Assembly (NCBI RefSeq): GCF_001179985.1
Contig: NZ_CVSI01000058.1
Coordinates: forward strand, 62,001 to 126,000
Length of the DNA stretch: 64,000 nucleotides
Direction of reading: 5' to 3'
Source: Candidatus Pelagibacter communis
GTDB lineage: Bacteria > Pseudomonadota > Alphaproteobacteria > Pelagibacterales > Pelagibacteraceae
The translations under genes were made by a program, and so were the position numbers. The notes under the pieces are model-generated. The model saw only the letters and a program-made list of their open reading frames with translations. It did not search any database and had not been told where the DNA came from. Shown piece by piece: positions 1 through 64,000 of the stretch (within the stretch, counting starts at the first letter, position 1; each line of letters starts with the position of its first letter).

Positions 1-1052
1 TTGTAAAATTCTTAGATCCAAAAATATCAAAATATCTTACTGAGTCAAAAGATGCTATTAGTTTCTATTACACAGTCCAGGAAAAAAGAACAGGAATTAA
101 AATTTCATTCGCAATAATCTATATGATCGTTGTTACATTGCTGTTATTTTTATCAATTTCTATAGCAATACGTTTCTCATCAAGATTTTTTGTATCTATT
201 AATAATCTTATTTCAGCATCAAATAATATTGGTAATGGTAATTTAAATTCGAAAGTTCCTGAGATTAAAACTGATAAAGAATTAGAAAAGTTAAATAAAA
301 ACTTTAATTTAATGATTGATAGACTAAAAACTCAGCAAAATAAATTATTGGCTAATGAAAGACATGATGCATGGGAAAATGTAGCAAGAAAAATTGCACA
401 TGAAATAAAGAATCCCTTAACACCAATTCAATTAATAATAGATAGTTTAAAGAACAAATATACAGATCTATTAGATGAAAATAACAAAATATCTTTTAAT
501 GAAAAAGTTAAGACCATTAATAAACAAGTAAAATTGATTGAGAAATTAGTAAATGAATTTTCAGATTTTGCAAGAATGCCTAAACCAATTTTTAAAAAAA
601 TTAATTTAAAAAAAATTGTTAATGATTGCTTGAAACTTATGAAAGTAAATGATGATACTATTATAATAGACTTTAAATGTGATGATGGTATTTTTATCAA
701 TGCAGATAGCGAGCAAATCAGTCGAGTTTTTATTAATTTAATTAAGAATTCTATAGAAAGTTTGAATGAAAAATATCAAAATAACAATGAATTTATTAAA
801 AAAATCATTATAGAAATTTATCAAATTAATGATTATATAGAAATTCTAATTATTGATAATGGTACTGGTTTTAATACTACAAATTTATCTGAAATATCTA
901 AACCATATTTTACCACAAAAAAAAATGGTAGTGGTTTAGGCTTATCAATAGTAGGAAAAATAATAAATGATCATAATGGTACTATTGAATTTTTAAATTA
1001 TAAACAGGGTGCAAAAATTAAAATAACTTTTCCAAAAATAAATGTCAGCTGA
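1..1052 (+). CDS. ntrY: NtrY-type sensor histidine kinase, 3' part
   Basis: Membrane sensor kinase paired with NtrX (nitrogen or redox-related two-component system of alphaproteobacteria). The reading frame is open from base 3, before the first ATG at 123, so the gene starts left of the window. Visible in order: a transmembrane helix (roughly bases 105-180), a HAMP-like linker, the phospho-acceptor H-box (AHEIKNPLTP, His codon at 399), the N-box (INLIKNSIES), and G-boxes (DNGTG, GSGLGLSIV). The usual N-terminal membrane part and any PAS domain would lie outside the window. The stop overlaps the ntrX start by 11 bases, so the pair is co-translated. Family assignment is firm; the input signal is unknown. 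Confidence 0.93.
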   Translation, partial: VKFLDPKISKYLTESKDAISFYYTVQEKRTGIKISFAIIYMIVVTLLLFLSISIAIRFSSRFFVSINNLISASNNIGNGNLNSKVPEIKTDKELEKLNKNFNLMIDRLKTQQNKLLANERHDAWENVARKIAHEIKNPLTPIQLIIDSLKNKYTDLLDENNKISFNEKVKTINKQVKLIEKLVNEFSDFARMPKPIFKKINLKKIVNDCLKLMKVNDDTIIIDFKCDDGIFINADSEQISRVFINLIKNSIESLNEKYQNNNEFIKKIIIEIYQINDYIEILIIDNGTGFNTTNLSEISKPYFTTKKNGSGLGLSIVGKIINDHNGTIEFLNYKQGAKIKITFPKINVS

Positions 1053-2394
1053 AATATTAATTATTGATGACAATCCTGATATTAGAAATATTATTAGAGA
1101 TTTAATAAGTGAGACTGGTTATAAAACTAGAGTTGCAGCAAATTACAATCAAGCCCTTAAAGAAATTGATAAAAAATTACCAGATGTCGCTATAATTGAT
1201 GTAAAATTAGATAAAGGTGATAATGATGGTATTGAACTCCTTTCACATATTAAAAAAAAAAATAAAGATATTCCTGTAATAATAATTTCGGGTCATGCAA
1301 ATATTGAAATGGCTATTAAATCTTTAAAAAACGGTGCATTCGAATTCATAGAGAAACCATTTGATCAAGATAGGCTTATGAACTTTGTGAACAGAGCGGT
1401 CGAAAACTTTAACTTAAAAAATCAAAATAAAGAGCTTGAAACTAAGTTGTTTCACTCATTCGAATTAATCGGAAATAGTTCAAATATTCTAAAAATAAAA
1501 GAACAAATTGAAAAGTTATCAAACTCTGACAGCAGAGTCTTTATTTTGGGACCAACCGGATCTGGAAAAGAATTAGTAGCAAGAAAAATTCACAAATTAT
1601 CTAAGAGAAACAAATTTCCTTTTGTTATTTTAAATGGAGCGTTACTTGATGCAAAAAAATACGAATCTGAATTATTTGGTGAAGAAAAAAATAATGGATC
1701 AATTTCTTATGGTGCACTAGAAAAAGCAACGGGAGGAACATTATTAATAGATGAAATTTCTCAAATACCTCTAGAAACTCAGTCGAAAATTCTTAGAGTT
1801 TTGACAGATCAAAAATTTAAAAGGATCAATGGTAATCATGATGTGAAAGTTGATGTCCGAATAATTTGCACGTCAAGTAAAAATATTGTTAATGAAATAA
1901 AATTTGGAAATTTTCACGAGGATTTATTTTATAGACTCAATGTATTTCAAATAATAATTGAGCCTTTAACTAAAAGAGTGGAGGATATTCCATTATTGGT
2001 AGATTACTTTTCAAATAAAATATCTAATTCTTATAACTTAAAAAAATTAAATATTAGAGGAGACAATTCATATCTTATTAATCATACTTGGCCCGGGAAT
2101 GTTAGAGAATTAAGAAATCTAATTGAGCGAGTTGCTATTTTGGCAAACAACAATAATGACAAAATATCTGCAATTATAAAAGAATCTATCAAACAAGAAG
2201 AAAACGAGGTTTATAGTGAAAGTAACTTTTCTGTACCACTTAAAGAAGCAAGGGAAAATTTTGAAAAAGATTATCTAACCACTCAACTTAAAAAATTTGG
2301 AGGCAACGTCTCAAAAACGGCTAAATTTGTAGGGATGGAACGATCTGCATTACATAGAAAGTTAAAAGATCTTGGTGTGAAGGATTTGAATTAA
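1042..2394 (+). CDS. ntrX: NtrX-type response regulator
   Basis: Partner of NtrY. 450 residues: receiver domain (acidic pair D9-D10, probable phospho-acceptor D53 in IIDVKL, K105), AAA+ ATPase domain with Walker A GPTGSGKE near 170-177 and Walker B GGTLLIDE near 231-238, and a Fis-type helix-turn-helix at the C terminus (about 415-447). The stretch where sigma54 activators carry the GAFTGA loop reads EEKNNGSISYGALEKA, so the sigma54-contacting motif is absent. This fits NtrX proteins that act without sigma54. It overlaps ntrY by 11 bases and trkA by one base (TAATG). Confidence 0.95.
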   Translation: MSAEILIIDDNPDIRNIIRDLISETGYKTRVAANYNQALKEIDKKLPDVAIIDVKLDKGDNDGIELLSHIKKKNKDIPVIIISGHANIEMAIKSLKNGAFEFIEKPFDQDRLMNFVNRAVENFNLKNQNKELETKLFHSFELIGNSSNILKIKEQIEKLSNSDSRVFILGPTGSGKELVARKIHKLSKRNKFPFVILNGALLDAKKYESELFGEEKNNGSISYGALEKATGGTLLIDEISQIPLETQSKILRVLTDQKFKRINGNHDVKVDVRIICTSSKNIVNEIKFGNFHEDLFYRLNVFQIIIEPLTKRVEDIPLLVDYFSNKISNSYNLKKLNIRGDNSYLINHTWPGNVRELRNLIERVAILANNNNDKISAIIKESIKQEENEVYSESNFSVPLKEARENFEKDYLTTQLKKFGGNVSKTAKFVGMERSALHRKLKDLGVKDLN

Positions 2395-3767
2395 TGAATA
2401 TTATTATTTGTGGTGCTGGTAGGGTTGGCTATACAATTGCCAAACTTCTCTCTGAGCAAGATCATTCTATAACTGTTATAGATCAGTCTAGTGAGGATAT
2501 TCAAAAAATAAATGAGGATTTAGATGTAAAATCAATAGTTGGGAAAGCTACCTTTCCAACTGTTCTTGAGAAGGCAAATGCTGAGGAAGCTGACATGATT
2601 ATAGCCGTTACAAGAAGCGATGAAATAAATATGCTGATTTGCCAGATTGCGTTTTCTGTATTTAAAATTTCAAAAAAGATTGCAAGAATTAGATCTCAAG
2701 AATATCTAGATACAAAATTTTCTAAAGTCTATAGCATAGAAAATCTACCAATCGATGTAATAATATCACCCGAAGTTGAGATTGCTAAATCTATTCAAAG
2801 AAAATTAGAAGCCCCAGGGGCACTTGACAATGTCCCTTTTGCAGATAATAAAATAAGATTATTAGAAATAGATGTTGATGATAATTGCCCCCTAGTAGAC
2901 ATCAAACTAGAGGATATAACTAAAAAATTTTCAAAACTTGAAGCTAATATTCTGGGTGTAATTAGGAACGAAAAATTTATATTTCTAAAAAAAAAAGATG
3001 TTATGAAAAAGCAAGATAAGGCGTATGTAATAATTAATTCTTCTCAAATGCAATTAACTTTGGATGCCTTTGGTCATAATGAAAAAATATCAAACAAGTT
3101 TCTTATTATCGGAGGAGGAAATATTGGTTTTAATTTAGCAAAAAATTTAGAAAATTCTATGGATGCTGCAAGAATAAAAATAGTAGAAAAAAATAAAGAA
3201 AGAGCCGAACTTATAGCTAACAACCTTAACAATTCATTAGTAATCAATGGAAATGGTTTAGATGAAGATGTTTTAAAAGAAGCAAATATAGAAGATGCAG
3301 AGACTGTTTTGGCATTAACTAATGACGATGAAGATAATTTAATGGTTAGTGTTCTTGTTGAAAAATTTTCAAAAGACAAAAGAACAATGGCGTTGATTAA
3401 CAAACCAAATTATTCACTTTTACAAAATTCTCTAAAAATAGATGATTTAATTGATCCTAGGATGAATACGGTCTCTAGTATTTTAAAACATGTTCATAAA
3501 GGGACAATTGAAACCGCATATACAATTTTAAATGGTGAATTTGAAGTAATAGAGGCAGAAATAATTGATTCTTCAGAATTGATAAATAAGGAGTTAAAAA
3601 ACTCAAATCTACCAGATGATATTAGAATAGGAGCCATTTTAAGAAAAGATGATGTTATAATCCCAACATCAAAATTTATTTTTGAAAAAAAAGATATAGT
3701 GGTTTTTTTGGCTAAGCGAGATCAACTTTCTTTAGTAGAAAGACTTTTTCAAATAAGTTCAATATAA
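2394..3767 (+). CDS. trkA: Trk potassium uptake regulatory subunit TrkA
   Basis: Cytoplasmic nucleotide-binding gating ring of the Trk K+ uptake system. 457 residues with two RCK units. The first Rossmann motif is IICGAGRVGYTIA at the N terminus and the second is LIIGGGNIGFNLAKN near residue 236, each followed by an RCK_C region. Length is as usual for the family. The start codon overlaps the ntrX stop and the next gene, trkH, begins on the base after the trkA stop, so the channel pore and its regulator are probably translated together. Having trkA directly after ntrYX is a common alphaproteobacterial order. Confidence 0.96.
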   Translation: MNIIICGAGRVGYTIAKLLSEQDHSITVIDQSSEDIQKINEDLDVKSIVGKATFPTVLEKANAEEADMIIAVTRSDEINMLICQIAFSVFKISKKIARIRSQEYLDTKFSKVYSIENLPIDVIISPEVEIAKSIQRKLEAPGALDNVPFADNKIRLLEIDVDDNCPLVDIKLEDITKKFSKLEANILGVIRNEKFIFLKKKDVMKKQDKAYVIINSSQMQLTLDAFGHNEKISNKFLIIGGGNIGFNLAKNLENSMDAARIKIVEKNKERAELIANNLNNSLVINGNGLDEDVLKEANIEDAETVLALTNDDEDNLMVSVLVEKFSKDKRTMALINKPNYSLLQNSLKIDDLIDPRMNTVSSILKHVHKGTIETAYTILNGEFEVIEAEIIDSSELINKELKNSNLPDDIRIGAILRKDDVIIPTSKFIFEKKDIVVFLAKRDQLSLVERLFQISSI

Positions 3768-5171
3768 ATGATTAATTTTACTCATTTATACTTAGGTATA
3801 TTTTCCTTATTTATTTCTGCATTATCTTTTTTGAATATTTTGTATTGTTATTATTTTAAATTATATCTTAATATTAATAATTTTATTTTTATCTTTATAG
3901 TTTCACTATTGTTAGGATCAGTTATTTTTTTTAATAAAAAAAATATAAAAAAAATATCAATTTATCAAAAAATATTAACAGTTGTATTGGGTTATGTAGC
4001 AATACCTATATTACTCTCAATACCGTATTATCTCATTATTAATAAAATTAGTTATATAGACTCGTACTTTGAAGCCATATCTGGTTTTACATCAACAGGA
4101 TTTACAATATTTAATAATCTTAAGCACTTAGATGAAAGCTTATTATTATGGCGATCATCTACACAATGGTTAGGAGGTTTATATTTTTTGATATCTATTA
4201 TACTTTTAATAGACATTTTTGATAAAAACTTAAAAAAATCTTTGACTAATTTTATAAACTTTAATTCCAATGAAACTATTAAACAATGTTTTAAAATTAG
4301 TATTGTTTATATGATATTAACAATTACAATTTTTGCAGTTTTATACTTATCTGATTTAAGAGCTTTTAATTCATTTAATTTGTCATTAACTCTAATTTCT
4401 TCTGGAGGATTTTTACCTGTAAACAATTTAGATACAATTATCAATACTAAATTTAAGGAAATTGTATTATCTGCAATGATGTTACTATCTTTTTTTAGTC
4501 TTTTTTTTACATATAATTTAGTTTTTTTTCATAAAAGAAATATCAATTTTTTTTCAGAAGATTTATATTTAGGTTTTTATTTAATTTTTTTGGTAAGTTT
4601 TTTTTTCCTTTTTTTAAATATTGATGATAATTTCTCATCACTTTTACTTGCTATCTGTAGCTCTATTTCAAACATTGGTTTTTCCCTTAATGTTCCTAAA
4701 GATTTGTCTTTTATTTTTTTAATCCTAATTATTATAGGGGGTTCTTTCTTTTCAACAAGCTCAGGTATAAGATTTTTTAAATTACTTTTATTATTTAAAT
4801 TTTCAATTAATGAATTAGTTTCACATTCAAAACCAAAAAGTTTATTTACGAATAAGTTATCTTTTTTTAATTTAAGTTTTTCTAATGAAGATTTTTATAA
4901 ATATTTTGTATCCGTCATAATTTTTATTTTATCGTTATCAATCTTATCGTTAATGTTAACTATTTCTGGTATAAATAGCGAAGATGCTTTTAGACTATCA
5001 ATATTAACATTAATGAATACAGTTAACTCATTTACTTCAGGTATTAATAATTTTACTTTTTACGATTTATCATTATTTTCAAAACTATCATTAATGTTTT
5101 TTATGATAATCGGTAGAGTTGAACTAATTTCTATATTAATAATTTGTAAAAAGTTCTTTTTTAAAACTTAA
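3768..5171 (+). CDS. trkH: Trk potassium transporter membrane subunit TrkH
   Basis: Pore-forming subunit of the Trk K+ transporter, acting with TrkA. 467 residues, almost entirely hydrophobic with many predicted membrane helices. P-loop-like segments include SGFTSTGFT (about residues 104-112) and SSGGFLP, and the C-terminal GRVELISILI resembles the GR-E motif that ends TrkH proteins. It starts with no gap after trkA. Base composition is even more T-rich than the neighbours, as expected for a membrane protein in an A+T-rich genome. Confidence 0.93.
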   Translation: MINFTHLYLGIFSLFISALSFLNILYCYYFKLYLNINNFIFIFIVSLLLGSVIFFNKKNIKKISIYQKILTVVLGYVAIPILLSIPYYLIINKISYIDSYFEAISGFTSTGFTIFNNLKHLDESLLLWRSSTQWLGGLYFLISIILLIDIFDKNLKKSLTNFINFNSNETIKQCFKISIVYMILTITIFAVLYLSDLRAFNSFNLSLTLISSGGFLPVNNLDTIINTKFKEIVLSAMMLLSFFSLFFTYNLVFFHKRNINFFSEDLYLGFYLIFLVSFFFLFLNIDDNFSSLLLAICSSISNIGFSLNVPKDLSFIFLILIIIGGSFFSTSSGIRFFKLLLLFKFSINELVSHSKPKSLFTNKLSFFNLSFSNEDFYKYFVSVIIFILSLSILSLMLTISGINSEDAFRLSILTLMNTVNSFTSGINNFTFYDLSLFSKLSLMFFMIIGRVELISILIICKKFFFKT

Positions 5172-5198
5172 TTAAGTATTATAAATGCCTTGTGAATT

Positions 5199-5275
5199 GC
5201 GCCCTTAGCTCAGCTGGATAGAGCAACGGTTTTCTAAACCGTGGGTCGGAGGTTCGAATCCTTCAGGGCGCGCCA
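5199..5275 (+). tRNA. tRNA-Arg (anticodon TCT)
   Basis: Complete cloverleaf of 77 bases with encoded CCA. Acceptor GCGCCCT pairs with AGGGCGC, the anticodon stem is ACGGT/ACCGT with loop TTTCTAA, and the T-arm is GGAGGTTCGAATCCTTC. TCT reads AGA, the favoured Arg codon in this A-rich region. It lies 27 bases after trkH. Confidence 0.97.
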
Positions 5276-5327
5276 ATTTCTACTCTAGGTTGTTTTGACT
5301 AATTTTTGATTAATAATTAGTGACATT

Positions 5328-5427
5328 TTGATCATGAAAGTTATTTGATTTACGTTGATCAAGTTTTATTTAAATGATTAACTTAGTTAATTCAAAAATT
5401 TATTTTGAATTATTTGTTAACAAATAA
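5328..5427 (+). promoter_or_regulatory. Palindrome-rich leader of aapJ
   Basis: The 172-base gap before aapJ holds several exact symmetries. TTGATCA occurs twice (5328-5334 and 5355-5361). ATTAACT and AGTTAAT flank one base (5377-5391). TTCAAAA/TTTTGAA forms a small hairpin (5391-5397 with 5403-5409). TTATTTGTTAACAAATAA (5410-5427) is an 18-base perfect palindrome ending 20 bases before the start codon. A possible promoter is TTGATT (5345-5350) with TATTTA (5367-5372), 16 bases apart, which would place the later palindromes in the 5' leader. A 17-codon open frame (5374-5427) also overlaps them. Which elements work as operators, RNA hairpins or nothing is not known. Confidence 0.5.
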
Positions 5428-5447
5428 AACAACATAAGAGGAAATAT

Positions 5448-6485
5448 ATGTTTAAACACTTAAAACAACTGACTTCTTTAGTGGCAATGATCGCTGTTGT
5501 ATTTGCATTTACAACAGAGGCAATGGCTAAAAAGTCAAAAACTCTAAAAAACACTCAAAAAAAGGGTTTTGTTAGATGTGGTGTTTCACAAGGTCTACCA
5601 GGATTTTCAAATGCTGATGCATCTGGAAATTGGACTGGTATAGATGTTGATGTTTGCAGAGCTGTTGCTGCTGCAGTTCTTGGTGATGCGAATAAAGTAA
5701 AATTCACTCCACTAAGTGCTAAAGAGAGATTTACAGCTTTAACATCAGGTGAAATTGATATTTTATCAAGAAACACTACTTGGACACTATCTAGAGATGC
5801 TGACATCGGACTTACATTCGTAGGAGTAAACTTCTATGATGGTCAAGGTTTCATGGTCAGAAAAAGCTCCGGAATAACTTCAACAAGCCAATTTAAAGAT
5901 GGTATTTCAGCTTGTACAAACATTGGTACAACAACTGAGCTTAATATGAGAGATTTCTTTAATTCAAAAGGAATTAAATATGAGCCAGTAGCTTTTGAAA
6001 AGGCTGACGAAGTTGTTGCTGCATATGATGCTGGAAGATGTGATACTTACACAACTGACAAATCAGGATTAGCAGCTCAAAGAACTAAAATGAAAAACCC
6101 AGATGAGCACATTGTATTACCAGAAACTATTTCTAAAGAGCCTTTAGGACCAGTTGTAAGACAAGGCGATGCTGTTTGGGAAGACATTGTAAGATGGTCT
6201 TTGAATACTATGATCGAAGCTGAGGAGTATGGAATTACTTCTGCAAACGCTGACTCTATGAAAACTTCAGATAACCCAGCAATCAAAAGATTAGTTGGAG
6301 CTGAAGGTGAAATGGGTGCAGCATTCGGTTTAGATAACGAGTGGAACCTAAGAATTATCAAGCAAGTTGGTAACTACGGTGAAAGTTATAAAAGAAATAT
6401 AGCTGACACAGGTATTTTACCAGACAGAGGTCCAAATCAACTTTGGACAAAAGGCGGAATTTTATACGTTCCACCAGCAAGATAA
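5448..6485 (+). CDS. aapJ: General L-amino-acid ABC transporter, periplasmic binding protein
   Basis: Periplasmic solute-binding protein (AapJ, also called YhdW or BztA) that delivers many amino acids to the AapQMP complex. 345 residues: cleavable signal peptide ending near AMA-KK at residue 28, then a type-3 binding-protein fold with CGVSQGLPGFSNADASG and the family-typical DVDVCRAVAAAVLGD. It has a good ribosome-binding site (AGAGGA at 5437-5442). Codon use is more selective and richer in G+C than its neighbours, suggesting high expression, which matches the abundance of this protein in SAR11 proteomes (established knowledge). A strong terminator follows, separating it from the permease genes. 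Confidence 0.96.
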   Translation: MFKHLKQLTSLVAMIAVVFAFTTEAMAKKSKTLKNTQKKGFVRCGVSQGLPGFSNADASGNWTGIDVDVCRAVAAAVLGDANKVKFTPLSAKERFTALTSGEIDILSRNTTWTLSRDADIGLTFVGVNFYDGQGFMVRKSSGITSTSQFKDGISACTNIGTTTELNMRDFFNSKGIKYEPVAFEKADEVVAAYDAGRCDTYTTDKSGLAAQRTKMKNPDEHIVLPETISKEPLGPVVRQGDAVWEDIVRWSLNTMIEAEEYGITSANADSMKTSDNPAIKRLVGAEGEMGAAFGLDNEWNLRIIKQVGNYGESYKRNIADTGILPDRGPNQLWTKGGILYVPPAR

Positions 6486-6502
6486 TTTCTTTTAAAATCT
6501 TC

Positions 6503-6534
6503 AAAAAGGGCTAGATTTTTCTAGCCCTTTTTTT
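6503..6534 (+). terminator. Intrinsic terminator after aapJ
   Basis: AAAAAGGGCTAG pairs with CTAGCCCTTTTT around a six-base loop (ATTTTT) and runs into a T-tract. This is one of only two unmistakable rho-independent terminators in the window. It lies inside the aap cluster, so only read-through or a separate promoter would supply aapQMP. Confidence 0.93.
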
Positions 6535-6547
6535 ATATATAGAGTTA

Positions 6548-7699
6548 ATGAACAACAAAATTAAAAAACTCATACCACAAATCTTAACGATTCTTTTTGT
6601 AATCTTAATATTTGGTTTCTTTACCATTAATGCTCAAGTCAACATGGATAACAGGGGTATAGATTTTGGCTTTGGTTTTCTAAAACAAGAAGCATCGTTT
6701 GATATGCAATTCACATTGCTAGATTACGATGGTCAAGACTCTTATGCATGGGCTTATGTAGTAGCTTTATTAAACACACTTTTAGTATCTTTTTTAGGAA
6801 TAATATTTTGTACAATTTTAGGCGTTATAATTGGTGTTGCAAGGCTATCCCAAAATTTTCTTATTAGAAATTCTGCTGCTTGGTACGTAGAGTTTTTTAG
6901 AAACATACCATTATTATTACAAATATTCTTTTGGTATTATGCTGCTTTAAGAGCATTACCTTTACCAGAAACTGCAGAGCCATGGTTTGGTGTAACTTAT
7001 ATGACAATAAAAGGTTATTACATACCATCTATGATATGGGAAAATTTAAACGTATTTTTATCGTGTTTGATAGCTGCAATAGTTTCAATAATTTTTATAA
7101 GAATTTATGCAAGAAAACTTCAAGAAAGAGAAGGTAAACAACTACCTGTTTTCTATATTTCAATAGGATTATTGATTATTTTGCCTTTGCTATCATTTCT
7201 AATAGGAGGCGTTAAACTTGATTTTGAGTTACCTGTTTTAAAACAACTAGCTCAAACATCTTTTATATTTGAAGGTGGAATTGCATTACCACCTGAATTA
7301 ATTGCATTAGTAGTTGCCTTGTCTTTATATACATCAACATTTGTTGCTGAATGTGTAAGAGCAGGAATTCAAGGTATAAGTAAAGGACAAAAAGAGGCCG
7401 CTGCATCAGTAGGATTAAACCCAAATCAAATTTTAAAATTAGTAATCATGCCTCAAGCTTTAAGAATAATAATACCACCAACCACTAACCAATATTTAAA
7501 TTTAACAAAAAACTCATCCTTAGCAGCTGCTATTGCATATCCAGACTTAGTATTAGTTTTTGCAGGAACAGCATTAATGCAAACTGGAAAAGCTATAGAG
7601 ATTGTAGGAATTACGATGTTAACTTATCTAACAATAAGTTTGTCAATTGCTGCTTTGATGAACTGGTACAACAAAAGAATAGAGATTAAAGAAAAATAA
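6548..7699 (+). CDS. aapQ: General L-amino-acid ABC transporter permease AapQ
   Basis: Inner-membrane permease of the AapJQMP system (HAAT family). 383 residues with a hydrophobic N terminus, a HisM-type permease segment (VEFFRNIPLLLQIFFWYYA) and the coupling-helix signature EAAASVGLNPNQILKLVIMP. This reads as the EAA motif that contacts the ATPase. The start is the ATG 14 bases after the terminator. It is separated from aapM by one base, so the two permeases are coupled. In E. coli nomenclature this is YhdX. Confidence 0.94.
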   Translation: MNNKIKKLIPQILTILFVILIFGFFTINAQVNMDNRGIDFGFGFLKQEASFDMQFTLLDYDGQDSYAWAYVVALLNTLLVSFLGIIFCTILGVIIGVARLSQNFLIRNSAAWYVEFFRNIPLLLQIFFWYYAALRALPLPETAEPWFGVTYMTIKGYYIPSMIWENLNVFLSCLIAAIVSIIFIRIYARKLQEREGKQLPVFYISIGLLIILPLLSFLIGGVKLDFELPVLKQLAQTSFIFEGGIALPPELIALVVALSLYTSTFVAECVRAGIQGISKGQKEAAASVGLNPNQILKLVIMPQALRIIIPPTTNQYLNLTKNSSLAAAIAYPDLVLVFAGTALMQTGKAIEIVGITMLTYLTISLSIAALMNWYNKRIEIKEK

Positions 7700-7700
7700 A

Positions 7701-8969
7701 ATGAATATAAGTTTATCAAAAATTAAAACAAGCAACCCTATAATAAATATTTATATAGGCTCATTTTTACTTTCATTAGCTATATTTGATGTTTTTGTTT
7801 ATTCTTTTTTTAATTTAAATATCACTTCTTTTTTACCAGGAAATTTAAATTTATTTTTTCCATTAATTATTGGATTTATAGGTCTTTCATTTATAAGAAT
7901 GGAATATAGCGGTATTAAATTAGTAGATAACATTAATAAACATATTAACCCATCTAATTTTAATGCTTTACTAACATTATTAATCATTTTTACAGTCTTA
8001 AAAGCAATACCTCCTGCATTAAGTTGGATGGTTCTTGATGCAAATATTTCCGGTGATACGAAAGCAGCTTGCACTGGGACTGGTGCTTGTTGGACTTACA
8101 TTAAAGTATGGTTTAAAAGATTTATGTACGGAATGTATCCAAATGAGCTTCATTGGAGAATTAATTCAGCATTTATTTTAGTTATTGCTTTAGGCTTTGT
8201 TGGTTACTTTTTTAAAGAAAATTTAAAAAAATATTTAGCACTCTATTATGTCGTGATTTATCCAATAATCGCTTTTTTAATAATTTATTATTTAATTTCT
8301 GGTGGTTCTTTTGGTTTAGTTTGGGTCGAAACAGGTGCTTGGGGAGGACTATCGTTGACTTTCATTGTCTCATTTTTCTGTTTAATTTTCTGTTTTCCGC
8401 TGGGCATGATCCTTGCTTTAGGAAGAAGATCAAACTTACCAGCAGTTAAATATGTTTCTATTTGTTATATCGAATTTTGGAGAGGTGTCCCATTAATAAC
8501 AGTATTATTTATGTCTTCAGTTATGTTTCCTATGTTTTTACCTGAAGACTTTTTTATGGATAAACTTGTTAGAGTAATTATTGCAATTACTTTATTTGAA
8601 GCGGCTTATTGTGCGGAGGTTATAAGAGGAGGACTGCAAGCATTACCAAGAGGCCAATACGATGCAGCTAAATCATTAGGAATGGGTTATTGGAAAATGC
8701 ATATTTTTGTTATTCTTCCTCAGGCTTTAAAATTAGTGATACCAGGTATAGCAAATACATTTTTAGCTTTAGTTAAAGATACACCATTAATTTTTGTCGT
8801 TGGCTTAGCCGAAATTGCAGGAATGCTTGCTCTTGCAAAAACTAATCCTAAATGGCTTGGATTTGCAATGGAAGGCTATATTTTTGCAGCCATAATTTTT
8901 TGGATAATTTGCTATGCAATGAGTAAATATAGTTATAATCTCGAACAAAAATATAAAACTGAGAGATAA
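7701..8969 (+). CDS. aapM: General L-amino-acid ABC transporter permease AapM
   Basis: Second permease subunit (YhdY/BztC type), 422 residues. It has hydrophobic N-terminal helices, a soluble insert with a short Cys-containing stretch (AACTGTGACWTY), then the conserved permease block EFWRGVPLITVLFMSSVMF. The ATPase-contact motif is DAAKSLGMGYWKMHIFVILP. aapP starts on the base after its stop. Length and layout match the long AapM form, which carries extra helices compared with single-domain HisM-like permeases. Confidence 0.94.
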   Translation: MNISLSKIKTSNPIINIYIGSFLLSLAIFDVFVYSFFNLNITSFLPGNLNLFFPLIIGFIGLSFIRMEYSGIKLVDNINKHINPSNFNALLTLLIIFTVLKAIPPALSWMVLDANISGDTKAACTGTGACWTYIKVWFKRFMYGMYPNELHWRINSAFILVIALGFVGYFFKENLKKYLALYYVVIYPIIAFLIIYYLISGGSFGLVWVETGAWGGLSLTFIVSFFCLIFCFPLGMILALGRRSNLPAVKYVSICYIEFWRGVPLITVLFMSSVMFPMFLPEDFFMDKLVRVIIAITLFEAAYCAEVIRGGLQALPRGQYDAAKSLGMGYWKMHIFVILPQALKLVIPGIANTFLALVKDTPLIFVVGLAEIAGMLALAKTNPKWLGFAMEGYIFAAIIFWIICYAMSKYSYNLEQKYKTER

Positions 8970-9704
8970 ATGTCTGAACCAATAATTAAAATAAATGATG
9001 TAAATAAGTGGTTTGGTGATTTTCAAGTTTTAAAAAATATTAATTTAGACGTTAAACCAAAACAAAAAATTGTAGTGTGTGGTCCATCAGGATCAGGAAA
9101 ATCAACGTTAATAAGATGTATAAATAGACTTGAGGAACATCAAGAAGGTACAATAATTGTTGATGGTAATGAATTAAATGAAAATACAAAGAATATTGAG
9201 GAAATTAGAGCTGAGGTTGGAATGGTTTTTCAACAATTTAACTTATTTCCACATTTATCAATATTAGATAACTGCACATTAGCACCTATATGGGTAAAAA
9301 AAATGCCAAAAAAGAAGGCAGAAGAATTAGCTTTAAAACAATTAGAGCAAGTCCAGATAGCTGATCAAGCTTATAAATTTCCTGGTCAATTATCTGGTGG
9401 ACAACAACAAAGATCTGCTATTGCAAGAGCATTATGTATGGAGCCAAAAATAATGTTATTTGATGAACCGACATCTGCATTAGATCCAGAGATGATTAAA
9501 GAGGTTTTAGATGCAATGGTAAACCTTGCAAAAGGTGGAATGACAATGATTGTAGTAACACATGAAATGGGATTTGCTAAAGAGGTAGCAGATGAAGTAA
9601 TTTTTATGGATGAAGGTATGATTGTTGAAAAAAATACGACTAAAGAATTTTTTGCAAACCCAAAAAGTGATCGTACAAAGCTATTTTTAAGTCAAATTTT
9701 ATAA
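8970..9704 (+). CDS. aapP: General L-amino-acid ABC transporter ATPase AapP
   Basis: Cytoplasmic ATPase driving amino-acid import through AapQM. 244 residues with Walker [10 protein letters not shown] (about 38-46), Q-loop [10 protein letters not shown], signature [15 protein letters not shown], Walker [14 protein letters not shown] and switch His in VTHEMGFA. It is the last gene of the aap cluster. No clear terminator follows, and the next 149 bases lead into the regulator gene. Confidence 0.96.
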
Positions 9705-9853
9705 TTTCAACTATCAAAACTACCTTATTTTTCAGAGCAATTTTTTAGATTTTTCAGATTGTCAAGCCCCATAATTCACCAAAAAATAATTTTTTTTGTG
9801 CTTGCATAAACCCTCAGGATAGAGTTCAATTATCCTTTTTACGAGGGGTCTTA

Positions 9854-10225
9854 ATGGAAGATAATTTTAATAAACACTTAGGTAGCAAACTTAAGTTAAG
9901 ACGCTTAGCATTGGGTTTAACTCAAACTAAAGTAGCTAAAGCAATCAACGTTACATTTCAACAAATTCAAAAATACGAAAAAGGAACAAATGGTGTTAGT
10001 TCAATGAGATTATTACAACTTTCTAACTATTTAAAGGTTCCTATAAGTTATTTTTTTGAAGATTTTTCAGAATACTTAATAAATGCTGAAAAAATTAAAG
10101 AAGGTCATTTAAGTATAAATTATAATTTTTTATTAAAAGTTTATTCAGAACTTTCTAGTGATCAAAAAATTAAATTCACTAAAAGTTTGGATACTGTAGT
10201 CAACAAAGTAGCTAAGACAGGATAG
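9854..10225 (+). CDS. PraR/PhrR-like XRE-family transcriptional regulator
   Basis: DNA-binding protein of 123 residues. The N-terminal Cro/CI helix-turn-helix (about residues 9-70) contains GSKLKLRRLALGLTQ and FQQIQKYEKGTNGVSS, ending in VPISYFFED. This pattern is close to rhizobial PraR/PhrR and related small alphaproteobacterial regulators (recognised from memory). The C-terminal 45 residues show no known domain. It has a strong ribosome-binding site (GAGGGG, 9843-9848). Its target is unknown. It follows the amino-acid transporter but is separated by 149 bases, so it may be an independent unit. Its stop lies only two bases from the facing tRNA-Asn gene. Confidence 0.88.
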   Translation: MEDNFNKHLGSKLKLRRLALGLTQTKVAKAINVTFQQIQKYEKGTNGVSSMRLLQLSNYLKVPISYFFEDFSEYLINAEKIKEGHLSINYNFLLKVYSELSSDQKIKFTKSLDTVVNKVAKTG

Positions 10226-10227
10226 TC

Positions 10228-10303
10228 TGGCTCCTCGGGCAGGACTCGAACCTGCGACCAATTGATTAACAGTCAACTGCTCTACCAACTGAGCTACCGA
10301 GGA
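10228..10303 (-). tRNA. tRNA-Asn (anticodon GTT)
   Basis: A 76-base tRNA with encoded CCA on the minus strand. Acceptor TCCTCGG/CCGAGGA and anticodon loop reading GTT within GACTGTTAATC. It faces the PraR-like gene and lies 51 bases downstream of tRNA-Cys, so the two tRNAs are probably transcribed together. Confidence 0.97.
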
Positions 10304-10354
10304 ATGTAAAAATCAAAATTTACTTTTTTTTGAGGTTAAAACAACTCTTTTTTT

Positions 10355-10428
10355 TGGAGGTAACGCCCGGAATCGAACCGGGATACAAGGATTTGCAATC
10401 CTCTGCGTAACCATTCCGCCACGTTACC
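10355..10428 (-). tRNA. tRNA-Cys (anticodon GCA)
   Basis: A 74-base tRNA with encoded CCA on the minus strand. Acceptor GGTAACG/CGTTACC, anticodon GCA in GGATTGCAAATCC, and T-arm CCCGGTTCGATTCCGGG. Its promoter would lie in the 118-base region shared with the divergent valS gene. Confidence 0.97.
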
Positions 10429-10505
10429 GTTAAAATGATTAACAAAACAATCTATTTGATGTTTATATATGAAATATTCTATCAAATTCAATCTAATTTT
10501 GATTG

Positions 10506-10533
10506 TTGTTTAATGTGTTTATTGAATTATAAA
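10506..10533 (+). promoter_or_regulatory. Possible promoter of valS
   Basis: TTGTTT (10506-10511) and TATAAA (10528-10533) are 16 bases apart and end 13 bases before the valS ATG, which would give a very short leader. In such A+T-rich DNA chance matches are common, so this is tentative. Confidence 0.35.
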
Positions 10534-10546
10534 CTATAAATCACTA

Positions 10547-13168
10547 ATGAGTTCAGAAAAATATATACATACAAAGGTAGAAAATAAGATTTATTCCTAT
10601 TGGGAAAAAAAACAACTTTTTAAACCAAAAAAAAATAAAAAAAAATATTCAATTGTAATACCACCACCTAATGTAACCGGAAGCTTACATATGGGGCACG
10701 CTTTAAACAATACGATCCAAGATTTGTTAATTAGATATCATAGAATGAATAATTATGAGACCTTGTGGCAACCTGGAACTGATCATGCAGGTATTGCAAC
10801 CCAGGCCTTAGTAGAGAAAAAGTTAGAAAGCCAAAATATAAATAAAAAATCCATCGGAAGAGACAAATTTGTAAAAAAAGTTTGGGAGTGGAAGAATGAA
10901 TACGGCGGAATAATTATTAATCAACTTAAAAAACTTGGATGTTCTTGTGATTGGTCGAGGAATGCATTTACTATGGATAAAAATTTATCCTCATCTGTAA
11001 TCAAAGTTTTCATAGATTTGTACAACAAAGGATTAATTTACAAGTCAAAAAAATTAGTAAATTGGGATACTGTTCTAAAAACAGCTATATCGGATTTAGA
11101 GGTTGATCAAAGAGAGGTTAATTCAAAGCTATACTATATAAATTACCAAATAGAGAATTCGTCAAATTTTATAACAATTGCAACCACTAGACCAGAAACC
11201 ATGCTTGGTGATACAGCGGTAGCTGTAAATCCTAAAGATGAAAGATATCAAAATTTAGTTGGAAAAAATGTTATTTTACCAATTACAAATAGAAAAATTA
11301 AAATTATAGCTGATGACTATGCAGATCCAGAGCAAGGTTCTGGAGCTGTTAAAATAACACCTGCGCATGACTTTAATGACTATGATGTTGGTATAAGAAA
11401 TAAATTAAAAATTATAAATATTTTCACTGAGGATGGTAAAATAAATAATAATGCACCAACTGAGTATGTTGGATTAGATAGATTTGAGGCTCGAAAAAAA
11501 ATACTTAATGAATTAGGCGATAAATTAATCAAAGAAGAAAAAATAAAAAATAAAGTTCCATATGGTGATAGATCAAATTCTGTTATCGAACCATACTTAA
11601 CTGAGCAATGGTTTGCAGATGCAAAGAAATTATCTATAAAAGCAAAGAAAATAGTTAAGAATAAAAAAACAAGTTTCTTTCCAAAAAATTGGTCTAAAAC
11701 ATATTTTCAATGGATGAATAATATAGAGCCGTGGTGTATATCAAGACAGTTATGGTGGGGTCATCAAATACCTGCTTGGTACGGTCCAGATAAAAAGATA
11801 TTTGTTGCAAATAATTTAAACGAAGCAAAAAAACTTGCTAAAAAAAAGTATAAAAAAGATGTTGAATTAATTAGAGATGAAGATGTATTAGACACGTGGT
11901 TCTCATCAGGTTTATGGGCTTTTGCAACTTTAGGATGGCCAAAAAAAAATGAATATTTAAAAAAGTTTTACCCAACATCTGTATTAGTTACTGGCTTTGA
12001 TATTATTTTTTTTTGGGTTGCAAGAATGATGATGTTTGGAATGGAATTTTTAAATAAAGAACCTTTTAAAGATATTTATGTTCATGCTTTAGTCAGAGAC
12101 GAGAAGGGTCAAAAAATGTCAAAATCTAAAGGAAATGTTATTGATCCCTTAGTGTTAATAGAAAAGTATAGCGCTGATGCATTAAGATTTACTTTATTGT
12201 CAATGGCTTCACCTGGTCGAGATGTGAAACTCTCAGAAGATAGAGTTAAAGGTTATAGAAATTTTTTAAATAAGTTGTGGAATGCTAATAACTTTTTATC
12301 TATGAATAAATGTGGTTTTAAAAAGTCAAAAAAATCACCAAAAATTAAACTTAATATAAATAAATGGATAATTTCAGAGTTAAATCAAACAACAAAGGAA
12401 ATAGAAAAAAACATAAAAGATTACAGATTTGATGAAGCTGCTAGAAATATCTATCAGTTTGTTTGGCATTCTTATTGTGATTGGTATTTAGAGCTTTCAA
12501 AAACCATTTTAAATTCTAAAGACAAAAAATCTATTAATGAGGTAAAATTAACAACTTCGTACGTTTTCAAAGAAATCTTAGTTTTATTACACCCATTTAT
12601 CCCGTTTATAACAGAGGAACTTTGGCTAAAGAATAAACTCGATAAATTGAATAGTAGTTATTTAATGCACACAAATTGGAGTTTAAATAAAATAAAAAGT
12701 GACAAAAATATAAAAGAAGTACAAAAAATAATTGATTTTATAAGCCAACTAAGATCTTTTAAAAATGAACTAAATGTAAGTCCTGGCTCTTTTGTTGATA
12801 TGTCATTAGCTAATTTACCAAAAAAAGATCAGGATTTTATTATTAAAAACGAAATTGTACTAAAAAGATTAGGTAGAATTAATAACTTCTTTGATAGTGA
12901 AAAAAACAAACCATCTGCAAATCTTGTGATTGCAGGTGATATATTTAAAATTTATTTTGATCAATCAGTTGATTTGTCATTAATTAAAGAGAATTTACTT
13001 AAAAGGCAGAGCAAATATGAGGCAGAATTAGATGTAATATCAAAAAGATTATCAAATAAAAGTTTTGTCGATAGGGCACCAAAAAATATTGTTGATCAAG
13101 AGAAAAATAACTATAATGAATTACAGAAAAATATTGATAAAATATCAATCACAGTTAAAGGTTTGTAA
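10547..13168 (+). CDS. valS: Valine--tRNA ligase
   Basis: Charges tRNA-Val (class I synthetase). 873 residues: HIGH-type motif in [15 protein letters not shown] (about residues 41-55), CP1 editing domain with [15 protein letters not shown] near 215-229, catalytic KMSKS in [14 protein letters not shown], an anticodon-binding helical domain, and a C-terminal coiled coil (last 60 residues, [11 protein letters not shown]...). Length is typical of bacterial ValRS. Its stop overlaps the ilvD start region at 13168, forming a run valS-ilvD-manC. Confidence 0.98.
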
Positions 13169-14883
13169 TGAAATTTAATAAGAAAAAATTACCAAGTAGA
13201 CATACTTCGCTAGGTCCAGATAAGGCACCTCAAAGATCTTTTTATTATGCAATGAAATTAACTGAAAAAGATGTTGCAAAACCTTTTGTAGGAGTAGTTT
13301 CAACATGGAATGAAGCTGCACCTTGTAATATTGCTTTAATGAGACAAGCACAGTCAGTTAAAAAAGGTGTTAAATCATCTGGAGGAACACCAAGAGAATT
13401 TTGTACAATCACAGTTACTGATGGTATTGCAATGGGACATGAAGGAATGAAATCTTCATTAGTTTCAAGAGATGTAATTGCGGATTCAACTGAACTAACT
13501 GTTAGAGGACATTGTTATGATGCTTTAGTAGGTGTTGCAGGTTGTGATAAATCTTTACCTGGTTTGATGATGGCAATGGTTAGATTAAATGTGCCAAGCG
13601 TATTTATTTATGGAGGCTCCATACTTCCTGGAAGATTTAACGGTAAAGATGTAACTGTAGTAGATGTTTTTGAAGGTGTAGGAAAATATTCTTCAGGACA
13701 AATGAATGCACATGCTTTAAGAAAATTAGAATTAAAAGCTTGTCCAAGTGCAGGTGCATGTGGAGGTCAATTTACAGCAAACACTATGGCATGTGTGTCA
13801 GAGGCGATGGGATTAGCATTGCCTTATTCAGCTGGAACTCCAGCACCCTACGAACAAAGAGATAAATTTGCATTACAAAGTGGAAAAGCTGTAATGAATT
13901 TGTTAGCAAAAAATATTAGACCAAGAGATATTGTTACAAGAAAAGCATTAGAAAATGCAGCAACAATTGTTGCAGCAACTGGAGGATCAACTAATGCTGC
14001 ATTACATTTACCAGCTATTGCAAATGAAATGGGGATTAAATTTGATTTAATGGATGTTGCTAAAATTTTTAAAAGAACTCCTTATCTTGCAGATTTAAAA
14101 CCAGGCGGAAGATATGTTGCAAAAGATATGTGGCTAGCAGGCGGTGTACCAATGTTATTAAGAACATTGTTAGACGGTGGATATATCCATGGTGACTGTA
14201 TGACTGTTACTGGAAAAACTATGAGACAAAATCTTAAAAATATCAAATTTAATCCAAAACAAAAAGTTATGAGAAAATATAACAATCCACTTTCTAATGA
14301 TGGTGGTGTTGTAGGTTTAAAAGGAAATCTTGCACCAGAAGGAGCAATTGTAAAAGTTGCAGGATTAAAAAAATTACAATTTACAGGAACAGCAAGATGT
14401 TTTGATACAGAAGAGTCTGCTTATAAGGCTGTTAAGAATAAAAAATATAAAGATGGAGACATAATTATTATTAGATACGAAGGTCCAAAAGGTGGCCCTG
14501 GTATGAGAGAAATGTTACAGACAACTGGTGCAATTTACGGCCAAGGAAAAGGAGAGAAGGTAGCGCTTATTACTGATGGTAGATTTTCAGGTGCAACAAG
14601 AGGTTTTTGTATTGGTCACGTTGGTCCAGAAGCATCTGTTGGAGGACCAATTGCATTACTTAGAAACGGAGACGTAATAGACATTGATGCTAAAAAAGGA
14701 ACTATCAATGTTAGATTGTCCAAAAAAGAATTGCAAAAAAGACGTAAAAAATGGAGACCTAAAAAGATTAACTTTGGTAATGGAACTCTTTGGAAGTATG
14801 CACAAACTGTTGGACCAGCATATTTAGGAGCGCCAACACATCCTGGTGGCAAAAACGAAGTTAAAGTTTACGCTGATATTTAA
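13168..14883 (+). CDS. ilvD: Dihydroxy-acid dehydratase
   Basis: Iron-sulfur enzyme of branched-chain amino-acid synthesis, converting dihydroxy-isovalerate and -methylvalerate to the 2-keto acids. 571 residues with conserved cysteines in [23 protein letters not shown] and [16 protein letters not shown], and the C-terminal [19 protein letters not shown]. Length matches the shorter IlvD form. It follows valS directly (TAATG overlap) and its own stop overlaps the manC start. Codon choice is more regular than in manC, consistent with good expression. Confidence 0.97.
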
Positions 14884-16085
14884 TGAAAATTAGACCGGTT
14901 ATTTTATGCGGTGGGGCAGGTACTAGACTTTGGCCCAAAAAATCTAATCATCAAGCAAAACAATTCATAGATTTCGGCGGTTGGACTTTAATTAATAAAA
15001 CTTTTGAAAGAATTAAAAGTAAAGTTTTTGATTACCCAATTATAAGCACTAATTCAAAGTATATTAAGGATATAAAAAAAGCTTTAAAGAAAAGTAAAAT
15101 TAAAAAGTATAAGATTATTTTAGAACCAGCAAAAAAGAATACTGCTCCTGCAATTTTAGCATCGGCATTAATAAAAGAAATTCCAAATAATCAGCCATTA
15201 ATGTATTTTACTGCTGATCATTTGATTGAAAAGCCGAACAAATTAATAACAGCTATTAACAAAAATAAGTCAAATTTAGACGAAAAAAATGTATTTATAT
15301 TTGGAATAAAACCAACAAGCCCGTCTAGTGAGTATGGATATTTCATTACCAAGAAAAAAAAGAGTATTAATAAGGTCACCAAATTTATTGAAAAACCTAA
15401 AGTATCGAGAGCAAAACAAGTAATTAGACAAAAAGGATATTGGAATTCTGGGATGTTTTTTTTGAGAAAAGACTCAATTATTAATAATTTTAAGAAATAT
15501 CAGCCTAATATTTTTCGAAACTGTAACAAAGCTGTAATAAAAGCTAAATATAAAAGCAATGTGTATTATTTAAATAAACAATCATTTTCTAAAGCTACAG
15601 CAAAATCGTTTGATTACGCAATACTTGAGAAAACTAAAAATATCAATGCGATCAAGCTTGATATTCCATGGTCAGATCTAGGGAGCTGGAAAGAAATCTG
15701 CAAAATGTATGGAAAAATTAAAAATAAATATTTTAAAAAGAAAAACGTATTTCATAGACCATGGGGCAGCTACACAAACTTATTTAAAGGCAAAGAATTT
15801 TTAATTAAAGAATTATTTGTTAAACCTAAAGGCATTTTAAGTCTTCAAAAACATTTCCATAGAGCAGAACATTGGGTGGTTACTCATGGTATTCCAAAGA
15901 TTACCTTAAATAAGAGTAAATTCCTAAAGAAACCCGGTGAAACTATATATATTCCACTAGGAGCTATTCACAGAATTGAAAATCCATTTAAAAAACCGGT
16001 TAAGATTATAGAAGCACAAATAGGCTCAATACTTAAAGAAACAGATATTGTTAGATATCAGGATGTATACGGCAGAGTAAAATAG
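14883..16085 (+). CDS. manC: Mannose-1-phosphate guanylyltransferase / mannose-6-phosphate isomerase
   Basis: Makes GDP-mannose for surface polysaccharide. 400 residues: N-terminal nucleotidyltransferase with VILCGGAGTRLWPKKS (residues 6-21), EPAKKNTAPAIL and FTADHLI, FIEKPK and WNSGMFFLR, followed by a type-II PMI cupin. The cupin shows RPWGSYTNL, LQKHFHRAEHWVV and IYIPLGAIHRIEN. The whole protein is about 70 residues shorter than typical bifunctional ManC/AlgA proteins of roughly 470 residues, but both halves keep their core motifs. The K-rich composition reflects A+T bias. It sits at the junction between valS-ilvD and the phosphate genes. Confidence 0.88.
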   Translation: MKIRPVILCGGAGTRLWPKKSNHQAKQFIDFGGWTLINKTFERIKSKVFDYPIISTNSKYIKDIKKALKKSKIKKYKIILEPAKKNTAPAILASALIKEIPNNQPLMYFTADHLIEKPNKLITAINKNKSNLDEKNVFIFGIKPTSPSSEYGYFITKKKKSINKVTKFIEKPKVSRAKQVIRQKGYWNSGMFFLRKDSIINNFKKYQPNIFRNCNKAVIKAKYKSNVYYLNKQSFSKATAKSFDYAILEKTKNINAIKLDIPWSDLGSWKEICKMYGKIKNKYFKKKNVFHRPWGSYTNLFKGKEFLIKELFVKPKGILSLQKHFHRAEHWVVTHGIPKITLNKSKFLKKPGETIYIPLGAIHRIENPFKKPVKIIEAQIGSILKETDIVRYQDVYGRVK

Positions 16086-16089
16086 TTCT

Positions 16090-17241
16090 ATGGAGTTACT
16101 TACTATAATCTTAATTTTCATAATTGGAATATTGTTTTTTTTATTACTCAAAAAGGAAAGGGTTCTAGGAATAAATTTAGAAGACAACCAAAAAGAAGTT
16201 AAAATAATTGAAAACAAAGATTATCAAAAAAATATTTTATCTTTATTAAATTATATACCAGAAGGCATAATAATAATAAATAAGTCAAAGGAAATTCTAT
16301 ATAACAATTCCTCAGCTCAAAAAAGATTTGAAACTAAATTGAATGAAAATATAAGCTCTTTTCTTAGGAATCCTGACTTGTTAATTTCAATAGAAAAAGC
16401 ATTTAATAATCAAAAAGTAAAAGATTTAGAAATTGAGATTAGAAATCCATCTGTTCTAAGAATGAATATCAGTTTATTTTACGATAATAATAATTTATTT
16501 TTCGACGAAGAATCTTGCATGTTATTTATAAGAGATTTAACTGAATTTTATAAATTTCAGCAGCTTAAATCTGACTTTGTTGCTAATGTCTCACATGAAT
16601 TAAGAACTCCATTACAATCAATTAAGATGGGATTGGAAACATTTGATAAAAATTCAGATATAAATAAGAATTCTGAAGTCAATAACTTATTACCTGTAAT
16701 GATATCTCAATCTGAGAGAATGGAAAATTTGATCAGGGATTTACTATCTTTGTCAAAAATTGAATTACAAGAACATATTAGACCAACCCATGAAATTAAT
16801 CTTATTGAGGTTATTGATTATGTGATTAAAACTTATGAAAACATTGTTAAAAAAAACAACGTAAACATTGAATTTCAAAAGACAGAAAATTTTAAAATTA
16901 TTGGTGATAGAGATAAATTAATTGAAATATTTACAAACCTTATTGATAATTCAATAAAATATAGTGATAAAAATAAAGAGATTAAAATTACAACTAAGAA
17001 AGAGGGAAATTTAAATATAGTTTCTGTAGAAGATCAAGGTATAGGCATACCAAAAGAATTCATCCATAGGATCACAGAAAGATTTTATACAGTAGATCCA
17101 AGCAAAAGTAGAAGCGTCGGTGGAACAGGACTTGGGTTAGCTATAGTTAAACATCTTGTATCTCAGCATAGAGGTGAAATGGATATTTCAAGCGTTCAAA
17201 ATCAAGGAACTAAAATAAGTGTTAAATTTAACTCTTTATAA
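16090..17241 (+). CDS. phoR: Phosphate regulon sensor histidine kinase PhoR
   Basis: Sensor kinase that, with PhoB and PhoU, reports phosphate supply through the Pst complex. 383 residues: one N-terminal membrane helix (about 3-20), a PAS-like region (about 45-150), H-box NVSHELRTPLQSIKMG (His near 172), N-box FTNLIDNSIKYSDK, and G-boxes EDQGIGIP and GGTGLGLAIVKHLV. The identity as PhoR rests on the domain layout plus the adjoining pst genes. PhoB is not next to it but lies at the far end of the cluster, after phoU. Confidence 0.9.
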   Translation: MELLTIILIFIIGILFFLLLKKERVLGINLEDNQKEVKIIENKDYQKNILSLLNYIPEGIIIINKSKEILYNNSSAQKRFETKLNENISSFLRNPDLLISIEKAFNNQKVKDLEIEIRNPSVLRMNISLFYDNNNLFFDEESCMLFIRDLTEFYKFQQLKSDFVANVSHELRTPLQSIKMGLETFDKNSDINKNSEVNNLLPVMISQSERMENLIRDLLSLSKIELQEHIRPTHEINLIEVIDYVIKTYENIVKKNNVNIEFQKTENFKIIGDRDKLIEIFTNLIDNSIKYSDKNKEIKITTKKEGNLNIVSVEDQGIGIPKEFIHRITERFYTVDPSKSRSVGGTGLGLAIVKHLVSQHRGEMDISSVQNQGTKISVKFNSL

Positions 17242-17261
17242 TTCAACTAAAAAGTTAGTCT

Positions 17262-17301
17262 TTGTCATAAAACTTTAACTTTATTTTAACAAAACTTTTA
17301 A
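17262..17301 (+). promoter_or_regulatory. Pho-box array before pstS
   Basis: Four seven-base repeats with four-base spacers: TTGTCAT, CTTTAAC, TTTTAAC and CTTTTAA at 17262, 17273, 17284 and 17295. The 11-base period and TTGTCAT-AAAA lead closely resemble the PhoB box (two 7-mers plus 4-base spacers). This suggests two PhoB dimers side by side upstream of pstS. Confidence 0.78.
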
Positions 17302-17351
17302 AATTTGAACTTAAACATTTGTTCATGAAAGAATCTAAACAAGGAGAAAAT

Positions 17352-18380
17352 ATGAATAGATTGTTAAAATTAATGTTAGGATTTCTAATAGTATTTAGTT
17401 TCGCTACTAATAGTTATTCAAGAGATCAAATTAAAATCGTAGGATCATCAACTGTTTATCCATATGCTACTGTTGTAGCAGAAAAATTTGGTAAAGGTGG
17501 AAAATTCAAAACGCCGGTTATCGAAAGCACTGGAACAGGCGGTGGAATGAAGTTATTCTGTGCTGGAGTTGGTGCCAATCATCCGGATATAACAAATGCC
17601 TCAAGAGCTATTAAGCCAAAAGAAAAAACATTATGTGAAAAAAATGGTGTTACTGATATCATTGAAATAGTTGTTGGTAATGATGGTATCTCATTTGCAC
17701 ATTCAGTAAATTCACCTGATGCTGATTTTACCAAAGAACAACTTTGGAGGGCTTTAGCTGCAAAAGTTGACGTAGATGGAAAGCTTGTTGAAAATCCATA
17801 TAAAAAATGGAGCGATATTGACACAAGTCTTCCAAACAAAAAAATTGAAATTTTAGTTGCACCACCGACATCTGGTACAAGAGACGCATGGAATTCGTTG
17901 GTTATGGCTAAAGGATGTACTAAAACTACTAAATCAATTTATGAAGCAGATGGTAAAAAAGCAAAAAAAGAGTGCGTAAAAATTAGAGAAGATGGTTATG
18001 CAGTTGAAGCAGGTGAAAATGACACTTTAATTGTTCAAAAACTTAGTTCGAATCCAGACGCATATGGTTTTTTTGGTTATAGTTATTTAGTTGCTAACAA
18101 AGATAAGATAAAAGCTTCAGCGGTTAATGGAGTAAAACCATCTTTACAGGGAATTCAAGATTACTCATATCCGATTGCAAGACCTTTATTTTTTTATGTA
18201 AAGAAGGCTCATGTTGGAGTAATTCCAGGTATTGAAGAATTTTTAAAAGAATTTACTTCAAAAAAAGCAATGAGTAACAGGGGATACTTAGCTCAAATAG
18301 GATTAGTCCCTTTGGCTTCAGATAAGTATCAATCAACAAGAACAGCTGCTTTAGAGTTAATTACAATTAACTTAAACTAA
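17352..18380 (+). CDS. pstS: Phosphate ABC transporter, periplasmic binding protein PstS
   Basis: High-affinity phosphate-binding protein. The start is placed at the ATG at 17352 because AAGGAG (17341-17346) sits just upstream and a signal peptide (RLLKLMLGFLIVFSFATNSYS) follows. An in-frame ATG at 17319 would add 11 unlikely residues. 342 residues. Phosphate-site motifs are GSSTVYPYA, ESTGTGGGMKLFCAGVG, ITNASRAIKPKE and PPTSGTRDAWNSL. It has a Pho-box array upstream and a terminator downstream, so it can be made separately from, and in excess of, the permease. Confidence 0.96.
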   Translation: MNRLLKLMLGFLIVFSFATNSYSRDQIKIVGSSTVYPYATVVAEKFGKGGKFKTPVIESTGTGGGMKLFCAGVGANHPDITNASRAIKPKEKTLCEKNGVTDIIEIVVGNDGISFAHSVNSPDADFTKEQLWRALAAKVDVDGKLVENPYKKWSDIDTSLPNKKIEILVAPPTSGTRDAWNSLVMAKGCTKTTKSIYEADGKKAKKECVKIREDGYAVEAGENDTLIVQKLSSNPDAYGFFGYSYLVANKDKIKASAVNGVKPSLQGIQDYSYPIARPLFFYVKKAHVGVIPGIEEFLKEFTSKKAMSNRGYLAQIGLVPLASDKYQSTRTAALELITINLN

Positions 18381-18394
18381 ATTCTACTTTCCTC

Positions 18395-18426
18395 AAAAAA
18401 GGCCAGTTTTACCTGGCCTTTTTTTT
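18395..18426 (+). terminator. Intrinsic terminator after pstS
   Basis: AAAAAAGGCCAG pairs with CTGGCCTTTTTT around the loop TTTTAC, followed by T residues. It separates pstS from pstCAB-phoU-phoB, which have their own Pho-box-like sequence 24 bases further on. Confidence 0.94.
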
Positions 18427-18449
18427 CTTATTACAATTTAAAGTTTAGT

Positions 18450-18467
18450 TTGTAACAATTCTGTAAC
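18450..18467 (+). promoter_or_regulatory. Pho box before pstC
   Basis: TTGTAAC and CTGTAAC separated by AATT: a clean 7-4-7 Pho-box match 24 bases before the pstC ATG. Together with the preceding terminator it suggests a second PhoB-controlled transcript for pstCAB-phoU-phoB. Confidence 0.72.
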
Positions 18468-18491
18468 ATTAAAAAGTTATCAATCTGGCGA

Positions 18492-19895
18492 ATGAACCTA
18501 GTTCTTATTTTTTTAATTATCATATTCTCATCGTCATTGTTTTTTTATGGTAGGTCAAAAACTAAAAGTTTAGCCATATCAGGAAATATAAAACTAAATG
18601 CTTTACCTAAATTCTATGGATATTATCTTGTTTTATGGTGCTCAATTCCTGCATTAGTTTTCTTATTGATTTGGTCATTATTCGAACCAGTTATTATAAA
18701 ATCAATTATAATTGATACTGCAGCAAAACAAGGTGCAATATTTAATGATAAAAATGAAGCGAATTTAGTATATGAAAAAATTAAAGCTATTCACTTAGGA
18801 ACTTATGTAGGGGAGTTGGATAGTATATTAAAAGAAAGCGCACTAGCTTATGCTAAATTTATTAATATATTCGCAAACTCAAAAGTAGTATTGATATTTG
18901 GAATAATCATCGCTTCTACACTTTACTCACTCAAAAAGATAAAAAACAATAATAAAGCAAGAGATGATGTTGAGGTTATTTTAAAAGGATTATTATTTGT
19001 GTCGTCATTAATAGCAATACTAACGACATTAGGAATAATATTGTCCTTACTTTTTGAAAGTATAAAATTTTTCTCTGTAATTAATATATTTGACTATTTA
19101 TTTGGCACTAACTGGAGTCCGCAGAGAGCATTTGTAAGAGATGCTTCTTCTATTACTCTTGCTGAGTACCAAGATTTAAAAGACGCATTTGGATTTGTTC
19201 CATTAATAGCTGGAACTGGTTTTATAGCTTTCTTAGCAATGCTTGTTGCTGTGCCGGTTGGTTTATTCTCCGGTATATATATGGCAGAATACGCATCGCT
19301 TAGAGTGAGAAGATTTTCAAAACCTGTTATTGAGATTTTAGCTGGGATTCCAACCGTAGTTTATGGTTTTTTTGCAGCATTAACAGTTGGGCCATTTTTT
19401 AGACAAGTGGGTGAAAATTTTGGACTTACTGTTTCCTCTGAAAGCGCTTTAGCAGCAGGGTTAATAATGGGTATAATGATTATCCCATACGTTTCATCTC
19501 TATCAGATGATGTAATTAATTCTGTACCTCAGTCATTAAGAGATGGTTCATACGCTGTGGGTGCCACAAAGTCAGAAACTATAAAAAAAGTTGTAATACC
19601 TGCTGCATTACCAGGAATTATTGGATCCATATTATTAGCTGTATCAAGAGCAATAGGGGAAACAATGATTGTAGTTATGGCTGCAGGTCTAGCAGCAAAT
19701 CTTACAATTAATCCTTTAGAGTCAACCACAACAATTACTACTCAAATTGTAATGATACTTGTCGGTGACCAAGAGTTTGATAGTCCGAAAACTCAATCAG
19801 CTTTTGCGTTAGGATTAACATTATTTATTGCTACACTAATTTTGAATTTCATTGCTCAAAGAGCAGTTAAAAAATATAGAGAAAAGTATGACTAA
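18492..19895 (+). CDS. pstC: Phosphate ABC transporter permease PstC
   Basis: Inner-membrane permease of the Pst phosphate importer. 467 residues, the long alphaproteobacterial form. An N-terminal extension with several extra membrane helices (about residues 1-200) precedes the core permease, which contains PVGLFSGIYMAEYAS, IEILAGIPTVVYGFFAA and the ATPase-contact loop GSYAVGATKSETIKKVVIPAALPG. A Pho box precedes it. The pstA start lies inside its last codons. Confidence 0.95.
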   Translation: MNLVLIFLIIIFSSSLFFYGRSKTKSLAISGNIKLNALPKFYGYYLVLWCSIPALVFLLIWSLFEPVIIKSIIIDTAAKQGAIFNDKNEANLVYEKIKAIHLGTYVGELDSILKESALAYAKFINIFANSKVVLIFGIIIASTLYSLKKIKNNNKARDDVEVILKGLLFVSSLIAILTTLGIILSLLFESIKFFSVINIFDYLFGTNWSPQRAFVRDASSITLAEYQDLKDAFGFVPLIAGTGFIAFLAMLVAVPVGLFSGIYMAEYASLRVRRFSKPVIEILAGIPTVVYGFFAALTVGPFFRQVGENFGLTVSSESALAAGLIMGIMIIPYVSSLSDDVINSVPQSLRDGSYAVGATKSETIKKVVIPAALPGIIGSILLAVSRAIGETMIVVMAAGLAANLTINPLESTTTITTQIVMILVGDQEFDSPKTQSAFALGLTLFIATLILNFIAQRAVKKYREKYD

Positions 19896-21150
19896 AGAAG
19901 AAAGATTAAAAAAAAGACATAGTGCTGAAAAAAGATTTAGATTTTATGGATTAGCATCTATTTTTGTTGCTTTACTTTTTGTACTTATATTAGTTCAAAA
20001 CATATTTTCCAAAGGAAGTTCAGCATTTATAAAAACAGTTATAAAAACTGAAGTTTTTTATAATCAAGAGCTACTAGAATTAAAAAATGGAGCCTCAGAA
20101 AAAGATATTATAAATGCAGATTTTTATGAGGTTATGATTGAAAGTCTAATTAAATCGTTTCCTGCAAAAAATATAGATGAAGAAAATGAACTAATAAGAT
20201 TATTCAGTGCTGATGCTGAATATGAAATCAAAAAAGCTTTTTTAAACAATAATAATCTTATTGGTGAAAAAATTATTCTTGATTTAACAGCTTCGGATGA
20301 CATCGATCAGCTTCACAAAGGAAACTACCCAAGAGACCTGCCAGAGGACAGAAGAAGAATTTCAAATTTTCAATTAGCTATTTATGACAATTTTGTAGAA
20401 AATGGTAAAATCGGTAAGAATTTCAATAATTATTATTTTACAAAAGGGGATTCCAGAGACCCAGAACTAGCTGGTATAGGCGGAGCTATAGTTGGATCGA
20501 TTTATAGTATATTAATCTGCCTTCTTTTAGCTTTTCCAGTAGCTGTTTTAGCTTCAATTTATCTTGAGGAGTTTGCTCCTAAAAATAAAATAACTGATTT
20601 TATTGAAATAAATATTAATAATTTGGCTGCTGTCCCTTCAATAGTTTATGGTCTGCTTGCTTTACAAATATTATTAGCAACTATTCAATTGCCAAGATCT
20701 ACGCCATTAGTAGCTGGTATCACTCTTGCATTGATGACATTACCTCGAATAATTATACCATGTAGAGCATCATTAAAAGCAGTACCACCATCAATAAGGG
20801 AAGGTGCCTTAGCCGTTGGAGCTTCTAAATTCCAATCGGTATTTCATCATGTAGTTCCATTAGCAATGCCAGGAACTTTGTCTGGTACAATAATTGGATT
20901 GGCCCAGGCATTGGGTGAAACTGCCCCTTTAATTCTAATTGGAATGGTAGCATTTGTAGTAGATATACCTTCAAGTCCAATAGATCCTTCGTCATCTTTA
21001 CCAGTACAAGTTTACTTATGGTCTGAGTCTGCCGAGAGAGGTTTTGTTGAAAAAACTTCAGCAACTATTATGATATTGCTAACATTTCTTATGATTATGA
21101 ATTTCTTAGCAGTATATTTAAGACAAAAATTTGAAAAAAGATGGAATTAG
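19888..21150 (+). CDS. pstA: Phosphate ABC transporter permease PstA
   Basis: Second permease of the Pst importer. Start chosen at the ATG at 19888 (8-base overlap with pstC); the frame is open to 19852, which would add 12 residues without support. 420 residues, with an N-terminal extension containing one membrane helix and a soluble region of the kind seen in long PstA proteins (about residues 45-190). The core permease carries FPVAVLASIYLEEFAP, NLAAVPSIVYGLLAL and EGALAVGASKFQSVFHHVVPLAMPG. pstB starts on the base after its stop. Confidence 0.94.
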   Translation: MTKEERLKKRHSAEKRFRFYGLASIFVALLFVLILVQNIFSKGSSAFIKTVIKTEVFYNQELLELKNGASEKDIINADFYEVMIESLIKSFPAKNIDEENELIRLFSADAEYEIKKAFLNNNNLIGEKIILDLTASDDIDQLHKGNYPRDLPEDRRRISNFQLAIYDNFVENGKIGKNFNNYYFTKGDSRDPELAGIGGAIVGSIYSILICLLLAFPVAVLASIYLEEFAPKNKITDFIEININNLAAVPSIVYGLLALQILLATIQLPRSTPLVAGITLALMTLPRIIIPCRASLKAVPPSIREGALAVGASKFQSVFHHVVPLAMPGTLSGTIIGLAQALGETAPLILIGMVAFVVDIPSSPIDPSSSLPVQVYLWSESAERGFVEKTSATIMILLTFLMIMNFLAVYLRQKFEKRWN

Positions 21151-21912
21151 ATGAATAAAGTTAAAATAAAATCAAAAAATTTAAACGTTCATTACGGACA
21201 AAAACAAGCATTGTTTGATGTTAACCTTGATTTGAATGAGAAAGAAGTAACTGCTCTAATTGGTCCCTCAGGATGTGGTAAGTCTACTTTTATAAGATGC
21301 ATTAATAGAATGAATGATGTTATTGATATATGTAAAGTTACCGGTAACATTGAAATAGATGGAGTAGAAGTTAATGACAAGAATTTAGATGTAGTATCAT
21401 TAAGAGAGAGAGTGGGGATGGTATTTCAAAAGCCCAATCCTTTTCCAAAAAGTATTTATGAAAATATATCTTATGGTCCAAAAATTCATGGCAAAGGTGA
21501 TACAAAAAGTGAATTGGATGAAATCGTAGAAAACAGTCTTAAAAAATCAGCATTATGGGAGGAAGTTAAGGATCGTCTTGATGAACCAGGCACAAGTTTA
21601 TCTGGCGGACAACAACAAAGACTTTGTATAGCAAGAGCGATATCAGTAAATCCTGAAGTCATACTTATGGACGAACCGTGTTCAGCTTTAGATCCAATAG
21701 CTACAGCAAAAATCGAGGAATTGATTGATGATCTTAAAAAAACATATACAATAGTTATTGTTACTCATTCTATGGCGCAAGCAGTTAGAGTTTCTCAGAA
21801 AACTGGCTTTTTCCATCTTGGAAAGCTTATAGAAGTAGGCAAAACTGAAAAAATTTTTAAAAACCCTGACAATAAAATGACACAAGATTATATTACAGGT
21901 AGGTTTGGATAG
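21151..21912 (+). CDS. pstB: Phosphate ABC transporter ATPase PstB
   Basis: ATPase that powers PstCA. 253 residues: Walker [14 protein letters not shown] (about 38-50), Q-loop [11 protein letters not shown] typical of PstB, signature [14 protein letters not shown], Walker [14 protein letters not shown] and switch VTHSMAQA. It lies between pstA (no gap) and phoU (three-base gap), in the usual pstSCAB-phoU order. Confidence 0.97.
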
Positions 21913-21915
21913 ATT

Positions 21916-22608
21916 ATGAGTAATGAGCATACAGTTAAATCATATGAAGAGGAGCTTCAAAATTTAAAAGACTCACTCATTAAAATGGGTAGTTTAACCG
22001 AGTCTCAAATGAGCGACTCTATGGATGCAATTATTAAAGTTGATAAAGATTCAATTGACAAGATAATAAAAAGTGATGATGAAATTAATAAATTTAGATC
22101 AGTTATTGATATTCAAATAATGAACCTTTTAGTTAAAAGAGCTCCAATGGCGATTGATTTAAGAGAAACAATAAGCTCACTCAAAATTTCTCAAGATTTG
22201 GAAAGAATTGGAGACCTATCCAAAAGTAATGCAAAAAAAATAAAGCCACTTCCTCTTGATTTACCAGAAGAACTATTATCAAATCTTAAAAGATTAGGTG
22301 ATTTAGTTATTAAACAATTAAACGACGTTTTAGACAGTTATATCAATAAAAACTTTGATAAGGCTAAAACTGTATGGGAAAAAGATGAACAAGTCGATGA
22401 TCTTACAAACATAGCTATGCAAAGTGTCATAGACTTTCTTTCAAAAGATAAAAAAAATCTAGATTTTTCAACACATCTTATTTTTGCTACGAAAAATTTA
22501 GAAAGAGCCGGAGACCATGTAACAAACATAGCTGAAACTATTTGTTATTTAATAAAAGGTGAATATCTTAAAGGTAGCAGACCAAAAGGTAAGCAAGCTC
22601 AAGAATAA
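21916..22608 (+). CDS. phoU: Phosphate signalling protein PhoU
   Basis: Cytoplasmic helical regulator linking the Pst complex to PhoR signalling and preventing phosphate over-uptake. 230 residues forming two PhoU repeats. The family signatures RETISSLKISQDLERIGDLSK (first repeat, about 76-96) and ATKNLERAGDHVTNIAETIC (second repeat) are both present. It is positioned between pstB and phoB and probably co-transcribed from the pstC promoter. Confidence 0.95.
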   Translation: MSNEHTVKSYEEELQNLKDSLIKMGSLTESQMSDSMDAIIKVDKDSIDKIIKSDDEINKFRSVIDIQIMNLLVKRAPMAIDLRETISSLKISQDLERIGDLSKSNAKKIKPLPLDLPEELLSNLKRLGDLVIKQLNDVLDSYINKNFDKAKTVWEKDEQVDDLTNIAMQSVIDFLSKDKKNLDFSTHLIFATKNLERAGDHVTNIAETICYLIKGEYLKGSRPKGKQAQE

Positions 22609-22611
22609 TTG

Positions 22612-23292
22612 ATGAAGGGAAAAATTTTTATTATTGAAGATGAGACTTCAATAATTCAACTGGTACAACATAATTTAGAGAAAGAGGGGTTTGTTGTATC
22701 TTCGTCAACTAATGGTAATGATGGTTTAAAAGAATTAAAAAAATTTGAGCCCAATCTACTATTACTTGATTGGATGTTACCTGATTTATCTGGAATAGAT
22801 GTTTGCAAAAGTCTTAGAAGAGACAAAAATTTTAAAAATTTGCCAATAATCATGTTAACAGCCAAAGGGGAAGAGGAAGATAAAGTTAAAGGATTGGAAA
22901 GTGGTGTAGATGATTACATAACAAAACCCTTCGGTTTTAATGAGTTGATGGCACGTATAAAAGCTTTACTAAGACGATCAGATCCTAAGACTGTATCTGA
23001 TGATCTTATTTTTGAGGACTTGAAATTAGATAGAACTGAAAAAAGAGTTTTTAGAGATAATAATGAAATTCATCTTGGTCCTACTGAATTTAGACTTTTA
23101 GAATTTTTTTTATTAAATCCAAAGAGGGTTTTTTCAAGAGATCAAATTTTAGAAAGTGTGTGGCCAAATAATATAAATGTAGAAAGTAGAACAATAGATG
23201 TTCACATCAGAAGATTGAGACAATCTATAAACCTTTCTGGTAAAAAAGAACTTGTAAGAACGGTAAGATCTGCAGGTTATTCTTTGTCTTAA
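22612..23292 (+). CDS. phoB: Phosphate regulon response regulator PhoB
   Basis: Transcriptional activator of the phosphate regulon. Start set at the ATG at 22612; a TTG directly upstream (22609) is also in frame. 226 residues: receiver domain (acidic EDE near residue 9, phospho-acceptor Asp in LLLDWMLPD, Lys in YITKPFG) and an OmpR-type winged helix (LGPTEFRLLEFFLLNPKRVFS, then RTIDVHIRRLRQSI). It is the last gene of the phosphate cluster. Its stop codon shares a TTAA with the stop of the facing DUF6552 gene. Confidence 0.95.
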   Translation: MKGKIFIIEDETSIIQLVQHNLEKEGFVVSSSTNGNDGLKELKKFEPNLLLLDWMLPDLSGIDVCKSLRRDKNFKNLPIIMLTAKGEEEDKVKGLESGVDDYITKPFGFNELMARIKALLRRSDPKTVSDDLIFEDLKLDRTEKRVFRDNNEIHLGPTEFRLLEFFLLNPKRVFSRDQILESVWPNNINVESRTIDVHIRRLRQSINLSGKKELVRTVRSAGYSLS

Positions 23293-23510
23293 ATTATAAC
23301 TTTATAAATTCCAACTAAAAATAAAGGGACTTGTAATCCAAAGTTAGTAAGTATTGCTTTATCTTTACTTATAAACCCAGCAACTGTCCATCCAACAACT
23401 CCTAATCCATGAAAATATATATTAAGTGGATATATATTTAGATTTGTTAAAAGAATGCCAACTAAAACTAGAAATGTACTTATCCATTTAAGGTATTTTT
23501 TTACAAACAT
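23289..23510 (-). CDS. DUF6552 small membrane protein
   Basis: A 73-residue protein with two to three hydrophobic segments (about 9-26, 30-45 and 53-72), containing GVVGWTVAGF. I recognise it as a small family (DUF6552) common in marine alphaproteobacteria; function unknown. The strong ribosome-binding site AAGGAGGA (23515-23522) supports a real gene. It follows zur on the same strand with a 51-base gap and converges on phoB, sharing a TTAA stop. Confidence 0.8.
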   Translation of the reverse strand: MFVKKYLKWISTFLVLVGILLTNLNIYPLNIYFHGLGVVGWTVAGFISKDKAILTNFGLQVPLFLVGIYKVII

Positions 23511-23561
23511 ATTTTCCTCCTTAATTTGAAATATATAGATTTTTTGATTATTTCTTAATGT

Positions 23562-23957
23562 TTACTTACACTTTTTGCACAGACCGAAAAATTCAAGATT
23601 GTATTTGTTGAATTTCATACCTTCTTTATCTTGAAAATTTGATAGGTATTTCGACAGCTTTGAGCTACTAATTTCTTTTACATCTTCGCATGACTCACAA
23701 ATAGAAAATGCTGTAGCATTTGTAATTGTACAAGCCGAATTTCTACAGGCAATAAATGCATTTCTACTTTCAATTTTATGGATTTTTCCTATTTCTACTA
23801 ATTTATCTAATGCTCTATAAACCTGAGGAGGTGCTTTTAAACCTTTTTTTTGGACATTAAACAATATTGAATACGCTTTCATAGGTTGTGCAGATTTTTC
23901 AATAATATCTAAAACTATTTTTTGATTTTTTGATAAATATTTTTTTTTTTGAGCCAT
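23562..23957 (-). CDS. zur: Fur-family zinc uptake regulator Zur
   Basis: Zinc-responsive repressor. 131 residues: an N-terminal winged helix (AYSILFNVQKKGLKAPPQVY, then RALDKLVEIGKIHKIES) and a dimerisation domain with the structural-zinc cysteine pairs CESC and CKKC near the C terminus. Placement with znuB and znuC on the same strand, and a Zur-type palindrome in front of that operon, favour Zur over Fur. Being downstream of znuCB, it is probably autoregulated. Confidence 0.92.
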   Translation of the reverse strand: MAQKKKYLSKNQKIVLDIIEKSAQPMKAYSILFNVQKKGLKAPPQVYRALDKLVEIGKIHKIESRNAFIACRNSACTITNATAFSICESCEDVKEISSSKLSKYLSNFQDKEGMKFNKYNLEFFGLCKKCK

Positions 23958-23979
23958 ATTATATTTTACTAATTTCCAT

Positions 23980-24783
23980 TTAATTGTTCAATTGAGTTTT
24001 CTTTTTTATTCTACTTAATGAAAGTATAAATAATAACAATCCAGTTGTAATTATAGATGGTCCCGATGGTGTATTAAATTCTAAAGATGCAAACAGACCA
24101 ATTAAAACAGATAACAAGCCTCCAATTACAGAAAATATCACCATTTGCATCGGATTATCCGAAATATTTCTTGCCATTGCCGCAGGAAGTATAAGCATTC
24201 CTGTTATTAATAATAAACCTACCATTTTAATGGATATCGCAATTATTGCCGCTAACAATATTGTAAATATTGCATTATATTTTTCAGGTTTCATTCCCTC
24301 TGCCTCAGCTAATTCAAAATTAACAGTAGATGCAAACAAAGGTTTCCAGATAATTTTTAATACAATAAGAATTATAGCTCCACCAATCCATACAAGAATA
24401 ATGTCGTTAACATTAACTGCAAGTATATCCCCAAATAAAAGCCCCATTAAATCAAATCTAATTGTTGCTAAGAGACCAATAACTACTAAACCTATAGCTA
24501 AAGATGAATGCGCAAGCAATCCTAGTAAAGCATCTGAGGGTAAATTAGTAGTTTTTTGTAATTTCAATAAAATTAATGCAACTATAGATGATGTAACAAA
24601 AACCGAGAAAGCCATATTAATTTCAATTGTGTACGATAAAGTTATTCCCAATAAAGCAGAGTGAGCTAATGTATCCCCAAAAAATGATAATCTCCTCCAA
24701 ACTACAAAGCATCCAAGAGGGCCAGTTACTATTGCCATTCCAATCCCAACCAATAAAGCTCTTATAAAAAAATCATCTAACAT
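23980..24783 (-). CDS. znuB: Zinc ABC transporter permease ZnuB
   Basis: Inner-membrane permease of the ZnuABC zinc importer. 267 residues with about eight hydrophobic segments. Family features include FVVWRRLSFFGDTLAHSALLG near the N terminus and KMVGLLLITGMLILPAA. Its start overlaps the znuC stop by one base (TAATG) and zur follows after 22 bases. Confidence 0.95.
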   Translation of the reverse strand: MLDDFFIRALLVGIGMAIVTGPLGCFVVWRRLSFFGDTLAHSALLGITLSYTIEINMAFSVFVTSSIVALILLKLQKTTNLPSDALLGLLAHSSLAIGLVVIGLLATIRFDLMGLLFGDILAVNVNDIILVWIGGAIILIVLKIIWKPLFASTVNFELAEAEGMKPEKYNAIFTILLAAIIAISIKMVGLLLITGMLILPAAMARNISDNPMQMVIFSVIGGLLSVLIGLFASLEFNTPSGPSIITTGLLLFILSLSRIKKKTQLNN

Positions 24784-25532
24784 TATTTTTTCTTTTCTAT
24801 TGATCCATCAATATTGTGAACATGATCATGGGTGTGTTCATAAACAGATAATATTTTAGAAATATCTTTACCAAATATTTCTTGATATTTTTCATTGTTA
24901 GCTACATCTATCGGTGTACCAGAGCAGCAAACATGTCCATTCAAACATACAACGTGGTCTGTTTTAGACATAACCACATGAAGGTTATGTGAGATTAATA
25001 AAATTCCACAGTTTAATGTATCAGATATTTTTTTTATCAATTCGTATAATGCTATTTCACCATTAAAATCCACACCTTGCACAGGCTCATCAAGAACTAA
25101 AAGTTCTGGTTTTTTTGCAATAGCTCTAGCCATAAGTATTCTTTGAAACTCACCGCCAGATAAACTTTTTAGATCTTTATTTATTAAATGAGGCGTTCCT
25201 GTTATTTCTAATGCATATTTAATTTCATCATTAGTTGACGTATTTGTGAGATTCATAAAATCATTAACTCTAATAGGTAATGTCCAATCTATATTTATTC
25301 TCTGAGGTACATAGGCTATTTTTTCTGTAAATTTTTGCACCTTACCTTCAATATCTTTGTATAGTCCTAGAGTTATTTTAGCTGTTGTAGTTTTTCCAGA
25401 TCCGTTTGGGCCAATGAGTGTAACAATCTGTCCTTTATTTATTTCAAATGTAACTCCTTTTACTAACCATTTGTCATTAGCAAACACCCCTACATTTTCT
25501 AATTTTACGAGAGAATTATTTATTTGTGTCAT
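24783..25532 (-). CDS. znuC: Zinc ABC transporter ATPase ZnuC
   Basis: ATPase of the zinc importer. 249 residues: Walker A GPNGSGKTTTAKI (about 38-50), Q-loop YVPQRINIDWTLP, signature LSGGEFQRILMARAI, Walker B LLVLDEPVQGVDF, and switch SHNLHVVM. The C-terminal tail holds a short His-containing stretch (EHTHDHVHN), plausible for a metal-handling protein. First gene of the minus-strand znuC-znuB-zur operon. Confidence 0.96.
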   Translation of the reverse strand: MTQINNSLVKLENVGVFANDKWLVKGVTFEINKGQIVTLIGPNGSGKTTTAKITLGLYKDIEGKVQKFTEKIAYVPQRINIDWTLPIRVNDFMNLTNTSTNDEIKYALEITGTPHLINKDLKSLSGGEFQRILMARAIAKKPELLVLDEPVQGVDFNGEIALYELIKKISDTLNCGILLISHNLHVVMSKTDHVVCLNGHVCCSGTPIDVANNEKYQEIFGKDISKILSVYEHTHDHVHNIDGSIEKKK

Positions 25533-25554
25533 AAAAAAAATACTTGTAATTTCC

Positions 25555-25585
25555 TGTTATATTATTACAATGTTATAATATAACA
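25555..25585. promoter_or_regulatory. Tandem Zur-type operators
   Basis: TGTTATAATATAACA (25571-25585) is a palindrome around one central base and matches the Zur box core. TGTTATATTATTACA (25555-25569) is the same pattern with one mismatch. The centres are 16 bases apart, and the sites occupy the 75-base gap between the divergent znuC and znuA starts, so one repressor array could control both directions. Confidence 0.8.
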
Positions 25586-25607
25586 ATAAAAGATAAAGGT
25601 ATTTATC

Positions 25608-26603
25608 ATGAAAAATATTAGCAAAAATTTATTATTAACTCCATTTATTAGCATGCTTTTAGTCTTTGCGCCTGTTAAAGCAGATATTAATGTAGTTACA
25701 TCTATTAAACCTCTACATTCACTAACAAGCTATATAATGGAAGGGGTGGGCGAACCTGGTTTAATTATCGATGGAGTTGCATCACCACATAATTTTCAAA
25801 TAAAACCTTCACATGCAAAGATGCTTCAAAAAGCTGATTTAGTTATTTGGGTAGGTGAGGATTTAGAGAGTTTTTTACCAACAGCTTTGAAATCCATACC
25901 AAAAAATTCTATTGTTTTTCCTTTATTAGAACAAAGTGGATTAAAGAAATTAAAATTTAGAGAAAAAAATATTTTTGAAGGTCATGATGATCACGGACAC
26001 GATGAACATGGTAAAAAAGAGGATGATCATGATGAACATGCAGAAAAAGAAGAAGGTCACGATGATCATGGACATGATGAACATGGCCACGCGCATGGAG
26101 ATTATGATCCACACATTTGGTTAGATCCTTTAAATGCAAAAGTTATTGTTAAAAAAATTACAAATCAGTTAGTTAAAATAGATGCTGATAATAGCTCCGC
26201 TTATAAAGCAAATTCTAAAAAGCTTTTAAAAGATTTAGATAATTTAACTAGCACTATAAAAAAAGATCTAAATAAAAATGCAAGTTTTGTTGTTTTTCAT
26301 GATGCTTACCAATATTTTGAAAAAAGATTTGGTCTATCTGTTATAGGCGCTTTAACAGTTAACCCAGACGTCATGCCCGGTGCTGAGCAATTATCAGAAA
26401 TTAGAGAAGTTATCGAAGAGAAAAAAGTAAAATGTATATTTTCAGAGCCTCAATTTAACCCAGCGATAATTAAATCTATTGCAAGTGACACAGGTGTTAA
26501 AACTGGTGTTCTTGATCCATTAGGTGCAACTATAAATAAAAGTAAAAATATGTATTTTAATTTAATTGAAGATATGTCTAACGCATTAAAGGATTGTTCT
26601 TAA
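25608..26603 (+). CDS. znuA: Zinc ABC transporter, periplasmic binding protein ZnuA
   Basis: Periplasmic zinc-capture protein (cluster A-I family). 331 residues: signal peptide ending around VKA-DI (residue 25), metal-ligand His in ASPHNFQIKPSHA, a His/Asp-rich loop (about residues 124-166) made of repeated HDDHGHDEHG-like units, then YDPHIWLDPLNA, VFHDAYQYFEKRFGL and FSEPQFNP. The charged His-rich loop is a standard ZnuA feature thought to collect or sense zinc. It is transcribed divergently from znuCB-zur across the Zur sites. Confidence 0.96.
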   Translation: MKNISKNLLLTPFISMLLVFAPVKADINVVTSIKPLHSLTSYIMEGVGEPGLIIDGVASPHNFQIKPSHAKMLQKADLVIWVGEDLESFLPTALKSIPKNSIVFPLLEQSGLKKLKFREKNIFEGHDDHGHDEHGKKEDDHDEHAEKEEGHDDHGHDEHGHAHGDYDPHIWLDPLNAKVIVKKITNQLVKIDADNSSAYKANSKKLLKDLDNLTSTIKKDLNKNASFVVFHDAYQYFEKRFGLSVIGALTVNPDVMPGAEQLSEIREVIEEKKVKCIFSEPQFNPAIIKSIASDTGVKTGVLDPLGATINKSKNMYFNLIEDMSNALKDCS

Positions 26604-26609
26604 TTAAAT

Positions 26610-27386
26610 TTAATCGATTATTATTTCTATAGGTGTATGGTCTGAGGGTTTTTCTCTTCCTCTTGGGTATTTATTTATCTTAACATCTTTAATACTATCT
26701 ATTAAAGAGCTTGAGACTAAAAAATGATCAATTCTCATACCATTATTTTTTTGCCATGCTCCACTCATATAATCCCAAAAAGTATAACCTTCCTTATCGG
26801 GATAAATGTACCTGTAAGTATCAAAGAAACCTAAATTAATAATTTCTCTAAATCTTTTCCTTATTTCTAATCTAAACAGGGCATCATTTTCATATGACTT
26901 TGGATTATGAACATCTTCAGCAGCAGGAATAATATTAAAATCTCCACCTATAATAATATTACTATTTTCTTTTAAATTTTTTTTTATTGTTTTTATAAAA
27001 CTATCTAACCAATATAATTTATAATCATATTTTTCTGTATCTACTGGATTTCCATTTGGAGTATAAATATTTATTAAATTAATTTTTTTCTTTTTATGAG
27101 TTAATTCACCTGAAATTATTCTTGATTGTTTCATTTTATCTTTAAAAATATTTTGTTTTATATTGCTTAATTTACTCTTAGATATGAAGGCAACACCATT
27201 GTAACTTTTTTGTCCAAAAACATAACTTTCATATTTAAGGCTTTTAAATTCATCAAAAGGATAATTTTTTTCTTCAGTTTTTATTTCTTGCATCATTACA
27301 ATGTCAGGAGAGGATTTTTTAAGATATTCTTTGATATTATTTATTCTAGCTCTTACAGAATTAACATTCCAAGAGCTTATTATCAT
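26610..27386 (-). CDS. xth: Exodeoxyribonuclease III
   Basis: AP endonuclease / 3'-5' exonuclease for base-excision repair. Start placed at 27386, where ATG overlaps the erpA stop by one base and the protein begins MIISSWNVNSVRARI as usual; the frame is open upstream to 27416. 258 residues with metal-binding Glu in VMMQEIKTEE, INIYTPNG, the catalytic GGDFNIIP, and the C-terminal SDHTPI. Its stop lies six bases from the facing znuA stop. Confidence 0.95.
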   Translation of the reverse strand: MIISSWNVNSVRARINNIKEYLKKSSPDIVMMQEIKTEEKNYPFDEFKSLKYESYVFGQKSYNGVAFISKSKLSNIKQNIFKDKMKQSRIISGELTHKKKKINLINIYTPNGNPVDTEKYDYKLYWLDSFIKTIKKNLKENSNIIIGGDFNIIPAAEDVHNPKSYENDALFRLEIRKRFREIINLGFFDTYRYIYPDKEGYTFWDYMSGAWQKNNGMRIDHFLVSSSLIDSIKDVKINKYPRGREKPSDHTPIEIIID

Positions 27387-27703
27387 TATAGAGAAAAAGA
27401 GACACCGCAACCACAAGATGATTTACTTTGTGGATTGCTAATTTTAAATTGTTCACCAATTAATTCTTTAACAAAGTCAACTTCTGATCCTTTTAATAAA
27501 TCAGCTGATATTTTATCAATTAGAATATTGTTATATTGAATATCATCATCCTCTTTTTCAGTATCAACTGAAAAATTGTATTGGAAACCGGAACACCCAC
27601 CACCCTTGATAGCGATTCTAAAAAAAGATCCTTTTTCCTTTTTGGATAACAAATGGTTTATTTGTTTTATCGCATTATCAGTAAATTTAATTTCTTTAAT
27701 CAT
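27386..27703 (-). CDS. erpA: Iron-sulfur cluster insertion protein ErpA/IscA family
   Basis: A-type carrier delivering Fe-S clusters to target enzymes. 105 residues with the three conserved cysteines in GGGCSGFQY (Cys near 37) and SSCGCGVSF near the C terminus. Distinguishing ErpA from IscA or SufA by eye is uncertain; location away from suf/isc genes and next to xth and dgt, an order seen in alphaproteobacteria, favours ErpA. The gene is divergent from dgt, with 50 bases between their starts. Confidence 0.9.
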   Translation of the reverse strand: MIKEIKFTDNAIKQINHLLSKKEKGSFFRIAIKGGGCSGFQYNFSVDTEKEDDDIQYNNILIDKISADLLKGSEVDFVKELIGEQFKISNPQSKSSCGCGVSFSL

Positions 27704-27753
27704 CTCGTAAGGCTGTTAATAGTAATATAATTATAATTTACCTTTTTTAAAGT

Positions 27754-28863
27754 ATGAATAATTTCAAAAAACTTGGACAATTTAAGTCAACTGGAAGATT
27801 TTTTAATGAGAAAAATAGCTCATACAGAACGCCATTTCAAAGAGATAGAGATAGAATAATTCACTCTGCCTCTTTTAGAAGACTTAAGCATAAGACACAG
27901 GTGTTTGTTAATACAGAAGGTGATCACTTTAGAACTAGAATCACACACTCAATTGAAGTTTCACAGATAGCAAGATCGATTGCAAAGTATTTGAAATTAA
28001 ATGATGATCTTGCGGAAACACTAAGTCTTGCTCATGATCTTGGTCACACACCATTTGGTCACGCTGGAGAAAATAGCCTAAAAGAATGCATGATTAATCA
28101 CGGAGGTTTTGATCATAATTTGCAAACTTTAAGAATTGTAATGTTTCTTGAGAATAAATATTTAAAATTTAAAGGTCTTAATTTAACATTTGAAACTTTA
28201 GATGGTTTATTAAAACATAATGGACCTATATTAAATGTCAGTAGAGTAAATAATATAATAGGTATTAAAAATTTAAAAAATAAATTTAATTTTAATCAAT
28301 ATTCATCTTTAGAGTCACAAATTTCAAATATCTCTGATGATATAGCTTACAATAATCATGATATTCAAGATGGATTAAACGCAAATTTATTTAAACTTGA
28401 GGAAATTTTAGAAATCAATTTTTTTAAAGAAATTTTTAAAAGATATAAAAATGTTAAAAAAAATAAAATTTTGATTTATCAAATAATAAGAGATTCAATA
28501 GATTTAATGGTAAAAGATATTATTTCTAACAGTAAAAAAAATCTAAAGAAACATAAAATTAAAAATTTGAGAGATATTAAAAAAAATAATTTTAAAATAA
28601 TAAATTTTTCTGAAAATTTTCAACAAATCGATAGTGAACTTAAAAAATTTTTAAGAAGCAAAATGTATAATAATAAAAAAGTATTATCTAAAAATACTAA
28701 AGGCCAAAAAATTATAAAATATTTATTTGCTTATATCTGTAAAAATCCAAAAAAATTTATTAAAAACCAAAAAATAAATAAGGATAAGTTTAGATCTGTT
28801 TCTGATTTTATTTCAGGAATGACAGACAGATATGCTATAAACCTTTACAATAATTTAAAATGA
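27754..28863 (+). CDS. dgt: Deoxyguanosinetriphosphate triphosphohydrolase-like protein
   Basis: HD-domain dNTPase that hydrolyses dGTP-type nucleotides. 369 residues. Motifs are RTPFQRDRDRIIHSASFRRL near the N terminus, H in FRTRITHSIEV, the HD pair LAHDLGHTPFGHAGE (about 92-106), and NISDDIAYNNHD. It matches the shorter Dgt type-2 family (dGTPase-like) rather than E. coli Dgt of about 505 residues. Its stop overlaps the argS start (ATGA). Confidence 0.93.
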   Translation: MNNFKKLGQFKSTGRFFNEKNSSYRTPFQRDRDRIIHSASFRRLKHKTQVFVNTEGDHFRTRITHSIEVSQIARSIAKYLKLNDDLAETLSLAHDLGHTPFGHAGENSLKECMINHGGFDHNLQTLRIVMFLENKYLKFKGLNLTFETLDGLLKHNGPILNVSRVNNIIGIKNLKNKFNFNQYSSLESQISNISDDIAYNNHDIQDGLNANLFKLEEILEINFFKEIFKRYKNVKKNKILIYQIIRDSIDLMVKDIISNSKKNLKKHKIKNLRDIKKNNFKIINFSENFQQIDSELKKFLRSKMYNNKKVLSKNTKGQKIIKYLFAYICKNPKKFIKNQKINKDKFRSVSDFISGMTDRYAINLYNNLK

Positions 28864-30581
28864 ACATTTTCGACATTTATCTTAACAAAATTAAAAATAT
28901 AGTTACTAATAATTCCGCTAATTTAAAAATTCCTCAAAATTTATCAGGTATTAACGTAGATACAGCTCCTTCTAAATTTAAAGCTGATATTTCAACAAAT
29001 GTCTGCATGGTTCTTTCCTCATTAAATAAATTGCCACCAACTGAGATTTACAAACAACTTAATTTAGATGATCTACAAAACGATAAAGACATAGAAAATA
29101 TTGAGTTTGTTAAACCAGGTTTTGTTAATATAAAATTTGTTAAGAAATTCTGGAATACTTTTTTAACAAAAATGCTCAATGATCAAAAATATGGAGCAAG
29201 TCTTAAAAATGATAAAAAAAATTATTTACTGGAATTTGTTTCTGCTAATCCAACAGGCCCCTTACATGTAGGCCATTGTCGTGGTGCTATATATGGAGAT
29301 GCTTTGTGTAATCTTTTAAAATTTTGTGATCATAAAGTTACCAAAGAATATTATGTAAACGATCACGGTAATCAGATCAAAAACTTTTCTTTATCTGTAT
29401 ACTTTAGAATTAAGGAAAAATTATTTAACGAAGAATACCCTAAGGATGAAAATTTATATCCAGGAGATTACATAATTGAAATAGCAGAACAAATTATTAG
29501 TAAAAATTCTATTAAGAATTATGAAAATTATGAAAAAATTTCAGATGAACTCTCTAAATTGAGTGTTGTTGCTTCTTTAGAAATAATAAAAAAAAATCTA
29601 AATTCTTTAGGTGTTGTTCACGATAATTTTGTAAGTGAAAATAATATTATTAATTCAAAAGAAGTTGATGAAGCTATAGATAATTTAAAAAAGAACAATT
29701 TAGTATTTAAAGGCAAGATCGAGGCGCCTGAAGGTGAAGATAAGTCTAAATGGGTTGAAAGAGAGCAACTACTATTCAAATCTACAAATTATGGTGACGA
29801 TAAAGATAGAGCTTTAACAAAAAGTGATAATTCTTGGACATATTTTGCTGGCGATATTGCTTATCACAACAACAAATTAAAGAGAAATTTTGATGAATAC
29901 ATAAATATTCTTGGTGCAGACCATGCTGGTTATATTAAAAGAATTAATTCTGTTGTAGATGCTCTCTCTAATAAAAAGAAAAATCTAATTTGTAAAGTTA
30001 CTCAGCTTGTAAAATTGATTAAAGACGGCAAACCCTTCAAAATGTCAAAAAGAAAAGGTGATTATATAATTGTTGATGATTTAGTTAACGAGGTAGGTAA
30101 GGATGCAACTCGTTTTATAATGTTGAGTAGAAGTAATGATGTCCAATTAGAGTTTGATTTTGAAAAAGTTAAAGAAAAATCAAAAGATAACCCCCTCTAT
30201 TATGTTCAATATTGTTATGCAAGGATCTGTTCTGTTTTTAAAAATGCTGATGAAAAAATAGAAAATAACCTAACTGAAGTTGAAAAAAATTATGAATTTA
30301 ATGATGAAGAAATAAAAATAATAAATAAAATTTCTGAATGGCCTAAATGTGTAGAGGTATCCTCACAAAAACTAGAGCCACACAGAATACCTATCTATTT
30401 ATATCAACTGTCAGCTTTATTTCATTCATATTGGAACATGGGAAAAGATAATGAGTCAATGAGGTTCTTAGATAAGAGTAAAAAACTAAATAAAAACAAA
30501 GCGGTTCTATTAAATAGTGTTTTAAAAACTATTGGCACTGGAATGAAAATATTAGATGTAAATACGCCGGAAACCATGTAA
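28860..30581 (+). CDS. argS: Arginine--tRNA ligase
   Basis: Charges tRNA-Arg (class I synthetase). 573 residues: N-terminal additional domain, HIGH motif in SANPTGPLHVGHCRGA (about 125-140), KMSKS-type loop KPFKMSKRKGDYIIVDDL near 385, and DALR-type anticodon-binding domain (YVQYCYARICSVF). Length is typical. It is the second gene of a long tightly packed run from dgt to serS. Confidence 0.97.
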   Translation: MNIFDIYLNKIKNIVTNNSANLKIPQNLSGINVDTAPSKFKADISTNVCMVLSSLNKLPPTEIYKQLNLDDLQNDKDIENIEFVKPGFVNIKFVKKFWNTFLTKMLNDQKYGASLKNDKKNYLLEFVSANPTGPLHVGHCRGAIYGDALCNLLKFCDHKVTKEYYVNDHGNQIKNFSLSVYFRIKEKLFNEEYPKDENLYPGDYIIEIAEQIISKNSIKNYENYEKISDELSKLSVVASLEIIKKNLNSLGVVHDNFVSENNIINSKEVDEAIDNLKKNNLVFKGKIEAPEGEDKSKWVEREQLLFKSTNYGDDKDRALTKSDNSWTYFAGDIAYHNNKLKRNFDEYINILGADHAGYIKRINSVVDALSNKKKNLICKVTQLVKLIKDGKPFKMSKRKGDYIIVDDLVNEVGKDATRFIMLSRSNDVQLEFDFEKVKEKSKDNPLYYVQYCYARICSVFKNADEKIENNLTEVEKNYEFNDEEIKIINKISEWPKCVEVSSQKLEPHRIPIYLYQLSALFHSYWNMGKDNESMRFLDKSKKLNKNKAVLLNSVLKTIGTGMKILDVNTPETM

Positions 30582-30841
30582 TGATTAAAGAAATTAAATA
30601 TATTTTTTTCGTATTTATAATTTCTTTATTTATATTTTTTACTGTTAAATACTACATATCTGATGAGTTTGAAAAAAAGTATTATAAATCAATTAACAAT
30701 CTAGACTCTAAATTAGATTTAAAGAAAAATAGTTTAATAAAGTTAGATAGTGATACAGATAATATTATTGAATATATTGACGAAAAAGAAAACAAGGAAA
30801 AAAAATTATCATTTTGGGACCTGATCAAAAATGAAGATTAG
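30581..30841 (+). CDS. Small single-pass membrane protein (unknown)
   Basis: 86 residues. A hydrophobic helix (about residues 6-25) is followed by a charged Lys/Asp/Glu/Asn-rich tail with no recognisable domain. In many alphaproteobacteria the slot between argS and nagZ holds a larger SPOR-domain cell-envelope protein, so this may be a shortened relic or replacement; no SPOR repeat is visible. It overlaps argS by one base and nagZ by 11 bases, so it is translated with them. Function not recognised. Confidence 0.72.
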   Translation: MIKEIKYIFFVFIISLFIFFTVKYYISDEFEKKYYKSINNLDSKLDLKKNSLIKLDSDTDNIIEYIDEKENKEKKLSFWDLIKNED

Positions 30842-31805
30842 TCAAAAGAGGTCATTTATATCTGGTTTGAAGTCTACAAATTTGTCAAATAAAGAAATTT
30901 TATTTCTTAAAAAATATAAACCATGGGGAATAATATTGTTTGAGAGAAATATTAGGAGTTTAGATCAGACCAAAAAGCTGATCCAATCAATTAAAAAGAT
31001 ATTTAAAGATCAAAACTATCCCATTCTTATTGATGAAGAAGGAGGAAGAGTTAATAGACTAAAAAAAATAATAGACACCAAATTACATTCTTCGAAATTT
31101 TTTGGTGATATGTATAAAAAAGATAAAAAAAAATCACTTCTTTATTATAAAATTTACATTGATCAAATAAGCTATTTATTAAACAACTTAGGCATAAATA
31201 TTAATACTGTGCCTGTTCTGGATATAGCTCGAGAAAAAACTTCTAAAGTAATAGGTGACAGATCATTTTCGAAAAATAAAAAAATAGTTAATATTTTTGG
31301 TAATTTTACGATCGATCAATTTCATAAGAATAATATAGCAACTGTAATTAAACATATACCAGGTCACGGCCTAGGCAAAGTTGACTCACACTACAAACTA
31401 CCAATTATAAACAATAGTAATCAATATTTACTTAAAAATGATTTTTTGACGTTTAAAAATAAAAACTCTCTTTTTGCTATGACTGGTCATTTACTTTTTA
31501 AAAAAATTGATAATCTAAATTCTGTAACTCATTCAAAAAAAATAATTAAATTAATAAGAAATAAAATAAATTTTAAAAATTTAATAATGTCAGACGATAT
31601 ATCAATGAAAGCTCTACCATATGGTATTAAAAATAATGTTATTAAAGCATTTACCGCAGGTTGTGATTTAGTTTTACATTGTAATGCTAATTTAAAAGAA
31701 ATGCATATAGTTGCAGAAAATTCACCAAAATTGAGTAAATTTATAATAAAAATTACAAATAAATATTATAAGCTAGTGTCCAATGGAGAATCAAGATTCA
31801 ACTAA
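30831..31805 (+). CDS. nagZ: Beta-N-acetylhexosaminidase NagZ
   Basis: Cytoplasmic glycoside hydrolase family 3 enzyme that removes GlcNAc from anhydro-muropeptides in peptidoglycan recycling. 324 residues. Key motifs: LIDEEGGRVNRLKK (about residues 64-77), GDRSFSKN, the NagZ signature KHIPGHGLGKVDSHYKLP (catalytic His within PGHGL...DSH), and the nucleophile Asp in MSDDISMKAL. It overlaps scpA by 23 bases. Confidence 0.93.
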   Translation: MKISQKRSFISGLKSTNLSNKEILFLKKYKPWGIILFERNIRSLDQTKKLIQSIKKIFKDQNYPILIDEEGGRVNRLKKIIDTKLHSSKFFGDMYKKDKKKSLLYYKIYIDQISYLLNNLGININTVPVLDIAREKTSKVIGDRSFSKNKKIVNIFGNFTIDQFHKNNIATVIKHIPGHGLGKVDSHYKLPIINNSNQYLLKNDFLTFKNKNSLFAMTGHLLFKKIDNLNSVTHSKKIIKLIRNKINFKNLIMSDDISMKALPYGIKNNVIKAFTAGCDLVLHCNANLKEMHIVAENSPKLSKFIIKITNKYYKLVSNGESRFN

Positions 31806-32520
31806 TACTTTTCAGGTAAATCTAGATCAATTTAATGGTCCTTTAGATTTACTTTTAGATTTAGCAAAATCTCAAAAAGTTAATTTAGAAAACATATCAA
31901 TTACTTTATTGGCTGATCAATTTTTAGAATATATTAATAAGGTTAAAGATATTAATTTAGATATTGCATCAGAATATTTAGTTATGGCAACTTGGCTTGC
32001 GTATTTAAAATCAAAATTACTACTTCCAATAACTGATGAAGAAGAGTTTAAAGTTCATGAAGTTGCTGAAAGATTAAAATTACAATTAAAAAAATTAGAA
32101 TTAATAAGATTACTGTCTGATCAAATGCTTAAGAGAAAAAGACTTGGAAAAGATATCTTTGTAAGAGGTATTAAAGGTAGAATTCGTTCTATTTATAGTT
32201 CTACATATAAATTATCTTTATACGAACTTCTAAAAACTTATTCTGCAATTGTCATGCAAAAGGATTTTCAAAGAATGAATATTCCCAAATTACCAGTTTG
32301 CACAACAGAAGAAGGTATAAAATTAATTAAAAGCATTATAAAAAAACTAGAAGATTGGAAAAACCTTGAGGACATTATTCCAAAAGCCTTTAAAAAATCA
32401 AATTTAAAAAAAACTGGACGTGCTAGTATTTTTGCTGGATCATTAGAATTAGTAAAAGAGGGGACTGTTATTTTAAAACAAGACAAATTATTTGATGAGA
32501 TTTATATTAAACAAAAATGA
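31783..32520 (+). CDS. scpA: Segregation and condensation protein A
   Basis: Kleisin subunit of the SMC-ScpAB chromosome-condensation complex. 245 residues. The N-terminal conserved block FNGPLDLLLDLAKSQKVNLE and EYLVMATWLAYLKSKLLLP are typical, followed by a variable middle and a C-terminal winged-helix part. It overlaps nagZ by 23 bases and scpB by four (ATGA). Confidence 0.94.
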   Translation: MENQDSTNTFQVNLDQFNGPLDLLLDLAKSQKVNLENISITLLADQFLEYINKVKDINLDIASEYLVMATWLAYLKSKLLLPITDEEEFKVHEVAERLKLQLKKLELIRLLSDQMLKRKRLGKDIFVRGIKGRIRSIYSSTYKLSLYELLKTYSAIVMQKDFQRMNIPKLPVCTTEEGIKLIKSIIKKLEDWKNLEDIIPKAFKKSNLKKTGRASIFAGSLELVKEGTVILKQDKLFDEIYIKQK

Positions 32521-33212
32521 AGAACGAAAAGAAAAAAAATAACGTAATTTCATTTCCAGGCCAATTATCTACTGGAGAGAGGGAAGTTGAAGCTATTTTA
32601 TTTGCTGCAGTAGAACCTTTAGAAATAGAAACCATAGAAGATAGAATTTCAAAAAAAATTGATGTTAAGAAAATTTTAAAAAAATTAGAAGATGTTTATA
32701 AAAATAGGGGAATTAATTTAGTTTGCATTTCAAATAAATGGTCATTTAGAACAGCATCAAATTTGTCGTCTTTAATGTCCAAACAAAAAACAGTTGAGAA
32801 AAAACTTTCCAAAGCTGCTATTGAGACACTATCAATTATTGTATATCACCAGCCGGTAACTAGAGCTGAAATAGAAGAAATTAGAGGTGTTGCTTTTGGT
32901 ACAAATACTCTTGATATTCTAATGGAACTTAATTGGGTAAAACCAATGGGCAGAAAAGAAATTCCTGGGAAACCAATACAGTATGGAACTACAGAGGATT
33001 TTTTGAGCCATTTTAATTTGCAAAAATTGTCTGATTTACCAACCGTTGATGAACTAGGATCAGCAGGATTGATTGACAGCTCAACTATTGACTCATCTAT
33101 ATTTGGAACTGGAAAATTTTACAAAGAAAAACAAGATGAGAAAAAAGAAAATATTTATTCTAATATTGATGAAATGCTCAATAGCACCTTAAATGATGAC
33201 GCTAAAGAGTAA
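32517..33212 (+). CDS. scpB: Segregation and condensation protein B
   Basis: Winged-helix partner of ScpA in the SMC complex. 231 residues with EREVEAILFAAVEPLEIETI near residue 21, KLSKAAIETLSIIVYHQPVTRAEIEEIRGV (about 100-129; typical ScpB core) and an acidic/Lys-rich C-terminal tail. It overlaps scpA by four bases. A 43-base gap follows before tatA. Confidence 0.94.
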   Translation: MKNEKKKNNVISFPGQLSTGEREVEAILFAAVEPLEIETIEDRISKKIDVKKILKKLEDVYKNRGINLVCISNKWSFRTASNLSSLMSKQKTVEKKLSKAAIETLSIIVYHQPVTRAEIEEIRGVAFGTNTLDILMELNWVKPMGRKEIPGKPIQYGTTEDFLSHFNLQKLSDLPTVDELGSAGLIDSSTIDSSIFGTGKFYKEKQDEKKENIYSNIDEMLNSTLNDDAKE

Positions 33213-33255
33213 AATTCTACTTTAAAATCAGCTACAAAGAGGTTATATATAATTT

Positions 33256-33468
33256 ATGAGTATAGGTTTTTGGCAAATTGCAATCGTAGTTATCTTAGTA
33301 GTTCTTCTTTTTGGAAGAGGAAAAATTTCAAGCTTAATGGGAGATGTTGCAAAAGGCATTAAGAGTTTTAAAAAAGGGATGGCTACTGATCCTGGTGATG
33401 AAAAACCAAAAAATATTTCAGAAAATACTGAAGACAACAACAATCAAGACTCTCCAAATAAAGAATAA
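33256..33468 (+). CDS. tatA: Sec-independent translocase subunit TatA
   Basis: Pore-forming subunit of the twin-arginine translocase. 70 residues: an N-terminal membrane helix (about 4-20), the FGRGK hinge (residues 24-28), an amphipathic helix ([17 protein letters not shown]) and an acidic, Asn-rich tail. It is two bases from tatB, and tatB overlaps tatC, so this is a complete tatABC set. Confidence 0.94.
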
Positions 33469-33470
33469 AA

Positions 33471-33725
33471 ATGCCACAAATTGGCTGGCTAGAACTTATT
33501 ATAATAATCGGTCTTTCAATTGTAATAATTGGGCCTAAAGATTTTCCTGTCGTGTTGAAAAAAATTGGATCTTGGTTTGGTTCTGTAAAAAGATACGTAA
33601 GTAACTTGCAAAACGAAATGACAAATTTGGAGGAAAACAGTATTGAGATTAATAATCAAACCTTTGACATAAATAATCCAAGTGAAAATGAAGAAAAAAA
33701 AGTAGATAAAAATGAAGGAAAATAA
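33471..33725 (+). CDS. tatB: Sec-independent translocase subunit TatB
   Basis: Receptor-complex subunit of the Tat system. 84 residues, short for TatB (often 120-180), with an N-terminal helix IGWLELIIIIGLSIVIIGPK (Glu near residue 8 and the GP hinge) and an amphipathic helix. The charged tail has been reduced. It overlaps tatC by 14 bases. Confidence 0.9.
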   Translation: MPQIGWLELIIIIGLSIVIIGPKDFPVVLKKIGSWFGSVKRYVSNLQNEMTNLEENSIEINNQTFDINNPSENEEKKVDKNEGK

Positions 33726-34476
33726 AGAAGAGGGATTCATAAGTCATTTAACTGAATTAAGAAAAAGATTAATTCACTCCTTTATATTTTTAACTATTTT
33801 ATTTGTTGTATGTTACATTTTTTCTGAAGAGATTTATGGTTTTCTAGTTTCGCCTTATGCAGAAGCGGTTAAAGATAGTCAAATAGAAAGAAGATTAATA
33901 TTTACTGCGTTACAAGAAACTTTTTTAACTTATATCAAGGTTGCTTTTTTTGCAGCATTCTTTTTAACTTGTCCATATATTTTAATTCAAATATGGAAAT
34001 TCATTGCACCGGGTCTGTATGAGCATGAAAAATCTGCTTTAATGCCTTATCTGGTTCTTACACCAATTCTTTTTTTATTAGGTGGAATGCTTGTTTATTA
34101 TTTAATAATGCCTCTTGCTATTAAATTTTTTCTTTCTTTTGAAAGCACTGGTTTAACAACAGCCCTACCTATACAGCTTGAAGCTAAAGTTAATGAATAC
34201 TTATCATTAGTTATGAAGTTAATATTTGCTTTTGGTATAAGCTTTCAGCTTCCAGTTATTCTATCTTTATTAGCAAGAATTGGATTTATTGATTCGATTT
34301 TTTTAAGAGAGAGACGTAAATATGTTGTGATTATTATTTTTGCCGTTGCAGCTGTACTGACTCCGCCAGATCCTGTCACTCAAATTGGATTAGCGGTTCC
34401 ATTGTTATTATTGTATGAATTATCAATAATATCTGTAAAAGTTATAGAAAAAAAGGCAGAAAAAAAAGATGCATGA
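33712..34476 (+). CDS. tatC: Sec-independent translocase subunit TatC
   Basis: Six-helix core of the Tat receptor that recognises the twin-arginine signal. 254 residues with the N-terminal FISHLTELRKRLIHS (Glu of the signal-binding site, about residue 14) and FAAFFLTCPYILIQIWKFIAPGLYEHEK. It overlaps serS by eight bases. Confidence 0.96.
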   Translation: MKENKEEGFISHLTELRKRLIHSFIFLTILFVVCYIFSEEIYGFLVSPYAEAVKDSQIERRLIFTALQETFLTYIKVAFFAAFFLTCPYILIQIWKFIAPGLYEHEKSALMPYLVLTPILFLLGGMLVYYLIMPLAIKFFLSFESTGLTTALPIQLEAKVNEYLSLVMKLIFAFGISFQLPVILSLLARIGFIDSIFLRERRKYVVIIIFAVAAVLTPPDPVTQIGLAVPLLLLYELSIISVKVIEKKAEKKDA

Positions 34477-35728
34477 TATTAAATATATTAGAAATAATTT
34501 TTCTGAATTTAAAAAACAAGTAAATAATAGGAATACAGAAGTTAATCTTGATAAAATTTTAGAATTAGACACCAAAAACAGATCTTTGATACAAGAAAAA
34601 GAAAAACTTGAATCAGAAAAAAAAACCCTTTCAAAACAAAATGACAAAAGTTTATTTGCAAAATCGAAAGATTTATCTAAAAAAATTGATAAAATTAGTG
34701 AAGATCAATTAAATGAAAGGAAAAAGCTAAATCAAATTTTATCTCAAATTCCCAATATAGCTCTTGAAGATGTACCTGTTGGCAAAGATGAAAAATCTAA
34801 TAAAGAAATAAAGAAAAGTGGCAACATTCCTAATTTTAAATTTAAACCTAAATCACATTACGAATTAGGTGAAAATTTGAATATGCTTGATTTTGAACTA
34901 GCAACCAAGACAACTGGATCAAGATTTGTATTTGTTAAAGATAAATTAGCTCAATTGGAAAGAGCAATATCAAATTTTATGATTGATACACATATAAATG
35001 AAAATGGTTATAAAGAAATTTCCCCGCCATTATTTGCAAGTGAAAATAGTATGTTTGGAACAGGACAAATGCCAAAATTCGAGGATGATCAATTTGAAAT
35101 AAAACTTGATAATAAATCTGGAAGAAAATTTCTAATACCAACTGCTGAAGTAATATTAACGAATATGGTTAATGATACCATACTAAATCATTCTGATTTA
35201 CCTTTAAGATTTGTTGCATCAACACCATGTTTTAGAAAAGAAGCTGGGAGTTACGGAAAAGACACCAAAGGCATGATAAGGCAGCATCAATTTTATAAAG
35301 TTGAGTTAGTTAGCATTGTTGACCCAGTTAATTGTAAAGATGAACTTGAAAGGATGACTAGTTCAGCTTGTAAAATATTAGATAAACTTAAATTACCTTA
35401 CAGAGTAATAAAACTTTGCACAGGAGATATGGGTTTTAGCGCCCAAAAAACTTATGATATAGAAGTATGGCTACCATCAGAAAATATTTATAGAGAAATT
35501 TCTAGCTGCTCTACATGTGGAACTTTTCAGGCTAGAAGAATGAAAGCTAGATTTAAAAAATCTAATAATGAAAAAGAATTCTTAGGCACTCTAAATGGTA
35601 GCGGTCTTGCAGTAGGGAGAACTTTGATTGCAATATTAGAAAACTATCAGCAAGAGGATGGGTCTATTCTAATTCCTGATATTCTAAGACCATATATGAA
35701 CAATTTAGAAGTTATTTCTAAGATTTAG
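34469..35728 (+). CDS. serS: Serine--tRNA ligase
   Basis: Charges tRNA-Ser and tRNA-Sec-type tRNAs (class II). 419 residues: an N-terminal long coiled-coil arm (about residues 30-100, very Lys/Glu rich) that contacts the tRNA, then the class II core with motif 2 FRKEAGSYGKDTKGMIRQHQF and motif 3 NGSGLAVGRTLIAILENYQ. The arm has normal length. It ends the dgt-serS run. yajC starts 54 bases later behind its own promoter-like sequence. Confidence 0.97.
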   Translation: MHDIKYIRNNFSEFKKQVNNRNTEVNLDKILELDTKNRSLIQEKEKLESEKKTLSKQNDKSLFAKSKDLSKKIDKISEDQLNERKKLNQILSQIPNIALEDVPVGKDEKSNKEIKKSGNIPNFKFKPKSHYELGENLNMLDFELATKTTGSRFVFVKDKLAQLERAISNFMIDTHINENGYKEISPPLFASENSMFGTGQMPKFEDDQFEIKLDNKSGRKFLIPTAEVILTNMVNDTILNHSDLPLRFVASTPCFRKEAGSYGKDTKGMIRQHQFYKVELVSIVDPVNCKDELERMTSSACKILDKLKLPYRVIKLCTGDMGFSAQKTYDIEVWLPSENIYREISSCSTCGTFQARRMKARFKKSNNEKEFLGTLNGSGLAVGRTLIAILENYQQEDGSILIPDILRPYMNNLEVISKI

Positions 35729-35730
35729 AG

Positions 35731-35757
35731 TTGTTAAAATAATATTAATGGTATAAT
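35731..35757 (+). promoter_or_regulatory. Promoter-like sequence before yajC
   Basis: A consensus -10 box TATAAT (35752-35757) preceded by TTGTTA (35731-35736) at a slightly short 15-base spacing, in the gap between serS and yajC. It could serve yajC-secD-secF. Confidence 0.5.
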
Positions 35758-35781
35758 AGGTACTTTAACAAAATTTAATTT

Positions 35782-36069
35782 ATGTCAGAGTCTGGAATAG
35801 CACAACTAATACCTTTAATACTAATTTTTATAATTTTTTATTTCTTTTTAATTAGGCCACAGCAAAAAAAAGTAAAAGAACATAAAGTCATGGTAGAAGG
35901 TTTAAAACGTGGCGACAAAGTAATTACTTCAGGTGGTATAGTTGGTACAGTAGAAAGAATTATAGAAAACGATAGAGCAGAAATACTTATAGCAGACAAT
36001 GTAAAAGTTGAAGTGATCAAATCTACAGGCGTACAAGCCTTGATTAGTGGAACAGAACCAAAAAAATAG
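35782..36069 (+). CDS. yajC: Sec translocon accessory subunit YajC
   Basis: Small membrane partner of SecDF in the holo-translocon. 95 residues: one helix (about 8-24, LIPLILIFIIFYFFLIRPQ), then the conserved FLIRPQQKKVKEHKVMVEGLKRGDKVITSGGIVGTV region. It directly precedes secD and secF, the normal order. Confidence 0.96.
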   Translation: MSESGIAQLIPLILIFIIFYFFLIRPQQKKVKEHKVMVEGLKRGDKVITSGGIVGTVERIIENDRAEILIADNVKVEVIKSTGVQALISGTEPKK

Positions 36070-36078
36070 TCAATTTAA

Positions 36079-37632
36079 GTGTTATATTTTTCGAGATTAA
36101 AAATAATTTCAATAATAGTTTTTTGTCTTTCTTTAATATTTTTTAGTATTTCTAACTTTATTAATAACGAGGATTTCTTTTTGAAAAAAAAAGTAAACCT
36201 TGGTCTTGATTTGCAAGGTGGATCATATTTACTTTTGGAAGTAGATAAAAACCCGGTAATTAATCAAACTCTTCAATCAAAACTTACACAAGTACGTAAT
36301 TATTTTAAAAAAAAAGAAATAAAAACTTTTGATTATAAATTAGGAAAACAAAAAGTTTTATTTAAGTCAGATACAAATGATCAAGAAAAAATATTAGAAT
36401 TATTTAAAGATGATAATGAATTAAATCCTTATTTTGATGTTTACAAATCCAATCAATACAATGTTGAATTAATTGATAATATATTTGAATTAACTCTTAC
36501 AAAATACGGTATTATTGAAATTGAGCAATCTTTGTTAGATCAAGCAATAGAGATTGTTAGAAAAAGAGTAGATGAGGTTGGTACTAATGAACCTAGTATT
36601 ACAAAAAGTGGCTCAAATAGAATTGCTGTAGAGTTACCCGGTTTAGATAATCCTGATAGAATAAAATCATTATTAGGAAGAACTGCAAATTTAACATTTA
36701 GATTTGTAACTCAAAATACCGACGCCTCTTTTGGCTCAGAAAAATTAAAAAATCTTGATACAGGTGAAGAACTGAATGTTAGTAAAAGAATTATTATAAG
36801 TGGTGACAATTTAATAGATGCTAAACCTCAGATGGACAATATTAATAATGAAACGGTTGTAAGTTTTACTTTAGATAGGTTAGGTGCAAGAAAATTTGGA
36901 AGAGCTACAAAAAACGGAATTGGTAAACAATTAGCAATAGTATTAGATAATCAGATTATTAGTGCACCTGTAATTAGAGATGTAATTGCAAGCGGATCAG
37001 GTCAAATTTCAGGTGGATTTACATTCCAGTCAGCAACTGACCTTGCATTATTACTTAGATCAGGTGCTTTGCCAGCGCCTTTAGATATAATTGAAGAGCG
37101 AACTGTTGGACCAGATTTAGGAGAGGACTCTATTAAAGCTGGAGTTTTATCTCTGATAATTGGATTTATTTTAGTGATTTTGTATATGATTTATAAGTAT
37201 AGGTTATTTGGCTTAATTTCAAATTTTGCTCTAATAATAAATTTATTAATGTTACTTGGTTTCTTAACCATATTTGAAGCTACATTAACTTTACCCGGTA
37301 TCGCTGGCATTATTCTTACAGTTGGTATGGCTGTTGATGCTAACGTTTTGATTTTTGAGAGAATTAAGGAAGAATTAAAAAAAGAAAAAAATAAAGTAAT
37401 TGCATTTGATAACGGATACACATTATCAAGAACCGCCATCCTAGATGCAAATATAACAACAATAATTGCAGCATTAATTCTATTTGTTTTTGGCTCTGGT
37501 CCTGTAAAGGGCTTTTCTGTAACACTATCAATTGGAATTTTAACAACATTATTCTCCGTTTATTACATTGCGCGATTACTTACATCTCTTTATGTGATGA
37601 AAAATAAAAATAATGAGGTGACAATTAAATGA
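36079..37632 (+). CDS. secD: Protein translocase subunit SecD
   Basis: Large subunit of the SecDF pump that pulls exported proteins across the membrane using the proton-motive force. 517 residues beginning with GTG ten bases after yajC. N-terminal helix, KKVNLGLDLQGGSYLL (D1 motif), periplasmic P1 domain, then a block of membrane helices with LGEDSIKAGVLSLIIGF and VGMAVDANVLIFERIKEE (D4, Asp). No strong ribosome-binding site is seen, so the exact start is less certain. It overlaps secF by four bases. Confidence 0.95.
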   Translation: MLYFSRLKIISIIVFCLSLIFFSISNFINNEDFFLKKKVNLGLDLQGGSYLLLEVDKNPVINQTLQSKLTQVRNYFKKKEIKTFDYKLGKQKVLFKSDTNDQEKILELFKDDNELNPYFDVYKSNQYNVELIDNIFELTLTKYGIIEIEQSLLDQAIEIVRKRVDEVGTNEPSITKSGSNRIAVELPGLDNPDRIKSLLGRTANLTFRFVTQNTDASFGSEKLKNLDTGEELNVSKRIIISGDNLIDAKPQMDNINNETVVSFTLDRLGARKFGRATKNGIGKQLAIVLDNQIISAPVIRDVIASGSGQISGGFTFQSATDLALLLRSGALPAPLDIIEERTVGPDLGEDSIKAGVLSLIIGFILVILYMIYKYRLFGLISNFALIINLLMLLGFLTIFEATLTLPGIAGIILTVGMAVDANVLIFERIKEELKKEKNKVIAFDNGYTLSRTAILDANITTIIAALILFVFGSGPVKGFSVTLSIGILTTLFSVYYIARLLTSLYVMKNKNNEVTIK

Positions 37633-38522
37633 CCGGAAAATACTTGTTTAACAAATATTATAATTTATCAAATATTATTTCATTAATATTATTCATAATA
37701 TCTATTTTCTTTCTGATATTTAAGGGATTAAATTATGGTGTAGATTTTAAAGGAGGAACTTTAATTGAATTAAGATCGGATAATACTAATTATAAAACTG
37801 AAGATATAAGAGGAGCGTTCAATAAACTTAATTTAGATGATCTTTCTGTAAAAAAATTTGGTGCTGAAGGTGATTATGTAATTAAATTTAAAAGATCAGA
37901 TCTTAATGAACCTGATTTTATTAAAAATTTAAAAAATGATTTGGATAATTATCTTGAGGATTACAGTTTTAGACGAGTTGAAAATGTTGGACCAAAAGTA
38001 AGTGCAGAACTATTGCAAGATGGTGTAACTGCGATAGCAATAGCATTGGCTGCTATGTTAATTTATATTTGGTTTAGATTTGAATGGCAATTCAGCATTG
38101 GTGCAATAGTAGCTATATTCCATGATGTTATAATAACACTTGGTATATTTTCTCTTTTAAGTTTAGAAATTAATTTGTCAATTGTGGCTGCCGTACTAAC
38201 AATCGTTGGTTATTCGATGAACGATACTGTTGTAATTTTCGATAGAGTAAGAGAAAACTTAAAAAAATATGCAGATATAAAAATTTTTGATTTAACGAAT
38301 TTATCTATTAATGAAACATTATCTAGAACCTTAATAACATCAGTCACGACACTTTTAGCACTCTTATCTATTTTCTTTTTTGGAGGAGAAATCCTTAAAG
38401 GTTTTTCTTTTGCAATGATCCTTGGCGTTATACTTGGAACTTACTCATCTATATTTATTGCAAATCCAGTACTTGTTTACTTTAAGGTATCTCAAAAAAC
38501 TTTGATTAAAGAGGAAGATTAA
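37629..38522 (+). CDS. secF: Protein translocase subunit SecF
   Basis: Small subunit of SecDF. 297 residues: an N-terminal helix followed by NYGVDFKGGTLIELR, a short periplasmic domain, then membrane helices with VGPKVSAELLQDG and TIVGYSMNDTVVIFDRVREN. It overlaps secD by four bases, and its stop shares a TTAA with the facing puuD-like gene. Confidence 0.96.
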   Translation: MTGKYLFNKYYNLSNIISLILFIISIFFLIFKGLNYGVDFKGGTLIELRSDNTNYKTEDIRGAFNKLNLDDLSVKKFGAEGDYVIKFKRSDLNEPDFIKNLKNDLDNYLEDYSFRRVENVGPKVSAELLQDGVTAIAIALAAMLIYIWFRFEWQFSIGAIVAIFHDVIITLGIFSLLSLEINLSIVAAVLTIVGYSMNDTVVIFDRVRENLKKYADIKIFDLTNLSINETLSRTLITSVTTLLALLSIFFFGGEILKGFSFAMILGVILGTYSSIFIANPVLVYFKVSQKTLIKEED

Positions 38523-39121
38523 TAAAGATTTTGCGCTACAACCATGCTTAAAAGCATAGGTAACGAAAGCAAAGTATTTGTTCTAGAAAACAACATTGCA
38601 ACTCTAGCTGATTTTGCTTTTGTGTCTGCATCTACCTCAACAATGCCTAATGCTTTTTTTTGATTTGGCCATATAACAAACCAAACATTGAATGCCATTA
38701 TTATACCCAGCCACATTCCAATTCCTATCGCAGTACTTTTTCCACCTCCTGACATAATACCTAATGTCATGGCATCATGAATATAGCCGTTTATATAACC
38801 TAATATTAACCCTGAAATGATTGTTGCAAGAGCCGCCCATCTAAACCAAAATAATGCTGCTGGAGCAATTACTTTACTAATTGCAGGTTTATGCTCATCT
38901 GGAATTTTAGACATATTCGGTATTTGAACAAAGTTAAAATACCACAATAATCCTATCCACATTATTCCAACTAAAACATGGATGTATCTGAATAGCCAAC
39001 TCCAGAACAATGTGTCAAAGTCAAAACCACCATTTTGAAAAAATAAAATGAGAAACAACACAATAGATAAAGCAAGTGATAGATGTACAGTTCTTGATAA
39101 TGAACTTAAGATATTTCCCAT
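38519..39121 (-). CDS. PuuD-like membrane protein without cytochrome domain
   Basis: 200 residues with five or so membrane helices. It resembles the membrane domain of the urate hydroxylase PuuD family, including RYIHVLVGIMWIGLLWYFNFVQ (about 46-67), where His and Trp/Gly residues are conserved. Known PuuD proteins carry a C-terminal cytochrome c domain; here the protein stops after the membrane part and no CxxCH motif is present. Substrate is therefore uncertain. It follows uvrA by 26 bases and shares its stop TTAA with secF. Confidence 0.72.
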   Translation of the reverse strand: MGNILSSLSRTVHLSLALSIVLFLILFFQNGGFDFDTLFWSWLFRYIHVLVGIMWIGLLWYFNFVQIPNMSKIPDEHKPAISKVIAPAALFWFRWAALATIISGLILGYINGYIHDAMTLGIMSGGGKSTAIGIGMWLGIIMAFNVWFVIWPNQKKALGIVEVDADTKAKSARVAMLFSRTNTLLSLPMLLSMVVAQNLY

Positions 39122-39147
39122 ATTTAATTATAACAAAATTTAATTAT

Positions 39148-42024
39148 TTATGCAATTTTTTTAAATTTACCGTTTAGTAAATTTTTTAAAAATTTACCTG
39201 TATAGCTTTTAGAAACATTGCAAATGCTCTCTGGATTTCCCTCTGCGATAATTTCTCCACCCTTTACACCACCGTCAGGGCCCATATCTATAATATGATC
39301 TGCTGTTTTTATCACATCTAAATTGTGCTCTATAACTATAACTGTATTGCCCGTTGCAACAAAGGTATGCAAAATTTCTAAAAGTTTTTTAATGTCATGT
39401 TGATGTAATCCTGTAGTAGGTTCATCAAGAATATATATAGTTCTACCTGTTGATCTTTTTGACAATTCTTTAGCTAGTTTAATTCTTTGTGCTTCTCCAC
39501 CAGATAATGTGGTTGCCTGTTGTCCAATTTTTATATAACCAAGTCCTACTTTTTTAAGTGTCAGTAACTTTGATCTAATATTTGATATATTTTCAAAAAA
39601 ATCACAACCCTCATCAACGGTCATATTTAATACATCAGCTATACTTTTATTTTTAAATTTAATTTCTAAAGTTTCTCTATTATATCTACTTCCTTTACAT
39701 TCATCACATGTTACATATACATCAGGAAGGAAATGCATTTCATAAGTTATAACACCGTCTCCTTCACAAGCCTCACATCGGCCGCCCTTAACATTAAATG
39801 AAAATCTACCTGGTTTATATCCTCTGCTTTTAGACTCTGGTAAATTAGTAAACCAATCTCTTATTGGTCCGAAAGCAGCTGTGTAAGTAGCAGGGTTAGA
39901 TCTTGGAGTTCTACCTATTGGTGATTGATCAATATCAATTACTTTATCTATCAGTTCAATTCCTTTAAATCCTTTAAACGGCATAGGAATTTTTCTTGAT
40001 TTGTTATTATTTAAACTCATATTCAAAGCATTAAATAAAGTTTGTAAAATTAAAGTAGATTTACCACTACCTGATACTCCAGTGATACAAGTAAAAGTTC
40101 CAAAAGGAATTTTTAAATCGACGTTTTTTAGATTATTACCTGAAGCACCAAGAATTTGTAAAAATCTTCCATTTTTACTTAATCTTCTTTTCTTTGGTAT
40201 TGGTATATAAAATTTATTACATAAGTATTTACCAGTTATACTTTTTTCATTTTTCTTTATCTCATCTAATCCACCATGAGCTATAACTTCTCCACCTTTA
40301 CTTCCAGCCTCTGGGCCTAAGTCAATGATGTAATCTGAATTTTCAATTGTCTCAGTATCATGCTCTACCACAATTACAGTGTTACCTAAATCTCTTAATC
40401 TTTTTAAAGCATTAATTAATTTTACATTGTCTTTCTGATGAAGACCAATAGATGGTTCATCCAGCACATAAAGAACACCGGTTAGACCAGAACCAATTTG
40501 GGAAGCCAACCTAATTCTTTGGGATTCTCCACCAGATAAAGTTCCTGACTCTCTTGATAAAGTTAAATAATCTAATCCAACATTTAATAAAAAATTTAGT
40601 CTTTCATTTATTTCTTTTAAAATGTGTTCTGCAATTTTTATTTGTCTTTCATCTAATTTCTCGTTTAAACACTTGAACCATTTTTCAGCATCTATAATAG
40701 ATTTTTCACATATTTCACTTATGTGTTGATTGTCTATTTTCACACATAATGCTTCTTCTTTTAATCTATACCCGTTACAAGCCTCACATTTAGTATCTGA
40801 TTGATATTGTGATATTTCCTCTCTTTTCCAATCACTATCAGTTTCTAAATATCTTCTTTCAAGATTATTTACTACACCCTCAAAAGTTTTTTTATGCGAA
40901 TATTTTTCATATCCATCATCGTAAGAAAACTTAATTTCCTCCTCATCTGAACCATATAAAATTATATCTTTTATTTTTTTTGGTAATTTTGACCATTTTT
41001 CATCTAAAGAAAAATTATAATGTTTCGCTAATGATGATAATGTTTGAGCATAATATAGTGAGCTTGATTTAGACCATGGCTCAATCGCACCTTCAGCAAT
41101 TGTCTTTTTTTCATTTGGAATAACAAGATTAGGATCTACATTTAATTTTATACCAATACCATCACATTCAACACATGCTCCATATGGACTATTAAATGAA
41201 AATAATCTTGGCTCAATTTCTTCTATAGTAAAACCGCTTTCAGGACACGCAAATTTAGAAGAAAATATTATTTTTTCTTTTTTTCTAAATTTAGCTGGTA
41301 ATGTTTCATTTTCGTATTCTACATATAATAATCCATTAGACAAATTAAGTGAAGTTTCGATACTTTCAGCTAAACGATTGCCTAAATCAGAATTTAGTAT
41401 TATCCTATCAACTAATATTTCTATTTCATGTTTTATTTTTTTATTTAATTCTGGGATGTTATCTATCTCATAAATTTTCCCATCAATCTTAATTTTTCGA
41501 AAACCTCTTTTTTTATAAGATAAAATTTCTTTTTTATATTCACCTTTACGACCTCTCACAATTGGTGAAAAAAGATAAATAGTACTTTTTTTTGGTAATG
41601 TTTTAATTTTATCTACAATTTGAGTTACTGTTTGTGATTTTATTTCTTTGCCAGTAAATGGTGAGTAGGGGATGCCAACTCTAGCAAATAATACTCTCAT
41701 ATAATCATATATTTCAGTAACAGTTGCTACTGTTGATCTAGGATTTTTTGACGTATTTTTTTGTTCAATAGATATTGCGGGACTTAAGCCTTCTATTAAA
41801 TCAACTTTAGGCTTTTTCATTTTATCTAAAAATTGTCTTGCATAAGCTGATAAACTTTCAACATATCTTCTTTGACCTTCGGCATAGATAGTATCAAAAG
41901 CTAGAGATGATTTTCCTGATCCTGACAGACCAGTTATTACTACAAATTTATCTTTTGGAATATCTAAAGAAATATTCCTTAAATTATGTTCTTTTGCCCC
42001 TTTAATAACTATCTTTTTAATCAT
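39148..42024 (-). CDS. uvrA: UvrABC excinuclease subunit A
   Basis: Damage-recognition ATPase of nucleotide excision repair. 958 residues with two ABC-type ATPase halves: Walker [15 protein letters not shown] near residue 32 and [16 protein letters not shown] in the second half; signatures [16 protein letters not shown] and [15 protein letters not shown]. Zinc-module cysteines are visible in [26 protein letters not shown] and [16 protein letters not shown]. Full-length. The start is 74 bases from the divergent ssb gene. No LexA-type box was recognised between them. Confidence 0.97.
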
Positions 42025-42098
42025 CTTTTTTGTTGCTTTACTTCAATATTATTAATAATCAAACCTTTTCTATGATATAATAAAATCATTAAAATATT

Positions 42099-42542
42099 AT
42101 GGCTGGAAGTTTAAATAAAGTACTATTAATTGGACGATTAGGCGCAGATCCTGAAATTAAGCAAATGGTTAATGGTAAAAGTGTTGCTAGACTTAGTTTA
42201 GCTACTAGCCAAAGCTGGAAAGATAAAAACACTGGAGAAAAAAAAGAAAAAACTGAATGGCACCGTGTGGTTGTATTTAATGAGGGTTTAGTAAATGTGG
42301 TTCAACAATATCTGAAAAAAGGCGCTCAAATTTATGTTGAAGGTCAATTGACAACTAGAAAATGGAAAGATGAACAATCTGGCCAAGATAAATATTCTAC
42401 TGAAATTGTTATACAAGGTTACAACTCATCACTGACAATGTTAGGAGGAGGTGGTGGTACTTCTAATTTAACTTCATCAAATAACAATCAAGAAGTATCG
42501 CAGATAACAGATAATAATCTTGATGATGATATACCTTTTTAA
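42099..42542 (+). CDS. ssb: Single-stranded DNA-binding protein
   Basis: Coats single-stranded DNA in replication and repair. 147 residues: an OB-fold (about 1-110) starting [19 protein letters not shown] with [10 protein letters not shown], a Gly/Ser/Asn-rich linker, and the conserved acidic C-terminal tip DDDIPF that binds partner proteins. It is divergent from uvrA. A TATAAT at 42076-42081 may be its -10 box, without a clear -35. gyrA starts five bases after its stop. Confidence 0.96.
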
Positions 42543-42547
42543 CTTTT

Positions 42548-45091
42548 ATGGACAAAAGTGAAATAGATCAAAAATCTAAAATAAAACCTATTGCTATGTA
42601 CGACGAGATGAGCTCGTCATACTTATCATATGCAATGAGCGTTATTGTTAGCAGAGCATTACCTGATATTAGAGATGGATTAAAACCAGTACACAGAAGA
42701 ATAATTTATGCCATGTACAAAGGAGGCTTTGATTGGTCAAAACAATTTAGAAAATCTGCCAGAATTGTCGGTGATGTTATTGGTAAATATCATCCTCATG
42801 GAGATCAGGCTGTTTATGATGCTTTAGTTAGAATGGTACAAGATTTTTCAATGAGTGTTCCACTTATTGATGGACAAGGAAACTTTGGTTCTGTCGACGG
42901 AGATCCACCTGCTGCGATGAGATATACAGAGACCAGACTTTCTAAAATAGCTGAGTATTTAATCGAGGATATAGAAAAAAATACTGTAGATTTTAAAAGC
43001 AATTATGATGAAACAGAAAAAGAACCGGTTGTTTTACCAGCTCAATATCCAAATTTATTAGTTAATGGTGCTGGAGGAATAGCAGTTGGAATGGCGACCA
43101 GTATACCACCACATAATCTTGGTGAGGTAATAAATGCTACACAAGCTTTAATTAATAATAAAGATATTAAAATTAATGAATTAATGAAACATATACCTGG
43201 TCCAGATTTTCCAACTGGAGGAACAATAATTGGCAAAGATATAATCAAAACGGGTTATAAAACAGGCAGAGGTTCTTTTAAAATTAGAGGAGATATCAAA
43301 ATAGAACAGTTAAAAAATGGTAAAGAAAGATTAGTAATCATAAATATTCCCTATCAAATAAATAAATCTGTATTAAATGAAAAGATTGTAGAATTAATAA
43401 GAGATAAAAAAATTGAGGGTGTTAGTGACATTAGAGATGAATCAAATAGGGAAGGGATTAGAGTTGCAATAGATTTAAAAAGAAATACTGAACCAGAAAC
43501 TGTTAAAAGACAACTTTATAAATACACATCTTTGGAATCTTCATTCAGTTTTAACACTTTAGCAATTGTAGACAAGAAACCGAAAAATTGTAATTTAAAA
43601 GATTTCTTAGAGTCTTTTCTTAAATTTAGAGAAGATGTAGTAACAAAAAAAACAAAATTTGATTTAAAAAAAGCAGAAGACAGGGCTCACATTTTAATAG
43701 GACTTTCGGTAGCGGTAGAAAATATTGATAAGATTATTAAGATAATTAGAAATTCAAAAAATCCTGAAATTGCAAAAGAAACATTAGTTAAAACAAAATG
43801 GAAAATTAATTCAACTCAAAAATTTATTAAACTTATAGAGAAAAAAAATACTATCGCAGCATACTCTTTTTCAATTGATCAAGTAAATTCTATTTTAGAA
43901 TTAAGATTACAAAAACTTACAGCTTTGGGTATCAATGAAATAGAAGCAGAGATTAAAAAATTGTCTGAATTAATTATACAATATAAAAAAATTCTAACTT
44001 CTAGAAAAGAATTATTAAAAGTAATCAATAACGATTTAAATTTAATTAAAGAAAAATATTCTAATCCAAGGAGAACAAAAATAATTGATGCTATATTAAA
44101 TTACGACATTGAGGAAACTATTCAAAAAGAATCAGTAATTATAACTGTAACACTACAAGGTTACATTAAGCGAGGTGCTTTAAGTAGTGTACGGGCACAG
44201 AAAAGAGGCGGAAAAGGAAAGGCTGGAATTAAAACTAGAGAACAAGATTCTGTTGTGCAAACTTTGTCTGTGAACACACATACATCAGTCCTCTTTTTTT
44301 CAACAGAGGGATTAGTATATAAATTAAAAGCGTGGAAAATACCGGAGGGAACTTCTATTTCAAGAGGCAAGTCTTTGTATAACATTTTACCTTTAAAAAA
44401 TCATCAATCTATAAGCTCTATAATGCCTTTGCCTGAAGAAAAATCAGAGTGGAAAAATCTTAATATAGTTTTTGCAACCTCAAAAGGTAAAATAAGAAAA
44501 AATTCTCTTGAAGATTTTATTAATATAAACGCATCTGGAAAAATTGCGATGAAACTTGATCCTGACGACAAAATTATCGGCGTAAAAATATGCAGAGAGG
44601 ATCAAGATATTATACTTAGTTCGCTAAACGGAAAATCTATAAGATTTAACGTTGAAAAGATTAGATTGTTTAAAGGAAGATCTTCTAAGGGAATAAGAGG
44701 TATAAATCTAAAAGAAAAAGATTTGATCGTATCGTTGTCAACTATTGATAAAGATACAAAAAATGGAAAAAAAGGTGATAAATTTATTTTATCAATCACC
44801 GAAAATGGCTTTGGAAAAAGAACTGCTTCAAATGATTTTAGGGTAACAAATAGAGGGGGAAAAGGAATAATAAGTATAGTTAATTCCTCTAGAAATGGAA
44901 ATGTGTCTTCTTCGTTCCCAGTTTTTGAGGGTGATGAAATTTTGATATCAACAAATAAGGGAAGGGTAATTAGAGTTGCGGTTAAAGAAATAAGAATTGC
45001 CGGACGTAATACTCAAGGAGTTAGAATAATTAGATTATCAGGAGATGAAAAAGTTGTTTCAGCAATAAAAATTGATGATAACTTACTATAA
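42548..45091 (+). CDS. gyrA: DNA gyrase subunit A
   Basis: Breakage-reunion subunit of gyrase. 847 residues: winged-helix domain with the catalytic Tyr in [10 protein letters not shown] (about residue 126), the quinolone-pocket stretch [13 protein letters not shown], coiled-coil tower, and C-terminal beta-pinwheel with the GyrA box [10 protein letters not shown] (distinguishing gyrase from topoisomerase IV). The residue matching E. coli Ser83 is Gln, seen in the sequence. The start of coaD overlaps its stop (TAATG). Confidence 0.97.
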
Positions 45092-45585
45092 TGAAAAAAG
45101 TTATTTATCCAGGAACATTTGACCCAATTACTTTTGGCCATATAGATTTAATTAAAAAAGCATTAAATATTTTTGATAACCTTATAGTTGCGGTTTCAGA
45201 TGGTAATAATAAAGAATATTTATTTTCAGCTGAAGAGAGAGAATATTTAGTTAAAAAATCTCTTTTTAATGATCTTAAATTTAAAAAAAATCAAGTAAAA
45301 GTAGTAATATTTAATACGTTGACTACTGATTTTTGCAAAAAAATGAAATCCAATGTTATACTTAGAGGACTTAGGGCAACCTCAGATTTTGAATATGAGT
45401 TTCAACTTTCTGGAATGAATAAAAAATTAAATGATAAAATAGAAACTGTATTTTTAATGTCTGACCCTCAGAATCAAATTATTTCATCTAAATTAGTAAA
45501 AGAGATAGCTGATTTAAAAGGAAATGTAAAAAAATTTACTACTAAAAGTGTATTAAAACATTTAAAATTAAAATTAAATGGTTAG
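45091..45585 (+). CDS. coaD: Phosphopantetheine adenylyltransferase
   Basis: Penultimate step of coenzyme A synthesis, forming dephospho-CoA. 164 residues with the nucleotidyltransferase motif YPGTFDPITFGHIDLI (residues 5-20, TxGH-type GHID), RGLRATSDFEYEFQLSGMN and SSKLVKEIADLKGNV. Typical length. It overlaps the following cyclophilin gene by eight bases. Confidence 0.97.
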   Translation: MKKVIYPGTFDPITFGHIDLIKKALNIFDNLIVAVSDGNNKEYLFSAEEREYLVKKSLFNDLKFKKNQVKVVIFNTLTTDFCKKMKSNVILRGLRATSDFEYEFQLSGMNKKLNDKIETVFLMSDPQNQIISSKLVKEIADLKGNVKKFTTKSVLKHLKLKLNG

Positions 45586-46129
45586 AGTATTTATCTTAAT
45601 ATTTATATTTATTAGTTCTAATTTATTGGCGGAGGAAAATACTATGATTTTAAAATTAAAAGATGGTGAAGTAAAAATTGAATTATTTCCAGATGTAGCA
45701 CCTGGACATGTTAAAAGAATTAAAGAATTAGCGAATTCAGGAAAATACAACGGTGTTGTATTTCATAGAGTAATAGATGGATTTATGGCACAAACAGGTG
45801 ATGTACAATTTGGTAATTCGGACAGCAAAGAATTTAATTTGAGTAGAGCAGGTATGGGCGGTTCTGATTTACCAGATTTAAAAGCTGAATTTAATAATTT
45901 GCCACATGAAAGAGGAACATTGTCTATGGCCAGATCTCAAAATCCAGATAGTGCTAATAGTCAGTTCTTTATTTGTTTTCAACCAGCTCCATTTTTAGAC
46001 AGACAATATACTGTATTTGGCAAAGTAATTAGTGGAATGGAATTTGTTGATAAAATTAAAAGAGGCGACTCAAATAATAACGGAGCTGTGACTGATCCAG
46101 ATAAGATAATATTTTTTAAATCAGAATAA
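45578..46129 (+). CDS. Periplasmic peptidyl-prolyl cis-trans isomerase (cyclophilin)
   Basis: Folding catalyst for exported proteins. 183 residues: a signal peptide (about 1-18, VFILIFIFISSNLLAEE), then a cyclophilin domain with VVFHRVIDGFMAQTGD, FNNLPHERGTLSMARSQNPDSANSQFFIC and the C-terminal KVISGMEFVDKI. Catalytic Arg in FHRVIDGF, and Phe/Gln of the PPIase site are present. The order gyrA-coaD-ppi-tgt is the usual alphaproteobacterial one, minus queA between ppi and tgt. Confidence 0.94.
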   Translation: MVRVFILIFIFISSNLLAEENTMILKLKDGEVKIELFPDVAPGHVKRIKELANSGKYNGVVFHRVIDGFMAQTGDVQFGNSDSKEFNLSRAGMGGSDLPDLKAEFNNLPHERGTLSMARSQNPDSANSQFFICFQPAPFLDRQYTVFGKVISGMEFVDKIKRGDSNNNGAVTDPDKIIFFKSE

Positions 46130-46138
46130 TTTTAGTTA

Positions 46139-47251
46139 ATGACATTAAAAAAATTTAATTTTAATGTTCTTAAAAAAGATAAATTTGCAAGACTTGGAAA
46201 AATAATTACTAGCCGTGGTACAATAGATACTCCAGTATTTATGCCAGTTGGAACCCAGGCAACTGTTAAAGGTACATTTATTAAAGACGTTATTAAGGCT
46301 GGAAGTCAAATTGTTTTATCCAATACTTACCATTTAATGATTAGACCTGGTGCAGATAGAGTAAAAAAAGCTGGTGGTTTACATAATTTTATGAACTGTA
46401 AAGTACCAATCTTAACTGATTCTGGCGGTTATCAAATTATGTCATTATCTAAGTTAAACAAAATTGATAGATCTAAAGGTGCAATATTTAATTCTCATAT
46501 TGATGGAAAAAAATTCATATTAAGCCCAGAACAAAGTATTAAAATTCAAAAAAAACTAAACTCAGATATTGTTATGGTACTAGATGAATGTCCAAGAAAA
46601 ACATTAAGCTATGATACGATTTTGAATGCTGTAATTTTATCAACTGAGTGGGCGAAACGATCAAAAAAAGAATTTGGAAGAAACAAACATAAAGCTCTTT
46701 TTGGTATTGTTCAAGGAGGTTTATTTAATGATCTTAGATTAAAGTCTCTAAAAGAATTAATTAAAATTGGATTTGATGGATATGCTATAGGGGGATTGGC
46801 CGTAGGGGACTCTCAAAAAGAGATGTTTAAGGTTTTGGATTATCTTAAGAACTACATGCCTATCAATAAACCTAGATATTTAATGGGTGTTGGGACACCT
46901 TCAGATATACTTGGATCTGTAATGCGCGGCGTTGATATGTTTGATTGTGTATTACCAACTAGGGCTGGTAGAACTGGCCTAGCATTTACTTGGAACGGAA
47001 GAGTAAATATTAGAAACGCAAAATACAAAAAAGACAACAAACCACTCGATGAATCGGTAAAAATATTTGATTTAAACAAATACTCTAAAAATTACATCAA
47101 TCACTTATTCAATACTAACGAAATGTTAGGCTCTATGATTCTTACATTAAATAATATTAATTTTTATCAAGAATTAATGTTTGAGATTAGAAAGAATATT
47201 AAAAGAGGCACTTTTACCAAATTTTATACAAAATATGCTAATAAGTTATAA
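46139..47251 (+). CDS. tgt: tRNA-guanine transglycosylase lacking zinc-ligand cysteines
   Basis: Would exchange guanine-34 for the queuine precursor preQ1 in GUN tRNAs. 370 residues with TIM-barrel motifs intact: general acid Asp in LTDSGGYQIMSL, GGLAVGDSQKEM, and the nucleophile Asp in VDMFDCVLPTRAGR. Unusual: the C-terminal zinc site, normally CxCxxC ... H, reads PLDESVKIFDLNKYSKNYINHL, so the three cysteines are Val, Ile and Leu and only the His remains. The Glu of the GGLAVGE substrate loop is Asp. The queA gene commonly found just upstream is absent. Activity is therefore uncertain. Confidence 0.9.
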   Translation: MTLKKFNFNVLKKDKFARLGKIITSRGTIDTPVFMPVGTQATVKGTFIKDVIKAGSQIVLSNTYHLMIRPGADRVKKAGGLHNFMNCKVPILTDSGGYQIMSLSKLNKIDRSKGAIFNSHIDGKKFILSPEQSIKIQKKLNSDIVMVLDECPRKTLSYDTILNAVILSTEWAKRSKKEFGRNKHKALFGIVQGGLFNDLRLKSLKELIKIGFDGYAIGGLAVGDSQKEMFKVLDYLKNYMPINKPRYLMGVGTPSDILGSVMRGVDMFDCVLPTRAGRTGLAFTWNGRVNIRNAKYKKDNKPLDESVKIFDLNKYSKNYINHLFNTNEMLGSMILTLNNINFYQELMFEIRKNIKRGTFTKFYTKYANKL

Positions 47252-47260
47252 AATTTCGCA

Positions 47261-47288
47261 TTGATAATTAAAAAATAATCACTATAAA
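47261..47288 (+). promoter_or_regulatory. Promoter of tRNA-Lys
   Basis: TTGATA (47261-47266) and TATAAA (47283-47288) are 16 bases apart, in the gap after tgt. The implied transcription start is a few bases before the mature tRNA at 47303. Confidence 0.65.
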
Positions 47289-47302
47289 AGTCAATTCTTT
47301 GT

Positions 47303-47378
<76 letters not shown>

Positions 47379-47391
47379 GTTTAAATAATAT

Positions 47392-48210
47392 TTAAATTGG
47401 TGGATACTCATATCTAATTTCGTCAATCCAACCATTAATGTTTTCAATTCTTTTCGTTGATGAAGGGTGTGTATTGAGGAATACTGGCGGTTCCTTACCT
47501 TTATTTGCCTCTTTCATTCTCTCCCATATTTTTGTTGTTTCTCTAATATCGTATCCAGATAAGGATGAAAAAATTAAACCTAAATAATCAGCCTCGGACT
47601 CTTGCTTACGATTAAATGGATTCATGATTCCAATCTTAGATAATAACCCAACTGTATCCATACCAGTTGTTCGGTTGACTTGTGAAATTTTTCCACCAGA
47701 AAATATATCTAATAATTGGGTACTAGTTTGCAGAACAACACTTCTACTTGCTCTTTCAACTGAATGTTTTGCAACAGCATGAGCAACCTCATGACCCATG
47801 ACAGCTGCTAAACCATCTTCATTTTTTGTAATTTCTAGCATACCTGTATAAACAGCAATTTTTCCCCCTGGCATACACCATGCATTTTTCATTTTTTTAT
47901 TATCTATCAATATATATTCCCATTGAAAATTAGATGTTGGGTCTGGAATATCTTTATTATCAAAATACTGACTAATTGAGTCTTCCATTTTTTTACCAAT
48001 TTCCTTAATAAGATTTAGTGATTTTATATCATCACTTAATTTCTCCTTTTCTTTAACTTTCTCATATAATTGAGCAGCTTGCGCATTTAGTTTTGCTTCA
48101 GGTATTAGCTTTAATTGTTTTCTATCTGTTATTGGTACTGTTCCACATGATGTAAGAAAATAACCGCAACATCCACAACCAACTAAATTTAGAAATTTTC
48201 TTCTATCCAT
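47392..48210 (-). CDS. M48-family metallopeptidase lipoprotein
   Basis: Zinc peptidase of the LoiP/YcaL/BepA type, likely membrane-anchored in the periplasm. 272 residues: N terminus DRRKFLNLVGCGCCGYFLTSCG with a twin-arginine-like RRKFL and a lipobox LTSC (lipidated Cys 22), catalytic HExxH in MGHEVAHAVAKHS (about 140-152), and the third-ligand Glu in RKQESEADYLGLIF. Three cysteines (12, 14, 15) in the signal's hydrophobic core are unusual. It converges with tRNA-Lys; export by the Tat system is inferred from the RR pair. Confidence 0.88.
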   Translation of the reverse strand: MDRRKFLNLVGCGCCGYFLTSCGTVPITDRKQLKLIPEAKLNAQAAQLYEKVKEKEKLSDDIKSLNLIKEIGKKMEDSISQYFDNKDIPDPTSNFQWEYILIDNKKMKNAWCMPGGKIAVYTGMLEITKNEDGLAAVMGHEVAHAVAKHSVERASRSVVLQTSTQLLDIFSGGKISQVNRTTGMDTVGLLSKIGIMNPFNRKQESEADYLGLIFSSLSGYDIRETTKIWERMKEANKGKEPPVFLNTHPSSTKRIENINGWIDEIRYEYPPI

Positions 48211-48252
48211 AATAATTATTTTCTTGTATTAATGATAATTTATAAAATATAT

Positions 48253-48330
48253 ATGAATTTAAACAATAAAATATTGTTATTTTTGTTTATTATCGCACTA
48301 ATATTCGTTATTTATTCGTCTTACAACTAA
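48253..48330 (+). CDS. Possible 25-residue membrane microprotein
   Basis: A short frame, MNLNNKILLFLFIIALIFV and a few further residues, predicted to form a single membrane helix. It ends one base before the ATG of the DUF502 gene, so it could be a coupled leader peptide or tiny membrane protein. There is no clear ribosome-binding site, and short T-rich frames arise easily by chance here. Confidence 0.25.
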   Translation: MNLNNKILLFLFIIALIFVIYSSYN

Positions 48331-48331
48331 T

Positions 48332-48946
48332 ATGTCTGATAAAAAAAAAATTTCTATTTTAGCTAGATTAAGAAATTATTTTTTAGCCGGCATTGTGGTT
48401 CTTGTCCCAATTGGATTTACTTTATATTTAACAATTTTTTTAATCAAAATTTCATCCAAACTTCTTCCAAATGAAATAAATCCAAATAATTATTTACCTT
48501 TTTCGATACCAGGCTTAGAAATTTTATTATCTGTTATTATAATAATTATTGTTGGTGGAATTTCTTTATCCTTTTTTGGAAAAAGAATAGTTTCATTAAT
48601 TAATGACATATTTAAAAAGATACCTATTCTAAGAACTATATATTCTGCAATAGGTCAAATGACACAAAGTTTTACTTCAACAGGAAAAGATAAAAAAAGT
48701 GTTGTTTTAGTTGAGTATCCAAAAAAAGGATCGTGGGCTGTAGGATTTGCCACAAAAGAAAACGAAGGAGAGATTAGTAAAAAAGTCAACAAGCAAATGA
48801 TCAATGTATTTGTACCAACCACTCCTAATCCTACAAGTGGATTTTTACTAATGTATCCTAAAGATGAAGTGATTTATTTGGATATGTCATTCGAAGAAGC
48901 TTCAAAATTTATAGTTTCTGCTGGAACATCAGATCCATCAAATTAA
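48332..48946 (+). CDS. DUF502 family membrane protein
   Basis: 204 residues: two N-terminal membrane helices (about 15-37 and 54-78), the family-typical LRNYFLAGIVVLVPIGFTLYL, IPILRTIYSAIGQMTQSF and VFVPTTPNPTSGFLLMYPKDEV. DUF502 proteins are widespread in proteobacteria and plants (COV-like); role unknown. Its stop shares a TTAA with the facing recG stop. Confidence 0.9.
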   Translation: MSDKKKISILARLRNYFLAGIVVLVPIGFTLYLTIFLIKISSKLLPNEINPNNYLPFSIPGLEILLSVIIIIIVGGISLSFFGKRIVSLINDIFKKIPILRTIYSAIGQMTQSFTSTGKDKKSVVLVEYPKKGSWAVGFATKENEGEISKKVNKQMINVFVPTTPNPTSGFLLMYPKDEVIYLDMSFEEASKFIVSAGTSDPSN

Positions 48947-50982
48947 ACTAAATCATTTAAAATATCAGCCCTATCATACATTTTTAATAAGGGCATATAG
49001 TTATCAATATTTTCATTTGTAACTTCAATTCTTTTAACTTCTTGCTCAGCAAGAAAAAATAGGTCTTTATTTAGTATTGGATCAGCAATTCTAAAACTTT
49101 GTAGTCCACTTTGTTTAAAACCTAGCAAGTCTCCATACCCTCTTAGCTTCATATCTTCTTCTGATATCTTGAAACCATCATTACTGCTTTTTAATATTTT
49201 AATTCTTTTTTTTGCATTCTCGCTCAAGTTAGATTTAAACATTAATATACAATAGGCCTCTTTATTACCACGACCAACTCTACCTCTTAATTGATGTAAT
49301 TGTGATAATCCAAATTTGTTTGCATTTTCTATTACTATTACATTGGCATTCGGAAAATCTATGCCCACTTCAATAACAGTTGTAGATACTAAAATATCAA
49401 TTTTTTTGTTTAGAAAATCATTTAAAATTTTTTCTTTTTTACTTTTGTCTAAATTTCCATGAAGTATACCAACTTTATTTGAAAAGTTTTTTTTTAAATA
49501 TTCGTATCTACTAACAGATGATTGATGGTCCACTTTTTTTGACTCCTCGATCAATGGACACACCCAAAAAATTTGATTACCATTTTTTATTTGTTTTTTT
49601 AAAAAAGCTAATATTTCGTCAATTTTTTTATCTAATTTACTTAATGTAATTATTTCCTTACGATTTTTAGGTTTGCTTTTTATAATTGAAACATCCATAT
49701 CACCAAAAATAGTCATAATCATAGTTCTTGGTATTGGCGTTGCTGACATAACTAATATATCGCAATTTTTACCACCCTTATCAGATAACTTCTTTCTTTG
49801 TTTTACTCCGAATTTGTGCTGTTCATCAATAATGATTAATCCCAATTTTCTGTAATTAATTTTATTTTGGAATAAAGAATGCGTTCCTATTAATAAATCA
49901 ATTTGATGATTTTCAAGATCATTAATAATTTTTTTTCTAATTTTATTATCTGTTTTACTTGTTAATATATCAATTTTTACATTATCAGGTAGTAAGCTTT
50001 TAGCTAAGTTATAATGTTGATGCGCCAATATTTCAGTTGGGGCCATAAAAGCAACCTGAAATTTACTACTTATAACATTTAAAATTGTGGTTAGAGCGAC
50101 TATTGTTTTTCCACTTCCTACATCGCCTTGTAAAAGTCTAAACATTTTTTGCTCAGATCTTAAATCATCATTAATTTCATTTATTGCTTTTAATTGGTCC
50201 TTAGTGAGTTCAAAATCTATTTTATTTGTTATATGTTTAATGTAATTTGAACTAAATTTTTTTTTAGTTTTCTTTAGTTTTTTTACTGATTTTCTTATTT
50301 TAGAATTAATTAAAAAACTTGATAAAATTTCATCAAAAACTAATCTTTTGTAAAAAGAACCCTTCTTATTTAAATTCTTTGGATCATGTAGTTGAATAAT
50401 TGCATTTTTCCATTTTATATTTTCAAATTTACTACTAATATTTTTATTTAACCATTCATTTAAATCTGGAATTTTATTTAAAACCTCACTAACAATTTTG
50501 TTATATTTTTTTTCATTTAATCCCTCTGTTAAGCTATATTTTGTATCAACCTTCTTGATACTATTTATGTTATTACCTAAGTATGTTGGATTTGTAATTT
50601 GATATCTGTTTTTATAAAAATTAATTTTACCACTTATTATTACCCGTGAGTTTAAAGGTAGTATTTTCCTGATGTATCCTTCGTAACTATTAAAAAAAAT
50701 ACAGTCTAATTTTCCTGTTTCGTCTTCACACAATACCCTGTTAGGTAAATTCCTAACTCTGGGAAAATTATATTTCCTTACATTTACTGATATAGTTTGT
50801 ATTTTGCCAATTTGAAGTTGATTTATTTTTCTTAAATCACTCCTATCAATTATATCTCTTGGCAAATTCCACAATAAGTCAAAAATTGTATTTATATTTT
50901 TTTTTCTAAATAATTTGGCTGTTTTGGCACCAATACCATTAATTTTATTGATATCTGATAACAAGTATTCATAATTAGACAT
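48943..50982 (-). CDS. recG: ATP-dependent DNA helicase RecG
   Basis: Branch-migrating helicase that remodels stalled forks and recombination intermediates. 679 residues: an N-terminal helical/wedge OB region (GIGAKTAKLFRKKN near 16-29; about 60-150), then SF2 motifs: Walker A RLLQGDVGSGKTIVAL, DEQH-type box LIIIDEQHKFG, SATPIPRTMIM, ATP-site VIEVGIDFPNANVIVIENANKFGLSQLHQLRGRVGRG. Full length. Its start is only 16 bases from the divergent sdhE start. Confidence 0.97.
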   Translation of the reverse strand: MSNYEYLLSDINKINGIGAKTAKLFRKKNINTIFDLLWNLPRDIIDRSDLRKINQLQIGKIQTISVNVRKYNFPRVRNLPNRVLCEDETGKLDCIFFNSYEGYIRKILPLNSRVIISGKINFYKNRYQITNPTYLGNNINSIKKVDTKYSLTEGLNEKKYNKIVSEVLNKIPDLNEWLNKNISSKFENIKWKNAIIQLHDPKNLNKKGSFYKRLVFDEILSSFLINSKIRKSVKKLKKTKKKFSSNYIKHITNKIDFELTKDQLKAINEINDDLRSEQKMFRLLQGDVGSGKTIVALTTILNVISSKFQVAFMAPTEILAHQHYNLAKSLLPDNVKIDILTSKTDNKIRKKIINDLENHQIDLLIGTHSLFQNKINYRKLGLIIIDEQHKFGVKQRKKLSDKGGKNCDILVMSATPIPRTMIMTIFGDMDVSIIKSKPKNRKEIITLSKLDKKIDEILAFLKKQIKNGNQIFWVCPLIEESKKVDHQSSVSRYEYLKKNFSNKVGILHGNLDKSKKEKILNDFLNKKIDILVSTTVIEVGIDFPNANVIVIENANKFGLSQLHQLRGRVGRGNKEAYCILMFKSNLSENAKKRIKILKSSNDGFKISEEDMKLRGYGDLLGFKQSGLQSFRIADPILNKDLFFLAEQEVKRIEVTNENIDNYMPLLKMYDRADILNDLV

Positions 50983-50998
50983 AATTACTTATATATCC

Positions 50999-51256
50999 AT
51001 GTCACAAAATAAAGAAGATCTTAAAAATAAAATTATTTATAGAGCTTCTTATAGAGGCACAAAAGAAATGGACATATTAATGACCGCTTTTGTTAAATCT
51101 TTTATAGACGAGTTGAATGAAGACACACTAAAAATATTGGACACGTTTGTTAATATGGATGATGAAACATTAATTTCTTTTAAAAAAAAAGAATCATTGG
51201 ATAATATTAAAGACAAAAATTTGCTAGGTATAATTGATAGGTTTAAAAAGTTTTAG
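50999..51256 (+). CDS. sdhE: FAD assembly factor SdhE
   Basis: Small factor promoting covalent flavinylation of succinate dehydrogenase. 85 residues with the signature ASYRGTKEMDILM (RGxxE motif, about residues 18-24). Acidic helical remainder, usual length. It is divergent from recG (16-base gap), and its stop is the base before the encoded CCA of tRNA-Ser on the other strand. Confidence 0.92.
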   Translation: MSQNKEDLKNKIIYRASYRGTKEMDILMTAFVKSFIDELNEDTLKILDTFVNMDDETLISFKKKESLDNIKDKNLLGIIDRFKKF

Positions 51257-51346
51257 TGGCGGAGAGACTGGGATTCGAACCCAGGAAAGAGTTGCCCCTT
51301 TGCCGGTTTTCAAGACCGGTGCTTTCAACCGCTCAGCCATCTCTCC
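51257..51346 (-). tRNA. tRNA-Ser (anticodon TGA)
   Basis: A 90-base class II tRNA with encoded CCA on the minus strand. Acceptor GGAGAGA/TCTCTCC, anticodon stem CCGGT/ACCGG with loop CTTGAAA giving TGA, a long variable arm and T-arm CTGGGTTCGAATCCCAG. It directly abuts the sdhE stop. Confidence 0.97.
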
Positions 51347-51451
51347 ACTCCAGACATTTATATTTAAAAAAAAAATTTCTACAACATAATATGTTTTTTA
51401 CTATATCTTAAGATATTTTAAGTGTAATTGTCCCTAATAAGTCATAATTAT

Positions 51452-52324
51452 ATGAAAAAATTTAATCAAGGTATTATTCTAAGTAGTTTAGGATCTTTTT
51501 GGTGGGGTGTAATCGGAGTAATTTATTTTAGATCTTTATCTTTTGTAGGTCCGCTCGAATTAGTTATACATAGATGTTTATGGACAACAATATTTTTATT
51601 AATTACAACCTTTTTTTTATTTAAATACCAAAAGTTTTTTCTTATTCTAAAATCATCAAAAAAAATATTTGTATTATTTTTATCCTCAATCTTAATTCTT
51701 ACAAATTGGTCTGTTTGGATATATGCAGTTTCAACTAATCAAATTATAAATGCTAGTTTTGGCTATTTCATAATGCCTATTATGAGTGTTTTTTTTGGTT
51801 ATTTATTTTTTAAGGAAAAACTAAATTTTAAAATAATCTTATCAATCATATTAGTTTTATGCTCAATATTTTATATGCTATATGAATTTAAGACCATACC
51901 CTGGATAGGTTTAACAGTTGCTATATCTTGGTCACTATATAATGTTTGTAGAAAATTAATAAAAGTAGATACTGATATTGGTTTATTGGTAGAAAGTTTT
52001 TTTATATTTCCTTTTGCACTTTTAGCCCTAATTTATTTATTTAATATTGAGGTTAATTATTTTTCTACAGACAATATTTCAATGATGTTTTTATTAGTTT
52101 TAGCTGGACCTATAACTGTTATACCTCTATTTTTGTATGTGAAAGGTGTTGAGTTATCTGGTCTTGGACCCACAGGTATGATATTTTATATAACACCAAC
52201 CTTTCAATTTTTGTTAGGATACTTTTATTATGGAGAGATATTTTCTTTTGAAAAGTTTATTAGTTTTATAATAATATGGATTGCCGTATTGATTTATTTA
52301 AATAATTTATATGAGAAAAATTAG
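51452..52324 (+). CDS. rarD: RarD-like EamA-family transporter
   Basis: Inner-membrane drug/metabolite transporter (DMT superfamily). The start is set at the ATG at 51452; an upstream TTG at 51428 is in frame. 290 residues, about ten hydrophobic segments, with the RarD-type ELVIHRCLWTTIFLL near residue 35 and NWSVWIYAV, IMPIMSVFFGYLFFKEKL. E. coli RarD was linked to chloramphenicol sensitivity, but the natural substrate of this family is generally unknown. It overlaps mltB by 14 bases. Confidence 0.87.
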   Translation: MKKFNQGIILSSLGSFWWGVIGVIYFRSLSFVGPLELVIHRCLWTTIFLLITTFFLFKYQKFFLILKSSKKIFVLFLSSILILTNWSVWIYAVSTNQIINASFGYFIMPIMSVFFGYLFFKEKLNFKIILSIILVLCSIFYMLYEFKTIPWIGLTVAISWSLYNVCRKLIKVDTDIGLLVESFFIFPFALLALIYLFNIEVNYFSTDNISMMFLLVLAGPITVIPLFLYVKGVELSGLGPTGMIFYITPTFQFLLGYFYYGEIFSFEKFISFIIIWIAVLIYLNNLYEKN

Positions 52325-53312
52325 TATTATAATCTCGTCATTACTTTTAATGTTAATAACTTTTACCAAGGTTAATTCTGATGAAAAATTTAGCTCTTGG
52401 ATTATAGAATTTAAAAAAAAAGCTATTAATGAAGGTATTTCAGAAAAAACTGTTGATGCAGTCATGAATAATGCAATTTTTCTTCCTAAAGTAATTGAGT
52501 ATGACAGATATCAACCGGAATTTTATGAAGATACGAAGACCTATGTTTCAAAAAGAACATCTAAAGATAAAGTCAAAAAAGGTAAAAGAATTTATAAAAA
52601 AAATAAAAATTTAATTAATATTGTTGACAAAGAATTCAAAGTAGAAAAAGAACTTTTGCTTGCCTTAATGGGTATTGAGACAAACTATGGTACGTATTTA
52701 GGAAAAATGGATATAATTTCATCATTAGCAACTTTAAGTTACGATAAACGGAGAAGTGAATTTTTTTCAAATGAATTAATTACAATACTAAAGCTGATTG
52801 ACCAAAACAAAGTTGATAAAGACATTTTATTTGGTTCATGGGCAGGTGCCTTTGGTAATTTTCAGTTTATGCCAACTACAATCTCTAATTATGCCATAGA
52901 CTATAATAATAACTCAATTATTGAATTAAAAGAAGCCGAAGATTCTTTTGCCTCTGCTGCAAATTATTTAAATAAAATTGGTTGGAAAAAAAATGAGCCA
53001 TGTTTTTTTAATATTGAGTTAAATGAAAATATCCCTAAAAAATTATTAAATACCTCAGCAAAAAAAATAAAACATAAAAGAAAATTCAAATATTTTAAAA
53101 AATATATTAAAGAATTTGAAAATTTAAACGTAGGAGATAACGTAAAAGTAGCTGTAATAACACCTGATAGTGATATTGTTAAAGATAATAATAAGTTAAA
53201 ACCTGCTTATTTGGTATTTCCAAATTATGATAGAGTTTTGAAATGGAATAGATCACTAAGATTTGCTATCGCGGTTTGTACACTAAAAAACAAATTTGAA
53301 AATGAATTATAA
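52311..53312 (+). CDS. mltB: Membrane-bound lytic murein transglycosylase B family
   Basis: Cleaves peptidoglycan glycan strands, forming anhydro ends. 333 residues: a signal peptide (about 1-22, IIISSLLLMLITFTKVNS), catalytic Glu in LLALMGIETNYGTYLG (about 112-127), FGSWAGAFGNFQFMPTTI and the C-terminal RFAIAVCTL. No lipobox Cys is seen, so it may be periplasmic-soluble. It overlaps the SPOR/RlpA-like gene, a usual pairing in alphaproteobacteria. Confidence 0.93.
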   Translation: MRKISIIISSLLLMLITFTKVNSDEKFSSWIIEFKKKAINEGISEKTVDAVMNNAIFLPKVIEYDRYQPEFYEDTKTYVSKRTSKDKVKKGKRIYKKNKNLINIVDKEFKVEKELLLALMGIETNYGTYLGKMDIISSLATLSYDKRRSEFFSNELITILKLIDQNKVDKDILFGSWAGAFGNFQFMPTTISNYAIDYNNNSIIELKEAEDSFASAANYLNKIGWKKNEPCFFNIELNENIPKKLLNTSAKKIKHKRKFKYFKKYIKEFENLNVGDNVKVAVITPDSDIVKDNNKLKPAYLVFPNYDRVLKWNRSLRFAIAVCTLKNKFENEL

Positions 53313-54060
53313 AATTTTTATAATTTTAATATTTTTTATAATTTCAGGATGTAAATTAGAAACTGTTAACAAAAAAGTTAATTATGATAATAATATTTAT
53401 ATTAACAAAGGATTTACACTAATCTACTCAGACGAACTTATAAAAGATAAAATTACAAAAAAAAAAATTGATATAAGAAGTTTAGATATTCATCATAGCT
53501 ATTTATCTAGAGGAACAAAAGTTAAAATTACCAACCTCTTAAACAATAAATCTCTAGTTGGAAATGTTTCAAGAAAAATAAAAAATTTAGATTTTTATAA
53601 TTCAATTGTGTCTAAACGAATTTCAGATGAGTTAAATATAAATCATAACCAACCTTATATTGAGATAAAAGAAATAATAAATAATTCAATTTTTTTAGCA
53701 AAGAAATCTAAAACTTTTGAAGAAGAAAAAAATGTAGCTAATAAAGCCCCTGTAGATACAATAAGCATCAACGACTTAAGCTCATCTAAAAAGAAAAAAG
53801 TAAAAAATGTAGAAGTTAACAAGTTTTCATATGCAATTAAAGTAGCTGAATTTTACTTTTTTGAAAATGCTAAAGATCTAAAAGAAAGAATAATTACAGA
53901 AACAGACATACAAATTGTGAATATTTTGTCTGTCTCAAAGAATACACATAGAATTATATTGGGTCCTTATAATAATATTAATTCTCTACAAAAGGCATTT
54001 TATAGTATAAGAACTTTAGGCTTTGAAAATATCGAAATTATGCAAAATGGACGAATTTAA
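53302..54060 (+). CDS. RlpA/SPOR-type envelope lipoprotein, divergent
   Basis: 252 residues from the ATG at 53302 (a TTG at 53296 is also in frame). A lipoprotein signal ends at FIISGCKLE (Cys about 15). The middle resembles the RlpA double-psi barrel weakly (HHSYLSRGTKVKITNLLNNKSLVGNVS), and the last 75 residues form a SPOR-like fold (YAIKVAEFYFFENAKDLKE, RIILGPYNNINSLQKAFYSI) that binds bare glycan strands. Gene order between mltB and dacC supports RlpA. The usual catalytic Asp of the barrel is not obvious, so it may be structural. Confidence 0.72.
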   Translation: MNYKIFIILIFFIISGCKLETVNKKVNYDNNIYINKGFTLIYSDELIKDKITKKKIDIRSLDIHHSYLSRGTKVKITNLLNNKSLVGNVSRKIKNLDFYNSIVSKRISDELNINHNQPYIEIKEIINNSIFLAKKSKTFEEEKNVANKAPVDTISINDLSSSKKKKVKNVEVNKFSYAIKVAEFYFFENAKDLKERIITETDIQIVNILSVSKNTHRIILGPYNNINSLQKAFYSIRTLGFENIEIMQNGRI

Positions 54061-55207
54061 AAAATTTTTATTTTATTGTTTCTTTTCTTACTTTAGTTTA
54101 GCGGCTTTTCCTGTTTCTGCTTTTGATATAAAAGCTAGAACTGCAATTTTACAAGATTATTTATCAGGAGAAATTCTTTATGAAAAAGATATTCAAAGAT
54201 CCATTTATCCTGCATCAATGACAAAGATAATGACATCAATAGTTGTATTTGATTTATTAAAAAGTGGAGATCTAAATCTTGATGACAAAGTAATGGTTTC
54301 AGAAAACGCTTGGAGACTTTCACAATCAGGATATTCATCAATGTTCATTATGGTTGGAGATGAAGTATCAATAGAAGATTTATTAAAAGGAATAATAATT
54401 GCATCTGGTAATGATGCTTGTGTTGCTTTAGCGGAAGGTGTTGCTGGCACCGAGGAAGAATTTGCAATTATGATGAATTCTAAAGCTGCAGAAATTGGAA
54501 TGATAAATACTAATTTTACAAATTCCTCTGGAATAAATGATCCCGATAATTATTCTACTGTTGAAGATATTTTATTAATGTCAAATTATTTAATTAAAAA
54601 CTATCCTGTCTATTATTCTTATTTTAAAGAAAAAACTTTTACATGGGATAGAACTGGGGGAGATCCAATTACGCAAGGAAATAGAAATCCTTTATTATAT
54701 AAAAATTATGGTGCTGATGGTATTAAAACCGGCTATCTTGCTGTAGAAAAATATTCATTAGCTAGTTCAATTAAAAAAGGAGAGAGAAGATTAATAGCAG
54801 TAGGAAGTGGCTTTGAAACAAAAAATTCAAGATCTAGGCAATCAAAAAAACTTTTAACATGGGGTTTAACTAACTTTGATACAATTCAAATAGCTAAAAC
54901 TGATGAAGAAATTTCCAATTTAGATGTATGGTTAGGTAAAAAAGATAAAGTTCAAGTTTACGTAAAAAACGATATATATAAAACAATTCCAAAAGCTAGA
55001 AAAAAACACCTAAAGGCATATATTGAATACAATGGACCCATACTTGCACCAATAGAAAAGGATCAAGAGTTAGGAATTTTAAAAATTTTATATAAAGATG
55101 AAATTATCAATGAATTTAAAGTTTATGCATTTGAAGATATAAAAAAACTCAATGTTATTTCTAGAATTATTAAATCTATAAATTATCTTATCTGGGGTGA
55201 TGTATAA
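54047..55207 (+). CDS. dacC: D-alanyl-D-alanine carboxypeptidase (PBP5/6 family)
   Basis: Trims the terminal D-Ala from peptidoglycan stem peptides. Start at the ATG at 54047 (a TTG upstream at 54023 is also in frame, inside the previous gene). 386 residues: signal peptide ending VSAFD (about 27), SxxK in YPASMTKIMT, SxN in ASGNDACVALAE, KTG in DGIKTGYLAV, and a C-terminal beta-domain and amphipathic tail. The exact paralogue (dacA, dacC or dacF) cannot be told by eye. It overlaps tmk by eight bases. Confidence 0.92.
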   Translation: MDEFKKFLFYCFFSYFSLAAFPVSAFDIKARTAILQDYLSGEILYEKDIQRSIYPASMTKIMTSIVVFDLLKSGDLNLDDKVMVSENAWRLSQSGYSSMFIMVGDEVSIEDLLKGIIIASGNDACVALAEGVAGTEEEFAIMMNSKAAEIGMINTNFTNSSGINDPDNYSTVEDILLMSNYLIKNYPVYYSYFKEKTFTWDRTGGDPITQGNRNPLLYKNYGADGIKTGYLAVEKYSLASSIKKGERRLIAVGSGFETKNSRSRQSKKLLTWGLTNFDTIQIAKTDEEISNLDVWLGKKDKVQVYVKNDIYKTIPKARKKHLKAYIEYNGPILAPIEKDQELGILKILYKDEIINEFKVYAFEDIKKLNVISRIIKSINYLIWGDV

Positions 55208-55814
55208 GAAAATTATAGTTTTTGAAGGTATAGATGGATCAGGTAAAACTTTTCATTTAAATGAAGTTTCTAAATACTTAAACAAAAAAAAAGTTAGATT
55301 TGTTAAATTTAGAGAACCAGGTGGTACAATAAATTCAGAAATAATTAGAAATATTATTTTAACTAACAAATCCACATTTAAAAAAAAAACAGACCTTTTA
55401 CTTTATTTAGCTGCTAGAAATGAAAATTATGAAAACTTGATTAAGCCAAATATCAATAAAAAGGTAATACTCATTGATAGGTTTATTGATTCAACAATGG
55501 CTTACCAACACTATGGATTTAGTATTAATAAAAATATAATAAATACTCTAAATAATTTTGTTTTAGGTAATTTAAAACCAAATTTTACCTTTTTTCATTA
55601 TGTACCTATTAAATATATAAAGCAAAATATTTCCGGAGAAAAAAATAAATATGATAAATTTAATAAAAAATTTTACAAAAACGTACAGGATGGTTTTATA
55701 AAAATTTTAAAAAAAAAAACAAATAAATTAATAATAGATTCATCAAAAACTAAGAAATATAATGTCGAAATAATAAAAAATAAGATAAATAAAATATTAA
55801 ATATTCATGATTAA
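55200..55814 (+). CDS. tmk: Thymidylate kinase
   Basis: Phosphorylates dTMP to dTDP. Start set at the ATG at 55200 (GTG at 55197 is directly before). 204 residues: P-loop FEGIDGSGKTFHLNEV, REPGGTINSE, DRFIDSTMAYQHYGF, typical of bacterial Tmk. The C-terminal third is Lys/Asn/Ile-rich. It overlaps holB by eight bases. Confidence 0.96.
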   Translation: MYKKIIVFEGIDGSGKTFHLNEVSKYLNKKKVRFVKFREPGGTINSEIIRNIILTNKSTFKKKTDLLLYLAARNENYENLIKPNINKKVILIDRFIDSTMAYQHYGFSINKNIINTLNNFVLGNLKPNFTFFHYVPIKYIKQNISGEKNKYDKFNKKFYKNVQDGFIKILKKKTNKLIIDSSKTKKYNVEIIKNKINKILNIHD

Positions 55815-56739
55815 AGATTTATTTAATGAAGAACTTACAAGTTTTAGAAAAAATTTTAATTTCTTTATCAATCTTTATGATAAAAGAAAACTACCTCAAA
55901 CACTATTATTCACAGGTGAAAAGGGTATTGGTAAATTTAATTTTTCTTATCATTTAATAAATTACATATTGTCTAAAGATGAAGATTACAAATATGACAC
56001 AAAAAAATATAAGGTTAATCTAAATAATAAAACAAATAAACTTATTTCACAAAATGTTCATCCTAATTTTTATTTTATTTCTCCAAAAGACAAAAAAAAT
56101 ATTGATATTTCACAAATTAAAAATTTAAAGAATTTTTTAAATATCAGTTCACTAAATGACAAACCAAAAATAATTCTAATTAATGAGAGCGAATATTTGA
56201 ATTTATCTTCCTCAAATTCATTACTCAAATCATTAGAAGAGAACTACGATAATGTTCATTTTTTCTTAGTTCATGATTCGAAAAAACGTTTAATACCAAC
56301 AATTAAATCCAGATGTATACAATTTAAATTTTATCTTAATGAAGATGAATTAAAAGATAGAATTAATCAAATATTAAATAACCAGTACGAAAAATTAAAC
56401 TCGGATTTTAAAAATAAATATCTTTCTCCGATTTTTTATAAAGATTTATTTTTGTATTGTAAAAAAAATGATTTACCTTTAGATAGGATTAATTTAGATA
56501 GTCTTTTAACTGATATATTTTTAAAAAAAAATTTTAAAAATAATGAGTTTTTATTAAATAATTTTTTTTTATTATCTCAATTATTTTTACACAATCGTAT
56601 CAAGAGTGACCCAAAAAAAGAAAAATATTATTTACTAACAAAACATTTAGCTCAAAGATTTAATGATGTAATTAAATATAACCTAGATTTTGAGTCTTAT
56701 GTGATTGAATTTAAACATTTAGCTTATAATGAAAAATAA
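55807..56739 (+). CDS. holB: DNA polymerase III delta' subunit
   Basis: Clamp-loader subunit. 310 residues with a P-loop-like LFTGEKGIGKFNFS (about 35-48), Lys/Phe replacing the usual Ser/Thr as in non-hydrolysing delta' subunits, HPNFYFISP, ILINESEYLNLSSSNSLLKSLEE and FIPTIKSRCIQFKF-like sensor region. Sequence is strongly divergent, but position between tmk and metG is the standard alphaproteobacterial context. It overlaps metG by 11 bases. Confidence 0.88.
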   Translation: MIKDLFNEELTSFRKNFNFFINLYDKRKLPQTLLFTGEKGIGKFNFSYHLINYILSKDEDYKYDTKKYKVNLNNKTNKLISQNVHPNFYFISPKDKKNIDISQIKNLKNFLNISSLNDKPKIILINESEYLNLSSSNSLLKSLEENYDNVHFFLVHDSKKRLIPTIKSRCIQFKFYLNEDELKDRINQILNNQYEKLNSDFKNKYLSPIFYKDLFLYCKKNDLPLDRINLDSLLTDIFLKKNFKNNEFLLNNFFLLSQLFLHNRIKSDPKKEKYYLLTKHLAQRFNDVIKYNLDFESYVIEFKHLAYNEK

Positions 56740-58264
56740 TTTTTATATAACAACACCAATATATTATCCTTCAGCCAAACCCCATATGGGGCATGCATAC
56801 TCAAGTATAGTTGCTGATTTTTTTGCAAGATTTAAAAGAATCAGCGAACATAATGTTTTTTTTTTAACTGGTACAGATGAGCATGGCCAAAAAATCCAAA
56901 GAGCAGCATTAGAAGCAAAAAAAGATCCCTTAGATTTTTGTAATGAAATAAGCTCAAATTTTAAAGATTTGTCTGCTATTTTAAATCTTTCAAATGATGA
57001 TTTTATTAGAACAACTGAAAAACGTCATAAAATGGCAGTTGAAAATTTATGGAATATTTTAGAAAAAAAAAATGAGATATATTTATCTAAATATTCAGGT
57101 TGGTATTCTGTATCTGATGAAGCCTTTTATTCTGAAAATGAAATTGAAGACAAAGATAATGTTAAAGTAAACAAATTATCAGGTTCAAAAGTTGAATGGG
57201 TTGAAGAAGAGTCTTTTTTCTTCAAATTATCAAATTGGGAAAAAAAATTACTGGATTATTATGATAAAAATCCTGAATTTATAAGACCGGAAAGTAGAAG
57301 AAATGAAGTTATCAGTTTTGTTAAAGGAGGACTTAAAGATTTATCTGTAAGTAGAAAATCTATATCTTGGGGGATAAATGTTCCCTCCCACAAAAACCAT
57401 ATTATTTACGTATGGTTAGATGCACTAACAAATTATTTGAGCGCACTTGATTATCCTAATATTGATAATGATAAATATAAGAATTTCTGGCCTGCATCTG
57501 TCCACATAATTGGTAAAGACATATTAAGGTTTCACGCTGTTTACTGGCCAGCTTTTTTGTTAGCAGCAAATTTACCTTTACCTAAAACTATATACGGTCA
57601 TGGTTGGATTTTATCTAATGAGGAAAAAATGTCTAAATCGAAAGGAAATATATTAGACCCCTTAGAAATTATTGATAAATATGGTCTTGATCCTTTAAGA
57701 TTTTATTTATTAAAAGAAGTTTCTTTTGGCAACGATGGCAATATATCAAAAGAAAAATTAGAAAATTGTATTAATAGTGATCTTGCTAACAATTACGGTA
57801 ACTTATGTCAGAGAGTAATATCTTTTAATGAAAAAAATTTAAATTTAAAAATCCCAAAAAATATAAAATTTAATAATGAAGATTTAAATACATTAAATAG
57901 ATTTAAAGAAAATTACAGTAAAATTGAAAATGCGGTAAATAAACAAGATATAAATTTTTATATGAATTTTTTAATGGAGACTTTGTTTGGAGCTAATAAA
58001 TATTTTAATGACCAAGAACCTTGGAATAAAAAAAACGATACTAATAGATTAAATACTATTATCTATGTTAGCTTAGAATTAATTAGAAAAATTTCTATTT
58101 TAATGTATCCAATAATACCTGAAACTTCTTTAAAAGCTTTAAATATTTTTAATATTAAAGAAAAAGATATCATCTTTAATTCATTGCTAAATAATGAGTT
58201 TTTAAAACAAGGTATGAAAATAAATAAAATTAATATACTTATTAAAAAGATAATAAATGATTGA
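56729..58264 (+). CDS. metG: Methionine--tRNA ligase
   Basis: Charges initiator and elongator tRNA-Met. 511 residues: HIGH motif in YYPSAKPHMGHAYSSIVADF (about 11-30), KMSKS in [24 protein letters not shown]. The knuckle region reads GWYSVSDEAFY, without the paired zinc cysteines, which is the usual alphaproteobacterial zinc-less form. There is no C-terminal tRNA-binding extension. It overlaps tatD by eight bases. Confidence 0.97.
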   Translation: MKNNFYITTPIYYPSAKPHMGHAYSSIVADFFARFKRISEHNVFFLTGTDEHGQKIQRAALEAKKDPLDFCNEISSNFKDLSAILNLSNDDFIRTTEKRHKMAVENLWNILEKKNEIYLSKYSGWYSVSDEAFYSENEIEDKDNVKVNKLSGSKVEWVEEESFFFKLSNWEKKLLDYYDKNPEFIRPESRRNEVISFVKGGLKDLSVSRKSISWGINVPSHKNHIIYVWLDALTNYLSALDYPNIDNDKYKNFWPASVHIIGKDILRFHAVYWPAFLLAANLPLPKTIYGHGWILSNEEKMSKSKGNILDPLEIIDKYGLDPLRFYLLKEVSFGNDGNISKEKLENCINSDLANNYGNLCQRVISFNEKNLNLKIPKNIKFNNEDLNTLNRFKENYSKIENAVNKQDINFYMNFLMETLFGANKYFNDQEPWNKKNDTNRLNTIIYVSLELIRKISILMYPIIPETSLKALNIFNIKEKDIIFNSLLNNEFLKQGMKINKINILIKKIIND

Positions 58265-59021
58265 CTCTCATTGCCATTTAGACCGTGAACCACTGATTAA
58301 TAATTTTGAAGAAGTTATGCAAAGGGCTAAAAATGTTGGTATAGAAAAAATTTTAACTATTTGCACAACTAACAAAAACTTTTCTAAAGTAGAAAATTTG
58401 GTAAAAAAAGATCAAATAATATATGGCACATTTGGTATACATCCCCATGAAGCTAATACTAACAGTATAAGTAAGGACCAAATAATTAAAAATGTTTCTA
58501 AGAATAATAAAATTATTGGGGTAGGGGAAACAGGTTTAGATTTTTATTACAACAATAGTGACAAAGTTTCACAAATCAATAGTTTTGAAGAACATATTCT
58601 TGCATCCATTGAATTGAATAAACCAATTATTATACATTCTAGAAATGCAGAAGATGAAACATTTGAATTATTAAACAAATATAAAAATCAAAATATAAAA
58701 ATTTTGATGCACTGTTATACTGGAAGTCTAAAACTTGCAAAAAAAATGCTTGATTTGAATTCATACTTTTCTGCAAGTGGTATTATTACCTTTAAAAAGA
58801 GTACAGATCTAAATAATACTTTTAATTTTATCCCTTCAGATAAAATATTAATTGAAACAGATAGCCCATTTCTTGCACCAGTACCCAAAAGGGGGAAAAC
58901 TAACGAACCTAGTTATCTAAAGTATACTTTGGAACATATGGCAAAAATTAAGAATATTCCTCCACAAGAAATGGAATTGATAACTTCACGAAATTTCAAA
59001 AAATTATTTGAAGTAAATTAA
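58257..59021 (+). CDS. tatD: TatD-family hydrolase
   Basis: Metal-dependent DNase / amidohydrolase-fold enzyme. 254 residues: N-terminal IDSHCHLDR (metal His pair, residues 4-7), GVGETGLDFYYNNS, PIIIHSRNAEDET, LMHCYTGS, IETDSPFLAPVPKRGKTNEPSY. All family metal ligands appear present. Its stop overlaps the start of the MBL hydrolase gene. Confidence 0.95.
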   Translation: MIDSHCHLDREPLINNFEEVMQRAKNVGIEKILTICTTNKNFSKVENLVKKDQIIYGTFGIHPHEANTNSISKDQIIKNVSKNNKIIGVGETGLDFYYNNSDKVSQINSFEEHILASIELNKPIIIHSRNAEDETFELLNKYKNQNIKILMHCYTGSLKLAKKMLDLNSYFSASGIITFKKSTDLNNTFNFIPSDKILIETDSPFLAPVPKRGKTNEPSYLKYTLEHMAKIKNIPPQEMELITSRNFKKLFEVN

Positions 59022-59794
59022 TGTCCATAAAATTTATAATTTTGGGGTGTGGTAGTTCATTAGGAGTTCCTAGAATTGATGGTTTTTTTGGTAATTGTGA
59101 TCCAAAAAATAAAAAAAATTATAGAACTAGATGCTGTGCATTAATAAAATCTAAAAATAAAAATGTTTTGATTGATACATCGCCTGATTTGAAACAGCAA
59201 CTAATCAAGAATAAAATTAATAATATTGATAAAGTTTTTTATACTCATCATCATGCTGATCAAACTCATGGTATAAATGAACTACGTTTTTTTTATTTAA
59301 AGAATAGAAAAAAGATTGATATATATACCAATAATTTAACGAAAAAGTATTTACTCAATTCATTTGGATATTGTTTTAAAAAAAATAGAGAATATCCACC
59401 TATATTACAGAATAATTCTTTAAAAAAAAAACATTCATATAAAGATAATGGAAAGATTATTAGCCTCAAATCTATAAAGGTCGAACATGGAAATATTGAC
59501 AGTATATGTTATGTAATTAACAATAAGTTAGCTTACGCTAGTGATGTAAGTAAAATACATAAAAAAGATTTAAAATCACTTAATAATTTAAAATATTTAG
59601 TAATTGATTGTCTTCAATATAATTATCATCCATCACATTATTGTTTAACAGATATTCTTTTATTAATTAAAAACATAAAGCCAAAAAAAACAATTTTAAC
59701 AAATTTAGCTAGCTCTATTGACTACAACCAAATTAAAAAAAAGTTACCTAAAAATGTTATACCAGCTTATGATGGTTTAACTTTAAATATTTAG
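59021..59794 (+). CDS. MBL-fold metallohydrolase, PhnP-like
   Basis: 257 residues, metallo-beta-lactamase fold. N terminus ILGCGSSLGVPRIDGFFGNCD and TRCCALI match PhnP-type hydrolases; metal motif FYTHHHADQTHGI (HxHxDH type), VEHGNI, and ASDVSKI with later His ligands. PhnP hydrolyses cyclic ribose phosphates in phosphonate pathways, but this family sits next to tatD in many alphaproteobacteria with no phosphonate genes, so its substrate is uncertain. It overlaps the facing peroxidase gene by 12 bases. Confidence 0.85.
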   Translation: MSIKFIILGCGSSLGVPRIDGFFGNCDPKNKKNYRTRCCALIKSKNKNVLIDTSPDLKQQLIKNKINNIDKVFYTHHHADQTHGINELRFFYLKNRKKIDIYTNNLTKKYLLNSFGYCFKKNREYPPILQNNSLKKKHSYKDNGKIISLKSIKVEHGNIDSICYVINNKLAYASDVSKIHKKDLKSLNNLKYLVIDCLQYNYHPSHYCLTDILLLIKNIKPKKTILTNLASSIDYNQIKKKLPKNVIPAYDGLTLNI

Positions 59795-60349
59795 CAAAGT
59801 TTCTATTTTAGAAATAATTTTATTTGAAGTAGGGTTTGTAAAAGATGAAAATGTATCCTCAATTTTTCCTTCATTATTAATTAAAATTTTATGAAAATTC
59901 CACTTAGGTATTGCTGATTTTCCATGATTTTCTTTTGCCCATTTAAATATATCATGTGCACTATCACCTTTAACATCATAAATAGATGTAATTGGAAAAG
60001 TGATGTTAAAATTCACCTCACAAAATTCTTTTACCTCTTTTTCTGTTTTTTTTTCTTGATTAAATGAATTCGATGGAACAGCTAAAACTAATAGACCTTT
60101 ATTCTGATATTTCTCCCAAATATTTTGCATATCATTATATTGTTTTGTAAAACCACAATAACTTGCAGTGTTTACCAATAATATTGCTTTTTTATTTTTA
60201 TATTCATTTAAATCAATTAATTTTCCATTAACAAGTTCAACAGAAAAATCAAAAAAAACCTTTTCATAATTTGCTAAGGTTTTTGTAGAAAAAAAAGAGA
60301 TCATTAAGAATACAATTGCTAATAATTTAGTAAAATTTGAAAATTTCAT
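59783..60349 (-). CDS. Periplasmic glutathione peroxidase-like protein
   Basis: Thiol peroxidase of the GPx family. 188 residues: a signal peptide (about 1-26, LLAIVFLMISFFSTKTLA) followed by the GPx domain with catalytic Cys in NTASYCGFTKQY, LAVPSNSFNQEKKTE, and WNFHKILINNEG. Cys rather than Sec. The signal peptide suggests it protects the periplasm or membrane. nhaA lies directly upstream on the same strand (four-base overlap). Confidence 0.93.
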   Translation of the reverse strand: MKFSNFTKLLAIVFLMISFFSTKTLANYEKVFFDFSVELVNGKLIDLNEYKNKKAILLVNTASYCGFTKQYNDMQNIWEKYQNKGLLVLAVPSNSFNQEKKTEKEVKEFCEVNFNITFPITSIYDVKGDSAHDIFKWAKENHGKSAIPKWNFHKILINNEGKIEDTFSSFTNPTSNKIISKIETLLNI

Positions 60350-61518
60350 TTCTTTGGAGATAATAATATAAGAAAATATCCAAATAATGTTGATAATAAT
60401 GACCCACCTAAAACTCCGATTTTAACACCGTCCATATAACTCATGTTATCTATAAATGCTAAATTACCTACGAATAAACTCATAGTAAATCCGATACCAG
60501 TTAAAACTCCTACACCATAAAAATTAATCCAATTAGCTTTCGATGGCATTTGTGCTAATTTAAATTTAATTGAAAGGTATGAAAAAATAAAAACACCAAA
60601 TTGTTTTCCTAAAAATAATCCTAATAATATACCTAATGGAACTTTTGACATGAAGGATGATAAAGACAATCCTTCCAAAGAAACACCTGCATTGGCAAAA
60701 GCAAACAACGGCATTATACCAAATGCAACATAGGGGCTTATTGCGTGCTCAATTTTGATTAATAATGAGAATTCTTTTGGTTTTTTTCTATGAGGAATTG
60801 TTGTTGCTAATAAAACACCAGCTATTGTTGCATGGATACCTGATTGGTGAGTAAAATCCCACATTACAATACCGATCAAAAGGTAAAGTATAAAGTTTTT
60901 AACGTTAAATTTATTTAAAATTAATAATAATATGAAAGCTACAACAATTAATCCTAAATAATGAATTTTTAAATCACCTGTATAGAAAAAAGCAATTATA
61001 ATGATTGCTCCTAAGTCATCAATTATTGCTAAAGCTGTCAAAAAAACTTTTAGTGATATAGGAACTCTTGATCCTAATAAAGACAAAACTCCTAAAGAAA
61101 AAGCAATATCTGTAGCTGATGGTATTGCCCATCCTCTTAATGTCTCCGTATCACCATAATTTATAAAAATATAAACTAGTGCGGGTACAACCATACCTCC
61201 AATTGCACCCATTATTGGAAGCATTGCTTGTTTAAAATTAGATAGCTCTCCTTCAATAAACTCTCTTTTAATTTCTAGTGTAACAAAAAAGAAGAATATC
61301 GCCATTAAGGCATCATTAATCCAATGCAGAACAGATAATTTTATTCCAAAATCATTTATTCCAATAAATAAATATTTATTTAAGGTTTCAAAATAAACGT
61401 TGGATAAATCTGAGTTACTTACTATTAAAGCTAATATTGCACTTATTAATAAAACTAAACCACTTGCAGCCTCTAATTTGAAAAACCACTTAAACGGACT
61501 TGATAAGTATCTTAACAT
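60346..61518 (-). CDS. nhaA: Na+/H+ antiporter NhaA
   Basis: Inner-membrane sodium/proton exchanger for pH and salt balance. 390 residues, about twelve hydrophobic segments. The ion-binding Asp pair is in LTALAIIDDLGAIIII (about 158-159), IPSATDIAFSLGVLSLLG, HATIAGVLLATTIP, and GIGFTMSLFVGNLAF. Full length. It is in an operon with the zinc-ribbon gene (upstream) and the peroxidase gene (downstream). Confidence 0.96.
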   Translation of the reverse strand: MLRYLSSPFKWFFKLEAASGLVLLISAILALIVSNSDLSNVYFETLNKYLFIGINDFGIKLSVLHWINDALMAIFFFFVTLEIKREFIEGELSNFKQAMLPIMGAIGGMVVPALVYIFINYGDTETLRGWAIPSATDIAFSLGVLSLLGSRVPISLKVFLTALAIIDDLGAIIIIAFFYTGDLKIHYLGLIVVAFILLLILNKFNVKNFILYLLIGIVMWDFTHQSGIHATIAGVLLATTIPHRKKPKEFSLLIKIEHAISPYVAFGIMPLFAFANAGVSLEGLSLSSFMSKVPLGILLGLFLGKQFGVFIFSYLSIKFKLAQMPSKANWINFYGVGVLTGIGFTMSLFVGNLAFIDNMSYMDGVKIGVLGGSLLSTLFGYFLILLSPKK

Positions 61519-61520
61519 TT

Positions 61521-61985
61521 TTAATTAATTAAATTTATTGTAAATAATTTTATATCTATCAAACTTTGATATAAATTGTCTAAATAAAAGCTGATATTTG
61601 GAATAATATAGCTCAAGGGAACCTTGAAGGTATCTATTAAGATAACAATAGCTATTATCGTTATTAAGGAAACCAAAAACAGCTTAGAAAAATTTTTACT
61701 TTTTTCTATCTTTATTGCTGGTAAATATTTCTTATTTCCTTTTGTTTTATCTATTTTTGGTTTTATGGTTTCTTTATTCTGCTTAACCTGAATAAATTCT
61801 ATGTTTTTCTCTTTGTTAATTGTTGTATCCGATGTCGCAACTTCTCGTTTGTTTTCAATGATTTTTGTTGGTTTAAAAAACCATGTATGATTACATACTC
61901 CACATTTTACCAAGCGACCTTCTTTAGGTATTAATTTATCATCAATATTAAAACTTTTTTGATCACAGGGACAAACAATAATCAT
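61521..61985 (-). CDS. MJ0042-type zinc-ribbon membrane protein
   Basis: 154 residues. An N-terminal zinc ribbon with CPC (residues 5-7) and CGVC (28-31) within IVCPCDQKSFNID and LVKCGVCNHTWFFKP, a Lys-rich linker, and a single membrane helix (about 105-125). It is a common alphaproteobacterial small protein of unknown role, sometimes placed near ftsEX. Here it lies upstream of nhaA with a two-base gap. Confidence 0.83.
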   Translation of the reverse strand: MIIVCPCDQKSFNIDDKLIPKEGRLVKCGVCNHTWFFKPTKIIENKREVATSDTTINKEKNIEFIQVKQNKETIKPKIDKTKGNKKYLPAIKIEKSKNFSKLFLVSLITIIAIVILIDTFKVPLSYIIPNISFYLDNLYQSLIDIKLFTINLIN

Positions 61986-62080
61986 AATTTCTTATATATC
62001 AGATTCTATTTAAAATACTTTTATTTTTGATCTCTTTATACTTTAAAAATTAGCTTATCTACTGTAATAGTATTCAAATT

Positions 62081-62157
<77 letters not shown>

Positions 62158-62160
62158 TTT

Positions 62161-62448
62161 ATGACAAAGAAAAAAGCAAAAATATATAAACCTACCAAAA
62201 CATCAATGCAATCGGGTATTGGCAAAACTAAAAGGTGGATACTTGAATATATTGACGATTCGATATCTATTAACCCTTTAATGGGTTGGGAAAGCTCAAC
62301 AAATACTCTATCTGAATTAAAACTTTTTTTTGATACTAAAGATCAAGCAATAGAATATGCTAATAAAAATAAAATTGAATTTGTTTTAATTGAAAATAAT
62401 CAAAGATCTTTTGTTAAAAAATCGTATACTGACAATTTTTTAGAATAA
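62161..62448 (+). CDS. Complex I accessory subunit NDUFS4-like
   Basis: 95 residues of the ETC_C1_NDUFS4 family, an accessory subunit of NADH dehydrogenase shared by alphaproteobacteria and mitochondria. Visible: AKIYKPTKTSMQSG near the N terminus, RWILEYIDD, NPLMGWESSTNT, LFFDTKDQAIEYANKNKIEF. The WESS/T and D-Q-AI-YA-K pattern is typical. It abuts sbmA (no gap). Confidence 0.9.
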   Translation: MTKKKAKIYKPTKTSMQSGIGKTKRWILEYIDDSISINPLMGWESSTNTLSELKLFFDTKDQAIEYANKNKIEFVLIENNQRSFVKKSYTDNFLE

Positions 62449-63438
62449 ATGTTTAAATTTTTTACAAATAAAAGGTGGTATCCTTGGAGCATATTTGGTT
62501 CATTAATAATATTAGTTTCTACATGGTACCAAGTTCAACTTGACGTAATGATTAATGAATGGTTCGGTGAATTTTATGATACTTTACAAAAGGCCTTAAC
62601 AACCCCTAACTCAGTATCAGAGAAAGAGTTTATATCTTATCTTTTAACATTTGCTAAAATTGCTGGTGTGTGGATGGTTATTTCTGTCGCTACAGATTAT
62701 TTTACTAGTCATTGGACGTTTAGATGGAGAACAGCAATGGCTGATTATTACCATGAAAATTGGTATAAAGCTCGTTTAACAGAAGGGGCTTCACAGAGAG
62801 TTCAAGAAGATACTTTAAAATTTGCGAGGATTATGGAAGGTTTGGGTGTGGAGCTTCTAAGAAGCTTAATGACACTCGTTGCGTTTTTACCAATATTGTG
62901 GGGATTATCAAAACAAATTACCATGTTACCTTTTTTTGGTGAAGTTAATCATGCTTTAGTTTGGGTTGCTATAGTATCAGCCTTAGGTGGAACGTTATTA
63001 CTAGCTGCTGTTGGATTTAAATTACCTGGAATTGAATATGATATTCAAAAAGAAGAGGCAGCTTATAGAAAAGAACTAGTATTAGGAGAAGATAATATAA
63101 ATAATGCAGGATCAAGTAGTGTAAATTTTTTGTATGGAAACGTTCGTAAAATTCATTTTAAAATGTACTTTCACTATTTATATTTTAATGCAGTTAAATG
63201 GAGTTATTTGCAAGGTATGGTAATTGTACCATATGTAGCTTTAGCCCCAACAATAGTCACAGGAGCTATCACGTTAGGATTTGTTCAACAAATTGCAAGA
63301 GCTTTTAACAAGGTAGAAAACTCATTACAATATTTAGTAAGGAGTTGGCCAATAATAGTAGAGTTAATTTCTGTTCAAAGAAGATTGTCAGAATTTGAAA
63401 CTAAATTAAATAATGTGCCTGATGAAGTAAAAGCTTAA
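62449..63438 (+). CDS. SbmA/BacA-family peptide transporter, short form
   Basis: Proton-driven inner-membrane importer of peptides and, in BacA, long-chain fatty-acid related functions. 329 residues. Matches the SbmA_BacA core throughout: RWYPWSIFGSLIILVSTWYQ, HWTFRWRTAMADYYHENWYK, EGASQRVQEDTLKFARIME, GFKLPGIEYDIQKEEAAYRKEL, YLYFNAVKWSYLQ. Compared with E. coli SbmA (about 406 residues) the first 75-80 residues, holding the first membrane segments, are missing, and the upstream bases are occupied by another gene, so it is not an annotation error. Its stop overlaps the glpX start. Confidence 0.88.
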   Translation: MFKFFTNKRWYPWSIFGSLIILVSTWYQVQLDVMINEWFGEFYDTLQKALTTPNSVSEKEFISYLLTFAKIAGVWMVISVATDYFTSHWTFRWRTAMADYYHENWYKARLTEGASQRVQEDTLKFARIMEGLGVELLRSLMTLVAFLPILWGLSKQITMLPFFGEVNHALVWVAIVSALGGTLLLAAVGFKLPGIEYDIQKEEAAYRKELVLGEDNINNAGSSSVNFLYGNVRKIHFKMYFHYLYFNAVKWSYLQGMVIVPYVALAPTIVTGAITLGFVQQIARAFNKVENSLQYLVRSWPIIVELISVQRRLSEFETKLNNVPDEVKA

Positions 63439-64000
63439 TGGACATTGAAGAAAAATTTTTAAAAGAATTTGTTAAAGTTACACAACAAGCATCAATAGCA
63501 ACACTTCCCAAAATTGGAAAAAAGAACAAAAATGAAGTGGACAAACTTGCAACAGATGCCATGAGAAAAGTTTTAAACAATATTGAAATGAAGGGAAGAG
63601 TTGTAATAGGAGAGGGAGAAATAGATGAAGCCCCAATGTTATATATTGGTGAAATTTTAGGAAATAATGACTTTCCAGAAATAGACATCGCTGTTGACCC
63701 CTTAGAGGGTACAAATTTTGCTGCTAATAATTTACCCGGGGCTTTGTCAGTTATTGCCGCTTCATACAAAAATAATTTATTAAATGCTCCAGAAACTTAT
63801 ATGAATAAAATAGCTTACGGATCTGATATAGAAAAAGGGGTTATTGATTTAGACTATGATTTTTCAAAAAATATAAAAAATTTGGCTGATTTTAAAAATA
63901 AAAAACTTGAGGACATAACTATATGTATTTTAGACAGATCTAGGCATAAAGATATTATTGAAGAAGCTGAAAAATTAAAACTAAAAACTAAATTAATTTC
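63438..64000 (+). CDS. glpX: Class II fructose-1,6-bisphosphatase GlpX, 5' part
   Basis: Gluconeogenic enzyme dephosphorylating fructose-1,6-bisphosphate. The frame opens at the ATG at 63438 (overlapping the previous stop by one base) and runs off the window end: 187 codons visible. Motifs: LATDAMRKVLNN, metal-site GEGEIDEAPM (residues 58-67), and DIAVDPLEGTN (83-93), the family phosphatase signature. The 3' half with the remaining sugar-phosphate site lies outside. Confidence 0.94.
   Translation, partial: MDIEEKFLKEFVKVTQQASIATLPKIGKKNKNEVDKLATDAMRKVLNNIEMKGRVVIGEGEIDEAPMLYIGEILGNNDFPEIDIAVDPLEGTNFAANNLPGALSVIAASYKNNLLNAPETYMNKIAYGSDIEKGVIDLDYDFSKNIKNLADFKNKKLEDITICILDRSRHKDIIEEAEKLKLKTKLI

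Follow-up and report, generated by a model that had tools for sequence, protein, structure and literature searches.

The window, by which we mean the whole 64,000-nucleotide stretch of the Candidatus Pelagibacter communis contig that was analysed, carries a full-length gene for tRNA-guanine(34) transglycosylase (TGT; Table 1). Its reading frame has no internal stop, and the product matches the TIGR00430 equivalog profile over residues 8-369 at 450 bits (cut-off 306.75) and PF01702 at 463 bits. The protein is about 50% identical along its whole length to TGTs of the Zymomonas mobilis/E. coli type (TIGR00430, PF01702), with which it has the catalytic and preQ1-pocket residues, the aromatic positions of the dimer hot spot and the predicted fold in common. 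Unlike them, it has none of the four zinc ligands, a Tyr for Trp326 and an Asp for Glu235. The gene order around tgt is gyrA-coaD-ppi-tgt, with no queA between ppi and tgt; where both genes were seen in genomes of family f2, which belongs to this order too, queA immediately precedes tgt. The window's own genome, which is 75.5% complete, gave one TGT match, and a zinc-holding second copy was not found in it. The window also encodes a G34 tRNA of the kind that TGT modifies, presumably a substrate of this enzyme.

Table 1. Window coordinates of the genes and codons discussed in the text
Feature	Position	Strand	Basis or remark
tRNA-Asn (GTT)	10228..10303	-	G34 tRNA
uvrA (UvrA)	39148..42024	-	
ppi, peptidylprolyl isomerase	45578..46129	+	directly upstream, 9 bases before tgt
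tgt, tRNA-guanine(34) transglycosylase	46139..47251	+	370 aa; ORF and profile matches
Asp224 codon, equivalent of Glu235 (preQ1/guanine peptide switch)	46808..46810	+	alignment
Val307 codon, column of first zinc Cys	47057..47059	+	alignment to Z. mobilis TGT; computed from ORF start
Ile309 codon, column of second zinc Cys	47063..47065	+	alignment
Leu312 codon, column of third zinc Cys	47072..47074	+	alignment
His322 codon, equivalent of Z. mobilis His333 (dimer hot spot), no zinc ligand	47102..47104	+	alignment
Asn338 codon, column of zinc His, fourth lost ligand	47150..47152	+	alignment (T-L-N-N-I) and surveys

The zinc ligands of TGT we take to be the three cysteines of a CxCxxC motif and the histidine of T-x-H-N-I, a combination that is absent from the window protein. 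Alignment to Z. mobilis TGT, in which the ligand histidine lies within T-x-H-N-I and 26 residues past the third cysteine, places Val307, Ile309 and Leu312 in the cysteine columns, just as an earlier note on this DNA had read them. That note had also held that only the histidine remains, and here it was mistaken. The histidine it saw is His322, whose Z. mobilis counterpart, His333, is described in the available part of PMC5395182 as a residue of the dimer interface, within its aromatic hot spot. Because the zinc-histidine column holds Asn338 and the cysteine columns hold Val, Ile and Leu, none of the four ligands is left. The two histidine columns also behave differently across our surveys. A histidine occupies the T-x-H-N-I column in every TGT that has all three cysteines (88 of 88 from Alphaproteobacteria and 80 of 80 from other classes), whereas the His322 column has another residue in three of the 88 full-site proteins and a histidine in all 22 zinc-less ones.

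How widespread is this loss? A TGT was found in 220 of 247 genomes of the SAR11 order, with one match per genome and no internal stop in the matches listed. The zinc columns were read in 122 of the 220, a non-random draw made up of 31 genomes of family f2 (L002-L031, the 30 best scores, and L032, which the QueA search brought in), 20 from genera g2-g6, 40 higher-scoring genomes of genus g1, the 30 of the 45 lower-scoring g1 genomes that best match the window protein, and the window's own genome. Two ligands are kept in 87 of these genomes, one in nine and none in 26; three or four are never kept. The earlier note had named SAR11 relatives with an intact CxCxxC, together with evidence of decay in this copy, as a finding that would refute its reading, and such a motif occurs in 0 of the 122. 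What remains of the site differs between families. Among the 91 genomes of f1, the first cysteine is kept in 54, the second in eight, the third in none and the histidine in 59, while the 31 f2 genomes keep only the third cysteine and the histidine. If cysteines were not regained, these complementary remnants imply an ancestor with all three, and therefore suggest that f1 and f2 lost the site separately. Eight of 149 genomes that are at least 90% complete lack a TGT (G099, G105, G107, G112, G141, G148, G177 and G178, all of genus g1), which may reflect gene loss or mere incompleteness.

The same loss is found elsewhere in the class. A class-wide alphaproteobacterial sample yielded a TGT in 129 of 142 genomes, and 110 loci from 109 genomes were read, the remainder including the lowest scores, fragments and members of SAR11. 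The full zinc site is present in 88 of these 110 loci and at least one ligand is missing from 22, of which two keep three ligands, 11 keep two, eight keep one and one keeps none. Since 22 of 110 TGTs from other Alphaproteobacteria break it, the zinc site is a usual feature of the family and not a condition of membership. A sample of the phylum gave a TGT in 109 of 110 genomes. Outside Alphaproteobacteria, all four ligands are present in each of the 80 TGTs read (of 81 with a match), and the substitutions at the ligand columns are therefore not ordinary family-wide drift. The phylum sample held 18 further alphaproteobacterial TGTs; ten were read, mainly ones with low scores, and all ten lack some ligand.

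A DNA pattern search for the zinc-less motif C-P-A-S-R-D-Y-S-R-A-Y-L-H-H-L added at least 120 loci (L247-L366), and all of the matches listed are TGT loci. They include Rhizobium leguminosarum, R. tropici, Agrobacterium tumefaciens, Mesorhizobium and Brucella/Ochrobactrum as well as Aureimonas, Aurantimonas, Nitratireductor and Defluviicoccus. Loss of the third cysteine follows from the construction of the pattern, but the first cysteine is also gone in 118 of the 119 in-frame matches listed. The 120th, L253 from the complete genome of Rhizobium sp. RCAM05350, has the same motif with a Ser at the first cysteine, in a TGT frame broken upstream of this C-terminal motif by either a pseudogene mutation or a sequencing error. 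The TGTs of Rhizobium, Agrobacterium and Brucella resemble the window protein in being single preQ1-type enzymes with an incomplete zinc site; unlike it, they keep the second cysteine and often the histidine (SCSH, SCSN). Loss of the zinc site is thus common to soil, plant and animal associates and to marine relatives.

This distribution bears on the alternative that survives best, namely that SAR11 dropped the site to spare zinc, which is scarce in the open ocean. The earlier note had proposed just such an adaptation to zinc-poor water. The absence of a full site from every SAR11-order genome read agrees with the proposal, as does its absence from some marine Rhizobiales (Aurantimonas, Nitratireductor and Roseitalea). 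UvrA in the window may offer a parallel: the CxxC of its first zinc finger reads C-P-E-S, the Ser standing where the best PDB match has a cysteine. This UvrA does, however, keep the partner CxxC as well as its later CxxC clusters. The TGT site is missing no less often from Rhizobium, Agrobacterium, Brucella/Ochrobactrum and Mesorhizobium, which live in soil or with hosts, and its loss has no link with small genomes (medians of 2.7 Mb for the 88 full-site and 2.75 Mb for the 22 zinc-less alphaproteobacteria, p 0.35). Moreover, each listed SAR11 genome has one TGT, unlike the paralogue pairs known from zinc sparing. Because relatives from both ocean and soil show this loss, zinc-poor seawater is an unlikely reason for it, and these observations contradict it as a general cause, although low zinc may have contributed within SAR11 itself.

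The number of losses was approached with a tree of 137 TGTs from which the ligand columns had been removed. Parsimony requires at least 11 changes of state on this tree, only two of which are forced by starred branches, and the data do not reject a single clade of all the zinc-less rows but L244, 48 in number (p-AU 0.366). L217, which its group codes place among Alphaproteobacteria outside the SAR11 order, sits within the SAR11 part of the tree. A single origin of all the losses is neither shown nor rejected by the tree. The complementary remnants and the differing substitution patterns favour several. A deep branch of TGTs with GG[SCT]LG-type pockets (L231-L246) keeps the zinc site except in L244 (LISH), apparently another separate loss.

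Could the zinc have been lost along with a change of substrate, for example to insertion of queuine once QueA and QueG had gone? We profiled the queuosine pathway in 34 genomes, 26 of f1 and eight of f2. QueA is present in 41 of the 247 SAR11-order genomes, all of them in f2 and none in f1, and QueG in seven of the eight f2 genomes and 0 of 26 from f1. No QueH was found in any of the 34. The transporter QPTR is present in 26 of 26 f1 genomes, where one example is a queuosine precursor transporter by TIGR00697, and in seven of eight from f2. For QueF there was no match above the cut-off in the 34 genomes, and the one match checked is FolE. QueC matches above the cut-off in 32 of the 34 genomes (best 32.3 bits) appear to come from other PP-loop enzymes; the one that was checked is MnmA, and the rest were judged by score and frame length (about 250-660 aa). 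From its gene content, the f1 TGT most likely inserts imported preQ1, using QPTR and TGT without QueA, QueG or QueH.

The gene content of f1, with the transporter but no QueA, QueG or QueH, would also suit a switch to queuine, as would the one pocket change in the window TGT, Asp224 at the position of Glu235. The available part of PMC3660597 describes Glu235 as the hydrogen-bonding partner of the Leu231/Ala232 peptide, whose orientation differs between guanine and preQ1 through a flip. The earlier note had seen this Asp in the GGLAVGE loop, and it is real; it recurs in 12 of 127 SAR11 rows, including the window gene (counted twice) and its nearest relatives. These 127 rows represent 122 genomes, the window gene having been entered twice and four genomes being double. 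The pocket argues otherwise. The residues that mark it as preQ1-type according to the same partial source (PMC3660597), Cys158 and Val233, are Cys151 and Val222 in the window protein, and their equivalents are kept in 127 of 127 SAR11 rows. The queuine-type motif GG[LS][AS]G of Chlamydia-like TGTs, as defined in the accessible portion of PMC11570991, is absent from the window TGT, which reads GGLAVGD, and the queuine-type, GGSLG-like clade of our tree keeps zinc in 14 of its 15 rows. Zinc loss is also independent of pathway loss, because f2, with QueA and QueG, and QueA-bearing Rhizobiales with Rhizobium-type TGTs are zinc-less too; of 18 alphaproteobacterial genomes whose TGT is zinc-less or was not read, 16 have QueA. 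The altered substrate suggested by the earlier note is not supported, and we consider a link between zinc loss and substrate change quite improbable.

The tgt-plus-transporter pathway of Pelagibacter is not new, since its tgt-only state, its GGLAVG pocket and the proposed salvage of preQ1 are already in print, as the available text of PMC11570991 makes clear. That source groups Pelagibacter with Bartonella henselae, which is host-associated, unlike Pelagibacter, and which likewise salvages with TGT and QPTR, the rest of the pathway being gone and the pocket reading GGLAVG. According to it, the enzyme of B. henselae was functional in an E. coli mutant when preQ1 was supplied; the zinc site is not discussed in the text available, where the word zinc occurs 0 times. 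A Bartonella-like genome of 1.5 Mb in our sample (G456), from the family group that holds Rhizobium-type genomes, has no QueA and a zinc-less TGT of the SCAN type. Its GGLAVGE starts at residue 217, or 216 if counted from the second Met, and the same partial source places the B. henselae GGLAVG at 216 (PMC11570991). Should G456 prove to be a Bartonella, function of a zinc-less TGT would already have been demonstrated.

AlphaFold2 was given the window protein and 16 TGTs from Rhizobiales and other Alphaproteobacteria. The model has a pLDDT of 87.6 and a pTM of 0.89, with the lowest block means at residues 101-110 (68), 41-50 (71) and 301-310 (72). It superposes on Z. mobilis TGT at 1.4 Å over 365 residues (Z 53.5), and its top Foldseek rows have TM scores of 0.94-0.95. 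The model shows compatibility with the TGT fold; whether metal is needed lies beyond what AlphaFold2 can show, and it may simply reproduce a fold learned for the family. For one zinc-less Rhizobium TGT, a near-identical PDB chain was not found, and the best matches were the Z. mobilis series. That zinc or another metal is bound at a different site seems very improbable. Asp and Glu ligands cannot be judged from sequence, which leaves this alternative some room, but among the eight Cys and His residues of the window TGT (65, 82, 87, 120, 151, 184, 270 and 322) none is newly placed near the old site, no new cluster is formed and several are active-site or interface residues.

The gene is under strongly purifying selection and not in decay. 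Comparison with four relatives of 97-99% identity gives a dN/dS of 0.026-0.045, and within the zinc segment (residues 296-345) the same comparisons give a pN of 0 to 0.008 against a pS of 0.24-0.36. Ratios against more distant relatives were given no weight, because dS is near or past saturation. Selection has kept the functional residues as well. The catalytic Asp94 and Asp266 (equivalents of Asp102 and Asp280) are intact, as the earlier note had stated, and the equivalents of Asp102, Asp156, Cys158, Gln203, Gly230, Leu231, Val233, Met260 and Asp280 are all kept in 127 of 127 SAR11 rows. In the dimer hot spot, Tyr330 and His333 are kept in all 127 rows and Phe92 in 125 (Tyr in two), and Trp326 is Tyr in all 127. 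With these aromatic positions kept, the new dimer partner that the earlier note had entertained is not supported, while its view of a full-length, maintained TGT without a zinc site holds for the whole order as read, with at most two ligands in 122 of 122 genomes. Decay of a gene not yet interrupted, which the eight near-complete genomes without a TGT and the loss of the surrounding pathway might recall, is the least probable alternative given these ratios, the invariant catalytic residues and the absence of stops from the SAR11 matches listed, and assembly incompleteness alone could account for the missing TGTs.

We therefore favour, as the probable explanation, a working homodimeric TGT of the bacterial preQ1 type whose folding no longer depends on structural zinc. 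The metal clasp, formed by CxCxxC and a histidine in the next long helix, ties down the C-terminal subdomain beside the dimer interface and takes no part in glycosyl exchange itself. The alphaproteobacterial fold may have become able to dispense with the metal; after a first ligand was lost the others could have drifted, with the catalytic, pocket and dimer residues still selected. Such loss would have happened more than once, and separately in the two SAR11 families if cysteines are not regained. The lineage of the window would be an end point, with Val, Ile, Leu and Asn in the four columns, the first three able to pack as a hydrophobic patch. A search for compensating residues among columns tied to the zinc-less state gave weak signals confounded by phylogeny, none of them clear. 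Counting against a zinc-free enzyme is the review-type statement, in the accessible part of PMC9508795 and citing mutagenesis of the E. coli protein from 1995, that TGT requires zinc for activity.

We found no report of a zinc-less TGT in the literature searched, which covered few subscription papers. Zinc-independent variants of zinc proteins, such as the C- ribosomal proteins, are usually second copies beside the zinc form. TGT is like them in losing Cys ligands while the protein is kept, and differs in that there is one per genome. With the arguments for and against in rough balance, the class may represent a natural experiment in which a metalloenzyme has repeatedly become metal-free, its reaction, substrate and partner unchanged, and of which SAR11 is the end point. 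If this is true, zinc in TGT serves as a clasp that can be replaced, and the graded series of remnants, with three, two, one or no ligands, would allow the steps of metal loss to be replayed. The same series would make it possible to test directly how a protein comes to do without a structural metal. Should all of the SAR11 TGTs sampled, and a fifth of the sampled alphaproteobacterial ones, work without zinc, family-based annotation of the zinc site would be in error in many genomes, and inhibitors aimed at the dimer interface on the zinc side should be developed without presuming a metal. The distribution also advises caution, in that ligand losses seen in a single genome are not to be taken as adaptations to habitat.

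Two irregular TGT genes were also seen in the surveys. One, in an alphaproteobacterial genome of 1.0 Mb (G301:C2:34354-35484), has a single in-frame TGA, which may be either recoded or the mark of a broken gene. The other, in a complete 5-Mb genome (G429:C1:689578-690638), is split by a frameshift into two overlapping frames.
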